Shown one piece after another: positions 1 to 64,000 of a stretch of DNA of 64,000 nucleotides; the stretch's first letter is position 1; each line of letters begins with the position of its first letter. Both the position numbers and the translations under genes were made by a program. Source of the DNA: Halogeometricum rufum (GTDB taxonomy: Archaea; Halobacteriota; Halobacteria; Halobacteriales; Haloferacaceae); contig NZ_FOYT01000005.1 in the NCBI RefSeq assembly GCF_900112175.1, forward strand, positions 186,001-250,000, written 5' to 3'. The notes beneath the pieces are model-generated. The model saw only the letters and a list, made by a program, of their open reading frames with translations, made no database searches and was not told where the DNA came from.

Positions 1-785
1 GCGACGAGGAGGACGGCGGCGACGATGGAGACGAACAGCAGGCCTATCTGGAACACCTCGACGGCGTTGTACATCACCGACGACACCTGATACGAGAGCC
101 AGATGACGACCATCAGTCCGACGGCGATGAGTTTCCACGCCGCGATGGACGCGCCGAGGAGCGTGACGGACCCGGTCAGTCCGAGCGCCGCCGTCCCGAC
201 GCGCGCCGCACTCGCGGCCCACCCCGGCCACCCGAGGCTGACGAGTCCGCCGACGAGGAACAGCCACGGCCAGTGGTCTGCGATGCGCGCGAAGGCGCGA
301 AAGACGCTCTCGCCGGTGGCGAGCGTCCACCGCTGGAGTTCGGTGTTGATGACGAACTGGGTGAGGACGCCGACGACGAACGCCCAGAACAGCGTCCAGC
401 CGTACTGAGAGGTCAGGACGGGCCAAAACAGCGTCTCACCGCTCCCGAGAGACGCGCCGAGCATGATGGCCGAGGGGCCGACGATGTGGCCGACGCGGGG
501 GACGCGCGGCAGGTCCGTCAGGCGGAACGCGCCGCCGTCGCCCCTGTCGGGGTAGTCGTCCGTCTCGCCCGCCCGCTTCAACTCCTCGTAGCGCAACGGG
601 AGGAACCACGTCCCCCGGTACTGCCTGCCCTCCACCTCCGAGGCGTACACCTCGTCGCCGCGGGCCGGGTGGTCCGACGGTCGCTCCCGCCCCTCGCCCC
701 CGCCGTCGTCGCCTGCACCGGGCGCTGACGACCCGTCCGCCGGTGAAGGCGGGCGGTTCTCGTCGTCGGAGGAATCGGAGGACAT
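1..785 (-). CDS. Nramp-family divalent metal transporter-like protein (partial)
   Basis: The gene starts at ATG 785 and runs off the left edge, so only the first ~261 residues are visible. Residues 1-35 are hydrophilic and Gly/Asp/Glu-rich; hydrophobic helices begin near residue 95. A segment reading GPSAIMLGASLGSGETLFWP resembles the first helix of Nramp-type carriers, where a G-x-G-[ED] turn contributes to metal binding. At least five membrane segments follow before the cut. Family knowledge suggests proton-coupled uptake of Mn2+ or Fe2+ across the cytoplasmic membrane; the substrate cannot be fixed here. The reading frame is open throughout. It is transcribed away from the regulator at 879-1505, with 93 bp between them. 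Confidence 0.7.
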   Translation of the reverse strand, partial: MSSDSSDDENRPPSPADGSSAPGAGDDGGGEGRERPSDHPARGDEVYASEVEGRQYRGTWFLPLRYEELKRAGETDDYPDRGDGGAFRLTDLPRVPRVGHIVGPSAIMLGASLGSGETLFWPVLTSQYGWTLFWAFVVGVLTQFVINTELQRWTLATGESVFRAFARIADHWPWLFLVGGLVSLGWPGWAASAARVGTAALGLTGSVTLLGASIAAWKLIAVGLMVVIWLSYQVSSVMYNAVEVFQIGLLFVSIVAAVLLV

Positions 786-878
786 CGCTGTGACGGGAGT
801 GAGTCTCGCCGGGTCTGTGATAAATTCGGTGGGTCGCTGATAGCAGGTAGCACGCGGGCCGAGGGAGTCGGGCGTCGG

Positions 879-1505
879 TCAGCCCCCGAGGAAGTGCCAG
901 ATGTGCCCCCGTTCCTCCGGCGGGTCGACTCCGGGCAGTTGCTTCAGCGCGGGTTGGATGGCGTTCCACCACCCCTCCGCCGACTCGAACCCCGCGGGGT
1001 AGTCGTGGTAGACGTCGCGTAGGAAGTCGGCCTTCTTCGCCTCCGGGTGGTCGGCGAGGTACTCGTACGCCGCGGACAACGCCTCGCGGCGGGCGTCGAG
1101 CATCGGTCCACTCCCCGGCAGGTTTGCGTCCGCGATGGCGTTCGAGACGGCGGGGCGACGGTCGGGGACCGAATCGGGGTCCTCCGACACCGCTACGGCG
1201 TCCTCCTCGGCCGTCTCGGACGCCGTCGTCGACGACTCCGACGCCGCCCCCGTCATCGGAACCCACCAGACGCGGGACCGCGCCCCGACCTTCCGGGTGG
1301 CGAGGTCACCGCACGCTTCGAGTTCGTTCAGTTTGTTGTGCGCCGTCCGACGCGAACAGTCCAGCGCCTCCATCACGTCCGAGGCGGTGAGCGGTCGCGC
1401 GCGGTCCTCGCGCGCTTCGAAGACGGCGAGCACGCGGTCCAGCGGAATGCGGTCCACGTACTGACCGTGCTCGTTCCGGGGGCGCGCGCGAGCCTCCTCG
1501 TCCAT
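879..1505 (-). CDS. Winged helix-turn-helix transcriptional regulator
   Basis: A 208-residue protein with a DNA-binding winged helix at about residues 20-80 (segment LTASDVMEALDCSRRTAHNK is a typical recognition HTH), an acidic Ser/Thr-rich linker at about 90-130, and a C-terminal domain of unknown role ending GHIWHFLGG. ATG 1505 was chosen because it begins a normal acidic haloarchaeal N-terminus; an extension to 1580 would add Cys-rich residues that read through the operator-like dyads. The gene is divergent from lctP at 1857, with a 350-bp gap full of repeated motifs, so it may control itself or the lactate genes. That regulatory link is inference. Confidence 0.7.
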   Translation of the reverse strand: MDEEARARPRNEHGQYVDRIPLDRVLAVFEAREDRARPLTASDVMEALDCSRRTAHNKLNELEACGDLATRKVGARSRVWWVPMTGAASESSTTASETAEEDAVAVSEDPDSVPDRRPAVSNAIADANLPGSGPMLDARREALSAAYEYLADHPEAKKADFLRDVYHDYPAGFESAEGWWNAIQPALKQLPGVDPPEERGHIWHFLGG

Positions 1506-1513
1506 GAGTCGAC

Positions 1514-1597
1514 CTCTACACACGACAGAATAAGCCTTTGCACACGTGGGCATCGCCACGACACACGTGTGGACAGCCACGATACACGAATGTAGAG
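1514..1597. promoter_or_regulatory. Nested dyads upstream of the winged-helix regulator
   Basis: CTCTACA at 1514-1520 is the reverse complement of TGTAGAG at 1591-1597. Inside this pair lie two E-box-like palindromes, CACACGTG at 1541-1548 and ACACGTGT at 1563-1570, 22 bp apart, which is about two helical turns. The 10-mer CTACACACGA at 1516-1525 recurs exactly at 1700-1709. The region is the 5' flank of the minus-strand regulator gene and lies between it and lctP. It looks like a multi-site operator, possibly for the adjacent regulator. The 350-bp gap 1506-1856 shows no gene. Confidence 0.45.
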
Positions 1598-1756
1598 GAC
1601 GGCGCGTCGGTCCGCGGCCGCCGGAGGCGAGGCCGCCCGAGAGCCACCGAGTCCGCCATTTTGACGCTCAGTACGGTCTTTAACCGACCGTGAAACCACC
1701 TACACACGAGTGAACTGGCCGCGTCACCGGTAGGGCAGTTTTCGTAATTAACGATA

Positions 1757-1766
1757 GATATATATC
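1757..1766 (+). promoter_or_regulatory. AT-rich TATA element upstream of lctP
   Basis: GATATATATC is a perfect palindrome in an AT-rich patch (about 1738-1775) inside very GC-rich DNA, about 90 bp before the lctP start. It is the best TATA-box candidate for the permease. The implied transcript would have a leader of some 65 nt carrying a purine-rich GAGAGGGGG stretch just before ATG 1857, which could pair with 16S rRNA. Confidence 0.5.
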
Positions 1767-1856
1767 ACAATAACTGGGTTCGATATGCCACGATGCACCG
1801 CATCAGGCACGAATCTGGAATCGAATCGCTCGGCGAGACGCGAGAGGGGGTAACCC

Positions 1857-3617
1857 ATGGCTAGCACGATGGAGATCCTCGTCTCGTTGCTCCCGCTTCT
1901 GACGATAGCCGTCCTCATGGTCGGCTTCTACTGGCCTGCGACGCGGGCCATGCCGGTGGCGTGGCTGGTCGCCATCGCCGCGGGCGTCGTCGGGTGGGGC
2001 ATGAACGGGACCTGGATCGCCGCCGCGACGATAAACGGCTTCATCACCGCGGCGAACATCCTCTACATCGTCTTCGGGGCGATACTCCTCCTGTACACGC
2101 TCAAGCAGACGGGCGCGTTCGACGCCATCAACGCCGGCTTCGCCTCGGTGAGCGAGGACCGCCGGGTGCAGGTGGTCCTGCTCGTCTTCCTGATGGGGTC
2201 GTTCATCGAGGGCGCGGCCGGCTTCGGGACGCCCGCGGCCATCGTCGGTCCGCTGCTCGTCGGCCTGGGCTTCCCGCCCCTCGCAGCAGTGGTCATCGCC
2301 CTGACGGGCAACCTGATGGCCATCACGTTCGGCGCCGTCGGGACGCCGCTCATCATCGGGATGATAGACATCTTCGAGAGCGTCGACACCATCACCGCCG
2401 ACGTCGTCGCCAACGGTCCCTACGCCAGCATCGCCGCGTGGGTGGCGGACATCGCGGTGTGGGCCGCGGGGTACCACGTCATCGTCGGCATCGGCCTGCC
2501 GTTCATCGGCGTGGCGATGATGACGCGGTTCTTCGGCGAGGAGCGGTCCATCAAGCCCGCTCTCGAAGTCCTGCCGCTCACGCTGTTCGCGTGGGCCGCG
2601 TTCTCGGTGCCGTACTTCCTGACCGCCTGGTTCCTCGGACCCGAGTTCCCCGGCCTCCTCGGGGCGATGGTCGGGCTGGTCGTGGTGGTCGGCGCGCTAC
2701 AGGCGGGCTTCTTCCACCCCGACGAGGAGTGGGACTTCGGCCCGGAGGCGGCGTGGCCGGACCACTGGGTCGGCGACATCGAACCCGGCGAGACCACGTC
2801 CGACGACGGGGCCATCGCCGCCGACGGCGGGGCGGTGCAGTCGAGCGTCCCCACCGCGTCGATGCCGCTGTGGAAGGCGTGGACGCCGTACGTGCTCGTC
2901 GCGGCGTTGCTCGTCGTGACGCGCGCCTTCGACCCCGTGAACGCGTTCGTCACGATGGACGTGTTCACCATCACCTGGTCGGGGCTCCCCTTCACCGGGG
3001 ACAGCATCCTCGGGACGGGACTCACGAACGACTTCGCCCTGCTGTACCTGCCGGGCGCGGTGTTCGTCGCCGTCCACCTGCTGACGATTCCGCTCCACGG
3101 CATGGACGGCGCCGACATCAAGGCGGCGTGGACGGAGACGATAGAGAAAGTCGCGCCGGCCGTCGTCGCGTTGCTGTTCGCCGTCGCGACGGTGCAGATA
3201 ATGCTCCAGTCGGGGGCCGCGACGGGCACCGACAGCATGCTCATCGTCCTCTCGGAGGGGATGGCGAACGTCGCGGGCGGGGTCTATCCGTTCTTCGCGG
3301 CCTACGTCGGCGCGTTCGGCGCGTTCCTCGCGGGGTCGAACACGGTGTCTGACATCCTGTTCGGCACGTTCCAGTACGGCGTCGCCGAACAGATCGGCAC
3401 GCCGCGAACGATAATGCTCGGGGCGCAGGCCGTCGGCGGCGCCATCGGCAACCTCATCGCCGTCCACAACGTCGTGGCCGCCCTCGCGGTCGTCGGCCTC
3501 GTCGGCGAGGAGGGGCGGGTCATCCGCCTCGAACTCATCCCGCTGGTCTACTACGGGACGGCGACGGGCCTCCTGGCACTCCTGTTCAGTTACGTGCTGT
3601 TCCCGGGGGTGTTCTGA
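1857..3617 (+). CDS. lctP: L-lactate permease (LctP/LldP family)
   Basis: A 586-residue polytopic membrane protein matching the lactate permease family in length and pattern: more than twelve hydrophobic segments, the conserved block [20 protein letters not shown] at about residues 119-138, and the later [14 protein letters not shown] and [17 protein letters not shown] segments. Family members import lactate, and often glycolate, with protons across the cytoplasmic membrane. A hydrophilic acidic loop with [11 protein letters not shown] at about 318-330 is typical halophile decoration. It is followed 146 bp later, on the same strand, by a FAD/Fe-S lactate dehydrogenase-like gene, so the pair forms a lactate uptake and oxidation module. 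Confidence 0.93.
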
Positions 3618-3763
3618 GCCGGCGACCCGCCGGACGCCGTCGCGTCCGCCGACGGCCCGTCGAACGACGACCGCCGCACCGCACGCCGACCGTACCAGAC
3701 GAACTACCCGCTACGGGTGTCTTTATTTGACTCACACCACTCGACTTAGAGGACAACTCACAC

Positions 3764-6700
3764 ATGGCATCGAACTCTCGTGAACACACCGCCGACCCCG
3801 CCGTCGACGGCGACGCGAACTACGACTACGCCAGCGACGACGTGGCGCGTCCGGCACTGGTCTCGGACCTCGAATCGCTCGTCGACGGCGACGTGCGGTT
3901 CGACACGTACTCGCGTCAACTGTACGCGACGGACGCCTCGGCGTACGAACAGACGCCGCTCGGCGTCGTCATGCCGGAGTCGACGGACGACGTCGTCGCG
4001 GTGATGGAGTACTGCGCGGAGCGAGAGATTCCGGTCCTCCCCCGCGGCGGCGGGACGAGTCTCGCCGGACAGGCGGTCAACGAGGCCGTCGTACTCGACC
4101 TGATGAAGCACATGGACGGCCTCCGCGACGTGGACCCGGAGGCCGAGACGGCGACGGCGCAGGCGGGCGTCCGACTGGGCGACCTGAACGCCGAACTCGA
4201 ACCGCACGGGCTGAAGTTCGCGCCCGACCCGGCGTGGGGCGACAAGTCGGCGCTCGGCGGCGCCATCGGCAACAACTCCACCGGCGCGCACTCGCTGAAG
4301 TACGGCAAGACCGACTACTACCTCGAGTCGGTCGAAGTCGTCCTCGCCGACGGATCGGTGGCGACGTTCGGCGAGATAGCGGTTGAGACGCTCCGTGAGA
4401 CGGGCGACCCCGAGGGGTCGCTGGAGGAGCGAATCTACGCCGAAGTCGCGCGCGTCCTCGACGAGGAGGCCGACGAGATAGCCGAGCGCTACCCCGACCT
4501 GAAGCGCAACGTCTCGGGCTACAACCTCGACATGCTGGTGGACGAGATGCGCGGCGAACGCCGCCTGCCCGACGACTCGGGCGTCGACCCCGACAGCGAA
4601 CCGGGGACGGTGAACCTCGCGCGACTCCTCGCCGGGTCGGAGGGGACGCTCGGCATCGTCACCGAGGCGACGGTGTCGCTGGAACCCGTCCCGAACACGG
4701 CCGCCGTCGCCCTCCTCACGTACGACGACGTGCTGGACGCGATGGAGGACGTGGAGCCCATCCTCGAACACGGCCCGGCCGCGGTCGAGGTGATGGACGA
4801 CGTGTTGCTCGACTTGGCCCGGCAGACGCCGGAGTTCGAGGAGGTGGTCGGGATGCTCCCCGACGGAACGGACTCGGTCCTCCTCGTGGAGTTCTACGCC
4901 GACGACGCCGACCACGGCCGCCAGCAGGTGGCCGACCTCATCGCCGACCGCGTCCCGGGCGGCGACAGCGAGGCCGACCCCACGGACGGGGCGTCGGCGA
5001 CGACGGAGAAACCGCACACCGCCGTCGCCGCGATGGAGGCGTACGACGCCGACACGCGCGCGAAGTTCTGGAAGATGCGCAAGTCCGGGCTGCCCATCCT
5101 CCTCTCGCGGACGACCGACGACAAGCACATCGCCTACATCGAGGACACGGCCATCCCGGCGGCGAACCTCCCGGAGTTCGTCGCGGACTTCCAGGACATC
5201 CTGGAGGACGAGGGCACGTTCGCCTCCTACTACGCTCACGCCGGCCCGGGCGTCCTGCACATCCGCCCGCTGGTGAACACGAAGACGGTGGAGGGGTTGG
5301 AGACGTACGAGGCCATCGCCGACCGAGCGACGGACCTCGTGGTGAAGTACGGCGGTAGCGTCTCGGGCGAACACGGCGACGGCCGCGCCCGAACCCAGTG
5401 GAACCGAAAGCTGTACGGCGACGACCTGTGGGCGACGTTCCGCGACCTGAAGACGGCGTTCGACCCCGACTGGCTCCTGAACCCGGGGAACGTCTGCGGC
5501 TATCAGGACGACGAGGAACGCCCCGAGGACGCCGGCGGGGCGACGGCGCACGACATGACCGAGCACCTGCGGTTCTCGCCCGACTACGACTTCGACGCCG
5601 GGTTCGACCCCGCGCTGAACTGGGAGAACGAGAACGGCTTCCAGGGGATGGTCGAACTCTGTCACGGCTGTGCGGGCTGTCGCGGCCCGCAGGAGACGAC
5701 GGGCGGCGTGATGTGCCCGACGTTCCGCGCCGAGGAGGAGGAGATGCTCTCGACGCGCGGGCGGTCGAACATGCTCCGGCAGGCGATGAGCGGCGACCTG
5801 GAGCCCGAAGCGCAGTTCGAAGACGAGTTCGTCGAGGAGGTGATGGACCTCTGTATCGGCTGTAAGGGCTGTCTGAAGGACTGTCCCAGCGGGGTCGACA
5901 TGGCGAAGATGAAGGCGGAGGTGACCCACGAGTACCACCAGCGGAACGGGTCGAGCCTCCGCGACAGGCTGTTCGCCAACATCGACTCGCTGTCGAAACT
6001 CGGGAGCGCGTTCGCCCCGCTCTCGAACCTCGCCTCGAAGGTGCCCGGCGCGCGCCTCGCCATGGAGAAGACGCTGGGCATCGCCGCCGACCGGGAGTTA
6101 CCCGAGTTCCACCGCGAGTCGTTCGTCGACTGGTTCGAGTCGCGCGGCCGGGCGGGCATCCCGGAGGCGCAGGCGGAGTCGAAGGTGCTGCTGTTCCCCG
6201 ACACGTACACGAACTACAACCACCCCGAGGCGGGGAAGGCCGCCGTCCGCGCCCTCGAAGCCGCGGGCGTCCACGTGCGCATCCCCGACGGCGTCACCGG
6301 GTCGGGCCGACCGCCGCACTCGAAGGGGTTCGTCGACCGCGCCCGCGAACAGGCGGCCCAGAACGTCGAAGCGCTCGCCCCTCTCGCCGCCGAGGACTGG
6401 GACGTGGTCGTCGTCGAACCGTCCGACGCGGTGATGTTCCAGCACGACTACCTGGACCTCCTGTCCGGCGAGGACGTGGAGACGGTGGCGGCGAACACGT
6501 ACGGCGTGATGGAGTACTTCGACACGTTCCGACTGCTCGAACGCGACGTGGTGGAGACCGGCGGACCGTCGCTGTCGCTGACGTACCACGGCCACTGCCA
6601 CCAGAAGTCCACGAAGAAGGACCACCACGCCGTCGGCGTCCTGCGCCGGGCGGGCTACCGCGTCGAGCCACTCGACTCCACGTGCTGCGGGATGGCGGGG

Positions 6701-6898
6701 TCGTTCGGCTACGAGGCCGAACACTACTCGATGTCGAAGGCCATCGCCCAGAACCTCTACGACCAGGTGGACGCCGCCGGCGGCGACACGGTGGTCGCCC
6801 CCGGCGCGTCCTGCCGGTCGCAACTCGCAGAGAGAGAGGGCGAGACGGAGGGCGAACCGCCGCACCCCGTCGAGATGCTCGCCGACGCCATCGCCTGA
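3764..6898 (+). CDS. FAD-binding and (Fe-S)-binding oxidoreductase, D-lactate dehydrogenase-like (GlcD-GlpC fusion)
   Basis: A 1044-residue fusion. Residues ~60-280 form an FAD-binding PCMH domain (PRGGGTSLAGQAV, then GDKSALGGAIGNNSTGAHS). Residues ~300-580 form the FAD-linked oxidase C domain, ending with SGEHGDGRARTQW. Residues ~630-710 carry two cysteine clusters (CHGCAGCRGP and CIGCKGCLKDCP), and the C-terminal CCG-type domain holds HGHCHQ and CCGMAGSFG at about 974. This architecture oxidises D-2-hydroxy acids, commonly D-lactate or glycolate, and feeds the respiratory chain at the membrane face. Its place after lctP favours lactate. A TTTATTT box at about 3722 suggests its own promoter as well. 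Confidence 0.88.
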   Translation: MASNSREHTADPAVDGDANYDYASDDVARPALVSDLESLVDGDVRFDTYSRQLYATDASAYEQTPLGVVMPESTDDVVAVMEYCAEREIPVLPRGGGTSLAGQAVNEAVVLDLMKHMDGLRDVDPEAETATAQAGVRLGDLNAELEPHGLKFAPDPAWGDKSALGGAIGNNSTGAHSLKYGKTDYYLESVEVVLADGSVATFGEIAVETLRETGDPEGSLEERIYAEVARVLDEEADEIAERYPDLKRNVSGYNLDMLVDEMRGERRLPDDSGVDPDSEPGTVNLARLLAGSEGTLGIVTEATVSLEPVPNTAAVALLTYDDVLDAMEDVEPILEHGPAAVEVMDDVLLDLARQTPEFEEVVGMLPDGTDSVLLVEFYADDADHGRQQVADLIADRVPGGDSEADPTDGASATTEKPHTAVAAMEAYDADTRAKFWKMRKSGLPILLSRTTDDKHIAYIEDTAIPAANLPEFVADFQDILEDEGTFASYYAHAGPGVLHIRPLVNTKTVEGLETYEAIADRATDLVVKYGGSVSGEHGDGRARTQWNRKLYGDDLWATFRDLKTAFDPDWLLNPGNVCGYQDDEERPEDAGGATAHDMTEHLRFSPDYDFDAGFDPALNWENENGFQGMVELCHGCAGCRGPQETTGGVMCPTFRAEEEEMLSTRGRSNMLRQAMSGDLEPEAQFEDEFVEEVMDLCIGCKGCLKDCPSGVDMAKMKAEVTHEYHQRNGSSLRDRLFANIDSLSKLGSAFAPLSNLASKVPGARLAMEKTLGIAADRELPEFHRESFVDWFESRGRAGIPEAQAESKVLLFPDTYTNYNHPEAGKAAVRALEAAGVHVRIPDGVTGSGRPPHSKGFVDRAREQAAQNVEALAPLAAEDWDVVVVEPSDAVMFQHDYLDLLSGEDVETVAANTYGVMEYFDTFRLLERDVVETGGPSLSLTYHGHCHQKSTKKDHHAVGVLRRAGYRVEPLDSTCCGMAGSFGYEAEHYSMSKAIAQNLYDQVDAAGGDTVVAPGASCRSQLAEREGETEGEPPHPVEMLADAIA

Positions 6899-6947
6899 GC
6901 GAACGGTCGAGACCGACCGCGACCGCTCTCGTCGCTCCGGTTCGCCC

Positions 6948-8063
6948 TCACGCCTCGGCGCGGGCGGACACCGACTCGACCACGTCGCCGAGGACGTCGA
7001 GGGCCGCCGCGACGTGGTCGGGGTCGCGGCCGAGGGCGACGCGGAAGCCGTCGTCGTCGTCGAAGAACCGACCGGGGACGACCAGGACGCCCTCCTCCCA
7101 CGCCGCCGCGACGAGTTCGTCGCCCGAGACGGCCTCGTGCGAGAGGAAGGCGAACGTGCTGTCCGGATGGACCGTCCCGGAGAGCACCTCGTGGTCGGCG
7201 ACGAACGCCGCGAGGAGTTCGTGGTTCGCCCGGAGGTGTTCGCGGGCAGACGCCGACAGTTCCTCGCGGTTGTGGAGGGCCCGGCGGGCGAGGGCGCGAC
7301 TGGGTTCGGCGACCGTCGGGACGTGGAACGCCGCGTCGCGCGCGGCGTCCAACACCTCGTCGGGCCCGACGAGCCACCCGATTCTGAGGCCGCCGAGTCC
7401 GTAGAACTTGGTCAACGACCCGGTGACGACGGTGTGCGGGAGGCCGGCACCGGTGACGCCGCCGAAGGCGGTATCCCCCCTGCTGTCGGCGACGAACGGC
7501 GCGTACACCTCGTCCACGAGGAGGTAGCCCCCGGCCTCCCGGCACGCCTCCGCCGTCGCCGAGAGCGACTCGCGGGTGGTCAGGCGGCCCGACGGGTTGT
7601 GCCGGTTCGACGCGACGGCGAGGGCGAAGTCCTCCCGCGCGGCGGCGGTGACGCGGCGCGGCGAGAGGGCGTAGCCTTCGCTCTCCGGGCGGAGGTAGCG
7701 GTCGACGCGGGCGCCGAGGGCGCCGGGCGTGGCCACCAGCGGTTGGTAGCCGGGTTTCTCGACCAGCGTCTGCGGTTGGGTGTCGTCGCCGTCCGTGGCG
7801 ACGGCGAGGGCGGCCGACTCGGCGAGGAAGTTCGCGTGCGTCGCCCCCGCCGTGACGAGGACGTTCGTGGGGTCGACGTCGTACTCGTCGGCGAGTTGCG
7901 ACCGGAGCGTCACGTCGTCCGGGGGGTCCGGGAGGCCGGCCAGTCGGTCGGGGACGATGGCGGACTCGTTCAGGTCGGTTCGGAGGTCGCTCGACCCGAG
8001 GTCGTACTCGGCGGCGTCGACCCGGCCGGATATCCACTCCAGATAGGGAAGCGGCGGAAACAT
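6948..8063 (-). CDS. PLP-dependent class I/II aminotransferase
   Basis: A 371-residue fold-type I enzyme. Visible landmarks are ASNRHNPSGR (Asn156), LLVDEVY with the PLP-pairing Asp184, SLTKFYGLGGLRIGW with Lys219 as the Schiff-base lysine, and the C-terminal substrate-binding arginine region VALGRDPD. It would transfer an amino group between an amino acid and a 2-oxo acid in the cytoplasm; the substrate is not evident, and a HisC- or alanine/aspartate-type role cannot be separated. It is convergent with the lactate dehydrogenase-like gene (49-bp gap), so no operon partner helps. The upstream 266-bp gap holds AT-rich promoter-like DNA. Confidence 0.85.
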   Translation of the reverse strand: MFPPLPYLEWISGRVDAAEYDLGSSDLRTDLNESAIVPDRLAGLPDPPDDVTLRSQLADEYDVDPTNVLVTAGATHANFLAESAALAVATDGDDTQPQTLVEKPGYQPLVATPGALGARVDRYLRPESEGYALSPRRVTAAAREDFALAVASNRHNPSGRLTTRESLSATAEACREAGGYLLVDEVYAPFVADSRGDTAFGGVTGAGLPHTVVTGSLTKFYGLGGLRIGWLVGPDEVLDAARDAAFHVPTVAEPSRALARRALHNREELSASAREHLRANHELLAAFVADHEVLSGTVHPDSTFAFLSHEAVSGDELVAAAWEEGVLVVPGRFFDDDDGFRVALGRDPDHVAAALDVLGDVVESVSARAEA

Positions 8064-8078
8064 GGCTCGGGGTTGACG

Positions 8079-8177
8079 ATGGGGCGAGTAAGCCGTTTGG
8101 GTACGGGAACTGCGGTCACTCCCGCGGACGTCGACGCCGCGAACGTGTCGCCCGAAGCGTTGCTGCTCTCGGAGTAG
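8079..8177 (+). CDS. Possible 32-residue small protein
   Basis: ATG 8079 opens a 32-codon frame ending at TAG 8175-8177, divergent from the aminotransferase start 15 bp away. The second half uses typical haloarchaeal codons (GAC GTC GAC GCC GCG) and reads VTPADVDAANVSPEALL, which looks like real protein; the first third does not. It could be a genuine microprotein, the decayed end of a lost gene, or a chance frame. No family was recognised. Confidence 0.2.
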   Translation: MGRVSRLGTGTAVTPADVDAANVSPEALLLSE

Positions 8178-8180
8178 TAT

Positions 8181-8203
8181 TTAAATCAACGCAAGAGATT
8201 TAA
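8181..8203. promoter_or_regulatory. AT-rich inverted repeat in the 8.1-8.3 kb gap
   Basis: TTAAATC at 8181-8187 and GATTTAA at 8197-8203 form a 7-bp inverted repeat in one of the few AT-rich patches here. It lies between the 3' end of the DUF123 gene (8330, minus strand) and the aminotransferase start (8063, minus strand). It could be a promoter/operator for the aminotransferase, about 120 bp upstream, or a terminator remnant. The rest of the 8204-8329 stretch shows nothing recognisable. Confidence 0.3.
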
Positions 8204-8329
8204 GCTAGTACCGAGGCGTGGGTGAGAACTCGACAGGTGATTATAAGTCAGTATGAACACTACGTAGTCTCGCCGGGGTGCCTCTGACAACCGGCAGTTA
8301 TCCGCGCTGGCCTGCCCGGACCGGCGCGG

Positions 8330-8833
8330 TCACTGGGGGTCCTCCCCCAGTTCTTTCCCTTCGAAACAGTTCACCACCGCAGAGCGGAGCGTCTGTCTAT
8401 CCGCCCGACGGACGAGATGCGCGTGGCAGTCGCAGTCCGACGCGCCGAACCCGCGAACCGGCGACGACTCCGGTCCGAGTTCGGTCGCGACGGCGCACTC
8501 GACGTCTCGGCGAGGCGCGGCGACGATACCGACGAGTTCCACGTCGGCGTGTCCGCCGAGGTAGTCGACGTGCCAGTGGCGCACGTCGTGGTCGCCGGCG
8601 GCGACGCGGCAGTGTCGGGCGACGCGTCCGAGGCCGTTCGACCCGAAGGCGCTTCCGACGTAGGCGTAGGCCCCCGCCGGGAAGGCGACGGACCCGAGCG
8701 ACCCGACGGAAATCTCCGTCGCCGCGGGCGTCTCGAACAGGAGCGCGTAGGTGCCCGGCGGCGCGTCGCCCGCGCCGATTTCGAGTTCGTCCGCGCCGGC
8801 GGCGACGGCCGCCGGGTCGACGACGACGACCAT
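8330..8833 (-). CDS. DUF123 (GIY-YIG-like) protein
   Basis: A 167-residue protein of the DUF123 family, which is distantly related to GIY-YIG nucleases and sometimes fused to endonuclease III. Recognisable pieces are GTYALLFETP, the GAYAYVGSAFGSNGLGRVARH block (about residues 52-73; a GIY-YIG-like YVGSA), HWHVDYLGGHADVELVG, and a late Cys/His cluster GASDCDCHAHLV that could bind a metal. A nuclease role is only a family-level suggestion. Its ATG directly follows the TAG of the DCC-type gene (8834), so the two are surely cotranscribed, and a MrfA-like DNA-repair helicase lies divergently upstream of the pair. Confidence 0.75.
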   Translation of the reverse strand: MVVVVDPAAVAAGADELEIGAGDAPPGTYALLFETPAATEISVGSLGSVAFPAGAYAYVGSAFGSNGLGRVARHCRVAAGDHDVRHWHVDYLGGHADVELVGIVAAPRRDVECAVATELGPESSPVRGFGASDCDCHAHLVRRADRQTLRSAVVNCFEGKELGEDPQ

Positions 8834-9262
8834 CTACGAGAGGGCTTCGGGCCGTTCGGCCGCGGCGTCGACGAGTTCGTCGAACAGGTCGCCGGCGGCG
8901 TCGTCCAGCGGATACACGTCGTGGTAGTCGGCCGGGTCGCGGCCGCGTCCGCTGGCGAGGCCGACCGCCTTGGCGATTCGCTCGTAGTTGTCGCGGACGA
9001 GCGAACTGACGATGCCGGGCGTGCCGGCCCGGTCCGCGAGTTCCTCGGCGGCGGACCGCCCCGCGTAGACGCGTCGCTCGCGGCGGTCCACGAGGAACAT
9101 GGCGAACGGCGTCTCGCCGAACTGGCGTTCGAGAAACGCCTGCGCGGCGTCGTCGTACCACGAGATGGCGCCCACGGTGTCCAATTCCCGGAGGGCTCTC
9201 GCCGCGATAGAACAGTACGGGCACTCACCGTCGTACACGAGAACCGCGTCGTACTCGGGCAT
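8834..9262 (-). CDS. DCC1-like thiol-disulfide oxidoreductase family protein (DUF393)
   Basis: A 142-residue protein with the family signature near the N-terminus, VYDGECPYCS (about residues 9-18), which holds a thioredoxin-like CxxC pair and the Asp-Gly-x-Cys start of DUF393. The remainder, with FAMFLVDRRERRVYAG and a helical C-terminus, fits the fold. Members are presumed thiol-disulfide oxidoreductases; the partner is unknown. ATG 9262 begins the protein two residues before conserved hydrophobic strand 1. The stop abuts the DUF123 start with no gap. Confidence 0.8.
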   Translation of the reverse strand: MPEYDAVLVYDGECPYCSIAARALRELDTVGAISWYDDAAQAFLERQFGETPFAMFLVDRRERRVYAGRSAAEELADRAGTPGIVSSLVRDNYERIAKAVGLASGRGRDPADYHDVYPLDDAAGDLFDELVDAAAERPEALS

Positions 9263-9361
9263 GAGCGGAGGTTAGGACCGCGACGGCAAAACGGTGCTGG
9301 AGCGCGTGCGAACTGGTGTCACGACCGAAACGGTCAGGTCGGCGTCGGCCGGAGCACCGAC

Positions 9362-11740
9362 GTGGACGAACTCGTCGCGTGGCTTCGGGACCGGCCGTAC
9401 TACGAGGGACAGATACGCGACCACCGGCGGGTCCCGGCGCGCGACCCCGAGTTCGCGGACGTGACGCTCGAATCGCGCCTCGAATCCGCGCTCGCGGACC
9501 GCGGCATCGACCGACTCTACCGCCACCAGGCCGAGGCCATCGACGCCGTCCGCGACGGCGACAGCGTCGTCCTCGCCACGCGGACGGCCAGCGGAAAGAG
9601 CCTCGCCTACACGGTGCCGGCGTTCGAGCGAGCGATGGACCACGGCGGACGCACCCTCTACCTCGGTCCGCAGAACGCCCTCGTCGCCGACCAGGAGGAG
9701 ACGCTGTCGGACCTCGCCCGCGGCCTCGGCTTCGGCAGTCGCGTCTCCGTCGCGCAGTACACGGGTCGGCTCTCGAAGAGCGAGAAACGGGACGTGCGCG
9801 ACCGGCGCCCGACGGTCCTCCTCTCGAACCCCGACATGCTGCACTACGCCCTCCTGCCGCACGCGCACCGCCTCTGGGAGTGGTTCTTCTCCTCGCTGGA
9901 GACGGTGGTGATAGACGAGGTGCACGGCTACCGCGGCGTGTTCGGCAGTCACGTCGCCCTCACGCTCCGCCGCCTGAACCGCGTCTGCGAGCGCTTCGGG
10001 TCGGACCCGCAGTACGTCTGCTGCTCGGCGACCATCGGCAACCCCGTCGAACACGCCGCGCGCATCACCGGGAAGTCCGAGTCGTCGTTCCGCCTCGTGG
10101 ACGAGGACGCCAGCGGAACGGGCGCGACCCACTGGATGCTGTGGAACCCGCCCGAGTACGAGGGCGACCGGGGCGGGAGCGGTCGTCGCCGGTCGAGCCA
10201 CGTCGAGACGAAGCGACTGTTCGTGGACCTGCTCTCGCGAGGCCACCAGACGCTGGCGTTCACGCGCGCCAGACAGGCCGCCGAGCGCTACGCCACCGAG
10301 AGCGCCGAGGAACTCCGAGAGCGCGGTCGGAGCGAGGCGGCCGCGGGCGTCGCCGCCTATCAGGCCGCGCTGAAACACGAGCGGCGGCGGGAGATAGAGA
10401 GCGGCCTCCACGACGGCAGCGTCACCGGCGTCTGGTCCACGAACGCGCTCGAACTCGGCGTGGACGTGGGCGGACTGGACGCCGTCGTGATGGACGGCTA
10501 CCCCGGCACGCGGATGTCGACGTTCCAGCAGGCGGGGCGCGCGGGCCGCGGCGACGACGACGCCCTCGTCGTCCTCGTCGGCGGCGAGGACCAACTCGAC
10601 CAGTACCTGCTGCGTCACCCCGAGGAGTTCTGGGAGGGGGACCCCGAGCGCGCCGTCTGCAACCCCGTGAACGAGGAACTGCTCCCGGACCACGTCGCCA
10701 GCGCCGCCGCCGAGAATTGGCTGAAGCCCGACGACGACAGGCACTTCGGGGAGACGACGCCAGAGGTGGTGTCGGACCTCGAGGCGGCCGGCCGACTCGA
10801 ACGCCGCGACACCGCACGGGGCGTCCGGTGGACCCACTCGGGCGGCGGCAGCCCGCAACACGAGATGAGCCTGCGCACCATCGAGAGCCGGGAGGTGGAC
10901 CTGCTGGACGGCCGGTCGAACGACGTCGTCGCGTCGCTGTCGTTCGGCGACGCCCTGCGGGACGCCCACCCCGGCGCGATATACCACCATCAGGGCCAGT
11001 CCTACGAGGTGACGGAACTCGACCTGAACCGCGACACGGCCGTCCTCCAGCCGACGTGGGCGGACTACTACACGCGCGTCCTGCACGAGAAGGAGATAAC
11101 CGTCGAGGCGGACCTGCGGTCGAAACCGCTGTCGGCCCGGCCCGACACCGAGGTCAGGTTCGCCGAGGTGACGATGCGCAAGCGAATCACCGGGTTCGAG
11201 CGCCGCGACCCGAAGCGCGGCGAGGCCATCGGCCGCGAGTCGCTGGACCTGCCGGAGACGACGCTCCGGACGAAGGCGCTCTACTACACCGTCCCCGAGG
11301 ACGTCGAACGGCGGATGCGCGCCATCGGCGACGCCGAACGCGGGGACGGACTGGGCCAGTACGACCTCTCGGGCGGCGACTACGGCTTCAACGGCGGCAT
11401 CCACGCCGCCGAACACGGGATGATTTCGCTGTTCCCCCTCTCATTTCTCTGCGACCGGGGCGACGTCGGCGGCCTGTCGACGCCGCACCACCCGCACACC
11501 GACCAGTCGACCGTCTTCGTGTACGACGGCTACCCCGGCGGCGTCGGACTGACCGAGAGCGGGTACGGCGAGGTGGAGACGCTCCTGCGCCGGACGCACG
11601 GGCTGATTCGGGACTGCGACTGCGAGGACGGCTGTCCGGCGTGCGTCCAGTCGCCGCAGTGCGGCAACGCGAACGACCCGCTGTCGAAGGACGAGGCGGT
11701 CTACCTGCTGGCCGCGTTGACCGGGCGGACGGGCAGGTAG
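9362..11740 (+). CDS. DEAD/DEAH-box helicase with C-terminal DUF1998 (MrfA-like)
   Basis: A 792-residue superfamily 2 helicase. Walker A is ATRTASGKS (about residues 71-79), the DEVH box VIDEVHGY lies near 182, CCSATIGN is motif III, and QQAGRAGRGDDD is motif VI. The C-terminus carries the DUF1998 four-cysteine zinc site CDCEDGCPACVQSPQCGN at about 752-770. Bacterial MrfA of this type unwinds DNA in mitomycin-lesion repair; a repair role here is by analogy. GTG 9362 is preferred because it gives a compact N-terminus (MDELVAWLRDRPYYEGQ); no in-frame ATG precedes it. The last 40 bp overlap the tail of the HPP gene on the other strand. Confidence 0.88.
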   Translation: MDELVAWLRDRPYYEGQIRDHRRVPARDPEFADVTLESRLESALADRGIDRLYRHQAEAIDAVRDGDSVVLATRTASGKSLAYTVPAFERAMDHGGRTLYLGPQNALVADQEETLSDLARGLGFGSRVSVAQYTGRLSKSEKRDVRDRRPTVLLSNPDMLHYALLPHAHRLWEWFFSSLETVVIDEVHGYRGVFGSHVALTLRRLNRVCERFGSDPQYVCCSATIGNPVEHAARITGKSESSFRLVDEDASGTGATHWMLWNPPEYEGDRGGSGRRRSSHVETKRLFVDLLSRGHQTLAFTRARQAAERYATESAEELRERGRSEAAAGVAAYQAALKHERRREIESGLHDGSVTGVWSTNALELGVDVGGLDAVVMDGYPGTRMSTFQQAGRAGRGDDDALVVLVGGEDQLDQYLLRHPEEFWEGDPERAVCNPVNEELLPDHVASAAAENWLKPDDDRHFGETTPEVVSDLEAAGRLERRDTARGVRWTHSGGGSPQHEMSLRTIESREVDLLDGRSNDVVASLSFGDALRDAHPGAIYHHQGQSYEVTELDLNRDTAVLQPTWADYYTRVLHEKEITVEADLRSKPLSARPDTEVRFAEVTMRKRITGFERRDPKRGEAIGRESLDLPETTLRTKALYYTVPEDVERRMRAIGDAERGDGLGQYDLSGGDYGFNGGIHAAEHGMISLFPLSFLCDRGDVGGLSTPHHPHTDQSTVFVYDGYPGGVGLTESGYGEVETLLRRTHGLIRDCDCEDGCPACVQSPQCGNANDPLSKDEAVYLLAALTGRTGR

Positions 11741-12192
11741 CGGGCGAGTGCGGCGTCGACGACCAGCAGCGACCCCACCGCCGGGAGCACCAGCGCCGCC
11801 TCCCACAGCGCGGACATCAACCCGAGGGCGACGATGAGCGTCGTCGCGCACGCGGGCGGGTGGACGGCGTCGACGGCGAGCATCCCCGAACTCGTCAGCC
11901 CCACGGCGGCGATACCGCTGAGGACCAGCCACGGCGTCCCGAAGTCCAGCGGCGTCGCCGGGACGGCGAACAGCGTCGAGACGGCGGCGTACGAGAGGAG
12001 GCCGCAGACGACGCCGACGGCGTGACCGCCGAGCACCGCCCGCGGCGTCGGGCCGCGGTCCCGGAACGCGAGGACGAACGCCGACGGACCGAGACTGGGG
12101 AACAGCGCGGGGACGCCCGTCACCCACGCCGTCGCTCCCGCCGCGGTCAGAAGCAGCGAGGCCCGGACGCCGACGGTGAGTGGACGCGACAC
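11701..12192 (-). CDS. HPP-family integral membrane protein
   Basis: A 163-residue protein with four to five hydrophobic segments and the family hallmark VDAVHPPACATTL, containing the His-Pro-Pro motif, plus an early LFPSLGPSAFVL segment. HPP proteins are small membrane proteins; some have been linked to nitrite transport, but the role here is unknown. The start is GTG 12192. Its 3' end overlaps the helicase gene by 40 bp tail to tail. The palindrome at 12266-12281 in the divergent gap upstream could influence this gene too. Confidence 0.78.
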   Translation of the reverse strand: MSRPLTVGVRASLLLTAAGATAWVTGVPALFPSLGPSAFVLAFRDRGPTPRAVLGGHAVGVVCGLLSYAAVSTLFAVPATPLDFGTPWLVLSGIAAVGLTSSGMLAVDAVHPPACATTLIVALGLMSALWEAALVLPAVGSLLVVDAALARYLPVRPVNAASR

Positions 12193-12265
12193 GCACGACG
12201 TTCGCCGGCGGGAGGGTATGAACGCGACGGCTTCGAGCGAGGCGACCGGCGGGGAACGACAGACA

Positions 12266-12281
12266 TTTTAGGCTGGCCTAA
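12266..12281. promoter_or_regulatory. DtxR/Idr-type iron-regulator palindrome
   Basis: TTTAGGC, two bases, GCCTAAA: a perfect 7-bp-arm palindrome 14 bp before the start of the gene at 12295 and 74 bp before the divergent HPP gene. It matches the TTAGG-N4-CCTAA pattern used by DtxR/IdeR/SirR-family metal-dependent repressors, including haloarchaeal Idr proteins. A near-identical box occurs at 13521-13534 before the ferric importer. The position over the likely transcription start suggests repression when iron is plentiful. Confidence 0.8.
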
Positions 12282-12294
12282 ACAGAGGGGAGTA

Positions 12295-13464
12295 ATGAGT
12301 CAGGACATCTGCGTCGTCGTTCCGACGATTCGGGAGTACGAGTGCATGCGAGCGTACTTCGAGAACGCCCGCGAGCACGGTTTCGACCTCGACAGACTGT
12401 TCGTCCTCCTCGTGACCGAGGACTTCTGCGACACCGAGGCGATGGAGGCGATGCTCGAAGACGAGGGCGTCGCGGGCGCGGTGTACGACGGGTCGGCGCG
12501 CGAGGAGTGGTTCGAGCGACGCGGACTGGAGTCGTACACGCACCTGATTCCGGCGGCGTCGCACGCGCAGACGAGTTTCGGCCTCCTCTACATGTGGGCG
12601 AACCCCCGCTTCGAGCGCGGCGTGTTCATCGACGACGACACCCTGCCGCACGACGAGTGGGACTTCTTCGGCCGCCACCTCGACAACCTCGACTACGAGG
12701 GCGAACTGGAGTCGGTGCGCTCGGACGAACGCTGGGTGAACGTGCTCTACCAGAACGCCGAGAAGCACGGTCTGTACCCCCGCGGATACCCCTACTCCGC
12801 GATGGACGAGTCGGTGGAGACGCAGACCCGACCGGTGGAGAACGTCGTCGCCTCGCAGGGCCTGTGGACGAACGTGCCGGACCTCGACGCCGTCCGCATC
12901 CTCATGGACGGCGACCTGGAGGGGCAGGCGCAGACGCGGACGGAGAAGTCCGACTTCACCGGCGACTTCGTCGCCGACGTCGGCCAATATCTCACCGTCT
13001 GTTCGATGAACCTCGCCTTCGAACGGGAGGTGATTCCGGCGTTCTACCAACTGCCGATGGACGACAACGAGTGGGACGTGGGCCGGTTCGACGACATCTG
13101 GTCGGGCGTCTTCCTCAAGCGCGCGGCGGACCTCCTCGACGGCGAGGTGCTGACGGGTTACCCCCTCTGCGAACACAACAAGGCCCCGCGGCCGACGTTC
13201 GACGACCTGAACAACGAGGTGCCCGGACTCGAACTGAACGAACACGTCTGGGAAGTCGTCGACGACGCCGGCGCGGACGCGACGACGTGGACGGAGGCGG
13301 CCGAGACGATGGCCGACGCCCTCGCCGACGGCGACTTCGCCGACTGGAACAACGGCGCGTTCCTGAACCACTGCGGGGAGTACTGGCGCGACTGGTTGGC
13401 CTGTCTGGACGACATCGAGGCGGGTGCCGAGGCGGAGGCCGTCTCCGTCGCCGCGGACGACTGA
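12295..13464 (+). CDS. Reversibly glycosylated polypeptide-like protein (alpha-1,4-glucan-protein synthase family)
   Basis: A 389-residue soluble protein resembling plant RGP/UDP-arabinopyranose mutase-type proteins, which haloarchaeal annotations call alpha-1,4-glucan-protein synthase. It begins with a nucleotide-sugar-like strand ICVVVPTIREYE, carries an acidic GVFIDDDTLP segment near 102-111 in the place of a DXD metal/sugar-nucleotide motif, then VASQGLWTNVPDLDAVR and the C-terminal GYPLCEHNKAPRPTFDDL. Its activity in archaea is unproven. The iron-type palindrome 14 bp upstream and the iron importer immediately downstream (77-bp gap) mark it as iron-responsive. The start ATG 12295 is the only good one. 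Confidence 0.72.
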   Translation: MSQDICVVVPTIREYECMRAYFENAREHGFDLDRLFVLLVTEDFCDTEAMEAMLEDEGVAGAVYDGSAREEWFERRGLESYTHLIPAASHAQTSFGLLYMWANPRFERGVFIDDDTLPHDEWDFFGRHLDNLDYEGELESVRSDERWVNVLYQNAEKHGLYPRGYPYSAMDESVETQTRPVENVVASQGLWTNVPDLDAVRILMDGDLEGQAQTRTEKSDFTGDFVADVGQYLTVCSMNLAFEREVIPAFYQLPMDDNEWDVGRFDDIWSGVFLKRAADLLDGEVLTGYPLCEHNKAPRPTFDDLNNEVPGLELNEHVWEVVDDAGADATTWTEAAETMADALADGDFADWNNGAFLNHCGEYWRDWLACLDDIEAGAEAEAVSVAADD

Positions 13465-13520
13465 GCGACTGCCTCGACACCGACCGTCGCTCGATAGACA
13501 AACCGGAAGTTATAAGCGGA

Positions 13521-13534
13521 TTAGGTTGGCCTAA
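13521..13534. promoter_or_regulatory. DtxR/Idr-type iron-regulator palindrome before the ferric ABC operon
   Basis: TTAGGTTGGCCTAA has 5-bp inverted arms, TTAGG and CCTAA, and shares its TTAGG-YTGG-CCTAA pattern with the box at 12266-12281. It ends 6 bp before ATG 13541. A TATAAG run at about 13511 sits just upstream as a TATA candidate, so repressor binding would cover the transcription start of the importer operon. Confidence 0.85.
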
Positions 13535-13540
13535 AACACT

Positions 13541-14743
13541 ATGGACGAACAGGACGGTGAGCCTCGCGGCCGGAGTCGGCGACGATTCCTCGAAGCCGCC
13601 GCGGCCGTGGGTATCACCGGTGTTGCGGGTTGTAACGGACTGACAGGTAGCGGAACGGAGACGGGGACGGGCACCGCCACCGAAGCGGCGGGCACCGGCA
13701 CCGGAACGGCGGCCGGGTCGGCCCCCGAACAGATCGGCTCCGGCCGGTCGCCGTTCGGCGGCCGCGACCTCTCCGACGCCGTCTCGATGCAGGAGATGCC
13801 CGACCTCGAGGGCGAACTCACGCTGTACTCCGGCCGCGGGGAGGCACTCGTCGGCGAACTCATCGGCTACATCGAGGACCTCTATCCGGACTTCACCGTC
13901 CGGCCCCTCTACAACTCCGCCGCCGAACTCGTCAACCAGATAGTCACGGAGGGGCAGAACAGTCCCGCGGACGTGTTCTACTCGGTCAACGCCGGGTCGC
14001 TGGGCGCGCTGAAACAGCGCGACCGGACGCAAGCGCTCCCGCAGGAGGTGCTGGAGTTCGTCCCGCAGAACTTCTACGACCCCGACGGCATGTGGGTCGG
14101 CACCTCCGGCCGCGCCCGGTCGATACCGTACAACACGAACACGTTCTCGGAGTCGGACATCCCGGACGGCATCATGTCGTTCCCCGACCAGTCGCGCTTC
14201 CAGGACGAACTCGGCTGGGCGCCCACCTACTCGTCGTTCCAGGCGTTCGTCACGGCGATGCGCATCCTCGAGGGCGAGGAGGCGACCCGACAGTGGCTGA
14301 ACGGCGTTCAGGAACTCGGCGTCAGCCAGTACGCCGACGAGTTCCAGGTCGCTCGCGCCGTCGCCGACGGCGAGATTTCGGCCGGGTTCACGAACCACTA
14401 CTACATCCAGCGCGTGCTGGCGCGGCGCGGGCTGGGCGCACCGCTCAGGACCGCGTTCACGGAGGGCGACGCCGGCGCCATCTTCAACGTCGCCGGGGCG
14501 TGCGTGATGGACACCGCCGAAGACGCCTCGCTGGCGTCGAACTTCGTCCGCCACCTCCTTTCGGCGGAGGCGCAGGACTACTTCGCGCGAACGACGTTCG
14601 AGTACCCTCTCGTGCCCGAAGTCGAGCCCATCGGCCGCCTGCCGAGTATCGACGAGTTGAACCCGCCGGAGGGGTTAGACCTCACCCAACTGGCGGACCT
14701 CGAGGGGACTATCCGGCTCCTGCGTGAGACCGGTATCCTCTGA
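13541..14743 (+). CDS. Ferric iron ABC transporter, substrate-binding lipoprotein
   Basis: A 400-residue binding protein. The N-terminus has a Tat-type twin-Arg run RSRRRFLEA followed by a hydrophobic stretch and the lipobox GVAGC (Cys at about 28), so it is exported folded and lipid-anchored outside the cell. A Gly/Thr-rich halophile linker follows. From about residue 85 it reads LTLYSGRGEALVGELIGYIE, typical of the FbpA/AfuA iron-binding protein class. It heads a three-gene importer (15-bp gap to the permease) and sits behind an iron-regulator palindrome. Confidence 0.9.
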   Translation: MDEQDGEPRGRSRRRFLEAAAAVGITGVAGCNGLTGSGTETGTGTATEAAGTGTGTAAGSAPEQIGSGRSPFGGRDLSDAVSMQEMPDLEGELTLYSGRGEALVGELIGYIEDLYPDFTVRPLYNSAAELVNQIVTEGQNSPADVFYSVNAGSLGALKQRDRTQALPQEVLEFVPQNFYDPDGMWVGTSGRARSIPYNTNTFSESDIPDGIMSFPDQSRFQDELGWAPTYSSFQAFVTAMRILEGEEATRQWLNGVQELGVSQYADEFQVARAVADGEISAGFTNHYYIQRVLARRGLGAPLRTAFTEGDAGAIFNVAGACVMDTAEDASLASNFVRHLLSAEAQDYFARTTFEYPLVPEVEPIGRLPSIDELNPPEGLDLTQLADLEGTIRLLRETGIL

Positions 14744-14758
14744 GGACGCCGACACCCA

Positions 14759-16366
14759 ATGGCAACCGAGCAGCGGACCACCACCGAAGGCGGCGACCCC
14801 GACGAGCAGACCGACGCACCCCTCGGTCTGACCGTCGCCAGCGGTGCCGTCGCCGCCGCCGTCGTCCTCCCGCTTCTGTGGCTGGTGAAGACCAGCCTCG
14901 ACGTCGGCTTCACGCAGGCGGTGTCGCTGCTCACGCGCCCGACGACGCTCACCGTCTTCGTCAACAGCACCGTCCTCGTGACGCTCTCGACGGCGGCGTG
15001 CGTCCTGCTCGGGGTGCCGCTGGCCTACCTGACCGTCCGCACGGATCTGCCGTTCCGGCGCTTCTGGACCGTCGCCGTCTCGTTACCGCTGGTCATCCCG
15101 AGTTACATCGGCGCGTTCGCGTTCGTCTCGGCGTTCAGCCCCCGGGGGGGCTTCCAGCGGTTCCTCGCGCCGTTCGGCGTCGAGCGACTCCCCGAGATAT
15201 ACGGGCTGGAGGGCACCGTGCTGGTGCTGACGCTCTACACCTACCCGTACGTCTACATCACGGCCCGGGCGTCGCTGAAGTCGATGGACACGACGCTCAT
15301 CGACGCCGCGCGGACGCTCGAACACGGGCGCTGGGAGGCGTTCAAGCGCGTGACGGTGCCGCAGATTCGCCCCGCCGTCGCCGCCGGCGCGTTGCTGGCC
15401 GGGCTGTACGTCCTCTCGGACTTCGGGACGCCCTCCATCATGCGCTACGACGTGTTCACGCGCGTCATCTTCGTCGAGTTCGGCGCGTTCGGGCAGGACA
15501 TGGCGACGCTGCTCTCGTTGCAACTCGTCGGCGTGACGTTCGTCATCCTCTGGCTGGAGTCGCGGATTCGCGGCGACGAACGCACCTCCGCCGGGGGCCG
15601 GTCCCGCGACGTGGTTCCGCTCGGCAAGTGGAAGCTCCCCGCGATGGCGTTCTGCGCGGCCGTCGCGGGACTCGCGCTGGTCGTCCCCCTCGCCATCCTC
15701 GTGACGTGGCTCGGCACCTCGTCGGCCTCGGTCAACCAGTCGCTCGCGTTCCGGTGGCAGTACGCCCTCAACTCCGTCTCCGTCTCGACGGCCGCCGCCC
15801 TCGTCGCCGTCGTGGCCGGGGTTCCCGTCGCGTACCTCTCGGCGCGACACGGCGACCGGCTGTCGTCGTACTTCGAGCGCGCGACGTACGTCGGCTACGC
15901 CGTCCCCGGCGTCGTCCTCGGCCTCGCGCTGGTCTACTTCGGAAGCTCCGTCGGCGCGCCCATCTACCAGTCGCTGTACCTGCTCGTGTTCGCCTACGTC
16001 ATCCGCTTCCTGCCGCAGGCGGTGGGGTCGCTCCGCGCCTCGTTCCTGCGGGTGGACCCCTCGCTCCCCGAGGCGGCGCGGACGCTCGGGCGAACCTCCG
16101 TCGGCGCGTTCCGCCACGTCACGCTCCCCCTCGTCGCTCCCGGCCTGTTCGGCGGCGCGGCGCTGGTGTTCCTCACGACGATGAAGGAACTGCCGGCGAC
16201 ACTGTTGCTGCGACCGCCGGAGTTTAAAACGCTCGTGACTCATATCTGGGCAGCGTACGGATCGGGGTACTTCGGACAGGCGGCGATACCCGCACTCGTC
16301 CTCCTCTTCGTCTCCGGGCTGTCGATGCTCGTCATCATCACGCAGGAGGGATACGATGTCAAATAG
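14759..16366 (+). CDS. Ferric iron ABC transporter, two-domain permease
   Basis: A 535-residue membrane protein with about twelve hydrophobic segments and two permease repeats. Each repeat has the cytoplasmic EAA-type coupling loop that docks on the ATPase: DAARTLEHGRWEAFKRVTVP near 180 and EAARTLGRTSVGAFRHVTLP near 438. Fused double permeases of this length are usual for FbpB/SfuB iron importers. Its 3' end overlaps the ATPase start by 11 bp, showing translational coupling. Confidence 0.9.
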   Translation: MATEQRTTTEGGDPDEQTDAPLGLTVASGAVAAAVVLPLLWLVKTSLDVGFTQAVSLLTRPTTLTVFVNSTVLVTLSTAACVLLGVPLAYLTVRTDLPFRRFWTVAVSLPLVIPSYIGAFAFVSAFSPRGGFQRFLAPFGVERLPEIYGLEGTVLVLTLYTYPYVYITARASLKSMDTTLIDAARTLEHGRWEAFKRVTVPQIRPAVAAGALLAGLYVLSDFGTPSIMRYDVFTRVIFVEFGAFGQDMATLLSLQLVGVTFVILWLESRIRGDERTSAGGRSRDVVPLGKWKLPAMAFCAAVAGLALVVPLAILVTWLGTSSASVNQSLAFRWQYALNSVSVSTAAALVAVVAGVPVAYLSARHGDRLSSYFERATYVGYAVPGVVLGLALVYFGSSVGAPIYQSLYLLVFAYVIRFLPQAVGSLRASFLRVDPSLPEAARTLGRTSVGAFRHVTLPLVAPGLFGGAALVFLTTMKELPATLLLRPPEFKTLVTHIWAAYGSGYFGQAAIPALVLLFVSGLSMLVIITQEGYDVK

Positions 16367-17519
16367 CACCACAACGACCCAACCCACAGACGCACCGAAC
16401 CGGCAGTCGGACGACGACGGCGAGTCCGACGTCGTCCTCGAACTGGACGGCCTCCAGAAGTCGTACGGCACGGAGGAAGTCATCCACGACCTGTCGCTGT
16501 CGGTCCGTGAGGGCGAGATTCTCACGCTCCTCGGCCCCTCGGGCTGCGGGAAGACGACCACGCTCCGACTCCTCGCGGGCCTCGAACGACCCGACGCCGG
16601 CGCCGTCCGACTGAACGGCCGGACCGTCTCGGGCGACGACTTCGTGCCGCCCGAGGAACGCGGCGTCGGCGTCGTCTTCCAGGAGTTCGCGCTGTTCCCG
16701 CACCTCACCGCCCGCGAGAACATCGCGTTCGGACTCGTGGACTACTCGGAAGCGGAGACGGACCGCCGCGTGGACGAGTTGTTGGACCTCGTGGACCTGC
16801 CCGGACAGGGCGACAGCTACCCCGACGAACTCTCGGGCGGGCAGCAACAGCGCGTCGCCCTCGCGCGGTCGCTCGCCCCCGAACCCGACATCCTCCTGCT
16901 CGACGAACCGTTCTCGAACCTCGACGTGGACCTGCGCGTGCAGATGCGCGAGGAGGTGCGCGACATCCTGAAGGAGGCGGGCGTGACCGCCATCTCGGTC
17001 ACCCACGACCAGGAGGAGGCGCTCTCCATCTCCGACCGGGTCGCCGTGATGAACGACGGCAACCTCGAACAGGTGGGCGACCCCGAAGTCGTCTTCCAGC
17101 ACCCCGAGTCGCGCTTCGTCGCCGGCTTCCTCGGCTACGCGAGTTTCATCCCCGGCTACGTCTCCGGCAACTCCGTCGAGACTGACCTCGGGCGCGTCCC
17201 GCGCGAGCAGATTCACGGGCTCGCTCCCGAGTACGACCACACGCGCATCGACGTGCTCGTCCGCCCGGACGACGTGTCCGCGCGCGCCTGCGGCGCCGAC
17301 GAGGAGCCGTCCGGCCGCGTCACCGCCCGGCGCTACCTCGGCCCGACGTTCCTCTACGAGGTGGAACTGGAGACGGGCGAACGCGTCCAGTGCATGCACA
17401 ACCACGACGAGAACGTGCCCGACGACGGGCCCGTCGTCGTGGAGATAGAGGCCGGACACGAGTTGGCGTGGTTCCCGCGGGAGCAGCGACCCGAAGACGA
17501 CTCCCGCTACGGCGACTGA
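16356..17519 (+). CDS. Ferric iron ABC transporter, ATP-binding protein
   Basis: A 387-residue ABC ATPase. Walker A is GPSGCGKTT, the Q-loop region VVFQEFALFPH, the signature LSGGQQQRVALARSL, Walker B ILLLDEPFSNLD, and the switch His is in SVTHDQEEA. Residues beyond ~265 form a TOBE-like regulatory domain, as in FbpC-type iron transporters. It powers the permease encoded immediately upstream, with which it overlaps by 11 bp. The glycosyltransferase gene starts 6 bp after its stop, so the operon probably continues. Confidence 0.92.
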   Translation: MSNSTTTTQPTDAPNRQSDDDGESDVVLELDGLQKSYGTEEVIHDLSLSVREGEILTLLGPSGCGKTTTLRLLAGLERPDAGAVRLNGRTVSGDDFVPPEERGVGVVFQEFALFPHLTARENIAFGLVDYSEAETDRRVDELLDLVDLPGQGDSYPDELSGGQQQRVALARSLAPEPDILLLDEPFSNLDVDLRVQMREEVRDILKEAGVTAISVTHDQEEALSISDRVAVMNDGNLEQVGDPEVVFQHPESRFVAGFLGYASFIPGYVSGNSVETDLGRVPREQIHGLAPEYDHTRIDVLVRPDDVSARACGADEEPSGRVTARRYLGPTFLYEVELETGERVQCMHNHDENVPDDGPVVVEIEAGHELAWFPREQRPEDDSRYGD

Positions 17520-17525
17520 CGCACC

Positions 17526-19727
17526 GTGTCTCGGCTCTCGCGTCACTCTCGGTCGCTCTCAGCTCGTCTGCGCGACGCCCTCCGCCGCCGCCCCGAACGC
17601 GCCGCCGCCGTCCTCCTCGTCGCCGCCGTCGGGGGCCTCGTGCTGTTCCTCGCGGTAGACCTGTTCCCGTACCACTCGGTCAACGACGACGAGGGCGTCT
17701 ACCTGTATCAGGCGGCGATGCTGCTCGAAGGGAGACTGTTCCTCCGACCCGGCGCGATTCCGACCGACGCCGTCCGGCCGTGGTTCTTCGTCGTCAGCGA
17801 GGTTGGCGGCGAGACGGCGATGTACGGCAAGTACTCTCCCGTCGCGCCGGCGATGTTCGCCGTCGGACGGCTGCTGGGCGACTGGAACTACGCGCTCGGA
17901 CTCGTCGCCGCCGGCAACGCCGCGGGCGTCTACTACCTCGCGGCGGCGGCGTTCGACCGTCGCGTCGGACTGGTCGCCGTCGTCGCCCTCGCCGCCTCAC
18001 CGCTGTTCCTGCTCACGTCGGCGACGTTCCTCTCGTACGCGCCGGCGACGGCGCTGAACCTCGCGTTCGCCGTCGCGTACGTCCGCGCCGCCCGCACCGA
18101 CGACTATCGGTGGGCCGTCGCCTCGGGGGTCGCGATCGGGCTGGCGTTCTTCGCGCGCCCGTTCACCGCGGTGCTGTTCGCCCTGCCGTTCATCGGGCAC
18201 ACGCTGGCCGTCCTCTGGACCGGGGTCCGCGCGGGCGAGGACGCCGTCGACCCCGCGTTCCGACGGGTCCTCGGTCGCGCCGTCGCCGTCGCGGTTCCGG
18301 GCGCACTCGGCGTCGGCGTCGCCCTCGCGTACAACGCCGTCGTGACGGGCGACCCGCTCCTCTTCCCGTACGCCGCGTTCGCGCCGAACGACGGCATCGG
18401 CTTCGGCCCGCACGAGATACTGGGCTACGAACGCGACTACACCGTCGCGCTGGCCGTCGAGACGTCGGCGTTCGTCCTCGAGTACTTCCTCACCGAGTGG
18501 ACGCCCGCCGGCGTCGTGGGGAGCGTCCTCGCGGCCGTCGGCCTCGGCGTCGCGGCGTGGCGGCGGCGCGCGTCGCTCTCGCGGTATCGACCCTCGCTGT
18601 CGGGGATGACCGACGGCGAAGTCGCCGCCGTCGTCGCCGGCGTCTTCCCGGCCGTCTTCCTCGGCGAGACGTACTTCTGGGGCACGCACAACGGCCTCCG
18701 AAACGGCCTCATCGACCTCCTGGGGCCGTTCTACCACTTCGACGCCCTGCTCCCGGTGAGCGTCTTCGCCGCCGCCGGCGCCGTCGGCATCGTGCGTGCG
18801 GTCCGCGACCGGCTTGCCGACCGGACCACGCGACGCCGCGCCCGCGTCGCCGTCGCCGTCCTCCTCCTCGTCGCCGCGCCCGTCGTCGTCACCGCCGAAC
18901 GGGACGCCCTCGACCGCCCGTTCGCGGAGAACCGGCAGCGAACCGAGAGCCTCGACGCGACGTACGACCCGTTCGTCGAACGGGCGGCGGACGCGCCCGA
19001 CGGCACCGCGTTCGAGGACGCCCTCGTGTTCACGCCCGACACGTACGGCGACTGGCAGGCCCACCCGTTCCAGTATCTCCGGTCCGACCCCGGGTTCGAC
19101 GGCGACGTCGTCTACGCCACCGACGGGTCGCCCGAGCGGGATATGGCGGTCCTGACGGCGACGAACCGGACGCCGTACCGCTTCACCTACCGCGGGGACT
19201 GGACCGCCGCGTTCCGGCCGGTGACCCCCGAGATTCAGCGGCTACGCGTCCTCTCGGGGGCGTCGGTGGACGCGACGACGACGGTTGGCGCGCCCGCGAA
19301 CGCCGAGAGCGTCAGCGTCCGCGTCGAGACGACGGAGGGGTACGCGCGGTACCGCGTGCCGGCGTCGGCGCGCGAGAACGAGACGGTGACCGTGCGGTGG
19401 CGCGTCACGCCCGACGGCGCCCGCGCGACGAACCTCGCGTTCGCCTCGGGGTCCGACGGGGCGGCGGTCCCCCTCCCGGACGGCGCGTCGGAGGTGGACC
19501 TCGTGGCGACGTTCGTCGGGCAGGGGGGCGCGAGCGTGACGTACCGGCAGGAGGCGACGGTCGACGCGGGGGACGACCGGATTCGGGTCGTCTGGCCGCC
19601 GGAGACGCGCATCTGTCGGCTGACGACGGAGTGCGGGAACGAGGGGACGTGGGTCGGGTCCGACGGGTCGTACGTGTCCGGCGTCACCGTGGAGACGGCC
19701 GCGACGGCGGCGAACCGGAGCGCGTAG
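17526..19727 (+). CDS. Polytopic membrane glycosyltransferase (GT39/ArnT-like)
   Basis: A 733-residue protein with a basic N-terminus, about ten to eleven hydrophobic helices to residue ~455, then an extracellular-looking C-terminal half of beta-rich sequence. An acidic motif after the first helix (YHSVNDDEGVYLYQAAMLL, about residues 49-67) is in the place where GT-C enzymes such as ArnT and PMT hold their catalytic Asp/Glu. These enzymes move a sugar from a lipid carrier to an acceptor outside the cell. The GTG start at 17526 is 6 bp after the iron ATPase stop, so it is probably part of the iron-regulated operon, an odd pairing. Function is inferred from topology. Confidence 0.65.
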   Translation: MSRLSRHSRSLSARLRDALRRRPERAAAVLLVAAVGGLVLFLAVDLFPYHSVNDDEGVYLYQAAMLLEGRLFLRPGAIPTDAVRPWFFVVSEVGGETAMYGKYSPVAPAMFAVGRLLGDWNYALGLVAAGNAAGVYYLAAAAFDRRVGLVAVVALAASPLFLLTSATFLSYAPATALNLAFAVAYVRAARTDDYRWAVASGVAIGLAFFARPFTAVLFALPFIGHTLAVLWTGVRAGEDAVDPAFRRVLGRAVAVAVPGALGVGVALAYNAVVTGDPLLFPYAAFAPNDGIGFGPHEILGYERDYTVALAVETSAFVLEYFLTEWTPAGVVGSVLAAVGLGVAAWRRRASLSRYRPSLSGMTDGEVAAVVAGVFPAVFLGETYFWGTHNGLRNGLIDLLGPFYHFDALLPVSVFAAAGAVGIVRAVRDRLADRTTRRRARVAVAVLLLVAAPVVVTAERDALDRPFAENRQRTESLDATYDPFVERAADAPDGTAFEDALVFTPDTYGDWQAHPFQYLRSDPGFDGDVVYATDGSPERDMAVLTATNRTPYRFTYRGDWTAAFRPVTPEIQRLRVLSGASVDATTTVGAPANAESVSVRVETTEGYARYRVPASARENETVTVRWRVTPDGARATNLAFASGSDGAAVPLPDGASEVDLVATFVGQGGASVTYRQEATVDAGDDRIRVVWPPETRICRLTTECGNEGTWVGSDGSYVSGVTVETAATAANRSA

Positions 19728-19976
19728 TCAGTAGAGGCCGACGTCGACGTCGAGCAGACCGCGCTTCACCGCGTCGAGCAATCGCTCGTCGAGGGGCATC
19801 CGCTCCCACTCCTCCGGCCTGTCGGCTTCGGGAACGTCGTCCAACAGGTCCACGTACGACGCGTGGACGTGCCGCCCGTTCTCGTCGCACTCCGGACACG
19901 TCACGATGATGAGTTTGACCCGATACGGTCGCTCCTGGGTCGCACCGCAGTGCGGGCAGACGTACGTCTCTGTCAC
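19728..19976 (-). CDS. Small CPxCG-type zinc-ribbon protein
   Basis: An 82-residue protein with two cysteine pairs, CPHCGAT at residues 6-12 and CPECDEN at about 28-34, which would bind one zinc, followed by an acidic helical tail ending GLLDVDVGLY. Such one-domain zinc microproteins are abundant in haloarchaea and some affect swarming or biofilm; no specific role can be given. Its stop codon directly abuts the stop of the convergent glycosyltransferase gene. Confidence 0.75.
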   Translation of the reverse strand: MTETYVCPHCGATQERPYRVKLIIVTCPECDENGRHVHASYVDLLDDVPEADRPEEWERMPLDERLLDAVKRGLLDVDVGLY

Positions 19977-20151
19977 TAGTCCGTCGTTTGGACCGCGGGT
20001 ATTCAGGGTTTGCGGGTCGCGTCTCCACCGGCGCGTCGTCTCGGCAGGCGAGTACGGCGTGATTGCGGAGAACGACCCGAAAGCTCCGGCCCCGTCCAGA
20101 ACCGTCCGCGCGGGGTGGTCGGAGTCGTCGAGAGCGAGCGTCCGGCCGCAG

Positions 20152-20226
20152 GTCGAAACAGACTCGTCGGCTGTACGTCGAAACGGACGCGTCCGCTGCG
20201 CGCCGAAACGGACGCACCGGGCGCTA
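20152..20226. repeat. Degenerate 25-bp triple repeat
   Basis: Three consecutive 25-bp units at 20152, 20177 and 20202 share a GTCGAAACGGACGC-like core with several mismatches. They lie in the 261-bp gap between the zinc-ribbon gene and the 3' end of the GH13-like gene, where no gene is visible. The purpose is unknown; it may be a decayed minisatellite. Confidence 0.45.
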
Positions 20227-20237
20227 TCGCCGCCGTC

Positions 20238-22655
20238 TCACGGCGCTCGCCGCCACACGATGGCGTCGGCGTTGTCGAGTTCGACGGCGGTGTCCTCGGC
20301 GACGTTCGGCGCCGTCAGGGCCGGTTCCCAGCCCTCCGTCGGGATGTCGGGCGCGTTCTCGTCGTCCGCGGCGTCGGCCGCGAGCGACGCCGGCGACACC
20401 TCGACGGGGACGCCCTCCATGTTCGCGGCGAACAGGAGTTGCTCGTCGTGCGCTGGCGACTCCCTGAACCCGTAGTAGAGGACGGTGCCGTCCGTCGGGT
20501 GTCGGTAGGTGAAGTAGTCCTCGTCCATCAGGTCGTCGCGAAGCCACGGTCGGTCGTGGCGGAACTCCCGCGTCGCCAGTCGGGCCGCCGTCCGCGCGTC
20601 GGACTGATCGTCGTGCCAGTGCGTGAGGTTGGCGAAGTCGTACACGTCGCGCATCCACGCGTCGGCGTAGGCTTCGAGGTCCGCGGCGGACAGGTCGTCG
20701 CCGAGGGGTTGGTCCATCGCCGACAGCATGGCGGCCATCACGTCGAGTTCGTAGTCCGTCGCGTCGACGGTGCCCGCGAGGGCGTCCATGAACGAGTGCA
20801 GTTCCTCGACGGAGTCGAAGCCGAGGTCCTTCACGCGGCGGAAGTGCGCGGGGTCGGCGAACTGCTCGTCGCGCACCTGCCAGAACAGGAAGTTCGACTC
20901 GTCGGCGACGACTTTCACGTTCCACTCGGGGTCGGTGTCGCGGACGAACCCCCACGGCGCGCGCATGTTGGCGTGGACGAAGTCCATCGGCACGCCCGGC
21001 AGGAAGCAGTGGAACAGCATCGCCGTGGCGGGGTTGTCGTACGCCGCGTCCAGCGTCTCCGGGTAGTCGTCGCCGAGGTAGGGGTTCACCGGCGACTGGT
21101 TGAACTCCACCGTCGGGTCTATCTGCGTCCCGCGGCGGACGGTGTCGTGGTTGGCGACGCCCGTCAGCCAGTTGCCGCCGAACTCGCCGACTTCGCGGAC
21201 GCGCCACCACTTCGTCGCCCAGAAGGTGAGGAGGGCGGGCGTGTTGTGCGCGAACGTGATTGGCGACCACTGGAACGAGTGGGGGTGTTGCTCGATGAGG
21301 GCGCGGTAGGAGGAGGCGAGTTCCCAGTCCTCGCGCGGCCACGGCCGGCCGTCCTCGTATATCATCCACGGGCGGTACTCGGTGCCGGCGACTTCCTGCG
21401 TGACGGCGTCCATCTCCGCGAGGAAGTCGTCGTCGTGGTACATCTCGCCCGTCTCCTCGTCGTAGGAGGTGAAGTCCTGCGCGCCGTCCACCCGGATGCC
21501 GTCCGCGCCGAAGTCCATCTTCCGCTTCTGCATCTCCAGAAAGACGGCGCGGGCGGTCGGTTCGGTGTAGTCGAGGTGCTTGCCGTACATCCCCGGGCCG
21601 AGGACGTAGCGGTCCGAGAGTAGTTCCGCCCCCCGGTCGTCCGCGTGGCCGAGGGCCACGTCGAAGACGACGCGGATGGGTCGCGGCAGGTCGTGGCACG
21701 CCGCGATGAAGTCCACGAGTTCGTCCGGCCGGCCCGACTCGAGGATGGCCGGGTTCGGCGCGGAGAACGCGCTGACGACGATGTCGTACCCCCAGTTCAG
21801 CATGTTCGGGCGGGCGACGGCGGCGGTGAGTTCGTCGTCGGACTCTTCGACCACCGTCCAGTACGCCTGCGTCTCCTCGTTCTCCGTGAGCGGTTCGACC
21901 GGCATCACCTGGATGGCGTCGTAGCCGGCGAAGTTGCGCTCCCACAAGTCGAGCGGTTCGCCCGCGCGCTGTTTGCGGGCTATCTCCTCGTACACCTCCG
22001 CGAGTCCGGCGAGCGACCCCGACTCGGTCGCGGTGCCGGGGTGAATCTCAAGCATGCTCACCGCGGGGTCGACGCGCGGCAGACCGTCGTGTTCGGTCGT
22101 CGGGACGCGTTCGTCGTCGGTGCCGAGCGACTCGAAGTACTCCCTGTCGGCGCGCGTCTCGTCCAACCGTTCGAGGTCGTACAGTTCCGCGGGGCCGAAC
22201 GCGCCGAACGGGACGGAGTGGGCCACGGGGTCGGTGACGACGTGCCACTCGCCCTCGCGGCGGTACGTCAGGTGGTACAGCGACCCGAGGCGGTCGCGGG
22301 TACCGGCTCGCACGCCCGCGACGACGCCCCAGTGGTACTCGCCCTCGCGGCGCAGTGGGACGCGTTCGCGGCGGAACGTCACCTCGCGGGCGTCCGTCGT
22401 CGCGGGGTCGACGTCCGCCGGGGGCGTGAGCACTTCGAGGTAGACCTCGTCGGCCGGGACGCCGGCCTCGGCGAGTTCGGGCGTCCAGAAGCCGACTTCG
22501 GCGCGCCCCTCGTCGTCGAGGTGGGCGCCCAGACGGTCGGTGAGTCGTTTCGCCGCCTCGAAGGGGTCGTCGTGGTCGGCGACGACGCCGCGGTGCCAGT
22601 CGAGGAGTTCGTCGGTCGGTTCGTCGAGGAGTCGGGGGTCGGCGTCGGATGTCAT
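20238..22655 (-). CDS. GH13-family alpha-glucan-acting enzyme with N-terminal beta domain
   Basis: An 805-residue protein. Residues ~50-160 look like a beta-sandwich (CBM48-like) domain; the barrel follows. GH13 landmarks are all present: region I VVFDVALGH, region II DGIRVDGA with nucleophile Asp390, region III MIYEDGR with acid/base Glu434, and region IV VANHDT with Asp504. There is no signal peptide, so it acts inside the cell. Length and the MPVEPLTENEETQAYW segment set it apart from common alpha-amylases, so the exact bond is unclear (amylase, trehalose-type or transferase). It is third in an operon, 38 bp after the smaller GH13 gene. Confidence 0.75.
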   Translation of the reverse strand: MTSDADPRLLDEPTDELLDWHRGVVADHDDPFEAAKRLTDRLGAHLDDEGRAEVGFWTPELAEAGVPADEVYLEVLTPPADVDPATTDAREVTFRRERVPLRREGEYHWGVVAGVRAGTRDRLGSLYHLTYRREGEWHVVTDPVAHSVPFGAFGPAELYDLERLDETRADREYFESLGTDDERVPTTEHDGLPRVDPAVSMLEIHPGTATESGSLAGLAEVYEEIARKQRAGEPLDLWERNFAGYDAIQVMPVEPLTENEETQAYWTVVEESDDELTAAVARPNMLNWGYDIVVSAFSAPNPAILESGRPDELVDFIAACHDLPRPIRVVFDVALGHADDRGAELLSDRYVLGPGMYGKHLDYTEPTARAVFLEMQKRKMDFGADGIRVDGAQDFTSYDEETGEMYHDDDFLAEMDAVTQEVAGTEYRPWMIYEDGRPWPREDWELASSYRALIEQHPHSFQWSPITFAHNTPALLTFWATKWWRVREVGEFGGNWLTGVANHDTVRRGTQIDPTVEFNQSPVNPYLGDDYPETLDAAYDNPATAMLFHCFLPGVPMDFVHANMRAPWGFVRDTDPEWNVKVVADESNFLFWQVRDEQFADPAHFRRVKDLGFDSVEELHSFMDALAGTVDATDYELDVMAAMLSAMDQPLGDDLSAADLEAYADAWMRDVYDFANLTHWHDDQSDARTAARLATREFRHDRPWLRDDLMDEDYFTYRHPTDGTVLYYGFRESPAHDEQLLFAANMEGVPVEVSPASLAADAADDENAPDIPTEGWEPALTAPNVAEDTAVELDNADAIVWRRAP

Positions 22656-22693
22656 CTAAGAGCGGTGTGAGTCGGTTCGAAGAGCGGTGAGAG

Positions 22694-24019
22694 TCAGTTC
22701 GCGTTCGCGGGGAGGACAGCGACGTGGTCGACTTCGAGACCCTCGGCGGTGGCCGTCTCCTCCCCGGTGACGAGGTCGGTCGAATCGACGCTGTAGTCCG
22801 AGAGCGTCACCGTCGCGGGCTCCTCGCCGAAGTTGAGGATGCAGACGTAGGCGTCGCCGTCGAGTTCGCGCAGGAAGGCGACGGCGCGGTCGGTGTCGGA
22901 CTCGTAGTCGACGCGGTGGTAGGTGCCGTCGAAGCCGAGCGCCGGCGTCTCGTTGCGCACGTCGATGAGTTGCTGGTAGTGGTCGCGAATCTCCTCGCGG
23001 GCGTGGTCCCACGCGATGGCGTCGCGGCGGCCCCGTTGGCCGAGTTCCTGCCCGCCGTACAGCATCGGGACGCCCGGCAGCGTGAACAACGCGCCGGCGG
23101 CGGCCATCGCGGCGTCGTCGCCGCACTCGACGATGTAGCGCGTCTCGTCGTGGTTCTCGATGTAGAGCATGAACGACGCGTGCGGCGGGAAGCCCACCTC
23201 GGCGCGTTGGTCCACGGCGTCGAGGATGGCCTCCGCGGGCTGGTTGCCGTCGCCCACCTGCCGCATCGTGAAGTAGAGCGTCGTGTCGAAGTGCATGTCG
23301 AACATCCCGTTGTGGAAGTCCGCGATGTACGGGATGGTCTCGTCGAGGAGGAGGAACTCGGGGTCTTTCGCCTTCACCCGGTCGTGGAGCTCCTGCCAGA
23401 ACGTGTTCGGGACCGCCCACGCCATGTCGCAGCGGAAGCCGTCCACGAGGTCCGCCCACATGTCGACGGCGTCCAGCAGGTGGCGGCGGACCTTCAGGTT
23501 CTCGTAGTTGAAGTTCGCGATGTACTCCCAGTCGAAGTACGTGCCCGGTTCCCCGTTCTCCTGCCACTCGTACCAGTCGTAGTACTCCGAGTCGGGGTTC
23601 TCGTAGGCGTCCTGGAAGAACGGGTGCGCCCGCGCCGAGTGGTTCAACACGAGGTCGAACAGCACCTTCATGCCGTGGTCGTGGGCGGCGTCGACGAACG
23701 ACTCGTAGTCCTCGCGGGAGCCCAGGTCCTCGGCGATGCTGTAGAAGTCGGTGATGTTGTAGCCGTGCGGCGCGTGGTCGTTCTCCAGGACGGGCGTCAG
23801 CCACAGGCAGTCCACGCCGAGGTCCGCGAGGTAGTCGAGGCGTTCCTCGAACGCCTCGAACACGGACTCGTGCTCGTCGTCGTCGGTGAACCCGCGGACG
23901 TAAATCTCGTACAGCGTCACGTCCTTCGACCACTCCGGCGGGTCGTTCGGACGAGAGACGCCGAAGCCGGTTCGCTCGGCGTCGTCGGAGGCCGTCTCTA
24001 CTTCGCGACCCTCACTCAT
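22694..24019 (-). CDS. GH13-family alpha-amylase-type glycosidase
   Basis: A 441-residue cytoplasmic (no signal) alpha-amylase-fold enzyme. Region I is DLVLNH near 122-127, region II DGFRCDMA with nucleophile Asp198, region III LLLDETIP with Glu227, and region IV YIENHDETR with Asp291. The C-terminal ~80 residues form the usual beta domain. It should cut alpha-1,4 (or related) bonds in maltodextrins or glycogen. ATG 24019 overlaps the stop of the preceding accessory gene by 8 bp; an upstream extension to 24370 would only read that gene in a wrong frame. It belongs to a three-gene operon divergent from the double glucoamylase. Confidence 0.88.
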   Translation of the reverse strand: MSEGREVETASDDAERTGFGVSRPNDPPEWSKDVTLYEIYVRGFTDDDEHESVFEAFEERLDYLADLGVDCLWLTPVLENDHAPHGYNITDFYSIAEDLGSREDYESFVDAAHDHGMKVLFDLVLNHSARAHPFFQDAYENPDSEYYDWYEWQENGEPGTYFDWEYIANFNYENLKVRRHLLDAVDMWADLVDGFRCDMAWAVPNTFWQELHDRVKAKDPEFLLLDETIPYIADFHNGMFDMHFDTTLYFTMRQVGDGNQPAEAILDAVDQRAEVGFPPHASFMLYIENHDETRYIVECGDDAAMAAAGALFTLPGVPMLYGGQELGQRGRRDAIAWDHAREEIRDHYQQLIDVRNETPALGFDGTYHRVDYESDTDRAVAFLRELDGDAYVCILNFGEEPATVTLSDYSVDSTDLVTGEETATAEGLEVDHVAVLPANAN

Positions 24020-24707
24020 CGATGCCACCGTCGGTCGTCGGTTCGCGCGTGAACTCCACCGTGTCGGGGACGCTGTAGGCGTCGGCGATGGCGACGCCGT
24101 GGACGCGCACGCGGTCACCGACGGCCGAGAGCGGGATGCGGAGTTCCCAGCCGTCGACTTCGACGGCCGACTGGGACACGTCGTCCCGGTCGTCGACGAG
24201 GAACTCGACGACGATGTCGTCGCGGTCGGTGTCGCTGTCGGGGTGCGGTTGCGGGTCCGCGCGGACGACGAGGGTGTCGTCCTCGACGGTGCCCTGAAGC
24301 TGCACGCGCGGCCGACCGCCCTCCTTGCTCCCGCCCGACCCGGCGCCGGAACCCGAACCGGAGACGCCACCGCTCTGCTGGACGGGGCGGGCGGACCCGC
24401 TCTGGAACCCGCTCATCCCGCTCATCCCGCTGGCGCCCGTGCCGGCGCCGACGGGGGCGAGTTCGCCGGAGAAGACGCGGACCGTGAGCCGGTGGGTGTC
24501 CTCGGGCGAGTCGAGTTCGAGGACGTACGTTCCGGACGCGTCGGGCGAGAAGGAGACGACGCTGTCGTCTCCGGGCAGTTCGAGTTGGCTCCCCACGGGG
24601 GCGCTCTTCAGATGCCAACTGTACGACGCGTCGGGGTCGGGGTCTCTGGGTGCGAGTTGTACTGTCTCGCCGACAGCCATGAATCTCGGTGGGCCGGGAT
24701 GATGCAT
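24012..24707 (-). CDS. PKD-like/beta-domain accessory protein of the alpha-glucan operon
   Basis: A 231-residue protein. Residues ~10-80 resemble a PKD/immunoglobulin-like beta domain (VQLAPRDPDPDASYSWHLK and SFSPDASGTYVLELDSPE). A ~50-residue Gly/Ser linker follows, with two short GMSGMSG copies, then a second beta domain of ~95 residues. There is no signal peptide and no catalytic motif. Overlap with the GH13 gene (8 bp) ties it to alpha-glucan work, perhaps as a glucan-binding or scaffolding subunit; that is inference. ATG 24707 gives MHHPGPPRF; ATG 24680 (MAVGET) is a plausible shorter start. Confidence 0.6.
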   Translation of the reverse strand: MHHPGPPRFMAVGETVQLAPRDPDPDASYSWHLKSAPVGSQLELPGDDSVVSFSPDASGTYVLELDSPEDTHRLTVRVFSGELAPVGAGTGASGMSGMSGFQSGSARPVQQSGGVSGSGSGAGSGGSKEGGRPRVQLQGTVEDDTLVVRADPQPHPDSDTDRDDIVVEFLVDDRDDVSQSAVEVDGWELRIPLSAVGDRVRVHGVAIADAYSVPDTVEFTREPTTDGGIDE

Positions 24708-24789
24708 GGTGGGAGAAAGCACCCCTCGGAACTTTGCCTTTGCCCTCGCTCGAACGGCCGTCGCCCCGTTTTCTCCATCATCTTCGGTC

Positions 24790-24845
24790 GTATATCACGG
24801 TCGTCCGGATATTTACTACAGCACAAATGTATATTTATCTAGACA
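24790..24845. promoter_or_regulatory. Divergent AT-rich promoter region of the alpha-glucan block
   Basis: This stretch is the only AT-rich part of the 182-bp gap between the accessory gene (minus, start 24707) and the double glucoamylase (plus, start 24890). TATATTTAT at 24830-24838 fits a TATA box for the plus-strand gene, and GATATTTACT at about 24808-24817, read on the minus strand, fits one for the operon. Shared control of both directions is likely, but no clear operator palindrome was seen. Confidence 0.5.
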
Positions 24846-24889
24846 AACCCAGTCAATACTTATGCTCCGCGGGCGCACCCCGTTGATAT

Positions 24890-27800
24890 ATGAGACTACG
24901 GACCGCGCTGAACGAATACAAGCGCGACAACGGGCGCTTCCCCGAGGAGTTTCCGACTCGGGACGGCGCGTTCTCTGGCCACGGCGACCGGTTGGTCTAC
25001 GTCGGACCGACCGGATCTCTCCGCGACTACTCGTCTGCACTCTCCGGACTGTACGGCGTCGACCGGTCACGGTTCGCCATCGAAGCGAACGGCGAGATGC
25101 GGTGGTTCGACACGCTCGACACGGTTCGACAGCACTACTACCGAGAGACGAGCCTCGTCGAGACGGAGTACGACGCCGGCGAGTACACCGTCCACCAGTA
25201 CGACCTCACGCTCGGCCGGGCGCACGTCACGCACGTCGAACTCCGCGGGGCGATTCCGACGGACGCGCACCTGACGGCGTTCCTGACGTTCGCTCCCGAG
25301 GGCCGCGAGACGCGCGTCGGCCGCCTCATCCACGAGGGAGGCGGGCCGAACGGGACGCAGGCCGTCGAGGTGTTCCACCGGGACGAACACGACTACGTCA
25401 CCGCCTCGACGGGACTGGACGACGTGCGCGGGCAGATTCCCGAACGGTTCGACGAGATGCTCTCCGACGAGGTGTTCGAGTTCCCCCGCGAGGCGGTGCT
25501 GGACCGCTACGAGGACACGCACCTGAGCGGCGACATCGTCGTCTCCGCACCGCTGGAACCCGACGGCCGCGCCGCGCGGACGACGCTCGTCACCCAGTTG
25601 TCCGACCACGAAGTGCTCTCCCGCGAGGAGGCGCTCTCCGACCTCACGCACTGCGCGCTCGAACACGCCTCCGCCGACAGCATCCGGGCGGCGGCGCGCG
25701 AACGCGCCGAGGTGTACGTCCCCGACCACGTCCCCCGCGAGGACCTCGTCCGGTCGGACCTGCGTGCGCTGTCGCTCCTGACCGCACCGACGGGAGCGCA
25801 CATCGCCGGACCCGAGTTCGACCCGTTCTACGCCCACTCCGGCGGCTACGGCTACACGTGGTTCCGCGACGAGGCGGAGGTGTCGCGGTACCTCCTCGCC
25901 GCCGACGACCGGTTGGACCTCGAACTCACGGACCGGCTGGCGACGAGCGCGGAGTTCTTCTGTGACACGCAGTTGGCCGACGGGTCGTGGCCGCACCGCG
26001 CGTGGGCCGTCGACGGGTCGCTCGCGCCCGGGTGGGCGCACTCGCGCGTCGAGAACTCGAAGAAGCCCGAGTACCAGGCCGACCAGACGGCCAGCGTCGT
26101 CACCTTCCTCGCGAACGTCCTCGAACGCCGGGACCAGATGGACCCCGAACTCGTCGGCGAGATTCGGGACAGCATCGAACGCGGCGTCGACTGTCTCGAC
26201 GGGAGCCTCGAGGACGACGGCCTCCCCGAGACGTGCCAGAACGCGTGGGAGAACATGGTCGGACGGTTCACCCACACCGCCGCGACGTTCCTGCAGGCGT
26301 ACGCCACCGTCGCGCAAGCGCCCGTAACCGACTCGCTCGCCGACCACGCCGCCGAACAGGCGTCGGTGGTGTTCGAGGGCATCGACCGACTGTGGGACGA
26401 CGAGTACGAGGTGTACGGCCTCCGGTTGCAGGGGGACTCGCTGGACTCCCGGCTCGACTCCGCCACGTTCTCGCTCGTGGACGCCTTCGCCGCGTACGAC
26501 CGGCTGGAGAGCCTCTCTGAGACGGTGCTCGACCAGTTAGAGTCGCACATGGAGACGGCGCTGACGGACCTCTACCGCGAGACGGACGCGGTGGCGGGCC
26601 TCGTCCGCTTCGAGGACGACTGGTGGCGCGTGGCCGAACAGGACGAGCCGAAGATATGGTCGCTCTCGACGGCGTGGGGCGCGAACGCCGCCGCGACGCT
26701 GGCCGTCCTCCTCGACGACTACGGCCGGCCGAAGGAGGCCGACCTGTTCCTCGAAGAGGCGACCAAACTGTACGACCTGCTCCGACCCGACGGGCCGTTC
26801 ACCACCGCGGGCGGCTACCTGACCGAGCAGGTGTTCGACGACGGCGGCGCTGACAGCGCGGCCCCCCTCGGCTGGTCGCACGCGATGCGCCTGCACGCCA
26901 CCGCCCTCCTCGCCGAGTACGACGCCCTCCCCGCGCCGAAGCCCGCGCCCTCCGGTCCGGAGAGTCGCCCCCGGTGGACCACCGGCGAGAAGTACGGCGT
27001 CGGCACCGTCGCCGACCACACCGAGGAGGACGCCTCGCGGGTCTGGTTCACGCTCACCGAGGGCTCTCTGACCGAGGTACGGTTCCCCCGAGTGGACCTG
27101 ATGAACCTCCGGACGCTCGACATGCTGGTGGTGGACGCCGACCCCGAGTCGACGTACACGGCGCGGACGCACAACGAGACGCGCCGCGACGACGCCGCCG
27201 ACACCATCGAACGCCGCGCGGAGATGGTCGAGGACGACTCCCTCCTGTTCCGACACGTCATCACCGAGTCCGGCGACGGACGCGGCCACGAGTGGACGCT
27301 CACCGTCGAGTACGCGACGGACCCCGAACACGACGCGTTGCTCGCCGACGTGTCGTTCGAGGCGGAGGACGGTCACGAGTACGACGTGTTCGCCATGGCC
27401 GACACCGCCCTCGTGAACACGGGCGACAAGGACCGCGGCCTGCGCCTCGGGCAGATGGGGAGCTACCACCTCGTCGCCCGCGACGCCGGCGCGTACGACC
27501 AGGAGGGCGAGGTACGACCGCTCCTCATCGACGAGAACGGCGAGGAGTACAGCGTCGCCGTCGCCATGACCGCCGCCGGGCGGTTCGACTGGGCGACGGT
27601 GGGCGTCGCCGGCTCCGACCACCTCGCGGGGCTGTTCTCCGAGGGCGAACTGCCGAACGCGCAGGAGCGAGTCGACAACGAGAACGTCGTCCTCGTCGGA
27701 CGCATCGGCAGCGGCGCGCGACTGAAGGAGACGCTGGCGCTCGGGTTCGCCGAACACGCCGACACCGCGGCCGCCCTCGGCGAGGCCGCTGGCGCGCTGA

Positions 27801-29419
27801 CCCGCGGGTACGAGACGGTGCGCACGGGCTACGCCGACTCGTGGGCGAACTTCCTCGCGGACAAGGAACTGCCGACGTCGGTACAGGACGACGAGACGCT
27901 GGCGAACCAGTACCGCGCCTGTCTGATGTCGCTGCGCGCCGTCGAGGACAAGACGTTCCTCGGCGCGGGCATCGCCTCGCCGTCGGTGCCGTGGGGCGAG
28001 GCGGTCACCTCAGAGGAGCCGAAGGGGTACGGCTACAACTTCGTCTGGTCGCGCGACCTGTATCAGGTGTTCACCGTGTTCGACGCCGTCGGCGACGTGG
28101 AGACGGCCATCGACGCGCTGGAGTACATCTACGAGTACCAGCAGGACAAGCGCGGCTTCATCCCGCAGAACACCTACCTCAACGGTCGCACCCGCTGGGG
28201 CGGCGAGCAGATGGACAACATCTCGTTCCCCGCCGTGATGGCGTACACGCTCTCACAGCGCGGCGTCGACTTCGACGACGTGGGCTACGACTACGTGAAC
28301 GTCAAGCGCTCGGCGGACTACGTGGCGCGGAACGGGCCGCCGACGGCCCAGGAGCGCTGGGAGGAGGAGGCGGGCTACTCGCCCTCGTCCATCGCCGCCG
28401 AAATCGCGGGGTTGGCCTCCGCCGCCGCCATCGCCATCGACGAGGGGCACGACGCGGACGCCCTCATCTGGTTGGCACTCGCCGACGACTGGACCGACAG
28501 CGTCGAGTCGTGGACGGCGACCCGGACGGGCACCGAACGGCACGACGAGACGCCCTACTACGTGCGCGTCACCCGCGACGGCGACCCGGACGCGGGCCAC
28601 CTGCGCACGCTGGCGAACAACGGACCGACGCTCGACGAACGCGAAATCATCGACGGCGGGTTCCTCGAACTCGTCAGACTCGGAATCAAGCCCCCGAGCG
28701 ACGAGGTGATGCAGAACTCCGTCACGGAGATGGACAACACCATCCGCGTCGACACGCCGTACGGCCCGGCGTTCTACCGCTACAACGGCGACGGCTACGG
28801 CGAACGCGAACGCGACGAGGAGGGTGCACCGTGGTCCATCGAGTCGAAGGGGAAGGGTCGGCTGTGGCCCATCTTCACCGGTGAACGCGGCGAGTTCGAA
28901 CTGCTGAACGACACCGAGGAGGACGCCCTGCAACCGGAGAACCTCCTGCAGACGATGGCCGGGTTCGCCAACTCCGGGCGGATGCTGGCCGAACAGGTGT
29001 GGGACCGCGAGCACAGCACGGACTACAACTGGGAGTTCGGCGAGGGGACCGGCGCCGCGACGCCACTCGCGTGGTCGATGGCGCAGTTCGTCCGTCTCGC
29101 GCACGGCGTCGAGGCGGGCGAACCCGTCGAGACGCCCGAGTTCGTCCGTCGCCGCTACATCGAGACCGACCGTCCCGAATCGCCGAAACTGCAGGTGAGC
29201 ACCCGCTTCATGGGCGACAACCTCGTCGTCTCCGGGCGGACGAACGCCGCCGTCGTCGCGGTGAAGACGCCGAGCGAGACGGCGCTGGTCGAACCCGAGG
29301 ACGGGTCGTTCGAGGCCTCCCTCCGGATAGAACACGGCGAGAATCAGGTCACCGTCGCGGCTGCGACGGACGCGGACCTGACCGCCGCGGGGACGAGAGT
29401 CACCCGGTTCACGCTGTAA
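24890..29419 (+). CDS. Bimodular GH15 glucan 1,4-alpha-glucosidase (two complete glucoamylase modules)
   Basis: A 1509-residue protein containing two GH15 modules. Module 1 (~1-680): substrate loop GYTWFRDE (Arg326-Asp327), general acid in CQNAWEN (Glu454), general base in LTEQVF (Glu646), then PLGWSHA. Module 2 (~700-1400): a glucodextranase-like beta domain (~700-960), FVWSRDLY (Arg1055-Asp1056), general acid in ERWEEE (Glu1158), general base in LAEQVW (Glu1368), then PLAWSMA. A C-terminal beta domain fills ~1430-1509. Both sites look intact. It would release glucose from alpha-1,4-glucans. No signal peptide is present, so action is probably cytoplasmic, alongside the divergent GH13 operon. 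Confidence 0.88.
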   Translation: MRLRTALNEYKRDNGRFPEEFPTRDGAFSGHGDRLVYVGPTGSLRDYSSALSGLYGVDRSRFAIEANGEMRWFDTLDTVRQHYYRETSLVETEYDAGEYTVHQYDLTLGRAHVTHVELRGAIPTDAHLTAFLTFAPEGRETRVGRLIHEGGGPNGTQAVEVFHRDEHDYVTASTGLDDVRGQIPERFDEMLSDEVFEFPREAVLDRYEDTHLSGDIVVSAPLEPDGRAARTTLVTQLSDHEVLSREEALSDLTHCALEHASADSIRAAARERAEVYVPDHVPREDLVRSDLRALSLLTAPTGAHIAGPEFDPFYAHSGGYGYTWFRDEAEVSRYLLAADDRLDLELTDRLATSAEFFCDTQLADGSWPHRAWAVDGSLAPGWAHSRVENSKKPEYQADQTASVVTFLANVLERRDQMDPELVGEIRDSIERGVDCLDGSLEDDGLPETCQNAWENMVGRFTHTAATFLQAYATVAQAPVTDSLADHAAEQASVVFEGIDRLWDDEYEVYGLRLQGDSLDSRLDSATFSLVDAFAAYDRLESLSETVLDQLESHMETALTDLYRETDAVAGLVRFEDDWWRVAEQDEPKIWSLSTAWGANAAATLAVLLDDYGRPKEADLFLEEATKLYDLLRPDGPFTTAGGYLTEQVFDDGGADSAAPLGWSHAMRLHATALLAEYDALPAPKPAPSGPESRPRWTTGEKYGVGTVADHTEEDASRVWFTLTEGSLTEVRFPRVDLMNLRTLDMLVVDADPESTYTARTHNETRRDDAADTIERRAEMVEDDSLLFRHVITESGDGRGHEWTLTVEYATDPEHDALLADVSFEAEDGHEYDVFAMADTALVNTGDKDRGLRLGQMGSYHLVARDAGAYDQEGEVRPLLIDENGEEYSVAVAMTAAGRFDWATVGVAGSDHLAGLFSEGELPNAQERVDNENVVLVGRIGSGARLKETLALGFAEHADTAAALGEAAGALTRGYETVRTGYADSWANFLADKELPTSVQDDETLANQYRACLMSLRAVEDKTFLGAGIASPSVPWGEAVTSEEPKGYGYNFVWSRDLYQVFTVFDAVGDVETAIDALEYIYEYQQDKRGFIPQNTYLNGRTRWGGEQMDNISFPAVMAYTLSQRGVDFDDVGYDYVNVKRSADYVARNGPPTAQERWEEEAGYSPSSIAAEIAGLASAAAIAIDEGHDADALIWLALADDWTDSVESWTATRTGTERHDETPYYVRVTRDGDPDAGHLRTLANNGPTLDEREIIDGGFLELVRLGIKPPSDEVMQNSVTEMDNTIRVDTPYGPAFYRYNGDGYGERERDEEGAPWSIESKGKGRLWPIFTGERGEFELLNDTEEDALQPENLLQTMAGFANSGRMLAEQVWDREHSTDYNWEFGEGTGAATPLAWSMAQFVRLAHGVEAGEPVETPEFVRRRYIETDRPESPKLQVSTRFMGDNLVVSGRTNAAVVAVKTPSETALVEPEDGSFEASLRIEHGENQVTVAAATDADLTAAGTRVTRFTL

Positions 29420-29490
29420 CCCCGCCACCGGACCGCCGTCGCGGACGCCCTCCCCCGCGAACTTTTACTCGGGTCGTCCCAAGTGACTGC

Positions 29491-29985
29491 ATGGCCACGT
29501 ACACACGCCGAACGCGGGTCGCCGCACCGCTCTCTGCGGTCTGGGAGTTCCACTCGAACGTGTCGGGACTGGAGGCGTTGACGCCCGACTGGATGGGTCT
29601 CGACGTCGTCTCCGTCCGCGGCCCGGACGGCGAACTCGACCCCGAGGTGCTGGAAGTCGGAGCGAAGATACGGATGTCGATGCGGCCGTTCGGCGTCGGC
29701 CCGCCGCAACGGTGGACGTCGCACATCGTCGCTCGCGACGCCGACGAACACAGGGCGATGTTCCGCGACGAGATGGTCGGCGGACCGTTCCAGCGGTGGG
29801 TCCACACGCACCGATTCTACGCCGACGGCGACGAGACGCTGGTCGAAGACCACCTGGAGTACGAACTCCCGGGCGGGGCCGTCGGCCGCGCACTGTCGCC
29901 GTTCGGCGTGGTCGGGTTCGAGCCGATGTTTCGACAGCGACACGCGACGACGAAGCAGTTGCTGGAGTCAGTTACCCACGACTGA
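29491..29985 (+). CDS. SRPBCC-family (START/Bet v1-like) protein
   Basis: A 164-residue single-domain protein of the ligand-binding SRPBCC fold, starting TYTRRTRVAAPLSAVWEFHS and containing FQRWVHTHRFYADGDETLVEDHLEYELPG in its central strands (only part quoted matters: HRFYADGDETLVEDHLEY). Similar haloarchaeal proteins are called cyclase/dehydrase-like; ligand unknown. ATG 29491 follows an ACTTTTACT promoter-like run by about 22 bp, consistent with a leaderless transcript. The stop codon lies inside the perfect hairpin at 29976-29993, so the last residues (VTHD) may come from an inserted element end. Confidence 0.7.
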   Translation: MATYTRRTRVAAPLSAVWEFHSNVSGLEALTPDWMGLDVVSVRGPDGELDPEVLEVGAKIRMSMRPFGVGPPQRWTSHIVARDADEHRAMFRDEMVGGPFQRWVHTHRFYADGDETLVEDHLEYELPGGAVGRALSPFGVVGFEPMFRQRHATTKQLLESVTHD

Positions 29986-29993
29986 AGTCGTGG
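29976..29993. other. Perfect hairpin over a stop codon, resembling an IS200/IS605-type end
   Basis: CCACGACT, two bases, AGTCGTGG form a perfect 8-bp stem. The TGA of the SRPBCC gene is in its loop, and it is followed by ACTTCCTCCTTGCATCTG. Haloarchaeal IS200/IS605 elements carry end hairpins of this style (CCACG..CGTGG followed by TTCCTCC); this is recalled family knowledge, not a search result. No transposase or TnpB gene is adjacent, so at most a relic end remains. A plain transcription terminator is the alternative. Confidence 0.4.
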
Positions 29994-30013
29994 ACTTCCT
30001 CCTTGCATCTGTG

Positions 30014-30060
30014 TGAGTCGTCGGTGCGGGCGGTTCTCTGAGTCGTCGGTGCCGGCGGTT
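30014..30060. repeat. 22-bp direct repeat
   Basis: TGAGTCGTCGGTGC, one variable base, GGCGGTT occurs at 30014-30035 and 30039-30060, with one mismatch in 22 bp and a 25-bp period. It lies just after the hairpin at 29976-29993 and just before the 3' end of the histidine kinase gene. Confidence 0.6.
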
Positions 30061-30073
30061 TCGCGAGGATCGC

Positions 30074-32026
30074 TCAGGCAGGGTCGGCCGGTCCGAACGG
30101 TTGCGCGTGCGGCGAGGTCAGAATCTCGAACCGCGCGCCGCCCGCGGCGCTCTCGGCGACCTCGATGTCCCAGCCGTGGGCCTCGACGATGCTCTCGACG
30201 ATGGAGAGCCCGAACCCCGACCCGTCCTCGGCGGTGGTGTGGCCCTGCTCGAAGACGGCGGCGCGGTCCTCGGCGGGGATGCCCGGGCCGTCGTCTTCGA
30301 CGTAGAACCCCGCTCTGTCGCGGAGGGGTCCGACGGCGATGGTGACCTCGTCGTCGCCGTGTTCGATGGCGTTGCGGACGAGGTTCTCGACCACCTGCGT
30401 CAGTCGACTGGCGTCCGCGGAGACGGTGCCGAGTTCGTCCACCAGTTCGAGCGTCGCGCCGTCCGTCTCGACGGCCGCCCACGCGCGTTCGACGACGCCC
30501 GTGAGGTCCACGGGCGACGTCTCGCCGACGGTCCGGCCCTGTCGGGCGAGTTCGAGCACGTCGCTGACGAGCGTGTCCATCCGGTCGAGGGCGTCCACCG
30601 CGCGGTCGAGGTGCGACACGTCGCCGGTCTCGCGCGCGAGGTCGACGAAGCCGTCGACGACGTTCATCGGGTTTCTGAGGTCGTGACTCACGACGCTGGC
30701 GAACTCCTCCAACCGCTCGTTCTGCTGGCGGAGTCGCCGCTCGCGCTGCTTCCGTTCGAGCGTGTACGACAGCATGTCGGCGGCCGTCCCGAACAGCGAC
30801 ACCTCCTTGTCGGACCACGAACGCGGCGTGGTGGAGACGAACGCGACGGCGCCGACGAGCGACCAGTTCGACACCATCGGGAGCGCGAGCAGGCTCCCGT
30901 CGTCGGGGAGGGCCGAGGAGGTGATGGACGTCGGGAGCGACCGAAGCTCCGTCGAGCGGACGTTCTCGAAGCACCGGAGACGGTCGAGTAACCACTCGCA
31001 GTCGTCGCCCGGGACGGCCGTCGGGAGCGAGGGGCCGGACGCCGCGGTCCACTCGTGCGTCTTCTGAAGCGCGTCCACGTCGGGGTCGTACGAGTAGACG
31101 GCCGCGCCGTCCGCGTCGGCGAACTCTCCGAGACTCTGGAGCGTCCAGTGAATCTTGGTGCCCACCTCGTCCACCTCGGCGCTCATGAGCGTCGTCGAGG
31201 TGTCGAGGACGACGTCCTTCAACCGAGCGCGGTACTGCTGTCGGTCCTGCCGGGAGCGCTGTTCGGTCACGTCGTGGAGTGTCCCGACGGCGCGGCGTTC
31301 CTCGCCGTCGAACGCCTTCAGCGAGATGGTGGCGACGCAGTGGACGCGTTCGTCGTCGGCGGTACACACGTCCGTCTCGAAGCGCGTCGTCTCCGGGCCG
31401 TCGTCGGCGAACAGGCGGTCGAGTTCCTCGCGAATCTGTCGTTCGTCGTCCGGCGAGACGTCCGAGACGTGACTGCCGAGAATCCGCTCGCGGTCGTAGC
31501 CCATCAGGTCGACGAACACGTCGTCCACCGAGACGAATCTACCGTCGCCGTCGATGACGTAGACGGCGGTTTCGAGGGCCTCGAACACGCTGTCGTAGCG
31601 TTCGGTCGCCTCCTCGGCGCGGTTCCGCGAGACGGCGTTCACGACGCGCTTGGCCAGCACGGCGTACTGGTCGGTGCCGCTCGTCTTCTGCATGTAGTCG
31701 GTCGCGCCGACGCGAAAGGCGTCGCGAGCGACCGCTTCGGAGCCCTTGCCGGTGTAGAGGACGAACGGGAGGTTCGGCCGCCGGGAGCGGACGGCGCGGA
31801 GCAGTTCCAGCCCGTTCATGCCCGGCATCTCGTAGTCGCTCACGACGCAGTCGAAGTCGGTGTCGGCGTCGGTCAGCCGTTCCAGGGCGTCGTGCGGGTC
31901 GGTCACGGTGTCGACGGTGAGCGCCGTCTCGCCGGCTTCCCGTTCGAGGTACGTCGCGACCAGCGTGGCAAGCTCCGGTTCGTCGTCGACGTAGAGCACG
32001 GCGATGTCCTCCCGGAGCGTCGTCAT
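30074..32026 (-). CDS. Hybrid sensor histidine kinase (REC-PAS-GAF-HisKA-HATPase)
   Basis: A 650-residue soluble kinase. Residues 8-130 are a response-regulator receiver with phospho-acceptor Asp64 in VVSDYEMPGMNG; ~145-255 a PAS domain; ~270-425 a GAF domain; His448 in SVVSHDLRNPMN is the HisKA phosphorylation site; the ATPase domain has NLVRNAIEH (N box), DDGPGIP (G1) and GSGFGLS (G2). An N-terminal REC with no DNA-binding output is common in haloarchaeal kinases. There is no membrane segment, so it senses a cytoplasmic signal. No cognate regulator is adjacent and the stimulus is unknown. Confidence 0.9.
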   Translation of the reverse strand: MTTLREDIAVLYVDDEPELATLVATYLEREAGETALTVDTVTDPHDALERLTDADTDFDCVVSDYEMPGMNGLELLRAVRSRRPNLPFVLYTGKGSEAVARDAFRVGATDYMQKTSGTDQYAVLAKRVVNAVSRNRAEEATERYDSVFEALETAVYVIDGDGRFVSVDDVFVDLMGYDRERILGSHVSDVSPDDERQIREELDRLFADDGPETTRFETDVCTADDERVHCVATISLKAFDGEERRAVGTLHDVTEQRSRQDRQQYRARLKDVVLDTSTTLMSAEVDEVGTKIHWTLQSLGEFADADGAAVYSYDPDVDALQKTHEWTAASGPSLPTAVPGDDCEWLLDRLRCFENVRSTELRSLPTSITSSALPDDGSLLALPMVSNWSLVGAVAFVSTTPRSWSDKEVSLFGTAADMLSYTLERKQRERRLRQQNERLEEFASVVSHDLRNPMNVVDGFVDLARETGDVSHLDRAVDALDRMDTLVSDVLELARQGRTVGETSPVDLTGVVERAWAAVETDGATLELVDELGTVSADASRLTQVVENLVRNAIEHGDDEVTIAVGPLRDRAGFYVEDDGPGIPAEDRAAVFEQGHTTAEDGSGFGLSIVESIVEAHGWDIEVAESAAGGARFEILTSPHAQPFGPADPA

Positions 32027-32134
32027 ATTTCGTTTACGCGAGGCGACGGGTTATCAGCGTTGTGACCGTGGTATCACGATTGATATTCAAATCGGGGAGA
32101 GACACCGGGGCGATACCGACGCGTCAGACGGGCG

Positions 32135-33139
32135 TCAGCCGTTCGGCTGCTTCTGCCGTTCGGTGCCGCTCTGTCCGGGTTCGGCGCCCGAACTACCGGT
32201 CGTCGTCAGGTAGATGCCGACGAGGACGACGGCGCCGCCGAGGACCGTCACGGGCGTGGGAATCTCACCCAAGAGAACGAACGCGAGTATCGTACTTCCG
32301 ACGGGTTCGCCGAGCAGGGAGACGGAGACGACGCTCGATTCGAGGTAGCCGAGCGCCCAGTTGAGCACCGTGTGGCCGAACACGCCGGGGCCGACGGCCA
32401 TCGCGAGGAACAGCGCCCACTCGCGGGCGGCGTAGTCGAGCAGCGGGTGGCCCGCGGCGAGCGTCAACCCGAGCAGGACGACCGCGCAGACGCCGTAGAC
32501 GACGGTCACGTAGGGGACAAGCGAGACTCGCTGGCGGAGCGACCGACCGGCGAGCACGTAGGCGGCGGCGGTCACCGCGCCGACGAGGGCGAGGGCGTCG
32601 CCGTAGAGCGGAGCCTCGCCGGCGAGCGTCGGGGCGGCGGCGGTGCCCGCGTCGAGTCCGCCGAGGCCCGGAAGCGCGGCGAGTGCGGCCGCGACGTCCG
32701 GGACGAACAGGTCGCCGAGCGTCATCGTCGCCATCCCCGCGAGGGCGACGGCGATGCCGGCGACGACGCCGCGGGTGATGCGTTCGTCGAGGAGCGCCCA
32801 CGCGCCGAGGGCGACGAACAGCGGTTGGGCCTGCACGAGGGTGACGCTGGCGGCGACGCTAGTCCACGCCAAGCTCTCGAACCACGAGGCGAAGTGGACG
32901 GCGAGGGCGACGCCGGCGGCGGCGGCCCACAGCACGTCCCGGCGCGGCAAGTCGCGGAGTTCCTCGCGTGACCGCGCGAACGCGACGGGCGCGAGGAGGC
33001 TCACGGTGAACACGACCCGGTAGAGCGCCTTCACGAGGCTCGGTGCCTCGCTGTACCGGACGAGTATCGCGCTGGTGCTGACCGCGACGACGGCGACGAG
33101 GAGACCGACGAGCGGTGAGACGGGCGGGTCGCGGGACAC
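32135..33139 (-). CDS. EamA-family (DMT superfamily) transporter
   Basis: A 334-residue protein with about ten hydrophobic helices arranged as two EamA repeats (first ~10-140, second ~180-318). The first repeat contains the family-typical VQAQPLFVALGAWALLDERI, the second LGEPVGSTILAFVLLGEIP. Members move metabolites or amino acids, often outward; no substrate can be named. The C-terminal tail is a hydrophilic Gly/Glu/Gln run. The next gene starts about 108 bp downstream of the kinase on the same strand, but a shared transcript is unproven. Confidence 0.85.
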   Translation of the reverse strand: MSRDPPVSPLVGLLVAVVAVSTSAILVRYSEAPSLVKALYRVVFTVSLLAPVAFARSREELRDLPRRDVLWAAAAGVALAVHFASWFESLAWTSVAASVTLVQAQPLFVALGAWALLDERITRGVVAGIAVALAGMATMTLGDLFVPDVAAALAALPGLGGLDAGTAAAPTLAGEAPLYGDALALVGAVTAAAYVLAGRSLRQRVSLVPYVTVVYGVCAVVLLGLTLAAGHPLLDYAAREWALFLAMAVGPGVFGHTVLNWALGYLESSVVSVSLLGEPVGSTILAFVLLGEIPTPVTVLGGAVVLVGIYLTTTGSSGAEPGQSGTERQKQPNG

Positions 33140-33274
33140 ATCGCTTCCTCCGCGTGCGCGACCTTACCGATTTCGGAGGCGGTCGTCGGTCGCGGGGGCG
33201 CCCTCCCCGTCTGCGCGTCGGTCGTCGTCCATACGCGCGGGTTCGCGACCCGACGAGAAATAGCCTCGCCGGGG

Positions 33275-34513
33275 TTACTGTGATACTGATTCGTCGCCGA
33301 CGGGAACCTCCCAGAGGAGGATGGTCGTCGCCCCGACGATGAGAACGACACCACCGACACCCAGCGCGAACAGCGGAGAGACGGCGTCAGATACGACGCC
33401 GCTTCCGAGTTGAAACGGGACGACCGCGAGGCCGCTGACCATCGCCATCGCGCTCAGAACGGTGGCGCGACCGAGCGTCTCCACCCGGTCGTTGATGTAC
33501 TGTCCGGCGAACGAGCGTGTCACGTCCGAGACCCCTCGAATCAGGAGGAACGTCGGAAGGGCGAGTACCGGCAGAAAGTACATCCCGATCAACGCGCCAC
33601 CGACGGCGAACGGGAGGACGAGAAACCACGTTCGCAGCCCGATCGTCTCTCTGATCGTCCCCGTGTAGTAGTTGAGTACCGCGCCGACGAGGCTGTACGC
33701 CGCATAGAACCACCCCAGCAGGGCCTCGACCTGTGATCGCTGGATTCCGAGGTCGAGGACCACCGTCTCGAAAATCGGCTGGAGGAAGACGAACACGAGG
33801 TACGTGACCGCGGCGTACAGAACGTAGTAGTAGAGCAAGAACGACCGCAGACGACGGCGCGCGAGGACGTCTCTCACGATGCGAACCGTCCGACGGAGGC
33901 TCAGTTCCTCGGTCGCGGTCTGCTTGTACGTCTCGGGTTCGTCGAGCGTGAGCAGTACCGCGACACCGAGACTCGTCACGCCCGCTGCGACGAACCACGG
34001 ATACGAGAGGTCGATGCTCCCGAGATACCCACCCAGAATCGCCGCACCGGCCCCGACGACCAACGCCGCCGACTCCCCGCGTCCGCGAACGCGAGCGAAC
34101 TCGTCTTCGGAGAGGTCGTCCGTGAGCGTGTCGTAGAGCCACGCGTCCTCGCTCCCGGAGCGGAAGTTGTAGCCCAGCGACCAGCAGACGTAGAGGCCCG
34201 CCAGCGGAAGAAACGAGTTGGACAGGCCGATGCCGAGGAGCGTCACAGAGATGAGGGAGGTCCCGATGAGGAGGCTGTTGCGTCGTCCCACCCGGTCGCC
34301 GACGTAGCCAGTCGGTATCTCTCCGAACAGCGTCGTCAGGTTGTAGAGTACCTCCAGGACGGATATCTGCGTGAAAGATAGCCCTTGAGCCAGGAAGAAG
34401 AGGTACATGATGGGTCGATAGAACTCGACCGCTTTCGTCGATTTGTAAACGTAATACTTCAGGATGCTTCCGGAGACAGCCCCCCCGAGAACATCGCCTG
34501 TGCGACCTGCCAT
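33275..34513 (-). CDS. Major facilitator superfamily transporter
   Basis: A 412-residue protein with about twelve hydrophobic segments. The loop after helix 2 reads EIPTGYVGDRVGRRNSLLIG, the classic MFS motif A (G-x-x-x-D-R-x-G-R-R), and the central loop (~190-220) is charged. The substrate is unknown; drug or metabolite efflux would be typical. Wobble positions contain more A/T than in neighbouring genes, hinting at recent acquisition. A TATA-like GGTATATGTG (minus strand, about 34576-34585) lies some 65 bp upstream. Confidence 0.85.
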   Translation of the reverse strand: MAGRTGDVLGGAVSGSILKYYVYKSTKAVEFYRPIMYLFFLAQGLSFTQISVLEVLYNLTTLFGEIPTGYVGDRVGRRNSLLIGTSLISVTLLGIGLSNSFLPLAGLYVCWSLGYNFRSGSEDAWLYDTLTDDLSEDEFARVRGRGESAALVVGAGAAILGGYLGSIDLSYPWFVAAGVTSLGVAVLLTLDEPETYKQTATEELSLRRTVRIVRDVLARRRLRSFLLYYYVLYAAVTYLVFVFLQPIFETVVLDLGIQRSQVEALLGWFYAAYSLVGAVLNYYTGTIRETIGLRTWFLVLPFAVGGALIGMYFLPVLALPTFLLIRGVSDVTRSFAGQYINDRVETLGRATVLSAMAMVSGLAVVPFQLGSGVVSDAVSPLFALGVGGVVLIVGATTILLWEVPVGDESVSQ

Positions 34514-34581
34514 ACGTGTGCCGGCGAAGGAAGAGCCGACAGGTGTATCCTGTTATTACGGAATCGCCCACCGGGCACATA

Positions 34582-34602
34582 TACCGGCTTATTTGGCCGG
34601 TA
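34582..34602. terminator. Hairpin between queC and the MFS gene
   Basis: TACCGGC at 34582-34588 and GCCGGTA at 34596-34602 form a perfect 7-bp stem with an AT-rich loop. On the minus strand it lies 126 bp after the queC stop and 69 bp before the MFS start, so it could end the queD-queE-queC transcript or act as an operator for the transporter. The gap 34514-34727 has no gene. Confidence 0.35.
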
Positions 34603-34727
34603 CACTCGGTCGATCGGTCGTTCTGAGGGGCGGTCGACGACGGGGCGACCGATGGACGGCACGCGTCCACGACCCGGGGGCGCCCGACGTGACCACTCCG
34701 ACCCTCGACGGCCGAGTCGGCGGCCCG

Positions 34728-35444
34728 CTACTCGGTGTACGTGGGACGCTCGGTGTACGGGATGGGGTCGCGCAGGCCGACGTTCTGGAACGCCTGCAGT
34801 CGGTAGGCGCAGGAGTCGCAGGTGCCGCAGGCGGGTTCCTCCGCGCGGTAGCACGACCACGTGTGCTCGAACGGCACGTCGAGTTCGCGGCCCCGCCGGA
34901 CGATGTCCGTCTTCGAGTCTCTCACGAACGGCACCTCGATTCGAATCTCCGTCTCGGGCTTCGTCCCCACGTCCGCCATCGCCTCGAACGCCTCGAAGAA
35001 CTCGGGGCGGCAGTCGGGGTAGCCCGCGTAGTCCTCGGAGTGCGCGCCGACGAACACCGCCTCGCAGTCGTTCGCCTCGGCGTAGGAGACGGCCATCGAG
35101 AGCAGGTTTGCGTTGCGGAACGGGACGTAGGAGGTGGGAATCTCCGCGGCGTCCATGTCGGCGTCGTCCACGTCGATGTCGTCGTCCGTGAGGCTGGACG
35201 CGCCGATGCGAGAGAGGTGGTCCGTCTCGATGTGGAGGAACTCCTCGGCGTCGAGGTCCTCGGCCAGTCGCCGGGCACAGTCGTACTCCTTCGTCTCGGT
35301 CTCCTGTCCGTACGAGGTGTGCAGGCAGTAGAGGTCGTAGCCGCGGGCCGTCGCCTCGTAGGCGGTCGTCGCGCTGTCCATGCCGCCGGAGAGGAGGACG
35401 ACGGCGGTCTGTCGGTCGTCGGATGCGTCGGTCGTGTCGGTCAT
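34728..35444 (-). CDS. queC: 7-cyano-7-deazaguanine synthase QueC
   Basis: A 238-residue enzyme with the PP-loop ATP pyrophosphatase motif VLLSGGMDSATTA near residue 16-28 and the C-terminal zinc-binding cysteines in SCYRAEEPACGTCDSC (about 196-211). QueC turns 7-carboxy-7-deazaguanine plus ammonia and ATP into preQ0. In archaea preQ0 is inserted into tRNA and becomes archaeosine at position 15. The N-terminus is a short acidic halophile extension. It is last in the queD-queE-queC operon, 4 bp after the queE stop. Confidence 0.96.
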   Translation of the reverse strand: MTDTTDASDDRQTAVVLLSGGMDSATTAYEATARGYDLYCLHTSYGQETETKEYDCARRLAEDLDAEEFLHIETDHLSRIGASSLTDDDIDVDDADMDAAEIPTSYVPFRNANLLSMAVSYAEANDCEAVFVGAHSEDYAGYPDCRPEFFEAFEAMADVGTKPETEIRIEVPFVRDSKTDIVRRGRELDVPFEHTWSCYRAEEPACGTCDSCAYRLQAFQNVGLRDPIPYTERPTYTE

Positions 35445-35448
35445 GAGT

Positions 35449-36219
35449 TTACGTCTCGGGTGCGTCGTTCCACAGGTCCACGTGGAGACGCGGGGTGTAG
35501 CGGTAGCCGCGTTCGAGCGCGAGGTCCGCGACGACGGTCCGCGTCGCCGCCAGTTCCTCGCGGGTCTGTCCCTCTGGCATCAGGAGGACGTCGTCGTCGC
35601 GAATCGCCGCGTCGGCGACGCCGCGCAGGTCCGCGACCAGTTCCTCGATTTCGGGCAGGTCCTCTGGCCCGGTGACGACGAACTTCAGCTGGAACGCGTG
35701 GCGCTCGACCAGCGTCGCGAGTGCTTCGAGGTCGATTCGGCGTTCCTCGTGCCGCGCCTCCCACGCGCCCACGTCGACGCCGTCCGGCGCGTTCTCGGGC
35801 GTCGGCGTCGAGGTGGAGAGCTTCGGGCTGACGGAGGCGAGGTCGACGGGCGCGTCGGGGACGACGGTGCCGTTCGTCTCGACGGTGACGTGGTAGTCGT
35901 CGGCGAGGCGTTCGAGGAGCAGTTCGCTCTCGTCGTGAATCAGCGGTTCGCCGCCGGTGAGGACGACGTGGGTCGGGTCGCGTGCGTCGACTTCGTCCAC
36001 GACGTCGTCCACGCCCATCCAGGCGTGCGTCGGGTCCCACGAGGTGTGGTAGGAGTCGCAGAACCAACAGCGGAGGTTGCACCCGCTCGTCCGGACGAAC
36101 GTGCTCGGGACGCCCGCGAGCTTTCCCTCCCCCTGCAGCGAGGCGAACAGTTCGTTGACGGGGAGGGCGGGACCCTCTGGCGCCGTCTCGGGTCGTTCGA
36201 CACGCGAGGAGACGGGCAT
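35449..36219 (-). CDS. queE: 7-carboxy-7-deazaguanine synthase QueE (radical SAM)
   Basis: A 256-residue radical SAM enzyme with the [4Fe-4S]/SAM motif C-x3-C-x2-C at Cys47, Cys51 and Cys54 (SGCNLRCWFCDSY) and the SAM-contacting VVLTGGEPL. The preceding NELFASLQGEGKLAG segment is diagnostic of QueE. It rearranges 6-carboxy-tetrahydropterin to 7-carboxy-7-deazaguanine. ATG 36219 was chosen because it shares the A of the upstream queD stop (TAATG), so translation is coupled; upstream extension would read queD in a wrong frame. Confidence 0.96.
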   Translation of the reverse strand: MPVSSRVERPETAPEGPALPVNELFASLQGEGKLAGVPSTFVRTSGCNLRCWFCDSYHTSWDPTHAWMGVDDVVDEVDARDPTHVVLTGGEPLIHDESELLLERLADDYHVTVETNGTVVPDAPVDLASVSPKLSTSTPTPENAPDGVDVGAWEARHEERRIDLEALATLVERHAFQLKFVVTGPEDLPEIEELVADLRGVADAAIRDDDVLLMPEGQTREELAATRTVVADLALERGYRYTPRLHVDLWNDAPET

Positions 36220-36704
36220 TATCGGTGGCTCGCGCAGAGTTCGCCCGTCTCGCGCACCTCGACGGCCACGTCGGAGACGGTGTCGGGCAGGCGCGCCGCC
36301 AGTTTCTCCTCCAGGAGGACGGCCATCACCTCGGCCGTCGGCGGCGCGTCGAGGACGACCAGCGAGTCGGCGTCGCCGCTCGCCTCGAACGCCGCCGCGA
36401 GGGGGTCGCCCGACTCCACGAGGAAGCGGTGGTCCCACTCGTCTATCACGGCGGTCACGTCGCCCTTGTCCACGACCCACCCCTCCTCGGTGAGTTCGCC
36501 CGTCACCGCGACGGAAATCTCGTAGTTGTGACCGTGCGGCCGACTGCACTTTCCGTCGTGGTGCAGGAGTCGATGGCCAGCGCTGATGCGGATGGGTCGG
36601 TCGTCGCCGATTCGGAGGACGCGTTCGCCCGCCCGCGCGGCGACGCCGGCACCGCCGGCCGAACCGCTACGACTGTGGTCGGACTGGAGGAGCTTCTCGG
36701 GCAT
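36219..36704 (-). CDS. queD: 6-carboxytetrahydropterin synthase QueD (6-pyruvoyl-tetrahydropterin synthase family)
   Basis: A 161-residue protein. Zinc ligands appear as the His of SAGHRLL and the HGH of SRPHGHNYEI; the catalytic Cys is in DGKCSRP just before. The DKGD segment (VVDKGDVTAV) and DHRFLVESGDP are further family marks. It makes 6-carboxy-tetrahydropterin from dihydroneopterin triphosphate, the first pterin step to preQ0. The N-terminal ~37 residues are a variable Ser/Gly/Ala-rich extension not seen in bacterial QueD. It starts the operon, directly overlapping queE. Confidence 0.94.
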   Translation of the reverse strand: MPEKLLQSDHSRSGSAGGAGVAARAGERVLRIGDDRPIRISAGHRLLHHDGKCSRPHGHNYEISVAVTGELTEEGWVVDKGDVTAVIDEWDHRFLVESGDPLAAAFEASGDADSLVVLDAPPTAEVMAVLLEEKLAARLPDTVSDVAVEVRETGELCASHR

Positions 36705-36811
36705 ACTCAGGGATTATCTGCCGGTGTGAAAAGTGCGCCGTTTCGGCGACGGCGACAGGGCTCATCGGGAAGGAGTGGTCGTGGAAGGTGAGAGACCGGA
36801 ACGGGCGCGAG

Positions 36812-37210
36812 TCAGCGCTCGAACTTCGCGAACTCGGCGCGCGCGTCGTCCGGAACGGGGGCGGGCTGGTTCGTCTCGGGGTCGACGACCACCTGTACCG
36901 ACGAGGCGGTGGCGGCCACGTCGCCCTCGAAGACGAGTTCGTACTCCATCTCGAAGGAGGTGTTCCCGACGTCCACGACGGCGACGCCGACGGTGACGTC
37001 GCCGAGGTCGTCGATAGAGGTGCGGTAGTCTATCTCCGAGTGCGCGAGGACGGTGTTCACCTCGCCGCTGTCGATGCCGAGAGCGTCCTGGAAGAAGTCG
37101 ATGCGCGCCTGTTCGCAGTAAGAGGCGTAGACGGCGTTGTTCACGTGTCCCAGCGGGTCGAGGTCACGGAAGCGAACCTGCAGTTCGGTTTCGTACGGGT
37201 ACGCTGTCAC
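36812..37210 (-). CDS. 4HBT-family acyl-CoA thioesterase
   Basis: A 132-residue hotdog-fold protein with the 4-hydroxybenzoyl-CoA thioesterase signature RFRDLDPLGHVNNAVYASYCE near residues 13-33 (Asp16/Asp18 and His22 region; the Asp is catalytic in the family). It would hydrolyse an acyl-CoA to free acid and CoA in the cytoplasm. It lies 64 bp downstream of the KAS III-like gene on the same strand and is likely the last gene of the Liv-type operon, fitting an acyl-CoA theme. Confidence 0.88.
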   Translation of the reverse strand: MTAYPYETELQVRFRDLDPLGHVNNAVYASYCEQARIDFFQDALGIDSGEVNTVLAHSEIDYRTSIDDLGDVTVGVAVVDVGNTSFEMEYELVFEGDVAATASSVQVVVDPETNQPAPVPDDARAEFAKFER

Positions 37211-37274
37211 GGACGAGTCGTCGACCGCCGGGCGCTAAACACCGCCGGTCCCGGCAGCGTCCGTCCCCCACCGT

Positions 37275-38309
37275 CTACCCACGCCACTCCAGCACCGTCG
37301 CGGCCCACGTGTAGCCCGTCCCGGCGGCGAGGAACAGCACCACGTCGCCCGCGTCGGGGCCCTCGCCCGCCTCGACGGCGGCGTCGAGGGCGAGAATCTG
37401 GTCGGCGCTCTGCACGTGGCCGAACTCGTCGAGGTAGTGGCTGCCCGCGGGGCCGACGCCCAACTCCTCGGTGAGGTAGTCGTGGAAGGAGCGCTTCATG
37501 TGCGTCAGCGCCACGAAGTCGAGGTCGGAGCGGTCGTGGCCGGAGGATTCGAGAGCGTCGTCCGCGACGGTGAGGAAGTTCGGCAGACTCACCTCGCCGA
37601 GTCGCTCCTTCATCGACTCCTGGTCGGGTACGTCCAGCGTGTGGAGGCCGTCGGCGACAGTCTCCGCCGTCGGCGGGCGTTTCGACCCGCCGGCGGGCAT
37701 CACCACGTCGAGGGCGAACCTCCCGTCGGTGACGGCGGCGCTCTCGCGGACGCGGGCGCGGGAGCGGTCCGCGGCGTCGTCGACGGCGTCCGATTCGAGC
37801 ACCGTCGCCGACGCGCCGGCCCCGAAGTTGAACATGAACGACGAGCGCTCGTTGTCGTAGTCGACGAGGTCCTCCTCCCTGCTCGCGCCGACGAGGAGGG
37901 CGCGCTCGACGTCGCCGGTGCGGAGTTGCGCCGCCGTGTGGCGGACGGCGATTGGCGCGCCCGCACAGAGCGCGTACGACTCGTGAGCGTAGGCGTCGTC
38001 TGCGCCGAGACGCTCGGCGACGTGGGCGGCGGCGCTCCAGACGACGTGGTCCTTGTACTCGCTGCCGTGGTACAGCACCAAGTCGAGGGCCGCGGGGTCG
38101 CAGTCGGCGTCGGCGAGTGCCGCCTCGGCGGCGGCGACGCTCATGTCGGACGCGTGGTCGTCGTCCGGCGGGCAGACGTGCTTCTCGCGGACGCCCATCT
38201 TCTCGACGACGACGTCCTCGGGGACGCCGCTTCGGTCTGCGATCTGTGCGCCGGTGACCGTCTCGTCGGGAACGTACGTCCCGAAGCCGGTGAGGTGTAC
38301 GTCGTGCAT
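37275..38309 (-). CDS. 3-oxoacyl-ACP synthase III-like (thiolase-fold) enzyme
   Basis: A 344-residue thiolase-fold protein. Catalytic Cys115 lies in ESYALCAGAPIAVR and the first active-site His in VALTHMKRSFHDYL; the usual Asn/His loop is altered to HVQSADQI. KAS III proteins condense an acyl-CoA with malonyl- or another acyl-thioester. Haloarchaea lack a normal type II fatty acid pathway, so the real substrate may be a catabolic or specialised acyl-CoA. It sits between the Liv-type permease (57-bp gap) and a thioesterase, so substrate uptake and acyl-CoA chemistry appear linked. Confidence 0.8.
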   Translation of the reverse strand: MHDVHLTGFGTYVPDETVTGAQIADRSGVPEDVVVEKMGVREKHVCPPDDDHASDMSVAAAEAALADADCDPAALDLVLYHGSEYKDHVVWSAAAHVAERLGADDAYAHESYALCAGAPIAVRHTAAQLRTGDVERALLVGASREEDLVDYDNERSSFMFNFGAGASATVLESDAVDDAADRSRARVRESAAVTDGRFALDVVMPAGGSKRPPTAETVADGLHTLDVPDQESMKERLGEVSLPNFLTVADDALESSGHDRSDLDFVALTHMKRSFHDYLTEELGVGPAGSHYLDEFGHVQSADQILALDAAVEAGEGPDAGDVVLFLAAGTGYTWAATVLEWRG

Positions 38310-38366
38310 CTGTGGGGGTCGTGGGTTAGTGGGTTCGTGAGGGGACGAACGCCGTCGGCGGGCGGG

Positions 38367-39647
38367 TCAGTCGTCGTCGCTCGCGGGCCGGGTCTCGGTC
38401 CGGGACCGGACGGCGCGGGCGACGTGGCCGGGTAGTCGGTCGGCGACGGTGCCGCCGAGTCGGTCTCTGAGCGTTCCGAGGAGGCCGTTCGGCACGTAGA
38501 GGACGAACAGGACGAACACGATTCCCAGATAGAGGGCCGCGTGGCCGTTCAGGAACGTGTCGATGGCCTCGCCGACGGTCAGCCCGTTGTAGAGCACCGC
38601 CGAGAGCGTCGCCTCGCCGAGACTGCCGTCGAGGAACGGCAGGAGGCCGCCGCCCTCCCCGCCCTTCGAGAGGAACTCGCGGACCGTCTCGTCGAACAGG
38701 CGGCCGTAGAGGGGGCCGGCGACGGTGCCGAAGCCGCCGATGATGGAGGCCAAGAGGGCGTCGCCGGCGACGAGGAAGTAGAAGCTGTTCTCCGGCGTCA
38801 CCGACCGGCGGAAGCCGGCGAACAGACCGCCCGCGACGCCGGCGAAGAACGCGCTCAGCGCGAACGCGCCGAGTTTGTAGCGGAACGTGTCGTAGCCGAC
38901 GGCGCGGGCGCGCTCCTCGTTCTCGCGGATGGCGACGAGGACGCGGCCGAACGGCGAGTGGACGATGCGCTGGAGGGCGAAGTAGCAGCCCACGACGACC
39001 AGTCCGACCATGTAGTAGGACACCTCGGCGGGCGAGAACGTGAGGAAACCGAGGAAGCCCTCGACGGACTCGCCGGCGAGTTGACCGATGGCGAGGTTGA
39101 GCGAGTCGACGCCGGGGACGCCGACGTTGAACGGCGCGGTCCGTTCGAGGACGGCGACGCCGTCCCGCGGGTTCGACCCGACGTAGTCCCAGTCGCGGAC
39201 GAACACGTACAGCACCTGCGAGAAGCCCAGCGTTATCATGGCGAAGTAGACGCCCGTCAGGCGGAACGACACCGCGCCGATGACGAGGGCCAAGGCGAGG
39301 GCGACGAGTCCGCCGAGGACGAGGAGGGCGAGGAACGGCGTGTCGACGGGCAGGAACGGTACCTTCCCGTTCGAGGCGAGGACGACGAGGTACGCGCCCG
39401 CGCCGTAGAACGCCGCGTGGCCGAACGAGAGGTAGCCGGTGTACCCCGACACGAAGTCGAACGACATGGCGAACAGGCCGAAGTAGAAGACGGCTATCAT
39501 CGTCTCCACGCGCGGGAGGAGGTACGCCATCTCCTGTCCGACCGGCGAGTTCGTCGCGACGGCGTACAGGCCGGGGTACGCGGCGAAGAACGCGACGACG
39601 GCGACGTGGACCAGATGGTCGCGGAGGTACTGGACGGGCCACGCCAC
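38367..39647 (-). CDS. livM: Branched-chain amino acid/organic acid ABC transporter permease LivM
   Basis: A 426-residue membrane protein with about ten hydrophobic helices and the LivM-typical block MSFDFVSGYTGYLSFGHAAF near residue 60-80 and GRVLVAIRENEERARAVGYD in the cytoplasmic coupling loop near 236. With LivH it forms the channel of a Liv/HAAT-type importer. GTG 39647 is the best start, 31 bp after the livH stop; no in-frame ATG occurs nearby. Arg/Thr-rich residues end the protein. Confidence 0.9.
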   Translation of the reverse strand: MAWPVQYLRDHLVHVAVVAFFAAYPGLYAVATNSPVGQEMAYLLPRVETMIAVFYFGLFAMSFDFVSGYTGYLSFGHAAFYGAGAYLVVLASNGKVPFLPVDTPFLALLVLGGLVALALALVIGAVSFRLTGVYFAMITLGFSQVLYVFVRDWDYVGSNPRDGVAVLERTAPFNVGVPGVDSLNLAIGQLAGESVEGFLGFLTFSPAEVSYYMVGLVVVGCYFALQRIVHSPFGRVLVAIRENEERARAVGYDTFRYKLGAFALSAFFAGVAGGLFAGFRRSVTPENSFYFLVAGDALLASIIGGFGTVAGPLYGRLFDETVREFLSKGGEGGGLLPFLDGSLGEATLSAVLYNGLTVGEAIDTFLNGHAALYLGIVFVLFVLYVPNGLLGTLRDRLGGTVADRLPGHVARAVRSRTETRPASDDD

Positions 39648-39678
39648 GTCCTCGCCGTCGCGGGCGCCGAAACGGACG

Positions 39679-40695
39679 CTAATGGCCCCCCACCTCCTCG
39701 ACGCCGAACAGTCCCTGCGGTTTCAGAATCAGCACCACGACGAGGATGAGGAAGATGGTCATCTGCGGGAGGCCGGTGAAGGCGATGGCGTTCTGGAACC
39801 ACCACGTCGTCGTCGCGTCCACGAGGCCGACGAGGGTGCCGGCGACGACGGTGCCGCGGAACGTCCCCAGACCGCCGACGATGACGACGACGAACGCCGG
39901 GAGCAACGTCTCCGCGGCGAGGGGGACGCTCGCGCCCCAGTTGGGGTCCCACGCGAGGAGGACGCCGGCGACGCCCGCGATGCCGATGCCGATGGCGAAC
40001 ACGAACGTGAAGACGCGCCGCACGTCGACGCCGAGAGCCGCTAGCATCTCGGAGTCCTCCGACCCCGCGCGGATGAACAGGCCGTAGCGCGTCCGCGTGA
40101 GGAACGCCCAGATGGCGGCGACGGTGAGGACGCCGAACAGAATCTCGAACAGCGCCAGCCCCGAGACGGAGACGAGGCCGAGGTCCACCTGCTGGGAGAG
40201 CGCGGCCGGTTTCGTCGCGAACGCGGCCTGCCAGTCCGAGATGGGCTGGAGGCCGTAGAACGAGACGGCGATTCTGACGAGTTCGTCCAGCATCAGCGTG
40301 AGGCCGAACGTGAGCAGAATCTGGTACAGGGGCGGCCGGTCGTACAGCGTCCGGATGAGGCCGACTTCGATGACGCCGCCGAGGGCCGACAGCGCGGCGA
40401 ACGCGACGGCGACGGCGACGAGGAAGGCGAGGAGGCGCGACCCCGGCCCCGCCCCGGAACTCACGAGGAGCACCATGACGAGGCCGCCGAGGTACGCGCC
40501 GATCATGGTCAGCGAACCGTGCGCGAAGTTGAGCACGCCCATCAGACCGAAGATGAGCGTGAGACCGCTGGCGAGCATCACGTACAGCGCCGCCTTCGAC
40601 AGTCCGTTGACGAGGACCGACGACAGCGTCTCCGCCGTGAGGAACTCGCCGAGGGCGTCGAGGAACAGCGGTGCGGTGAGGAGTGCGTCTGTCAT
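39679..40695 (-). CDS. livH: Branched-chain amino acid/organic acid ABC transporter permease LivH
   Basis: A 338-residue membrane protein with eight or more helices and the LivH hallmarks LNFAHGSLTMIGAYLGG near 55-71 and RAGSEDSEMLAALGVDVRRV in the coupling loop near 210. It pairs with LivM. It starts at ATG 40695, 7 bp after the livF stop, so the ATPase genes precede it in the same transcript. Confidence 0.92.
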   Translation of the reverse strand: MTDALLTAPLFLDALGEFLTAETLSSVLVNGLSKAALYVMLASGLTLIFGLMGVLNFAHGSLTMIGAYLGGLVMVLLVSSGAGPGSRLLAFLVAVAVAFAALSALGGVIEVGLIRTLYDRPPLYQILLTFGLTLMLDELVRIAVSFYGLQPISDWQAAFATKPAALSQQVDLGLVSVSGLALFEILFGVLTVAAIWAFLTRTRYGLFIRAGSEDSEMLAALGVDVRRVFTFVFAIGIGIAGVAGVLLAWDPNWGASVPLAAETLLPAFVVVIVGGLGTFRGTVVAGTLVGLVDATTTWWFQNAIAFTGLPQMTIFLILVVVLILKPQGLFGVEEVGGH

Positions 40696-40702
40696 GTCTG
40701 AG

Positions 40703-41407
40703 TCATGCCGAGAGATATCGCGTGAGTCGTTCGTCGTCCGCCGACACGTCCGCCGTCTCGCCCGAGTCGACCACGGTGCCGTGGTCGAGGACGTAGAAGC
40801 GGTCCGCGAGGTCCAGCGCCAGCGGGAGGTTCTGTTCGACGAGGAGCAGCGTCGTCTCCTCGGCGGCGGCGGTGAGGGCGTCGGCCACGGCGTCGACGAT
40901 GAGCGGTGCCAACCCCTCCGACGGTTCGTCCACGAGGAGCAGGTCGTTCGCCCCCACGAGGCCGCGGGCGATGGCGAGCATCTGCTGTTGCCCGCCGGAC
41001 AGCGACCCGGCCTTCTGCGCGCGGTGGTCCCGCAGGTCCGGGAACGTCTCGAACGCGCGTTCGAGGCCGGCGTCGACGTCGGCGGCGTCGGGGACGGCGA
41101 CGCGGACGTTCTCCGCGACGGTGAGTTCCGAGAACATCCGCCGGTCCTCGGGAATCCAGCCCAGTCCCCGTTCGGCGACTTCGTGCGTCCGCATCCCGGC
41201 GAGGTCCTCGCCGCGGTAGCGGACGCTCCCCTCGCGCGGCGGCGTCAGTTGCATGATGGCGCGCAGGGTGGTCGTCTTGCCGACGCCGTTGCGGCCGACG
41301 AGGGCGACGACTTCGCCCTCCTCGACGTCGAGGCTGACGCCCTCGAGGACGTGGCTGTCGCCGTAGTAGGCGTGGACGTCCTCGACGGAGAGCAAGGGGT
41401 CGGTCAC
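40703..41407 (-). CDS. livF: ABC transporter ATP-binding protein LivF
   Basis: A 234-residue ABC ATPase of LivF type: Walker A GRNGVGKTT, signature SLSGGQQQMLAIARGL, Walker B DLLLVDEPSEGLAP and a following switch region LLVEQNL with Gln in place of the usual His neighbour, as is normal for LivF. It drives transport with LivG. GTG start 41407 overlaps the livG stop by 4 bp (GTGA). Confidence 0.93.
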   Translation of the reverse strand: MTDPLLSVEDVHAYYGDSHVLEGVSLDVEEGEVVALVGRNGVGKTTTLRAIMQLTPPREGSVRYRGEDLAGMRTHEVAERGLGWIPEDRRMFSELTVAENVRVAVPDAADVDAGLERAFETFPDLRDHRAQKAGSLSGGQQQMLAIARGLVGANDLLLVDEPSEGLAPLIVDAVADALTAAAEETTLLLVEQNLPLALDLADRFYVLDHGTVVDSGETADVSADDERLTRYLSA

Positions 41408-42369
41408 GCCGACCCCTCCGCCGTCTCCGACCCGTCGTCGCCGTCTGTGGTCGCTTCGTCGTCGGCGTCTGTGGCCGCCTCGTCGTCGCCGTCTGTGGCC
41501 GCCCCGTCGCCGTCCGCGGGTTCCCTGTCGCCGTCCGGGGGTTCGCCGTCGTCCGCGGATGCGTCGCCCTCGGCGTGTCGACTTCGGGACTCGTAGCCGC
41601 CGAGGTAGGCGCGCTGGACCGTCTCATCGCCGCGTACCGCCGCGGGCGGGCCGTCGGCGATGAGTTCGCCCTGGTTCAGGACGACGACGCGGTCGGAGAC
41701 GTTCATCACGATGTCCATGTTGTGCTCGACGAGGAGGACGGCGTGGTCCGTCGCCACGTCCTCGATGAGGTCGATGATGTCGCCGACGCTCTCCGAGGAG
41801 ACGCCCGCGTTCGGTTCGTCCAGCAGGAGGACGTCCGGGTCGCCCGCGAGGGCGATGCCCACCTCCAACTGGCGCTTCTCGCCGTGACTGAGCGACGACG
41901 CCGGGGCGTCGGCGTGTTCCGTCAGGCCGACGCGTTCGAGGATGGCGCGCGCCTCCCGTTCGTACTCGTCGTAGCGGGAGACGTTGCGCCAGAACGTCGT
42001 CGCGTCGTCGCCGTGCGCCTGCGCGGCGATGCGGACGTTCTCGAACACGGAACTCGTCGGGAAGACGTTCGTTATCTGGTAGGAGCGGTGGATGCCCATC
42101 GACGCCGTCTCGTGCGGGGCGGCCGCCGTCACGTCGCGGTACGCGCCCGCGCCGTCGGCCGACGCCCCCTCGCTCCCCGCGCCGCCGCGGAACTCGATTG
42201 TCCCCTCGGTGGGTTCGAGCGCGCCCGTCAGGAGGTTGAAGAACGTCGTCTTCCCCGCCCCGTTCGGGCCGATGAGCGAACACAGTTCGTCGGCGGCGAG
42301 TTCGAAATCGACGTCGTCGACGGCGGTGAGACCGCCGAACGTCTTCGTCAGACCGGTCGTGCGGAGCAT
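41404..42369 (-). CDS. livG: ABC transporter ATP-binding protein LivG with acidic repeat tail
   Basis: A 321-residue ABC ATPase: Walker A GPNGAGKTT, signature SLSHGEKRQLEVGIAL, Walker B VLLLDEPNAGVS and switch VEHNMDIVM. The standard LivG fold ends at about residue 262; the final ~55 residues are an acidic Asp/Gly/Thr tail of imperfect repeats (DGDDEAATDADDEATTDGDD) not found in typical LivG. ATG 42369 follows the binding-protein stop by 4 bp and begins MLRTTGLTKTFGGL; a longer frame would read into the upstream gene. Confidence 0.92.
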   Translation of the reverse strand: MLRTTGLTKTFGGLTAVDDVDFELAADELCSLIGPNGAGKTTFFNLLTGALEPTEGTIEFRGGAGSEGASADGAGAYRDVTAAAPHETASMGIHRSYQITNVFPTSSVFENVRIAAQAHGDDATTFWRNVSRYDEYEREARAILERVGLTEHADAPASSLSHGEKRQLEVGIALAGDPDVLLLDEPNAGVSSESVGDIIDLIEDVATDHAVLLVEHNMDIVMNVSDRVVVLNQGELIADGPPAAVRGDETVQRAYLGGYESRSRHAEGDASADDGEPPDGDREPADGDGAATDGDDEAATDADDEATTDGDDGSETAEGSA

Positions 42370-42373
42370 CCGA

Positions 42374-43807
42374 CTAGAGGGAACAGCCCATCTCCTCGGA
42401 GTCGGCCGGGATGGTCGTCTCCTCGGCGGCGATTCGGGCCACCGGTTCCGAGGGCATGATGGCCGCACCCCACCGGTCGGCCCACTCGTCGGTCGTCGGG
42501 ACGGGGTCGGCGACGGTCATCGCCGACCGGGCCTGGTTGTTGTACTCCTGGAAGGTGTAGCCGTCCTCGCCCTTCGGCGTGTCCGTGACCGTCATCCCGC
42601 GCAGGGCCGAGGCGAGGTCCGCGCCCGCGGTGGACCCGGACTCCTCGACGCCCTGCACGATAGCCGAGGCGGCGGTGAACATCCCCGACGTGAACAGGTC
42701 GGGCACGCGGCCGTAAGCGTTCGAGTACATCTCGACGAACGCGTCGTTGATGTCGTTGTCGTACTGGTTCCAGTGGTAGCGGGTCGTGAACGGCCCGAAC
42801 TTCTGGCCCTGCAGTTTCTCCGTCGTCAGCGGTTTGCCGAACACCTTCTGGAGCGTCTGGCCGACGACGGAGGTGGTGATTTCGGTGGCGAAGCCGCCGA
42901 ACACGCGGTAGTCGTAGTCGCCGTTGAGGTACGTGGTGAACAGGGCGGGGAGCGTGGCGACGGTGAACCCGCCGACGATGCCCTGCGCCCCCGCCTCCGA
43001 CGCCTGGTCGAGGAGGCCCTGCCACTCGGAGTAGCCCTGCGGCACGAACTTCTTGCCGACTATCTCCACGCCGTTGGCCTTCAGCACCGACTCGTAGTTG
43101 TTGACGACGGCCCGCCCGAACGAGTAGTCGGCGCCGAACAGGTACACCTGCTGCACGTCCGTCTCCTGAGCGACGTACTTCCCGCCCGAACGCGCGTCCA
43201 TCGCGGTGTTCTCGGAGGCGCGGAATATCATGTCGCCGCACGTCTCAGAGTTGGCCGTGACGTCCGCCGAGGCGGCCGGGCCGACCATGTACGGCACGTT
43301 CGCCTGCTTCGCCACCGTCGTGATGACGCGCGAGGCGGCGCCCGAGGACGCACAACCGACGAGCATGTCCACCTCCTCGCTCTGCACGAGGTCCGTCGCC
43401 AACGTCTGCGCGGTGTCCGCCGAGAACTTCGAGTCCCGGACGTACAGTTCGTAGTCCACGTCGCCGACGGTGACGGTGTACTCGCCCGACTCGACGCCGG
43501 TCACCGGGTCGGCGTCGGCCTTGTACGCCATCCCGGAGAGGAAGCCCCACAGCGCCTGCTTGCCGTAGTACTGCAGGTCGCCCGAGATGGGCTGCATGAC
43601 GCCGAGTTTGACCGTGCCGGACGCCCCGCCCGAGGATCCCGTCGTGGTTCCCGTCACGCTTTCCTCGCCCGCCGTCGTGCCCGAGTCCGTGCTGGTCGCC
43701 GTCTCGTCGCCGCCGCCACCGCCCGAACAGCCCGCGACGCCCGCGATGCCCGCCGCACCGAGCGTCGAGAGAACTGTTCGCCGTGTGAGTCGTCCATCAG
43801 TGCTCAT
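42374..43807 (-). CDS. ABC transporter substrate-binding lipoprotein (Liv/HAAT type)
   Basis: A 477-residue exported binding protein. The N-terminus has a Tat signal RRTVLSTLGAAGIAGVAGC whose Cys (about 27) is the lipobox residue, followed by a Gly/Ser/Thr linker. From ~66 it reads VKLGVMQPISGDLQYYGKQA, the type I periplasmic-binding fold of LivJ, amide and aromatic-acid binding proteins. The ligand cannot be read; co-encoded acyl-CoA enzymes favour an organic acid over an amino acid. It is the first gene of the operon running to LivM and probably to the thioesterase. Confidence 0.9.
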   Translation of the reverse strand: MSTDGRLTRRTVLSTLGAAGIAGVAGCSGGGGGDETATSTDSGTTAGEESVTGTTTGSSGGASGTVKLGVMQPISGDLQYYGKQALWGFLSGMAYKADADPVTGVESGEYTVTVGDVDYELYVRDSKFSADTAQTLATDLVQSEEVDMLVGCASSGAASRVITTVAKQANVPYMVGPAASADVTANSETCGDMIFRASENTAMDARSGGKYVAQETDVQQVYLFGADYSFGRAVVNNYESVLKANGVEIVGKKFVPQGYSEWQGLLDQASEAGAQGIVGGFTVATLPALFTTYLNGDYDYRVFGGFATEITTSVVGQTLQKVFGKPLTTEKLQGQKFGPFTTRYHWNQYDNDINDAFVEMYSNAYGRVPDLFTSGMFTAASAIVQGVEESGSTAGADLASALRGMTVTDTPKGEDGYTFQEYNNQARSAMTVADPVPTTDEWADRWGAAIMPSEPVARIAAEETTIPADSEEMGCSL

Positions 43808-43846
43808 TCCACCTCTATCGTTAATTAAAGACCCGCAAAGGATGGC

Positions 43847-43861
43847 GGGTTAACATGTGAA
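43847..43861. promoter_or_regulatory. 15-bp motif shared with 47834-47848 (copy 1)
   Basis: GGGTTAACATGTGAA lies in the 111-bp gap between the Liv binding-protein gene (minus, start 43807) and the cupin gene (plus, start 43919). Its exact reverse complement lies in the only other divergent gap of this block, at 47834-47848. A TTAATTAAA box at 43821-43829 between motif and start is the likely TATA of the importer operon, which puts the motif at an upstream activator position. Confidence 0.55.
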
Positions 43862-43918
43862 CGGTGGGCACGGTTCGCCCCCTCGGCTTACTTGTCGGTC
43901 GTCTCGCAATCGCCCCGC

Positions 43919-44446
43919 ATGGAACGAGTCGCGTTCGACGCCGTGGAGCCGACCGCGTACGAGACGGACGCGGAACGGCGCGGCCTGTCGACGCCGCTGG
44001 CCACCGAGAACCTCTCGCTCAACCACTACCGCCTCGCCCCCGGCGAACGCCTCGCCGGACTGCACGCCCACCCGGAACAGGAGGAGGTGTTCGTCGTCCT
44101 CGACGGCGAGGCGACGTTCGAGGTGCTGGGACGACGCGTCGGCGACGCCGTCGAGGAAGTGCGGGGAACCGTCGCCGGCGACGTCCGGGAGGTGACCGTT
44201 GCCGCGGGCGAGGCGATTCGGTTCGCATCCGGCGAGTTTCAGGCCGGACGAAACGCCGGCGAGTCGGAACTCACGGTACTGGGCGTCGGTGCGCCCCGAG
44301 ACGGGGCGGACGTGCGAGTGCCGAAGGTCTGCCCCGACTGCGGCCGCGGAGACATGCGGCCGGTGGCGGGCGAGGACGGCGACAGCCTCCGGTGTCCGGA
44401 CTGCGAGACGGTGCTGGAGCAGCCCCCGCCGCGGGAGGAGTGGTGA
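43919..44446 (+). CDS. Cupin-domain protein with C-terminal zinc ribbon
   Basis: A 175-residue protein. Residues ~35-125 form a cupin barrel with metal-site motif 1 as GLHAHPEQEEVFVVLDGEATF (His pair plus Glu) and a weaker motif 2. Residues ~138-165 hold CPDCGRG and CPDCETV, a four-Cys zinc ribbon, which is unusual after a cupin. It could be a small-molecule sensor or a metal-dependent enzyme. ATG 43919 is preferred over an upstream start at 43892, as it begins MERVAFDAVEPTAY. It is divergent from the Liv operon. Confidence 0.75.
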   Translation: MERVAFDAVEPTAYETDAERRGLSTPLATENLSLNHYRLAPGERLAGLHAHPEQEEVFVVLDGEATFEVLGRRVGDAVEEVRGTVAGDVREVTVAAGEAIRFASGEFQAGRNAGESELTVLGVGAPRDGADVRVPKVCPDCGRGDMRPVAGEDGDSLRCPDCETVLEQPPPREEW

Positions 44447-44536
44447 GTCGGTGCGGACCGAGGCGGTGCGGGTCGGGTCAAGAGGAGACCGGTCGGTGAG
44501 GGATAGGTCGGGGGCGGTTGCGGGCCGAGGCGGCCG

Positions 44537-45241
44537 TCAGTCGTCCAACTCGTCGAGGGCGTTGACGACGCGCTCTATCATCTTCCGCTGGCCGCGGCGG
44601 AGGTTCTTCGAGACGGCGGGCTTGGAGACGTCGAACTCGTCGGCCAGCGACCCGAGCGTGGCCGACCGGGGGCTCTGGAAGTAGCCGCCGTCGACGGCCG
44701 ACTCCAGCGTCTGCCGCTCGACGGTCGAGAGGTCGCGGCAGCCCTCGATGAGCGTCATCGCCGCGCCGACGTTCTGCACGAAGTCGGTGAGTTCGGGCAG
44801 GTCCGGCGCGTTGCGCTTCACCACGTCGAACTCGTGGTTGCGGTCCAGACGCGACAGCACCGCCTCCTCGGCGTCGCCGTCGTCGAACCCGATGTGCCAC
44901 AGTTCGCTGCCGTCCTCGACGAACGACGGGCCGGTGATGAAGCCGTCCTCCTCGCGGACGATGCGCATCGCGTCCGTCTGGCCGATGACGGTGCGGATGT
45001 GCGCCACGTCGTTCCGGCGCGAGATGAGGCGGTAGTCGGCGGTGACCTCGTGGTCGCGGAGGACGGACAGCCCGGCGTCGAGACTCTCTCGGTCGTCGGC
45101 CTCGACGACCATCCGGGTCTCGGTGCGTTCGGCGGCGGTGTCGTACTCCCAGTGCACCGCCGAGAACGCCACGGGGTGGTCGTCGGTGGCCGCGACGAAC
45201 GGGCAGTCGTACTGCTCTACGTCCACCGTGATGTCGATCAT
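44537..45241 (-). CDS. Bat-like helix-turn-helix regulator (HTH_10 family)
   Basis: A 234-residue protein with an N-terminal sensor-like domain (~1-155) and a C-terminal haloarchaeal HTH_10 domain, recognisable from LSTVERQTLESAVDGGYFQS and LADEFDVSKPAVSKNLRRGQRK at about 174-220. Bat-type regulators act on neighbouring metabolic genes, so this is the leading candidate to act on the shared 15-bp motif; the link is inference. ATG 45241 begins MIDITVDVEQYDCPF, the usual start for this family. An upstream TTAACTG box at about 45283 could be the promoter. Confidence 0.82.
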   Translation of the reverse strand: MIDITVDVEQYDCPFVAATDDHPVAFSAVHWEYDTAAERTETRMVVEADDRESLDAGLSVLRDHEVTADYRLISRRNDVAHIRTVIGQTDAMRIVREEDGFITGPSFVEDGSELWHIGFDDGDAEEAVLSRLDRNHEFDVVKRNAPDLPELTDFVQNVGAAMTLIEGCRDLSTVERQTLESAVDGGYFQSPRSATLGSLADEFDVSKPAVSKNLRRGQRKMIERVVNALDELDD

Positions 45242-45351
45242 CGTTCGTGTAGGTCCGAACCGAACCGAAGCCGCAGAGCATCTTAACTGTTTGCCATTAC
45301 TCGCCGGTTTCGGCCGACGGCGCGCCGTTACCCGCGGATAAACCGCGGCCG

Positions 45352-46968
45352 TCACTCCCCGCCGAAGCGCGCCTCCACCGCGTCGCGGTCTATCTTCGAG
45401 GGGCCGGAGGTGGGTATCTCCTCGACGACGACGACCGACTTCGGGTGTTTGAACCGCGCGAGTCGGCCGTCGAGGAACGCCGACAGTTCTTCGACCGTCA
45501 GCGAGTCGTCGCCCTGCACGACGGCGCGGCCGACGTGTCCCCACTTGTCGTCCGGGACGCCGACGACGACGGCCTCCTCGACCTTCGGGTGGGCGGCGAC
45601 GGCGTCCTCGACTTCGGGCGGGTAGACGTTCTCGCCGCCGCTGACGAACATGTTCTTCTTGCGTCCCTCGATGTGGACGTAGCCGTCGTCGTCCACGCGG
45701 GCGAGGTCACCCGTCGAGACCCACCCGTCGCCGAACGTCTCGCGCGTCTCCTCGGGGGCGTGCCAGTACTCGCGGGCGGCGTGCGGCCCGGCGAGTTCCA
45801 GTTCGCCCACCTCGCCGCGCAGTTCCTCGCCGTCGCCGTCCACGACGCGGGCGTCGACGTGCATCGCGGGAACGCCCACCGAGTCGGCCTTCTCGCGCGG
45901 CCACCCGTCGGGCATGGCGAAGTTGTTCGGGCCGCACTCGGTCAGCCCGTAGCCCTGCGAGAGGTCCACGCCGCGGTCCCACCACGCCCGCATCACCGAC
46001 TCGCGGCAGGGGCCGCCGCCGGACTTCACCAGACGGAGCGTCGAGAGGTCCGTGTCGTCCCAGTCGTCGTGCGCGCTCATCATCCGCAGGACGGCGGGGA
46101 CGGCGACGAGGACCGAGGCGTCGTGTTCGGGGACGAGTCCGAGTACCTCGCCGGGGTCGAAGTCGCGCGCGAGGACGACGGTGCCGCCGAGGTGGAACAG
46201 GGGCACGGTGATGACGTTCCACCCGCCGGTGTGGAACATGGGGAACACCATCGGCGTCGTGTCCTCGGGTCGGAGCCCCCACGCGGTGATGGTGTTGAAC
46301 GAGTTCCAGAGGACGCTCTCGTGGGTGAGCACCGTCTCCTTCGGCGTCCCCGTGGACCCGCCGGTGTGGAGGAACAGGTGCGGGTCGTCCATCGACACGT
46401 CGGCCGGTTCGACCGCCGAGTCGTCGTCGGGGCGGACGGACGCGAACGTCCGCGCGTCCGGCAGGGAATCGCTGGTCGCGTCCGAACCGCCCGCCGAGTC
46501 GTCAGCGGGGAGGACGAGCACTGCCGGGTCGGCGTCGAACGCGTCCGCCTCGCGCGCCTCGGCGACGAGTTCGGCGAACGGCGACTCGACGACGAGGAGT
46601 TCGGGGTCGACCGTCGAGAGCAGTTCCGCGACTTCCGGCGCCGCGAGGCGGTGCGAGAGGGGGGCGAGGACGCCGCCCGTCTTCGCGGTGGCGAAGAAGA
46701 GGTCCACCAGTTCCGGGCGGTTGCGCGAGACGACGGCGACGCGTCCGCCGTCGGCGACGCCGTGCTCTCGGCAGAGGCGCGCCGTCCGGTTCGCCCGCGC
46801 GTCCAACTCCGCGTAGGTGAACTCGCGACCGGTCGTCGCGTCCACGAGGCCGACCTTCTCCGGCGAGAGTCGCGCCCGACGCTCGGACCACCCGCCGACC
46901 CAGCGGTTCGGTCCGGCGTCGGCGACAGGCGCGAATCCGCTCAGGCCGTCCGGTCGACCCTCAGACAT
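45352..46968 (-). CDS. AMP-binding acyl-CoA synthetase (class I adenylate-forming ligase)
   Basis: A 538-residue enzyme with the standard motifs: P-loop LHTGGSTGTPKETVLTH near 196-212, GYGLTECGPN near 340, STGDLARVDDDGYVHIEGRKK near 413, and the C-terminal catalytic lysine in PTSGPSKIDRDAV. It activates a carboxylic acid with ATP and CoA. The acid may be aromatic, branched or fatty; the sequence does not tell. Its start overlaps the stop of the alpha/beta hydrolase gene by 8 bp, so both are made together. Confidence 0.9.
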   Translation of the reverse strand: MSEGRPDGLSGFAPVADAGPNRWVGGWSERRARLSPEKVGLVDATTGREFTYAELDARANRTARLCREHGVADGGRVAVVSRNRPELVDLFFATAKTGGVLAPLSHRLAAPEVAELLSTVDPELLVVESPFAELVAEAREADAFDADPAVLVLPADDSAGGSDATSDSLPDARTFASVRPDDDSAVEPADVSMDDPHLFLHTGGSTGTPKETVLTHESVLWNSFNTITAWGLRPEDTTPMVFPMFHTGGWNVITVPLFHLGGTVVLARDFDPGEVLGLVPEHDASVLVAVPAVLRMMSAHDDWDDTDLSTLRLVKSGGGPCRESVMRAWWDRGVDLSQGYGLTECGPNNFAMPDGWPREKADSVGVPAMHVDARVVDGDGEELRGEVGELELAGPHAAREYWHAPEETRETFGDGWVSTGDLARVDDDGYVHIEGRKKNMFVSGGENVYPPEVEDAVAAHPKVEEAVVVGVPDDKWGHVGRAVVQGDDSLTVEELSAFLDGRLARFKHPKSVVVVEEIPTSGPSKIDRDAVEARFGGE

Positions 46969-47791
46969 CGTTCAGGAACGTCGCCAGTCGGTCGTTCACG
47001 TCGCCGGCCCGTTCGACGAAGAACAGGTGCGACCCGCCGTCGAACGCCTCGAACGCGACGGACGCGTCCGACGCCTCGGCCACCCGGTCCGCGAGGCGGC
47101 GGCCGTTCTCGACGGGGAGGACCCGGTCGGCCGTCCCGTGGAGGACGAGCGTCGGGACGTCGAGATTCGCGAGGTCGGCGCGCCGGTCGAACCCGGCGAC
47201 CGCTTCGGCCTGCGCCGCGCGGGCGTGGGGCGGCGCGTCCGACGCCAGACGCCAGTCGACGATTCGCTCGACGAGGTCGTCGCGCCCGTCGAAGAAGTCG
47301 TCCGTCATCGCCGGGCGCATCTTGTACCGGATGGCCTCGCGTTCGTCGGCGTCGTCCGGTACGTCGAACATCCGCTCCTGCGTCTCCGGCGGCGTCGGCA
47401 CCGCATCCTCGCCGCCGTGGGAGGTGCACAGAAGCGAGAGCGAGGCGGTCCGGTCGTAGTCGAGGGCGTACGCCTGCGCTATCATCCCGCCCATGCTCGC
47501 GCCGACGACGTGCGCCGCCTCGACGTCGAGGTCGGCGAGGACCGCCTCCACGTCGGCGGCCATCTCCTCGACGGCGTACGGGCCGTCGGGCGCGTCGGAG
47601 TCGCCGGTGCCGCGGTTGTCGAGGAGGACGACCTCGTACCGGTCGTCCAGGGCGGCGGCCTGCCACCGCCACATCCACCGTCCGTAGCCGAGTCCTTCGA
47701 GGAGAACCACCGTCTCCGCGCCGGGGTCCGGCGTGGCCGGCCCGCGCGTCTCGTAGGCGATGGTCACGCCATCGCTGTCCACCGTGGGCAT
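46961..47791 (-). CDS. Alpha/beta hydrolase (enol-lactonase/esterase-like)
   Basis: A 276-residue hydrolase with nucleophile Ser99 in VVGASMGGMIAQ, acid Asp in LHGTADRVLP and His in DGGSHLFFVER; the oxyanion loop reads LEGLGYGRW. The pattern resembles 3-oxoadipate enol-lactonase-type and carboxylesterase enzymes that open ring or ester products before CoA activation. ATG 47791 (MPTVDSDGVTIAY) is favoured; GTG 47809 would add six residues. It leads a two-gene operon with the CoA ligase, behind the shared 15-bp motif. Confidence 0.86.
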   Translation of the reverse strand: MPTVDSDGVTIAYETRGPATPDPGAETVVLLEGLGYGRWMWRWQAAALDDRYEVVLLDNRGTGDSDAPDGPYAVEEMAADVEAVLADLDVEAAHVVGASMGGMIAQAYALDYDRTASLSLLCTSHGGEDAVPTPPETQERMFDVPDDADEREAIRYKMRPAMTDDFFDGRDDLVERIVDWRLASDAPPHARAAQAEAVAGFDRRADLANLDVPTLVLHGTADRVLPVENGRRLADRVAEASDASVAFEAFDGGSHLFFVERAGDVNDRLATFLNDV

Positions 47792-47833
47792 GAATGACTG
47801 TGTGAACACGACCCGCCCCCATCAACGATGCAC

Positions 47834-47848
47834 TTCACATGTTAACCC
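47834..47848. promoter_or_regulatory. 15-bp motif shared with 43847-43861 (copy 2)
   Basis: TTCACATGTTAACCC is the exact reverse complement of the motif at 43847-43861. It lies in the 91-bp gap between the hydrolase/CoA-ligase operon (minus, start 47791) and the MaoC gene (plus, start 47883). No better TATA box is visible in this gap, so the AT-rich core may serve both as regulator site and promoter element. Confidence 0.55.
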
Positions 47849-47882
47849 GAGCGTCGAAGTCGGCGGGCGCGAACAGTCCGGT

Positions 47883-48287
47883 ATGCCAGTCGCCACGACG
47901 GGCGACGCCGCCGAGGCGTCACTCAGCGTCACCGAATCGACCATCGACGAGTTCGCCGCCCTGTCGGGGGACGACAACCCCATCCACCTCGACGACGACT
48001 ACGCCGCCGAGACGATGTTCGGCGGGCGAATCGCCCACGGGATGCTCGCGGCGTCCGTCGTCAGCGCCGCCCTCGCGGACCTGCCGGGCGACGTGATCTA
48101 CCTCTCGCAGGACCTCTCGTTCGAGAACCCGGTCCGACCGGGCGACGAGGTAGTCGCCCGCGCGGAAGTCGACGAACTGCTGGGCGGCGACCGAATCCGC
48201 GTCGAGACGACGGCGCGCGTCGGCGACGTGGACGTGGTGACGGGCGAGGCGGTGGTGCTGTCCGTTTCGCACGGCGACGCCAACTGA
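47883..48287 (+). CDS. MaoC-family (R)-specific enoyl-CoA hydratase
   Basis: A 134-residue hotdog-fold protein with the hydratase-2 motif LSGDDNPIHLDDDYAAETMF near residues 27-46 (Asp and His are the catalytic pair) and GGRIAHGMLAAS just after. Such single-domain MaoC/PhaJ proteins hydrate trans-2-enoyl-CoA to (R)-3-hydroxyacyl-CoA. It would sit downstream of CoA activation in the acyl-CoA route encoded next to it. ATG 47883 is the natural start. Confidence 0.88.
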   Translation: MPVATTGDAAEASLSVTESTIDEFAALSGDDNPIHLDDDYAAETMFGGRIAHGMLAASVVSAALADLPGDVIYLSQDLSFENPVRPGDEVVARAEVDELLGGDRIRVETTARVGDVDVVTGEAVVLSVSHGDAN

Positions 48288-48400
48288 CGTGGCTGGTGCT
48301 CGCGACCAGACGAACGGGCGGGAGACAGAGGACGGAGTGAGTGATAGGAGAGCGCCGAACCACGGCGCGTCGAGAGAGAACGGACCGAGAGCGAACGGCG

Positions 48401-48682
48401 TTAGTCCGACGTCGGGGCCGCGCGACCCGCCACCATCGCGGTCGGTTCGTGGTGGAGGTCGTCGACGCGCCAGACGTTCGAGCGTACCCCGGCGCGCGAG
48501 AGCGACACCGGAATCGTCGTGCCGGACGGGAGCGCCGAAAGCGTCTGCCGAAGGTCCGGGTCGGCATACTCAACGAGGTGACGAGTCTCGTTCGTGTCTT
48601 CGACCTCGACGGTCATAGTGTCATGGTCGTTCATGGGGTTACGGACGGTGACGCGCGTAGGAACAGTCGTTTCGACGCTCAT
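48401..48682 (-). CDS. Small haloarchaeal protein of unknown function
   Basis: A 93-residue acidic, beta-rich protein (VTVRNPMNDHDTMTVEVEDT, then RRHLVEYADPDL-type strands and WRVDDLHHEPTAM). No known domain, signal or membrane segment was recognised. ATG 48682 lies near an AT-rich gap shared with the divergent ferredoxin gene. It may be a conserved lineage-specific protein; no job can be given. Confidence 0.6.
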   Translation of the reverse strand: MSVETTVPTRVTVRNPMNDHDTMTVEVEDTNETRHLVEYADPDLRQTLSALPSGTTIPVSLSRAGVRSNVWRVDDLHHEPTAMVAGRAAPTSD

Positions 48683-48741
48683 ATCTACTCACTTGCACTC
48701 CACCACCTTAAGCTGTAATATGTTGGATAGTTCGTGATGGT

Positions 48742-48810
48742 ATGAGATACGTTGACAGGCTTGTGGACCCGTACCACCTACCCGTGTCGCCGCCGAACGG
48801 TCGGTCGTGA
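48742..48810 (+). CDS. Candidate upstream ORF / leader peptide before the ferredoxin
   Basis: ATG 48742 opens 22 codons (MRYVDRLVDPYHLPVSPPNG, then RS) ending in TGA 48808-48810, which overlaps the ferredoxin GTG start at 48807 (GTGA). A TAATATG box at about 48717-48723 lies ~25 bp upstream, the right distance for a leaderless transcript beginning at this ATG. It could couple translation of the GTG-started ferredoxin. A chance frame cannot be excluded. Confidence 0.3.
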   Translation: MRYVDRLVDPYHLPVSPPNGRS

Positions 48811-49472
48811 GCGACGAACGAGACGACGGGAGGGCGGAGAGCGACGACGACCCGGACGGGGCGGCGGAGGGCGACGGACGCGTCGACGGCGACGGACGCA
48901 CCGACACCGAAAGACGCGTTGACGACGGCGACGGACGCACCGACACCGAAAGACGCGTTGACGACGGCGACGGACGCACCGACACCGAAAGACGCGTTGA
49001 CGACGGCGACGGACGCACCGACACCGAAAGACGCGTTGACGACGGCGACGGACGCACCGACACCGAAAGACGCGTTGACGACGGCGACGGACGCATGGAC
49101 GACGGTAACGGACGCGTGGACGACAGCGACGCCGAGGGGTGCGGCGGTGACGGCGAGGTGCGCGTCGTCGTTCGTCACGGCGACGCCGAGACGGTGACGC
49201 GCGCCGCCGTCGGGACGACGCTCAGGGACCACCTCCTCGACCACGGCCTCTCGCCGTACGCGCGCCTGACAGAGCGGGCGAACTGCGGCGGCAACGGGCT
49301 CTGTGCGACCTGCGGCGTCCGGATTCCGGCGGGCGAACCCGACCCGACGCACTGGCACGACCGACTGGCGGCGCGGTTCGGCTACCCCCGCCTCTCCTGT
49401 CAGATTCGGATTCGCGGGCCGATGGTGGTCGAACTGGTGGAGGACAAGCGCGTGTGGGGCGGGCGCGAGTGA
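48807..49472 (+). CDS. 2Fe-2S ferredoxin with repetitive acidic N-terminal extension
   Basis: A 221-residue protein in two parts. Residues ~110-221 are a [2Fe-2S] ferredoxin domain with the cysteine set ANCGGNGLCATCGV (C-x5-C-x2-C spacing) and a fourth Cys in RLSCQIRI. Residues 1-109 are disordered and acidic and contain five identical 13-residue units DGDGRTDTERRVD (residues 27-91), which no other ferredoxin needs. It is a soluble electron carrier; partner unknown. GTG 48807 includes the repeats; ATG 49095 (MDDGNGRVDDSDAEG) would give an ordinary ~125-residue ferredoxin, leaving the repeats untranslated, so the start is uncertain. Confidence 0.75.
   Translation: MSDERDDGRAESDDDPDGAAEGDGRVDGDGRTDTERRVDDGDGRTDTERRVDDGDGRTDTERRVDDGDGRTDTERRVDDGDGRTDTERRVDDGDGRMDDGNGRVDDSDAEGCGGDGEVRVVVRHGDAETVTRAAVGTTLRDHLLDHGLSPYARLTERANCGGNGLCATCGVRIPAGEPDPTHWHDRLAARFGYPRLSCQIRIRGPMVVELVEDKRVWGGRE
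48885..49079. repeat. Minisatellite: five perfect 39-bp tandem repeats
   Basis: Five consecutive identical 39-bp units begin at 48885, 48924, 48963, 49002 and 49041, each starting GACGGCGACGGACGCACC, and a degraded sixth half-unit follows to about 49120. Because 39 is a multiple of three, copy number can change without breaking the frame. Perfect identity points to very recent expansion. There are no unique spacers, so this is not a CRISPR array. Confidence 0.95.
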
Positions 49473-49607
49473 GTGAGGGCGGCATCCCGCCGCGACGGCA
49501 CGCGGGCTTCGGACCAGTCCCGTACTGGTCGGCGGCCGACAGGCGAGGTAACCGGGCATGCACTCGCAAGTCGAACGCTCTTGCCCGCCGTGCCGTTATC
49601 GTGACGT

Positions 49608-49973
49608 ATGCTAGTCCGTCTCCACCAGTTCGAACACGAGGAGGTCCAGTTCGACGACAACCGAACGACCGGCGAATCACAGACCGAAGACTCGGTCGAC
49701 AAGGACCCCGAGGAGTACTTCGGGACGGAACTCGACATCGACGCCGACACGTGGGCGACCGTGGAGTACGAGGGCGACCCCGTCCAGCGTCGGGAGGTGA
49801 CGCTCGACGGCGTCACGGCCGTCTCGGTGCCTGAAGACGTGGATTCCGACGAACGGTCGACCGACGCCGACCTGCCGGGAGCGACGGTTCAAGTACGACA
49901 CGAAGGGTCCATCGAAGCGTTCGAGAACGCCCGAGTGGTCGAGGCGACCGACTCGAATCCGGACGACGCGTAA
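49608..49973 (+). CDS. Acidic protein of unknown function
   Basis: A 121-residue highly acidic protein (MLVRLHQFEHEEVQFDDNRT at the start), probably beta-rich, with no recognised domain, signal or membrane helix. Codon use is typical for the window. The start follows a TATCGTGACGT run closely, suggesting a leaderless message. No function is proposed. Confidence 0.6.
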   Translation: MLVRLHQFEHEEVQFDDNRTTGESQTEDSVDKDPEEYFGTELDIDADTWATVEYEGDPVQRREVTLDGVTAVSVPEDVDSDERSTDADLPGATVQVRHEGSIEAFENARVVEATDSNPDDA

Positions 49974-50108
49974 CCACCTCTGGACCGGTCGTTGTCCGCG
50001 TCCACTCACGCACCGCGACCCACCATCGAATCGAGTCGAGAACGAGACGGCAACTCGGACGCTCACTCGCTTCGCTCGTGCGGTGGCGGCGACAGAACGA
50101 GTCCGCTC

Positions 50109-50159
50109 TCCTCACTGCACACGGTGTTCGCAGGAGAAGTCCGCTCTCCCCGATTTGAA
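50109..50159. repeat. 51-bp repeat containing a tRNA-Tyr 3' fragment (copy A)
   Basis: This 51-bp stretch matches 50352-50402 with two mismatches; its last 21 bp (50139-50159, GTCCGCTCTCCCCGATTTGA then A) equal the 3' end of the neighbouring tRNA-Tyr gene plus two flanking bases. It looks like an att-type duplication left by integration at the tRNA. The surrounding gap 49974-50383 (410 bp) holds no gene, only these copies and short GCTTCGCTC-type repeats. Confidence 0.7.
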
Positions 50160-50259
50160 GCGGGCGAGACTCGCTTCGCTCGCCTCGCTGCCTCCCGTTC
50201 GCTTCGCTCACGGGAGCGGGGGACAAGCCGGAATCTCCCGATGTCGAGACAGTGAGAAA

Positions 50260-50280
50260 GTCCGCTCTCCCCGATTTGAA
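50260..50280. repeat. tRNA-Tyr 3'-end copy (copy B)
   Basis: A perfect 21-bp copy of the tRNA-Tyr 3' T-arm/acceptor sequence, the same 21-mer seen at 50139-50159 and, within the tRNA gene itself, at 50382-50402. The starts are 121 and 122 bp apart, a regular spacing. It differs from copy A in its left flank, so the three copies arose in more than one step. Confidence 0.7.
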
Positions 50281-50351
50281 CAGATGACAGACGGTCGGAC
50301 TCGCGATGCTCGTCCGCTGCGACTGTCGTGTTCAAATCGCGTCGAGGAGAG

Positions 50352-50402
50352 TCCTCACTGCTCGCGGTGTTCGCAGGAGAAGTCCGCTCTCCCCGATTTG
50401 AA
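50352..50402. repeat. 51-bp repeat spanning the tRNA-Tyr 3' end (copy C)
   Basis: The second copy of the 51-bp repeat at 50109-50159 (two mismatches). It covers the last 19 bp of the tRNA-Tyr gene and the 32 bp beyond it, including TTCGCAGGAGAA. This is the expected position of an attachment core for an integrase that targets the tRNA 3' half. Confidence 0.7.
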
Positions 50403-50456
50403 CGGGGGGCAAGCCGATCTACAGTCGGCTGCTCTACCAGGCTGAGCTAAGAGCGG
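50384..50456 (-). tRNA. tRNA-Tyr: tRNA-Tyr (GTA)
   Basis: Read on the minus strand, 73 nt fold as a cloverleaf: acceptor CCGCTCT/AGAGCGG, D stem GCTC/GAGC, anticodon stem GCCGA/TCGGC around the loop CTGTAGA with anticodon GTA, variable loop of five, T stem CCCCG/CGGGG with TTCAAAT loop. The C1:G72 pair is the identity element of archaeal tRNA-Tyr. No intron and no encoded CCA are present. Extra copies of the 3' end occur downstream. Confidence 0.97.
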
Positions 50457-50484
50457 TCCATCTACTCGTAGCGCCGTGGCAAGA

Positions 50485-50494
50485 CTTAAGAATT
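50485..50494 (-). promoter_or_regulatory. TATA-like box of tRNA-Tyr
   Basis: AATTCTTAAG on the minus strand lies about 29-38 bp before the tRNA 5' end at 50456, the right distance for an archaeal TATA box. It sits immediately downstream of the methyltransferase stop codon (50497), so the tRNA has its own promoter. Confidence 0.5.
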
Positions 50495-50496
50495 AC

Positions 50497-52875
50497 TCAT
50501 TGGTCGTCGCGGGCCGTCAGAAATCGCTCGGTCGCGCGGTCCACGCGCGCCTGCGCGGCGTCGAGTTCGGGAATCGTCTTCGCGTTGTACGCGCGCTTCG
50601 AACAGTCGACGTGGTCGGGGACGACGCGGTGGGCCGCCATCGACGCCTCGGCGATGGCGTTCTGTTCGTCCGCGGCGTCCCACTCGGGCATCGCGAGGCG
50701 CGAGACGGTGGACTTCGACAGACTCGACTTCCCGCCGGAGGAGATGTCGCGGAGGCAACGCTGGTACGGCGCGGAGTTCAGGAGGCCGCAGAGGTAGTGC
50801 GCCTCGCGTTCGTCGTCGGTGCCGACGAACATGCAGTGGTCGCCGGGGACGACCGGTTTCTCGCCGAGGAGGGGGTCCTCGACGGTGGAGACGACGGCGA
50901 AGTGCGGCTTGAAGCCGAGGCGGCACCAGACCACTTTGTAGTCGGCCCACGTGTAGGGGCCGAGACCGAACAGCGAGTAGAACGGGCCGTCGTCGAACCA
51001 CGACGACCCGCGCGCTTCGAGGCGTTCGCGGTTCGATTCGAGGTAGGCGTACGTGTTCGGCGTCTCCCGGCGGACGGCGTCGGCGTTGTCCTCGCCCGCC
51101 AGTCGTTGCGGGACGAGGTGTCTGTCGTGACCGAACAGGCCGTACTTCACCACGTGCTTGGACTTCAGGTAGGGGTAGACGTGGTCCGGTTCGATGTCGT
51201 GCGCCTCGATGGTCTCCCGGTCGAGTGCGTACACGGCCTTCGCGTCGTCCTTCACGCCGTGGCGGATGCGGTAGTCTGCCGGGCCGAGGGCGCGGCGTTC
51301 GGCGTCCGCGCGGACCCACGGCGACGCCTCCGCGGAGGGGTCGGCGGGGACCAGCGCCGTCTCCTCGACGGCGAGCGTTCGGCGCATCGCGGCCAGAGAG
51401 TCGAAAGCGGGCGTCTCGCCGTCGCGGGCCCACATCGTCGTCGGGATGCTGCCGCCTTCACTCGCATCCGCCGCGGCGCCCACGTCCAGTCGGTAGAGGG
51501 CGGTGCCGGCGGCGACTTCGCGGCCGAACGGCGACAGCGACCCGAAGTCGTGGACGCGGCGCATCGACAGCGGTCGGTCCCCGACCCGGCGACGACGGAG
51601 GAGTTCGCCCGCCGGGCCGGTCGTCAGGTCGCGCTTGAGGACGAACGCCGCGCGGCCGCCGTCGCGGAGCAACTCGTGGACGCAGGTCCACGCGAACGGC
51701 AGCGACAGGTCGTCGTTCGCGTAGCCGAGACGTGCGTCGCGCCCGCGACGGGTGAACAGGTCGAGGTCAGGGTCCGCCATCGGGCCGTCGCGCCAGCGGT
51801 CTTTCACCCGCGGCGTCAGCGAGTCCCACGTCAACCACGGCGGGTTCCCGAGGAGGACGTCGGCGCGGACGCCGTCGAGTGGCGGGTCGGACGCCGTCGT
51901 CGTCACCGCGTCCGCGAGGACGACTCGCGGGGTGAACGACGCGACGGCGTCCCGACGCAGGAGCGGTCTGACGGCGAGGACGAGGGCGAGACGGGAGGCG
52001 CGGACGGCGACGGGGTTCACGTCGAACCCGCGGACCGACCGCGCGATTCGGTCCGCGGCGTCCGACGCAGTCGCGGCGTCGAGAGCGTCGGCGCCGGGAG
52101 CGTCGGGGTGGTCGTCGACGAACGCGTCGAGTTTCGCCCGCGCCGCCGCGGCGAGGAACGCGCCCGCGCCGCACCCGGGGTCGAGGACGACTCGGTCGCG
52201 GAAGTCGTCGGCGCGCGCACCGTCGTCGCCGGAGTCGTCGTCGCGGACGCTCTCGACGGCGAGTTCGGCGAGGCCGGTCGGCGTGTCGTAGCGGCCGAAG
52301 ACGCGCCGGACGAGGCGCGAGACGGTCCGGCGGTGGAGCGTCGCCACGGCCGCCGGCGGCGCGGTCCGGACGAACGCGGCGGCGAGTTCGGCCAGCGTCT
52401 CCCGCGTCTCCGCGGGCAGGTCGTCGGCCACCGTCGCGTGGACGGCGTCGAAGCCGGCGGCGAAGGATTCCGGCGCGTCGAATCGGGCGTCGAGAGGAAC
52501 CGACGCGTCGGAGTCGGCCGGTTCGACGGCGACCGAGAACGCGCGTTCGGCGGCCGCGAGGTGCGTCGAGAGGAGGAAGTCGAGCGAGAGCGACTGGACG
52601 AACGCCTCGCGGGCGACGGCGTCGGCGTCACCGGGGAGCGAGTCGTCTGCGTCGTCCGCGAGGCGGTCGAACACCGCGCCGTGATGGTCGCCGACGAACG
52701 CGCGCCACGCCCCGTACGTCCCGGCGACGGGCGTCCCGCCGGTGTCCGCGGCCTCGGTGCCGGCCGAACCGAGTCGGTGACGGAGGGCGTCCCGGTACCG
52801 GTCGAGGACCGCCTCGTAGCGGGCGAGTCGGTCGTCGCCGAGGCTGGCGTCGGCGGGCCGTGGTGCGGAGTTCAT
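50497..52875 (-). CDS. Orphan N6-adenine DNA methyltransferase (Eco57I/TaqI-type)
   Basis: A 792-residue protein. Motif I VVLDPGCGAGAFL (~229-241) binds SAM and motif IV is NPPW (344-347), the signature of amino-methyltransferases acting on adenine N6. Residues ~480-760 resemble the TaqI/Eco57I-type target-recognition region (YPYLKSKHVVKYGLFG, then CGLLNSAPYQR). No PD-(D/E)XK nuclease motif is seen in the ~225-residue N-terminus, and no restriction or BREX partner is adjacent. It lies next to tRNA-Tyr and its attachment-like repeats, so it may have come with a mobile element. An orphan epigenetic or defence role is possible. Confidence 0.82.
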   Translation of the reverse strand: MNSAPRPADASLGDDRLARYEAVLDRYRDALRHRLGSAGTEAADTGGTPVAGTYGAWRAFVGDHHGAVFDRLADDADDSLPGDADAVAREAFVQSLSLDFLLSTHLAAAERAFSVAVEPADSDASVPLDARFDAPESFAAGFDAVHATVADDLPAETRETLAELAAAFVRTAPPAAVATLHRRTVSRLVRRVFGRYDTPTGLAELAVESVRDDDSGDDGARADDFRDRVVLDPGCGAGAFLAAAARAKLDAFVDDHPDAPGADALDAATASDAADRIARSVRGFDVNPVAVRASRLALVLAVRPLLRRDAVASFTPRVVLADAVTTTASDPPLDGVRADVLLGNPPWLTWDSLTPRVKDRWRDGPMADPDLDLFTRRGRDARLGYANDDLSLPFAWTCVHELLRDGGRAAFVLKRDLTTGPAGELLRRRRVGDRPLSMRRVHDFGSLSPFGREVAAGTALYRLDVGAAADASEGGSIPTTMWARDGETPAFDSLAAMRRTLAVEETALVPADPSAEASPWVRADAERRALGPADYRIRHGVKDDAKAVYALDRETIEAHDIEPDHVYPYLKSKHVVKYGLFGHDRHLVPQRLAGEDNADAVRRETPNTYAYLESNRERLEARGSSWFDDGPFYSLFGLGPYTWADYKVVWCRLGFKPHFAVVSTVEDPLLGEKPVVPGDHCMFVGTDDEREAHYLCGLLNSAPYQRCLRDISSGGKSSLSKSTVSRLAMPEWDAADEQNAIAEASMAAHRVVPDHVDCSKRAYNAKTIPELDAAQARVDRATERFLTARDDQ

Positions 52876-53002
52876 CGTGCGAGTGGCGGCGCGCGGACGC
52901 GTGGACGCCGCCGTCTGGACCCGACGAGGGACGGTCGACAGTTAATGGTACCCGTCCGCGGGCGGGAAAAAGGCGGTCCGGGGCGGGGGCGGACCCGTCG
53001 CC

Positions 53003-55003
53003 TCAGGTCGTCAGGTCACTCTCGGTGACGCGGACGCCCTTCTCGGCGAGGTGGCGCATCTGTCGCTGGGCGAAGTCCTCCTCGCTGGTGCCGCGGGTGG
53101 CGAGGACGTAGACGAGGGCGCCGCCGGCGGGGCGCATCGTCCGCCCGGCGCGTTGGGCCCCCTGTCGGCGCGACCCGCCGAGACCGGAGGCGACGACGGC
53201 GAGTTCGGCGTTCGGCAGGTCGATACCCTCGTCGCCGACGCGCGAGATGACGAGCGTGCGGCGTTCGCCGTCGCGGAACTGCCGGAACAGGCGTTCGCGG
53301 TGGCGGTGGCGCATCTCGCCGCTGACGAACGGCACGTCGAGGGCCTCGGCCATCGCCTCGCCCTGGTCGAGGTAGTCGACGAAGACCAGCGCCTTCGACT
53401 CCGGGTGCTGGCGGAGCAGTCGGCGCGTCTCCGCTATCTTCTGCGGGTTCATCGACGCGAGTTGGTGGCGCTCCCGCCCGTCGGCGCTGGCCCACTCGTT
53501 GCGGGCGGTGTCGTCGGCCCACGGCACGTACCGAATCTCGACTTCGGGCTCCTGCACGTAGCCCGCCTCGAACAGTTTCGACCAGTCGGTGCCGATGGGC
53601 GGGCCGATGAGCGTGAATATCTCCCGCTCCTTGTCGTCCTCGCGGATGGGGGTGGCCGAGAGGCCGAGTCGGTGCTTGGCCTGCAGGTCGGCGCTCCGGC
53701 GGTAGATGCGAGACGGGACGTGGTGGACCTCGTCGTAGACGATGAGTCCCCACTCCCGGTCGTCGAACAGCGAGCGGTGGCGGTCCATCCCGGCAGTCTG
53801 GTAGGTGGCGATGGTGACCGGTCGCACCCGTTTCTCCCCGCCGTGGTACTCGCCGATCTGGTCTTCCGTCAGAGAGGTGTGCCGCAGAATCTCCTCGCGC
53901 CACTGCGCGGCGAGTTCGCGCGAGGGAACGAGGACGAGCGTCTCGCCGCCGACGGCCGCGAGGACGCCGATTCCAGTCACCGTCTTGCCCGCGCCGGGCG
54001 GGCCGACGAGGACGCCCGCCTTCTGGTCGATGAAGCGGTCGACCCAGTCCCGCTGGTAGTCGCGGAGTTCGACGCGGAGTTCGACGTCGAGGGGCGCGCC
54101 GGATTCGAGGTCACGGTTGTCCTTCACCGGGTAACCGGCCTCGTAGAGGATGCGCTTGATGTGGGCCTCCTTCCCGTCCCGGACCCAGCTCTCGGTGTCC
54201 GAGATGGGCGCGACGAGGTGTTCCTCGTCGAGTTTCTGCCGGGCGACGTTGCCCATCAGGCTCTCTGAGGCGCCCTCCAACACGACGTAGTCGTCCTCGT
54301 GGGTGTAGAGTCGGAACTGGTTCGCGCGCTTCCACTGGTTCTCCACCCACGTCTCCAGATGCGGCGACCGGCGCGGGAGGACCGACCGCATCATCGACAG
54401 GAGGGCGTCGAGGTCCTCGAACGGCGCCTGCCACACGTCCTCCTGCCGTATCTTGTAGAGGTAGCCCCGCGTGCCCGCGTTCCGGTCGCCCGTCGAGTCC
54501 ACGAGATGGGCGAACTGCGCGAGGCGAGCGCGGGTGTACTGCGTCGGCTGGTCGACGACGATTTCGCGGCGTTCGGGGAACAGGACGATTCGCTCGCGGT
54601 CGGCGAGTCGGCCCCACTCGCTCGGGTAGTAGACCACCGGGTCCGTCGAGACGTCGACTCGCTGGAGGGGGCCGTCGGCGGCGAGGGCGTCCAGCGCCTC
54701 GGAGGCCGTCGCCTGCGAGAGGCCGAGTCGCCGGGCCGCCTGCTGGGCGGTCACCACCGGCCGCCCCTCGGCTTCGAGGGCGCCGTAGAAGTCGGCGACG
54801 GTGACGTCCTCGACGGCGACGGTGGCCGGCGTCCCGGACGCGTCGACGGCGGTGGTCGGCGTCTCGTCTTCCGCCGTCTCCGTCGACACCGCCTCGTCCT
54901 CCGTCGTCGGTTCGCCCGACTCGTACTTCGGCGGGGCGTCGTTCGACGAGGCGTCGGACGGTCCGTCGCCGTCTCCGGCGTCGTCTTCCGTCATCGTCTC
55001 CAC
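53003..55003 (-). CDS. XPB/Rad25-type DEAD/DEAH helicase with N-terminal winged helix
   Basis: A 666-residue superfamily 2 helicase. After an acidic tail (1-60) a winged-helix-like domain (~68-125) precedes a damage-recognition-like region. Walker A is GPPGAGKT (334-341), the DExH box is VYDEVHHV, motif III LSATPIRED, and motif VI GSRRQGAQRAGR. The pattern is that of archaeal XPB, which works in DNA repair or transcription-coupled unwinding. The ATG four codons in (54994) is a possible alternative start. It is 127 bp upstream of the methyltransferase on the same strand. Confidence 0.88.
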   Translation of the reverse strand: METMTEDDAGDGDGPSDASSNDAPPKYESGEPTTEDEAVSTETAEDETPTTAVDASGTPATVAVEDVTVADFYGALEAEGRPVVTAQQAARRLGLSQATASEALDALAADGPLQRVDVSTDPVVYYPSEWGRLADRERIVLFPERREIVVDQPTQYTRARLAQFAHLVDSTGDRNAGTRGYLYKIRQEDVWQAPFEDLDALLSMMRSVLPRRSPHLETWVENQWKRANQFRLYTHEDDYVVLEGASESLMGNVARQKLDEEHLVAPISDTESWVRDGKEAHIKRILYEAGYPVKDNRDLESGAPLDVELRVELRDYQRDWVDRFIDQKAGVLVGPPGAGKTVTGIGVLAAVGGETLVLVPSRELAAQWREEILRHTSLTEDQIGEYHGGEKRVRPVTIATYQTAGMDRHRSLFDDREWGLIVYDEVHHVPSRIYRRSADLQAKHRLGLSATPIREDDKEREIFTLIGPPIGTDWSKLFEAGYVQEPEVEIRYVPWADDTARNEWASADGRERHQLASMNPQKIAETRRLLRQHPESKALVFVDYLDQGEAMAEALDVPFVSGEMRHRHRERLFRQFRDGERRTLVISRVGDEGIDLPNAELAVVASGLGGSRRQGAQRAGRTMRPAGGALVYVLATRGTSEEDFAQRQMRHLAEKGVRVTESDLTT

Positions 55004-55149
55004 TCAGGAGACCGGCGGTGAAACGGCTTGCGCTGTCGGCCGTCGAAGCGTCTCGCGGAGTCTCGGCCGTCCGCGACGCGTCCGTGGTGTCCGCGACGCG
55101 TCCGCGAACCGCGTCGGCGACTGCGTGGCACGTCGCGCGAGGGGACGGC

Positions 55150-55695
55150 TCACCCCATCGTGCTGTACCGGGTCGGAGACATCCGTTCGTACACGCGTCG
55201 GACCTCGTCGGTCACGTCGATGAACGAGGGGTACTCCTCCAGCGTTCGGATTGCGTCGAGGTAGACGTAGTCGACGGGTTCGTCGGCAATCTCCTCGAAC
55301 ACCTGTCGGGGTCCCGACTCGCCGACGGCGACGAACGGCCGACCCTCCGGGTCAATCTGCGGCGTCGTTCCGTGGTGGCGATACACCGTCGCCATGGCGA
55401 GTGCGCTTGCGAGGGGGACCTGACCGGGCGTCAACTGCCACGTCACGTCTCTGTCGTCGTACTCAACGGTCGAGACGTAGCCGTCGTCGAAGCGGAAACA
55501 CCGGACCGTCTCGCCGTCGCGTCGCCACCGCGTCTCCGTTCGTCGCGGCCGGTCGAGTTCCCATCCCCGTTCGTCTGTCGGTGCGGCGTCGGTCGAACGC
55601 ACGGCGTGAGTGACCCACCGGAACGGCGCGGCGCACCACGACCCGAGTCGCCGAACGCCGCGCCCTGCCCGGTGGAGCACCGAGGGCGTCATCAC
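55150..55695 (-). CDS. Haloarchaeal protein of unknown function
   Basis: A 181-residue protein with a basic, Arg/Trp-rich start (HRAGRGVRRLGSWCAAPFRW), a central beta region (VSTVEYDDRDVTWQL) and an acidic helical end with YVYLDAIRTLEEYPSF. No domain was recognised. It may be a small regulatory or DNA-associated protein; its divergent neighbour is the E2 gene, 96 bp away. Confidence 0.55.
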   Translation of the reverse strand: MMTPSVLHRAGRGVRRLGSWCAAPFRWVTHAVRSTDAAPTDERGWELDRPRRTETRWRRDGETVRCFRFDDGYVSTVEYDDRDVTWQLTPGQVPLASALAMATVYRHHGTTPQIDPEGRPFVAVGESGPRQVFEEIADEPVDYVYLDAIRTLEEYPSFIDVTDEVRRVYERMSPTRYSTMG

Positions 55696-55790
55696 CGGAA
55701 CTACGGTGGCTGGCCTTATCGAACTGACGGATGGAACGGGGAAGATTCGGAGGCGGCTTTTTGTCCCAGTCGAACGTGTAGTAAGTCGAC

Positions 55791-57506
55791 ATGGGATACG
55801 TTGTCAAGATGCCGAAGCTCGGGATGGACATGGATCAGGGAACGGTCGTCGAGTGGTTCGTCGAGGAGGGCGGCGAGGTGACGGACGGCGAGGTGGTGGC
55901 CGAAATCGAATCGGAGAAGACGACGGGTGAGGTGCGCGTCCGACAGGACGGCGTCCTCCACCACCGACTCCTCGCGGAGGGAGAGGGTACGGGCCCCGGC
56001 GGCGCCGTCGCCATCGTCGGCGACGCCGACGAGGACGTGTCGGACCTCCTCGCGGAGGCGACGGGCGGCGCGGCGGCGGCCGAGGCGGACGAGTCCGCAG
56101 GCGAGGCGACGAGTGGCGAGGAGACGACAGCGTCGGCGGCGACCGCGGGCGATACGACCGGCGAGTCCGGCGGCGGCGCGACGGCCGACGCCGGCGGTGC
56201 GACGAGCGAGTCGGTGAAGGCGACGCCGCGGGCGAAGAAGCGCGCCGACGAGTTGGGCGTCGACCTCGCGTCCGTCGACGGCACCGGGCCACAGGGTGCC
56301 GTCTCCGCCGACGACGTCGAGGCCGCCGCTGAGAGCGGGGGTGCGGCCGGCGGTGACGCGGGCGGCGAGGCGGCGAGCGCGGAATCGAAGTCCGGGGCGA
56401 GCGAGTCGGTGAAGGCGACGCCGCGGGCGAAGAAGCGCGCCGACGAGTTGGGCGTCGACCTCGCGTCCGTCGACGGCACCGGCCCGCAGGGAGCCGTCTC
56501 CGCCGACGACGTCGAGGCCGCCGCGGAGAGCGGGGGCGCGGCGGAAGCGACCGCCGCCGACGCGGACGGCGAAACCGCGGCGACCGGTGCGGCGGCCGAG
56601 GCGGAGAGCGGACGCGCCGAACACGTGTTCGCGCCGCCGCGCGTCCGGCGTCTCGCCCGCGAACTCGACGTCGACATCGCCGCCGTCGAAGGTACCGGCG
56701 GCGACGGGCAGGTGACCGAGGCGGACGTACGGGCGTTCGCGGAGGGGGCGGGCGGTGCCGCCGAAGCCGGGGCGGGCGACGGCCAGACGGCCGCCGAGCG
56801 CGTCGGCACCCGCGACGAGGAGCGACCGATGAAGGGGATGCGGCGCACCATCGCGTCGCGCCTCGGCGAGAGTTACCGCGAGTCCGTCCACGTGACGGTC
56901 CACCGAACGGCCGACGCGGAGGCGTTGCTCGCGGCGGCCGACGCCGCCGACGAGGGGTTGGCGCCGAAGATTTCGGTGACCGACGTGCTGTTGCTCGCCC
57001 TCTCGGCGACGCTGGACGAACACCCGGCGTTCAACGCGACGTACGAGGACGAGGTCCACCGCCTCCACGCCGAGCAGAACGTCTGCATCGCGGTGGACGT
57101 CGAGGAGGGACTCGTCGCACCCGTCGTCCGCGGCGTGTCGACGCTCTCGCTGTCCGAGTTGGCCGAGAAGCGCAGCGAGGTGACCCAGCGCGCCCTCTCC
57201 GGGGAGTTCACGATGGACGACCTCTCGGGCGGGACGTTCACCGTCTCGAACCTCGGCGTCCTCGGCGTCGAGTCGTTCGACCCGGTAATCAACCCGCCGC
57301 AGGTGGCGATTCTCGGCGTCGACACTATCGCGGAGGAAGTCGTCCCCGTCGGCGACGGCGACGTCGGCGTCAGGAAGCGAATCGGGTTCGACCTCTCGTT
57401 CGACCACCGCATCGTGGACGGTGCCGACGCGGCGCGGTTCCTCGGTTCACTGGTCGAACACGTCGAGAACCCGTGGCCGCTCGTCGTCGCCGCCGGCGGG
57501 CGCTGA
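55791..57506 (+). CDS. acoC: Dihydrolipoamide acyltransferase E2 with three subunit-binding domains
   Basis: A 571-residue E2 of a 2-oxoacid (acetoin-type) dehydrogenase complex. Residues 1-76 are a lipoyl domain with modified Lys43 in IESEKTTGE. Three peripheral-subunit-binding domains follow (~139-183, ~204-248, ~278-315), joined by Ala/Gly/Glu-rich linkers; the first two are nearly identical. The catalytic domain (~346-571) ends in SFDHRIVDGADAARF with His539 and Asp543 of the HxxxDG site. One subunit-binding domain is normal; three could alter binding of E1 or E3. E1 and AcoX genes lie 1.2 kb away on the other strand. No E3 gene is in the window. Confidence 0.88.
   Translation: MGYVVKMPKLGMDMDQGTVVEWFVEEGGEVTDGEVVAEIESEKTTGEVRVRQDGVLHHRLLAEGEGTGPGGAVAIVGDADEDVSDLLAEATGGAAAAEADESAGEATSGEETTASAATAGDTTGESGGGATADAGGATSESVKATPRAKKRADELGVDLASVDGTGPQGAVSADDVEAAAESGGAAGGDAGGEAASAESKSGASESVKATPRAKKRADELGVDLASVDGTGPQGAVSADDVEAAAESGGAAEATAADADGETAATGAAAEAESGRAEHVFAPPRVRRLARELDVDIAAVEGTGGDGQVTEADVRAFAEGAGGAAEAGAGDGQTAAERVGTRDEERPMKGMRRTIASRLGESYRESVHVTVHRTADAEALLAAADAADEGLAPKISVTDVLLLALSATLDEHPAFNATYEDEVHRLHAEQNVCIAVDVEEGLVAPVVRGVSTLSLSELAEKRSEVTQRALSGEFTMDDLSGGTFTVSNLGVLGVESFDPVINPPQVAILGVDTIAEEVVPVGDGDVGVRKRIGFDLSFDHRIVDGADAARFLGSLVEHVENPWPLVVAAGGR
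56204..56536. repeat. Direct 138-bp repeat encoding duplicated E2 subunit-binding domains
   Basis: DNA at 56204-56341 recurs at 56399-56536 (195-bp offset) with only a few, mostly synonymous, differences such as GGG/GGC, CCA/CCG, GGT/GGA and GCT/GCG. The copied unit encodes one complete subunit-binding domain. The in-frame 65-codon period and near identity indicate a recent internal duplication or gene conversion. Confidence 0.9.
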
Positions 57507-57520
57507 GAGCGGTCGACCAC

Positions 57521-57796
57521 TCACTCTTCGAGATAAGTGGCTTCCCACGTCTTGCGAGCGTCCAAGTCGCGGCGGCCTCTCGCCGTCACGGTGTAGACGT
57601 TCGTTCGACGGTCCCGTTTGCCCTTGTCGACCAGCCCTTTCTCGACCAGCGTGTCGAGGTTCGGATACAGACGACCGTGGTGTATCTCCGTCTCGTAGTA
57701 GTCCTCCAGTTCGTCCTTCACCGCCAGTCCGTGAGGCTCGTCGAGACCGGAGACGACGATGAGGAGGTCGCGTTGGAACGCGGTCAGGTCGTGCAT
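57521..57796 (-). CDS. PadR-family transcriptional regulator
   Basis: A 91-residue winged-helix protein with the PadR pattern: LTAFQRDLLIVVSGLDEPHG at the N-terminus, ETEIHHGRLYPNLDTLVEKG as recognition helix and wing, and NVYTVTARGRRDLDAR at the end. PadR proteins are usually repressors that respond to small organic molecules. ATG 57796 (MHDLTAF) is the standard start; a GC-rich upstream extension is spurious. It is convergent with the E2 gene (14-bp gap) and may control the acetoin-type genes. Confidence 0.9.
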   Translation of the reverse strand: MHDLTAFQRDLLIVVSGLDEPHGLAVKDELEDYYETEIHHGRLYPNLDTLVEKGLVDKGKRDRRTNVYTVTARGRRDLDARKTWEATYLEE

Positions 57797-57847
57797 CACT
57801 CTCCGTGTTCGCTCCCGGCGCATAGTTACTGTCCGAATAGTGAGACG

Positions 57848-57862
57848 TATCGAACCGATACC
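57848..57862. promoter_or_regulatory. 15-bp palindrome upstream of padR
   Basis: GTATCG, AAC, CGATAC is a perfect inverted repeat 52-66 bp before the PadR start on the minus strand. Dimeric PadR proteins bind such short dyads, usually of their own promoters. The rest of the 248-bp gap up to the VOC gene shows only GC-rich sequence with no gene. Confidence 0.45.
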
Positions 57863-58044
57863 GTCCCGTAAGCGTCGATTGAACCCGCTCGCGGTTCGCG
57901 CGGGCGACTGCGTCGACTCGGTAACGACTGTGCCGAGTCGGGGGCGGCGCGCGCCGGCGACTCGCGAGCAATCGCGGCGATGCTCGCTCCGCCGGGGGCG
58001 AGCGGTCACCGACGCGGTCTGTGCGTTCGACTTTGTCGGGCGCG

Positions 58045-58548
58045 CTACGGGTGCGTCTCGTCCGGTTCGGGCATCGATTCGAGGTTCGTCGCCGTCTCGA
58101 AGACGACGCCGTTCAGTTCGTCGGCCGTGTCGAAGTACCAGTACGGCACCTCGCCGTAGACGCCGCTCTGGACGACGGGCATGCCCGCGTCCTCGAACTT
58201 CTCGACGACCGCTTCGGTGTCCTCGAAGGCGAAGCAGGCGACGTGGTGGAGGCCCTCGCCGTGTTCGTCGAGGTGTTCGGTGTAGAGGCTCGGCCCCTCC
58301 AGCGGTTCGATGAGTTCGATCATCGTCTCGCCCGCGTACGCGAGCGCGAGGATCATCGAGTAGTCGTGCGACTCGCCGCGGAACGTCGTGTCCGTCAGCG
58401 TCGGCGGTTCGAACCGGAAGACGTCCCACGGTCCGAGTCCGAGTATCCCGCCGAAGCGCTCCATACCGTCTTCGATGTCCTCGACGACGAAGGCGACTTG
58501 GCTGACTTCGGGTATCTCCACGTCCAGGTCAGGCACGTTCGGAGCCAT
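58045..58548 (-). CDS. VOC-family (glyoxalase/dioxygenase-fold) protein
   Basis: A 167-residue protein with two beta-alpha-beta-beta-beta units of the vicinal oxygen chelate fold. Likely metal ligands are in VSQVAFVVEDIEDG (early position), ETMIELIEP (Glu), EGLHHVACFAFED (His) and a later Glu in NGVVFETA. Glyoxalase, methylmalonyl-CoA epimerase and dioxygenases share it; the specific reaction is open. ATG 58548 (MAPNVPDLD) is preferred. A GATATATCATGATA run at 58572-58585 fits its own promoter. Confidence 0.8.
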   Translation of the reverse strand: MAPNVPDLDVEIPEVSQVAFVVEDIEDGMERFGGILGLGPWDVFRFEPPTLTDTTFRGESHDYSMILALAYAGETMIELIEPLEGPSLYTEHLDEHGEGLHHVACFAFEDTEAVVEKFEDAGMPVVQSGVYGEVPYWYFDTADELNGVVFETATNLESMPEPDETHP

Positions 58549-58689
58549 ACCGGTGCTACGACGTACACGACGATATATCATGATAGATGATAGACAGACA
58601 GTCTCCGTCGCTGAAGAGTGCGCGCGAGAGCGGAGGCGGAGGTGGTCGCGCGCGGACAGGGTGCCGACCCGTCGAGAGCGACTGCGCGC

Positions 58690-59688
58690 TCAGGGCCGAC
58701 TGAAGAAGCCGTCGCGCGCCGCGCGTTCGTAGACGGCGTCCACGTCGACGACCACGGGGCCGTCGGGGACGGGTCGCACGTCGATGGTGGCCTCCCTGAC
58801 TTCGAGTTCGCGTTCCCCGTCCACGGAGACGACGCCCTGTGGAAGTTCGAACGTCGTCGTCTCGTCGTCGTCGAGGCGGTCCCACGCGCGGACGCCGAGG
58901 CGTTCGACCACGCCGGGAACGGTGATGGCCCGGACCGTCTGCTCGCAGTCGTCCGGCGGACCGAGACGGAAGCCGACGCCGCCCGACTCCTCCGGCGGGT
59001 GGAGCGAGAGACCGCCCGCGATGCCCGAGAGGCCGATTTCCGTCGGCGAGGCTCGCGAGACGACGCCGCCGACGACGCGACTGGCGTCGAGGATGGCCCG
59101 CGTCCCGACGAACTGCTGGTCGAGGACGCCGAGGGTCGCGAGGCCGCGGATGGTGCGTTCGCCGTTCGCCGTGTCCGCGACGGCCTCGACCATCCCGTGG
59201 CGGTACGTCGTCTCCGCGCGCGAGACGCCGCCCGTGGCGACGAGTGCGGCCGCGCCGCCGGCGACGGTGCCGTCGATGGCGTTCGGGAACACGTTGTTCG
59301 TGCCCGTGGAGACGCTGACGACGGGGACGTCCTCGATGGTGTGCGCCACGTCGCGGTTGGTGCCGTCGCCGCCGAGGACGACGACGGCGTCGGCCGCCGT
59401 CGCGAACGCCGCGGCCGCACGCCGGGTGTCGCCGCCGTCGCCGGCGACGGACATGTCGAGGAGGCCGACGTCGAGTTCGGCCGGCGACTGGTCCACGATT
59501 CGCTGTCCGAGGTTGCCCCGGTCCGGCATCACCAGCACCTCGACGTCGGGTTCGAGCGAGAGTCCGGCGAGGACGCACTCGGCGGTCCGTCGCTTCTCGT
59601 AGTCGTCGCTCACGCTGGCACCGCCGGTGAGGCGGCGGATGTCCCGCCCCGCCGCCGGGTTGACGACGAGGCCGACAGTGGCCGTCAC
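58690..59688 (-). CDS. acoX: AcoX-like ATP-NAD kinase family protein
   Basis: A 332-residue protein with the NAD-kinase/diacylglycerol-kinase-like motif VVVLGGDGTNRDV near residues 100-112 and VSVSTGTNNVFPNAIDG. AcoX proteins of acetoin gene clusters belong to this group; the reaction they catalyse has not been fixed. It follows the E1 beta stop with no gap (59689/59688), so it is cotranscribed with the dehydrogenase and its presence is the best sign that this is an acetoin-type complex. Confidence 0.82.
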   Translation of the reverse strand: MTATVGLVVNPAAGRDIRRLTGGASVSDDYEKRRTAECVLAGLSLEPDVEVLVMPDRGNLGQRIVDQSPAELDVGLLDMSVAGDGGDTRRAAAAFATAADAVVVLGGDGTNRDVAHTIEDVPVVSVSTGTNNVFPNAIDGTVAGGAAALVATGGVSRAETTYRHGMVEAVADTANGERTIRGLATLGVLDQQFVGTRAILDASRVVGGVVSRASPTEIGLSGIAGGLSLHPPEESGGVGFRLGPPDDCEQTVRAITVPGVVERLGVRAWDRLDDDETTTFELPQGVVSVDGERELEVREATIDVRPVPDGPVVVDVDAVYERAARDGFFSRP

Positions 59689-60699
59689 TCAGATCACGCG
59701 GTCGATGGCTGCGCGCACGTCCCCGGCGTGCGGGAGCACCTCCTCTTCGAGGACGGGGCTGAACGGGATGTGCGTGTCGGCGACGCCGACGCGCTGAATC
59801 GGCGCGTCGAGGCTGAAGAACGCCTTCTCCTGTATCCGCGCGACCACCTCGGCGTGAGTGCCGTACGAGAGCGGACTCTCGTCGGCGACGACGAGTCGGC
59901 CCGTCTTCTCGACGCTCTCGACGAGGGTGTCGGTGTCCATCGGGTACATCGACTGCAGGTCGATGACCTCCAGACTGGTCTCGCCCGCGAGTTCCTCCGC
60001 GAGGTCGAGCGATTCGCCGACCATGCGCTGGGTCGCGACGACGGTCACGTCGTCGCCCTCGCGTTCGACGCTCGCCTGCCCGAGGGGGATGGTGTAGTCG
60101 TCGTCGACCGGCACCTCGCCCTCCTGTTCGTACACCGCCTTGTTCTCGAAGAAGAACACCGGGTCGTTCGACCGGATGGCGGACTTGAGCAGGCCCTTCG
60201 CGGCCCGCGGCGTGCCCGGCGCGACGGCCATGATGCCCGGGAGGTGGGCGAACCAGGTGTGCAGCGTTCCCGAGTGCTGACTGGCCGCGCCCATCCCGCC
60301 GCCCTCGGTGGTGCGAACGGTGACGGGCATCTCGGTCTTGCCGCCGAACATGTAGCGGTTCTTCGCCATCTGGTTGAGTACCTGTTCGGAGCAGACGCCG
60401 AGGAAGTCCGAGAACATTATCTCGACGACCGGACGACTGCCCGTGGCGGCCGCACCGACGGCCGCACCCATGAATCCGGCTTCGCTGATGGGCGTGTCGC
60501 GGACCCGTTCCTCGCCGAAGTCCTCGACGAGGTCACCCGTCACGTCGAAGACGCCGCCGAACAGACCCACGTCTTCGCCCATGACGAACACGTCCTCGTC
60601 GCGGTTCATCTCCTCGCGGAGGGCCTGTCTGATGGCCTCCCGCATCGTCATCGTCTCCGTCTCCGGTACGCCGCCGCCTGACTGGCTCTCGGTACTCAT
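59689..60699 (-). CDS. acoB: 2-oxoacid/acetoin dehydrogenase E1 component, beta subunit
   Basis: A 336-residue transketolase-like subunit. Landmarks: REEMNRDEDVFVMGEDVGLF at ~14-50, MFSDFLGVCSEQVLNQMAKN near 95, and the C-terminal transketolase domain with ESPLSYGTHAEVVARI. It forms the alpha2beta2 thiamine-diphosphate E1 with the product of the upstream gene, oxidising acetoin or a 2-oxo acid onto the E2 lipoyl group. Its ATG overlaps the E1 alpha stop by 4 bp (ATGA). Confidence 0.92.
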   Translation of the reverse strand: MSTESQSGGGVPETETMTMREAIRQALREEMNRDEDVFVMGEDVGLFGGVFDVTGDLVEDFGEERVRDTPISEAGFMGAAVGAAATGSRPVVEIMFSDFLGVCSEQVLNQMAKNRYMFGGKTEMPVTVRTTEGGGMGAASQHSGTLHTWFAHLPGIMAVAPGTPRAAKGLLKSAIRSNDPVFFFENKAVYEQEGEVPVDDDYTIPLGQASVEREGDDVTVVATQRMVGESLDLAEELAGETSLEVIDLQSMYPMDTDTLVESVEKTGRLVVADESPLSYGTHAEVVARIQEKAFFSLDAPIQRVGVADTHIPFSPVLEEEVLPHAGDVRAAIDRVI

Positions 60700-61730
60700 C
60701 GTGGTTCACCTCCGTCGGCCCGCATCTGGGCCGCAAAGTCCGATATCTCGGGGACGTTCGCGCCGAACATGTCCTCGTACGCTTCGCTCGGGTCGGGGTA
60801 GTCCGCGTCTTTCGCGCTGTTCGCCGCGTCGTCTATCTCCGCGCTGACCTCCTCTCGCAGGTCCTCGAACTCCTCTTGCGTGAGCGTTCCCGCCTCGACG
60901 AGGCGGTCCTTGAACGTCTCGATGGCGTCTCGGTCCTTCCAAATCTGGACGTCCTCCTCGCTGCGGTACGGCTGGTGGTCGCCCTCGAAGTGCCCCTCGT
61001 AGCGGTACGTGTCCGCCTCGATGAGCGTCGGGCCGCCGCCGTCCGCCGCACGACTGCGCGCCTCCTCGACGGCCTCGTACACCGCCGTCACGTCCATCCC
61101 GTCGACCGTGAACCCCGGGATGTCGTAGGCTTCTGCCGTCGCCGACAGGTGTTCGACGTTGTGCTGTTTCTCCATCGGTGTCCCCTCGCCGAACTGGTTG
61201 TTCTCGATGACGAACACCGCCGGGAGGTTCCACGTCGCCGCGAGGTTGATGGCCTCGTGGACCTGCCCCTGCGCGACGGCGCCGTCGCCGAAGAACGCGA
61301 GCGCGACCCTGTCCTCGTCCTTGTAGTCGGCCGTCAACGCCGCACCGGTCGCGAGTGGCGGTCCCGCGCCGACGATGCCGTTCGCGCCGAGCATCCCGGC
61401 GTCCACGTCGGCGATGTGCATCGAGCCACCCTTACCGTTGCAGTAGCCGTCTCGCTTGCCGTACAACTCGGCCATCATCTGGTAGGGGTCCAGTCCCTTG
61501 GCGATGCAGTGGCCGTGACCGCGGTGGGTGCTCGTGATGTAGTCGTCCTGTTCGAGTGCCGACACCGCACCGACGCCGACGGCCTCTTCGCCGATATAGA
61601 GGTGGACGAACCCCGGTAGCTCCCCATCCGCGAACAGTTCACCCGCTTTCGTGTCGAACTCACGTATCGTGAGCATCCGCCGGAGGATCTCCAGTTGACC
61701 CTCTTCGGATTCGATATCTATCGTTACCAT
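60696..61730 (-). CDS. acoA: 2-oxoacid/acetoin dehydrogenase E1 component, alpha subunit
   Basis: A 344-residue thiamine-diphosphate subunit with the diphosphate/Mg motif FFGDGAVAQGQ through VIENNQFG (GDG...NN spacing near 170-198), THRGHGHCIAKG and the phosphorylation-loop-like YRYEGHFEGD. It heads the acoA-acoB-acoX operon. ATG 61730 directly follows an AT-rich gap (61745-61795, TAATAAT and ATTATTA arms) that fits its promoter. Pyruvate or branched-chain 2-oxoacid dehydrogenase remains possible, but AcoX favours acetoin. Confidence 0.9.
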   Translation of the reverse strand: MVTIDIESEEGQLEILRRMLTIREFDTKAGELFADGELPGFVHLYIGEEAVGVGAVSALEQDDYITSTHRGHGHCIAKGLDPYQMMAELYGKRDGYCNGKGGSMHIADVDAGMLGANGIVGAGPPLATGAALTADYKDEDRVALAFFGDGAVAQGQVHEAINLAATWNLPAVFVIENNQFGEGTPMEKQHNVEHLSATAEAYDIPGFTVDGMDVTAVYEAVEEARSRAADGGGPTLIEADTYRYEGHFEGDHQPYRSEEDVQIWKDRDAIETFKDRLVEAGTLTQEEFEDLREEVSAEIDDAANSAKDADYPDPSEAYEDMFGANVPEISDFAAQMRADGGEPR

Positions 61731-61744
61731 ACGGTGTAGAGGTT

Positions 61745-61797
61745 ATCCACCGAATATAATAATCGTTTATGTATATTATTACTTTCTGACGTAGATA
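61745..61797. promoter_or_regulatory. AT-rich promoter region of acoA at the left border of the origin
   Basis: A 50-bp AT-rich patch with AATATAATAATC and TATATTATTAC arms lies just upstream of acoA (minus strand). It contains TATA candidates for acoA. Because it also borders the origin region, a secondary unwinding role is possible but not needed. Confidence 0.5.
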
Positions 61798-61912
61798 GGG
61801 AAAACACAATTCGACGAACCGTGAGAAATGTTTCTGATACCGGAGAAAGTACGCCGTGCGGTGAATGTGCGGAGAGAGACGACGGAGCACCGACGCGTGT
61901 AGGGAGGGGCGG

Positions 61913-61931
61913 ACACCGGGTTTCCGGTGAA
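61913..61931 (+). repeat. ORB-like repeat 1
   Basis: ACACCGGGTTTCCGGTGAA, the consensus form. CACCGG and CCGGTG are inverted arms around GTTT. Leftmost copy, pointing toward the AT-rich element. Confidence 0.85.
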
Positions 61932-62040
61932 CGAGGCGGTGCCGTCGAGGGGGAAAGACGTCGCCGACGCCGACTGGAAATCGGAGGTTGGGTGCGGGAG
62001 AACTGACAGCGGTCGTTCCGTGTCGGGGGTAGCGAGACGC

Positions 62041-62059
62041 ACACCGGATTTCCGGTGAA
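62041..62059 (+). repeat. ORB-like repeat 2
   Basis: ACACCGGATTTCCGGTGAA, one mismatch to the consensus (G to A). Same orientation as copy 1. Confidence 0.85.
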
Positions 62060-62131
62060 ATACGTTCCGGTTCCCCCCGTTCGGGGGCGTCGGTGGTGAC
62101 GGTATCGAGGGGACGAGTGTGCCGCAGAGAC

Positions 62132-62150
62132 ACACCGGGTTTCCGGTGAG
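62132..62150 (+). repeat. ORB-like repeat 3
   Basis: ACACCGGGTTTCCGGTGAG, differing from the consensus only in the last base. Same orientation. Confidence 0.85.
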
Positions 62151-62188
62151 ATTTCGCAATCGGCACGTGTGTGCGAGGAGAGGGACGC

Positions 62189-62207
62189 ACACCGGGTTTC
62201 CGGTGAA
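62189..62207 (+). repeat. ORB-like repeat 4
   Basis: Exact consensus ACACCGGGTTTCCGGTGAA, 57 bp after copy 3 and 63 bp before the iteron array. Confidence 0.85.
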
Positions 62208-62269
62208 TCGGGAAGCGAGCATCCGTCGGCGAGTGACCTCCCCGGTTCTGCGAAGGAACGACCGTGCTG

Positions 62270-62423
62270 TACCTACGGCGAGGGTGTGTCGTACCCACGG
62301 CGAGAGTGCGTCATACCCACGGCGAGAGTGCGTCATACCCACGGCGAGAGTGCGTCATACCCACGGCGAGAGTGCGTCGTACCCACGAGGAAGGTACGTT
62401 AGATCCACGACGGGGATGTGCTG
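62270..62423. repeat. 22-bp iteron-like tandem array
   Basis: Seven consecutive 22-bp units start at 62270, 62292, 62314, 62336, 62358, 62380 and 62402. Units 2-4 are identical (TACCCACGGCGAGAGTGCGT then CA), unit 5 differs in the last base, units 1 and 6 are diverged, unit 7 is barely recognisable. The 22-bp period is about two helical turns, as in plasmid iterons that bind a replication initiator on one DNA face. It sits between ORB4 and ORB5. Confidence 0.85.
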
Positions 62424-62450
62424 TGCCCCATCGAATACATCGCCGGGCGG

Positions 62451-62469
62451 ACACCCAGTTTCCGGTGAA
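62451..62469 (+). repeat. ORB-like repeat 5 (degenerate left arm)
   Basis: ACACCCAGTTTCCGGTGAA: the TTTCCGGTGAA half is intact while the left arm has two changes. Same orientation as copies 1-4. Confidence 0.75.
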
Positions 62470-62536
62470 CTCGGTCGAAAACGCCACGTAGAATGCTGTT
62501 GCCTCGGGTCCTTTCGCCCCCGTGTGAACGTCGTCC

Positions 62537-62555
62537 ACACCGGGTTTCCGGTGAA
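62537..62555 (+). repeat. ORB-like repeat 6
   Basis: Exact consensus ACACCGGGTTTCCGGTGAA, the last copy to the left of the AT-rich element (130 bp away). Confidence 0.85.
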
Positions 62556-62684
62556 AGAGCACCGACTCGTAGCTCGTCGTCGGTCCCTACCGTTCCCCGC
62601 ACTGCCGACGGCGTGTTCCGGCGTACGTTCCCTGTCCTCCTTCGAGCAATCGCGCGAGAGTATCGGACAGTGGACTCGATGTAT

Positions 62685-62730
62685 AACAACTATTAAATAG
62701 TTGTTTAGTGTAAACGTCCATTGATACACT
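62685..62730. other. AT-rich duplex-unwinding element with palindromes
   Basis: AACAACTATT, A, AATAGTTGTT (62685-62705) is a perfect 21-bp palindrome rich in A/T. A second inverted pair, AGTGTA (62707-62712) and TACACT (62725-62730), follows at once. This is the most AT-rich part of the origin and is flanked by ORB-like copies on both sides, so it is the expected site of strand opening. Confidence 0.75.
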
Positions 62731-62860
62731 CACAAGCAAGTTATCGTTCGTCACTCGAACGTGCTGCAACGGAAACGGGCCTTTCTGACGGATGGAGATG
62801 GAACGCGTCGAGAGTGCGGCGTCGTCCCGTCTCCGGTGCGGACGCACCGCTTCCGCTGTA

Positions 62861-62994
62861 CCGATACTCCCGCCCTCCGTTCGTCGATACGTCGGCTTCC
62901 TCCGTGTCGACGCACGTCTTCTGTGCCGGTGCGCGTCCTCTATGCCGATGCGCGTCCTCTATGCCGATACTCCCGCCTTCCGTTCGTCGATGCG
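62861..62994. repeat. Degenerate repeat cluster right of the unwinding element
   Basis: A 31-bp sequence starting CCGATACTCCCGCC at 62861-62891 recurs at 62964-62994 with two mismatches. Between them a 19-bp unit GCCGATGCGCGTCCTCTAT occurs at 62925-62943 (one mismatch) and 62944-62962. The cluster has no gene of its own and may be a second protein-binding array of the origin. Confidence 0.6.
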
Positions 62995-63182
62995 CGCCCT
63001 CCGTGCCGGTGCGTCGGCGTCTGCCGTGCCGGTGTGCTGGTTTCGTCGCTGTCGATACATCCGTCTCCTCTCCCCGAGGAACGTATGCAGTGGTCACCGA
63101 ACGTCTTCGTCACCATGTTTGGGTGTGGCTCGTGGCGTCCTTTACCGCTCTCGAGGCAGTTCGCCCGGCGTGTGAGCCGAAC

Positions 63183-63201
63183 ACACCGGGTTTCCGGTGA
63201 A
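63183..63201 (+). repeat. ORB-like repeat 7
   Basis: Exact consensus ACACCGGGTTTCCGGTGAA, right of the unwinding element and still in plus orientation. Confidence 0.85.
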
Positions 63202-63246
63202 CCGATACCTCCGTTTCAGCTGCACCAACCCCCCGTCGATACCGCG

Positions 63247-63265
63247 TTCACCGGAAACGTGGTGT
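63247..63265 (-). repeat. ORB-like repeat 8 (inverted)
   Basis: TTCACCGGAAACGTGGTGT, the reverse orientation, with the conserved TTTCCGGTGAA half intact on the minus strand and two changes in the other arm. Confidence 0.8.
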
Positions 63266-63294
63266 GTGTGTCGCGCGGCGAGATGGCAAACCAT

Positions 63295-63313
63295 TTCACC
63301 GGAAACACGGTGT
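63295..63313 (-). repeat. ORB-like repeat 9 (inverted), at the orc1/cdc6 start
   Basis: TTCACCGGAAACACGGTGT ends 8 bp before the orc1/cdc6 ATG at 63322. Bound initiator here would cover the gene's own transcription start, suggesting autoregulation. Confidence 0.85.
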
Positions 63314-63321
63314 CCTGTAGT

Positions 63322-64000
63322 ATGCCGAACACCAGCGACGACCTCTTCACTCGGGAGGACCCCATCTTCGCCAACAAGGAACTCCTCGAAATCAACCACC
63401 TGCCGGGGGAGGGTCGTATCGTGGGCCGCGACGACGAGATTTCCGACCTCGCGGCGGCGGTGAACCCCGCCATCTTCGGACAGAGTCCGAGCAACGTCCT
63501 CATCTACGGCAAGACGGGGACGGGAAAGTCCCTCTGCGCGAAGTACGTCTCCCAACGCCTCGTCGAGACGGCGGGCGAGGAGGACGTGAAGGCGACGTTC
63601 GCGTACGTGGACTGCGCGCAGGACACGACCGAGACGCAGGCGGTCCAGACTATCGCCGACAGCGTCAACCGGTCCGAGGTGACCGGCATCAAGGTACCCG
63701 ACAAGGGACTCAGTACCTCCACGTACTACAAGCGACTCTGGCGCATCCTCGACGCGCAGTACGACGTGGTCCTCATCATCCTCGACGAGATTGACAAACT
63801 GAGCGACGACGACATCCTCATGCAACTGTCGCGGGCGGGCGAGGCGGGGAAGATCGCCCAGTGTAAACTGGGCGTCATCGGCATCAGCAACAAGATTCAG
63901 TACAAAGATCGGATGGACGAACGGGTCAAGTCGAGTCTCTGCGAACGCGAGTTCGTCTTTCCGCCGTACGACGCGAACCAACTCCGCGACATCATGGACG
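63322..64000 (+). CDS. orc1/cdc6: Orc1/Cdc6 replication initiator (partial)
   Basis: The first ~226 residues of an AAA+ origin-binding initiator; the gene runs off the right edge. Walker A is YGKTGTGKS (62-70), Walker B IILDEIDKL (~152-160) and sensor 1 IGISNKIQY (~190). The C-terminal winged helix that contacts ORBs is beyond the window. It binds origin repeats with ATP and loads the MCM helicase. ATG 63322 follows the last ORB-like copy by 8 bp. Haloarchaea have several orc genes, each usually serving its adjacent origin, so this one should recognise the TTTCCGGTGA-type repeats here. Confidence 0.95.
   Translation, partial: MPNTSDDLFTREDPIFANKELLEINHLPGEGRIVGRDDEISDLAAAVNPAIFGQSPSNVLIYGKTGTGKSLCAKYVSQRLVETAGEEDVKATFAYVDCAQDTTETQAVQTIADSVNRSEVTGIKVPDKGLSTSTYYKRLWRILDAQYDVVLIILDEIDKLSDDDILMQLSRAGEAGKIAQCKLGVIGISNKIQYKDRMDERVKSSLCEREFVFPPYDANQLRDIMD

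Follow-up and report, generated by a model that had tools for sequence, protein, structure and literature searches.

The oriCb family of haloarchaeal replication origins was delineated in 2012 by grouping origin-associated Orc/Cdc6 proteins at approximately 80% identity or more; the members listed are origins of H. turkmenica, N. magadii and H. xanaduensis as well as those of H. volcanii orc5, H. borinquense Hbo_14700 and H. lacusprofundi Hla_1524, the latter three of which are linked to an rRNA operon (PMC3528665). The H. volcanii origin, oriC2, adjoins the rRNA operon (PMC2841640); autonomous replication or a marker-frequency peak has been shown for it, and deletion of orc5 abolishes initiation at this site (PMC6063281). 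A strong increase of the chromosome copy number in H. volcanii upon deletion of oriC2-orc5 is mentioned, with reference to earlier work, in PMC9769981. Generally, the way the initiator level is set in multi-origin, polyploid haloarchaea is poorly understood.

The region described here is located within a 64-kb stretch of DNA (hereinafter, the window) from a Halogeometricum-like haloarchaeon and is very probably an oriCb-family origin of chromosomal replication, of the H. volcanii oriC2/orc5 type. Given the oriCb membership and the orc5-dependence of H. volcanii oriC2, this is a known class of origins, the best studied member of which is active. The anatomy of the region, its family membership, the co-occurrence of the boxes with the initiator and the conservation of box positions are direct observations; they add one more member to the described family and provide a clean box consensus from 458 copies. 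In addition, the comparison yields a testable idea on initiator control. The start-codon ORB, the GTCCATTGA element and the recurrent solitary remote ORBs go beyond both the earlier note on this DNA and the literature searched.

The initiator gene and its genomic context

The gene that follows the box array encodes an Orc protein of 401 amino acids (P0001) and continues beyond the end of the window. The protein matches TIGR02928 (432.7 bits) and the Pfam domains Cdc6_lid and Cdc6_C, so that the array is adjacent to an orc1/cdc6 gene with AAA+ and winged-helix domains, as expected of an archaeal Orc1/Cdc6-dependent origin. The identity of this protein is 98% to H. limi, about 94% to Haloferax and 88% to Halorubrum; among the megaplasmid proteins of Natrialbales, it is 82% for Haloterrigena turkmenica pHTUR04 and 79% for pNMAG01 and pHALXA01. 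Thus, the values from 98% in Halogeometricum to 82% in pHTUR04 lie within the range used to define oriCb, and the two at 79% fall just below the threshold of approximately 80%. In the phylogenetic tree, the protein belongs to a clade with the pHTUR04, pNMAG01 and pHALXA01 proteins that is supported at 100/99; the search found no close relative from phages. The sharing of ORBs that also characterizes oriCb is apparent from TTCACCGGAAACNNGGTGT, which is common to Haloferax, Halorubrum, pHTUR04, pNMAG01 and pHALXA01. Orthology to orc5 is assigned from close Haloferax and Halogeometricum species, standing in for the H. volcanii and H. borinquense loci, and from the synteny described in the papers. 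An assignment to the orc2/oriCa family was considered as well and dropped in favor of orc5/oriCb on the strength of PMC2841640 and PMC3528665.

In Halogeometricum, Haloferax and other relatives, orc is followed by a gene for a FilR1-type regulator, a TBP gene and 16S rRNA, with the 16S gene about 2.4 kb downstream where the orc-regulator-TBP order matches; the contig analyzed here ends 2.3 kb past orc, where the rRNA would begin. The FilR1-type regulator and TBP genes themselves are present downstream of orc, ahead of where the rRNA operon is expected (L019:10717-12273, past the window end), and TBP occupies this place in every locus checked from Haloferax, Halogeometricum and Halorubrum. On the left, the origin is bordered by a 2-oxoacid dehydrogenase cluster, the E1 genes of which were not found at this place in the relatives checked. 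One ORF to the left (55791-57506) encodes a dihydrolipoamide acyltransferase-like protein that, as read from the translation, apparently contains three E3-binding-type segments in succession, two of which are nearly identical.

The similarity to H. volcanii oriC2/orc5 (HVO_1725) extends to an orthologous Orc (about 94% to the Haloferax species sampled) of 401 codons plus stop, as in the HVO_1725 coordinates, the same ORB (in Haloferax relatives), a neighborhood that, judging by the relatives, is presumably rRNA-linked as well, and the opposed arrangement of the ORBs. The Haloferax-type origins differ in the left neighbor, in the number of distal ORBs (5-7 compared to six here) and in the spacer repeats, which here comprise 22-bp and 19-bp arrays. 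The H. borinquense Hbo_14700 origin, by its description in PMC3528665, shares with the present one the genus of the closest relatives, the family and, presumably, the rRNA linkage. The plasmid oriCb origins of pHTUR04, pNMAG01 and pHALXA01 have the same Orc clade (79-82%), ORB consensus and start-codon ORB but, unlike the presumably rRNA-linked origin described here, lack this linkage and possess additional ORB clusters downstream of orc (loci L140, L141 and L142), an arrangement also seen in the titration region of H. hispanica.

The box array and the putative unwinding element

A motif scan identifies nine 19-bp boxes between positions 61913 and 63313 of the window (Table 1) and no tenth copy in the 64 kb when up to 2 mismatches are allowed. 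In 100 dinucleotide shuffles, TTTCCGGTGA occurs 0.12 times on average and at most once, compared to nine occurrences observed. Read as ACACC...TTTCCGGTGAA, the six left boxes and the one at 63183 are on the plus strand and those at 63247 and 63295 on the minus strand; read from the opposite strand, the box is TTCACCGGAAAC-NN-GGTGT. The copies, the AT-rich element that they flank, the lead into orc1/cdc6 (start at 63322) and the asymmetric orientation, with six left boxes pointing in one direction and one plus and two inverted boxes on the right, are all as reported in the earlier note. Its description of one invariant arm and one variable arm requires amendment: TTTCCGGTGA is indeed invariant in the nine copies, but so is ACACC, and only the 3-nt spacer differs (GGG, GGA, CAG, ACG, GTG).

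Table 1. Features of the origin region and remote ORBs. The strands of ORBs follow the TTCACCGGAAAC-NN-GGTGT reading; positions without a contig label refer to the window.
Feature	Position	Strand	Comment
ORB 1 (TTCACCGGAAACCCGGTGT)	61913..61931	-	distal array; 0 mismatches to family consensus
ORB 2 (TTCACCGGAAATCCGGTGT)	62041..62059	-	distal array
ORB 3 (CTCACCGGAAACCCGGTGT)	62132..62150	-	distal array; 1 mismatch
ORB 4 (TTCACCGGAAACCCGGTGT)	62189..62207	-	distal array
ORB 5 (TTCACCGGAAACTGGGTGT)	62451..62469	-	distal array
ORB 6 (TTCACCGGAAACCCGGTGT)	62537..62555	-	distal array
AT-rich putative unwinding element	62675..62724	.	GC 0.30 vs ~0.69 for the window
GTCCATTGA element bordering the unwinding element	62716..62724	+	recurs in family loci
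ORB 7, promoter-proximal	63183..63201	-	-139 from orc ATG
ORB 8, promoter-proximal, inverted	63247..63265	+	-75 from orc ATG
BRE/TATA-like promoter element of orc	63288..63297	+	AA at -34/-33, CATTT at -30 to -26; overlapped by ORB 9
ORB 9, start-codon ORB, inverted	63295..63313	+	-27 from orc ATG
orc1/cdc6 initiator gene, oriCb family (orc5 orthologue)	63322..64000	+	continues to equivalent of 64527
Perfect remote ORB	C5:41668-41685 (L191:2469)		between 3' ends of gyrA and an arginase-family gene
Perfect remote ORB	C5:182608 (L192:2509)		near Lrp/AsnC regulator and TrkA_N-DHH gene; recurs in relatives
Perfect remote ORB	C2:10845 (L132:1500)		after hutH; recurs in relatives
One-mismatch remote ORB	C2:276540-276558 (L232:3041-3059)		convergent spacer after priS-gins51-bcp; also L184, L190, L204, others

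The three boxes on the right form a promoter-proximal trio that is conserved at about -140, -75 and -27 in Halogeometricum, Haloferax and close genera (for ORB 7, the counterpart is found at -136 to -141 in most of these), and the number of distal boxes varies across the family from 0 to 7. In the 458 family boxes, the information content is 1.5-2.0 bits at all positions except the two-base spacer and 1.76-2.0 bits at those of the GGTGT arm; these values are somewhat inflated given that the scan tolerated two mismatches. Two other repeats are present in the region, namely a tandem 22-bp unit (TACCCACGGCGAGAGTGCGTCA, 5.4 copies, positions 62270-62409) inside the ORB array and degenerate 19-bp repeats (CGTCCTCTATGCCGATGCG, 62908-63037) that follow the AT-rich tract and precede the orc promoter.

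An AT-rich tract is located between opposed ORB groups in most relatives, and the local GC skew changes sign near the tract described here. The latter contains the palindrome AACTATTAAATAGTT (62688-62702), which is also found in two Halogeometricum relatives, with a related tract in Haloferax; as a family-wide element, the palindrome (AACTA-TAGTT) was rejected, being present in 3 of the 8 loci checked. The motif at the right border of the tract, the GTCCATTGA element (G[TA][TC]CA[TC]T[GA]A), follows the tract in 28 of the 73 family loci, including those of Halogeometricum, Haloferax, Halorubrum and plasmid origins, compared to none of the 73 on the opposite strand. It was dropped as a feature of other orc loci, none of those checked containing it, and no mention of it was found in the origin literature searched. 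The unwinding element of Sulfolobus oriC1 is likewise flanked by ORBs and contains a further conserved motif, ucm (PMC12141716); the likeness to the GTCCATTGA element is one of position only, and no sequence kinship is claimed.

This arrangement suggests a mechanism in which the initiator encoded by the adjacent gene, Orc5, in its ATP-bound form would bind the nine ORBs with a fixed polarity. Situated between two opposed groups, the six distal boxes to its left and the two inverted ones to its right, the AT-rich element would open and could then be loaded with MCM helicases, giving rise to bidirectional replication. Given that a member of the family can be dormant in a given species, the alternative is that Orc5 binds here and regulates its own gene while replication starts elsewhere, so that the region would be a dormant origin or just a regulatory or titration array. 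A dormant orc-adjacent origin has been documented in H. mediterranei (PMC4595724), and several further orc genes, some of them accompanied by candidate sets of boxes, are present in the genome analyzed here. Nevertheless, dormancy appears unlikely considering that the full anatomy is intact, with the opposed ORBs, the AT-rich tract and the GTCCATTGA element all in place, that the GC skew changes locally near the tract, and that the orthologous H. volcanii oriC2 is active (PMC6063281), as is the origin of the orc5 homologue in H. mediterranei, which, by the order given in PMC4595724, is oriC3-cdc6G.

Specificity of the box and its relationship to other ORBs

In a survey of 60 relatives, ACACCNNNTTTCCGGTGA is present in all 25 genomes that encode an Orc at least 79% identical to the one described here and in none of the 35 genomes lacking such a protein, including those in which the nearest Orcs are about 42-58% identical; none of the genomes has a match to the reversed pattern used as a control. 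When the set was widened to 138 genomes of the family, 100 contained ACACCNNNTTTCCGGTGA. Hence the genome-wide search that the earlier note proposed shows the box tracking Orc. The outcome held there to speak against an origin, a repeat scattered over the genome with no link to orc, did not materialize, despite three perfect and one near-perfect copies elsewhere in the genome. These solitary copies would also be expected if the boxes were sites for an unrelated transcription regulator located beside orc by chance. This possibility is extremely remote because the presence of the box matches that of Orc exactly across the 60 genomes, and in 74 loci one copy keeps a fixed orientation and spacing relative to the start codon of orc.

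The earlier note interpreted the array as an origin with a cognate initiator, belonging to an unusual and possibly new class. The first part of this interpretation is borne out by the anatomy, the synteny with an active origin and the 25/25 versus 0/35 co-occurrence, and the suggested initiator specificity gains indirect support from the lack of the box in genomes with other Orc families only (about 42-58% identity). The specificity of the box for one Orc family is what a new class, with a novel ORB and a novel initiator specificity, would predict. However, such a class is very improbable, given that oriCb has been a described family since 2012 (PMC3528665), that its H. volcanii member has been characterized experimentally and that the GGAAAC core is shared with another ORB family. 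That the core looks different is mainly due to the strand read: on the complementary strand, the box contains CGGAAAC, which is common to the ORBs of another origin in the same genome.

In the TTCACCGGAAAC-NN-GGTGT reading, the box is an ORB with a GGAAAC core. A second origin of this genome (contig C4) has AACG[AT]CGGAAACGTGGGG boxes, and similar boxes are found at other Orc families checked (two from Halogranum and Halobacterium orc4), so that GGAAAC is shared across Orc families and the preceding bases are family-specific. Two further orc loci of the genome contain repeated AACAGCGGACA and AACAGACGAAA words. The G-rich end of the box, GGTGT(G), appears weaker than the classical halophile G-string: a G follows GGTGT in 64% of 460 boxes, with no G run. 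Another origin in the same genome has GTGGGG at the ORB end. As judged from these motif comparisons, the box is a family variant of the ORB rather than a foreign element. A literature search with the literal motif returned only apparently unrelated papers among the matches listed.

The start-codon ORB and solitary remote ORBs

All 74 family loci, which share ancestry and so are not independent, contain an ORB in a fixed orientation 23-34 nt (mostly 27 to 29) before the orc start codon; at the other Orc families checked, no box is found at this position, the nearest being at about -64 or further. In H. volcanii, most transcripts are leaderless, and the motifs proposed for haloarchaea are a CGAAA BRE and a TTWT TATA box (PMC4983044); hence, the start-codon ORB probably extends over the part of orc in which the TATA-like element and the initiation region are located. 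The promoter bases AA (-34/-33) and CATTT (-30 to -26, in the spacing of the window) are conserved across 73 loci. In three Halorubrum loci (L061, L063 and L083), the other ORBs within 6 kb upstream have been lost and the one at -29 of orc is retained; these cases are compatible with the dormant-origin alternative in that a regulatory box can outlive the array. The position of this ORB over the promoter in 74/74 loci, where it outlasts the rest of the array, implies autoregulation, and autorepression of orc5 would be the simplest reading: Orc5 bound at -27 would be expected to block TBP/TFB and repress its own gene, which would tie the initiator level to the free ORBs.

The extra distal boxes and solitary remote ORBs could bind further Orc5. 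Sixty remote sites from many genomes, clustered by the neighboring genes, map mostly to a few recurrent places. The largest cluster, with 18 loci, is the spacer between priS-gins51-bcp and a convergent neighbor (often cdc48), followed by a site near the Lrp regulator (9 loci, with the box side differing between Halogeometricum and Halorubrum), the gyrA-arginase site (8 loci in the same orientation, including L173, L176, L178, L180, L214, L216 and L218), an ndk-adjacent site (4 loci, in Halorubrum-type genomes) and the site after hutH (2 loci). When priS-gins51 loci were collected by the gins51 protein, with no box required, from 30 Orc-positive and 20 Orc-negative genomes, an ORB with at most 1 mismatch, in one orientation, was present in 15 of the 30 Orc-positive genomes; the remaining 15 showed only background, with at least 5 mismatches, and the 20 Orc-negative genomes all lacked the ORB (best 4 mismatches). 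The remote boxes are more conserved than their flanks, in a comparison of loci mostly chosen for having the box. These positions argue for Orc5 binding that is maintained by selection. No report of such solitary sites was found in a literature search that covered few subscription journals.

The convergent intergenic placement at priS-gins51 and gyrA is evidence against simple promoter control and fits titration of Orc5, by analogy with datA-like or oriC2D-like sites, which hold the initiator away from the origin and restrain initiation; these ORBs might instead act locally on the ends of transcripts or serve as a minor site of loading. In Haloarcula hispanica, the oriC2-cdc6E/oriC2D region similarly contains many ORBs, for which titration has been proposed as negative control (PMC3936714); there, oriC2D is directly downstream of the gene, whereas here the extra boxes are upstream and the solitary sites far away. 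We tentatively propose, as a reading that is possible but falls somewhat short of probable, that Orc5 represses its own gene through the start-codon ORB and occupies the conserved solitary ORBs, including those at the priS-gins51-bcp and gyrA 3' ends, in a titration or regulatory network similar to that of DnaA. If so, the network of an archaeal initiator would reach replication genes hundreds of kilobases away. The universal promoter-overlapping ORB and the solitary ORBs at priS-gins51 and gyrA are precise sites to mutate. A few remote sites in one genus (clusters F, Gc and H) are located inside genes and may be incidental.
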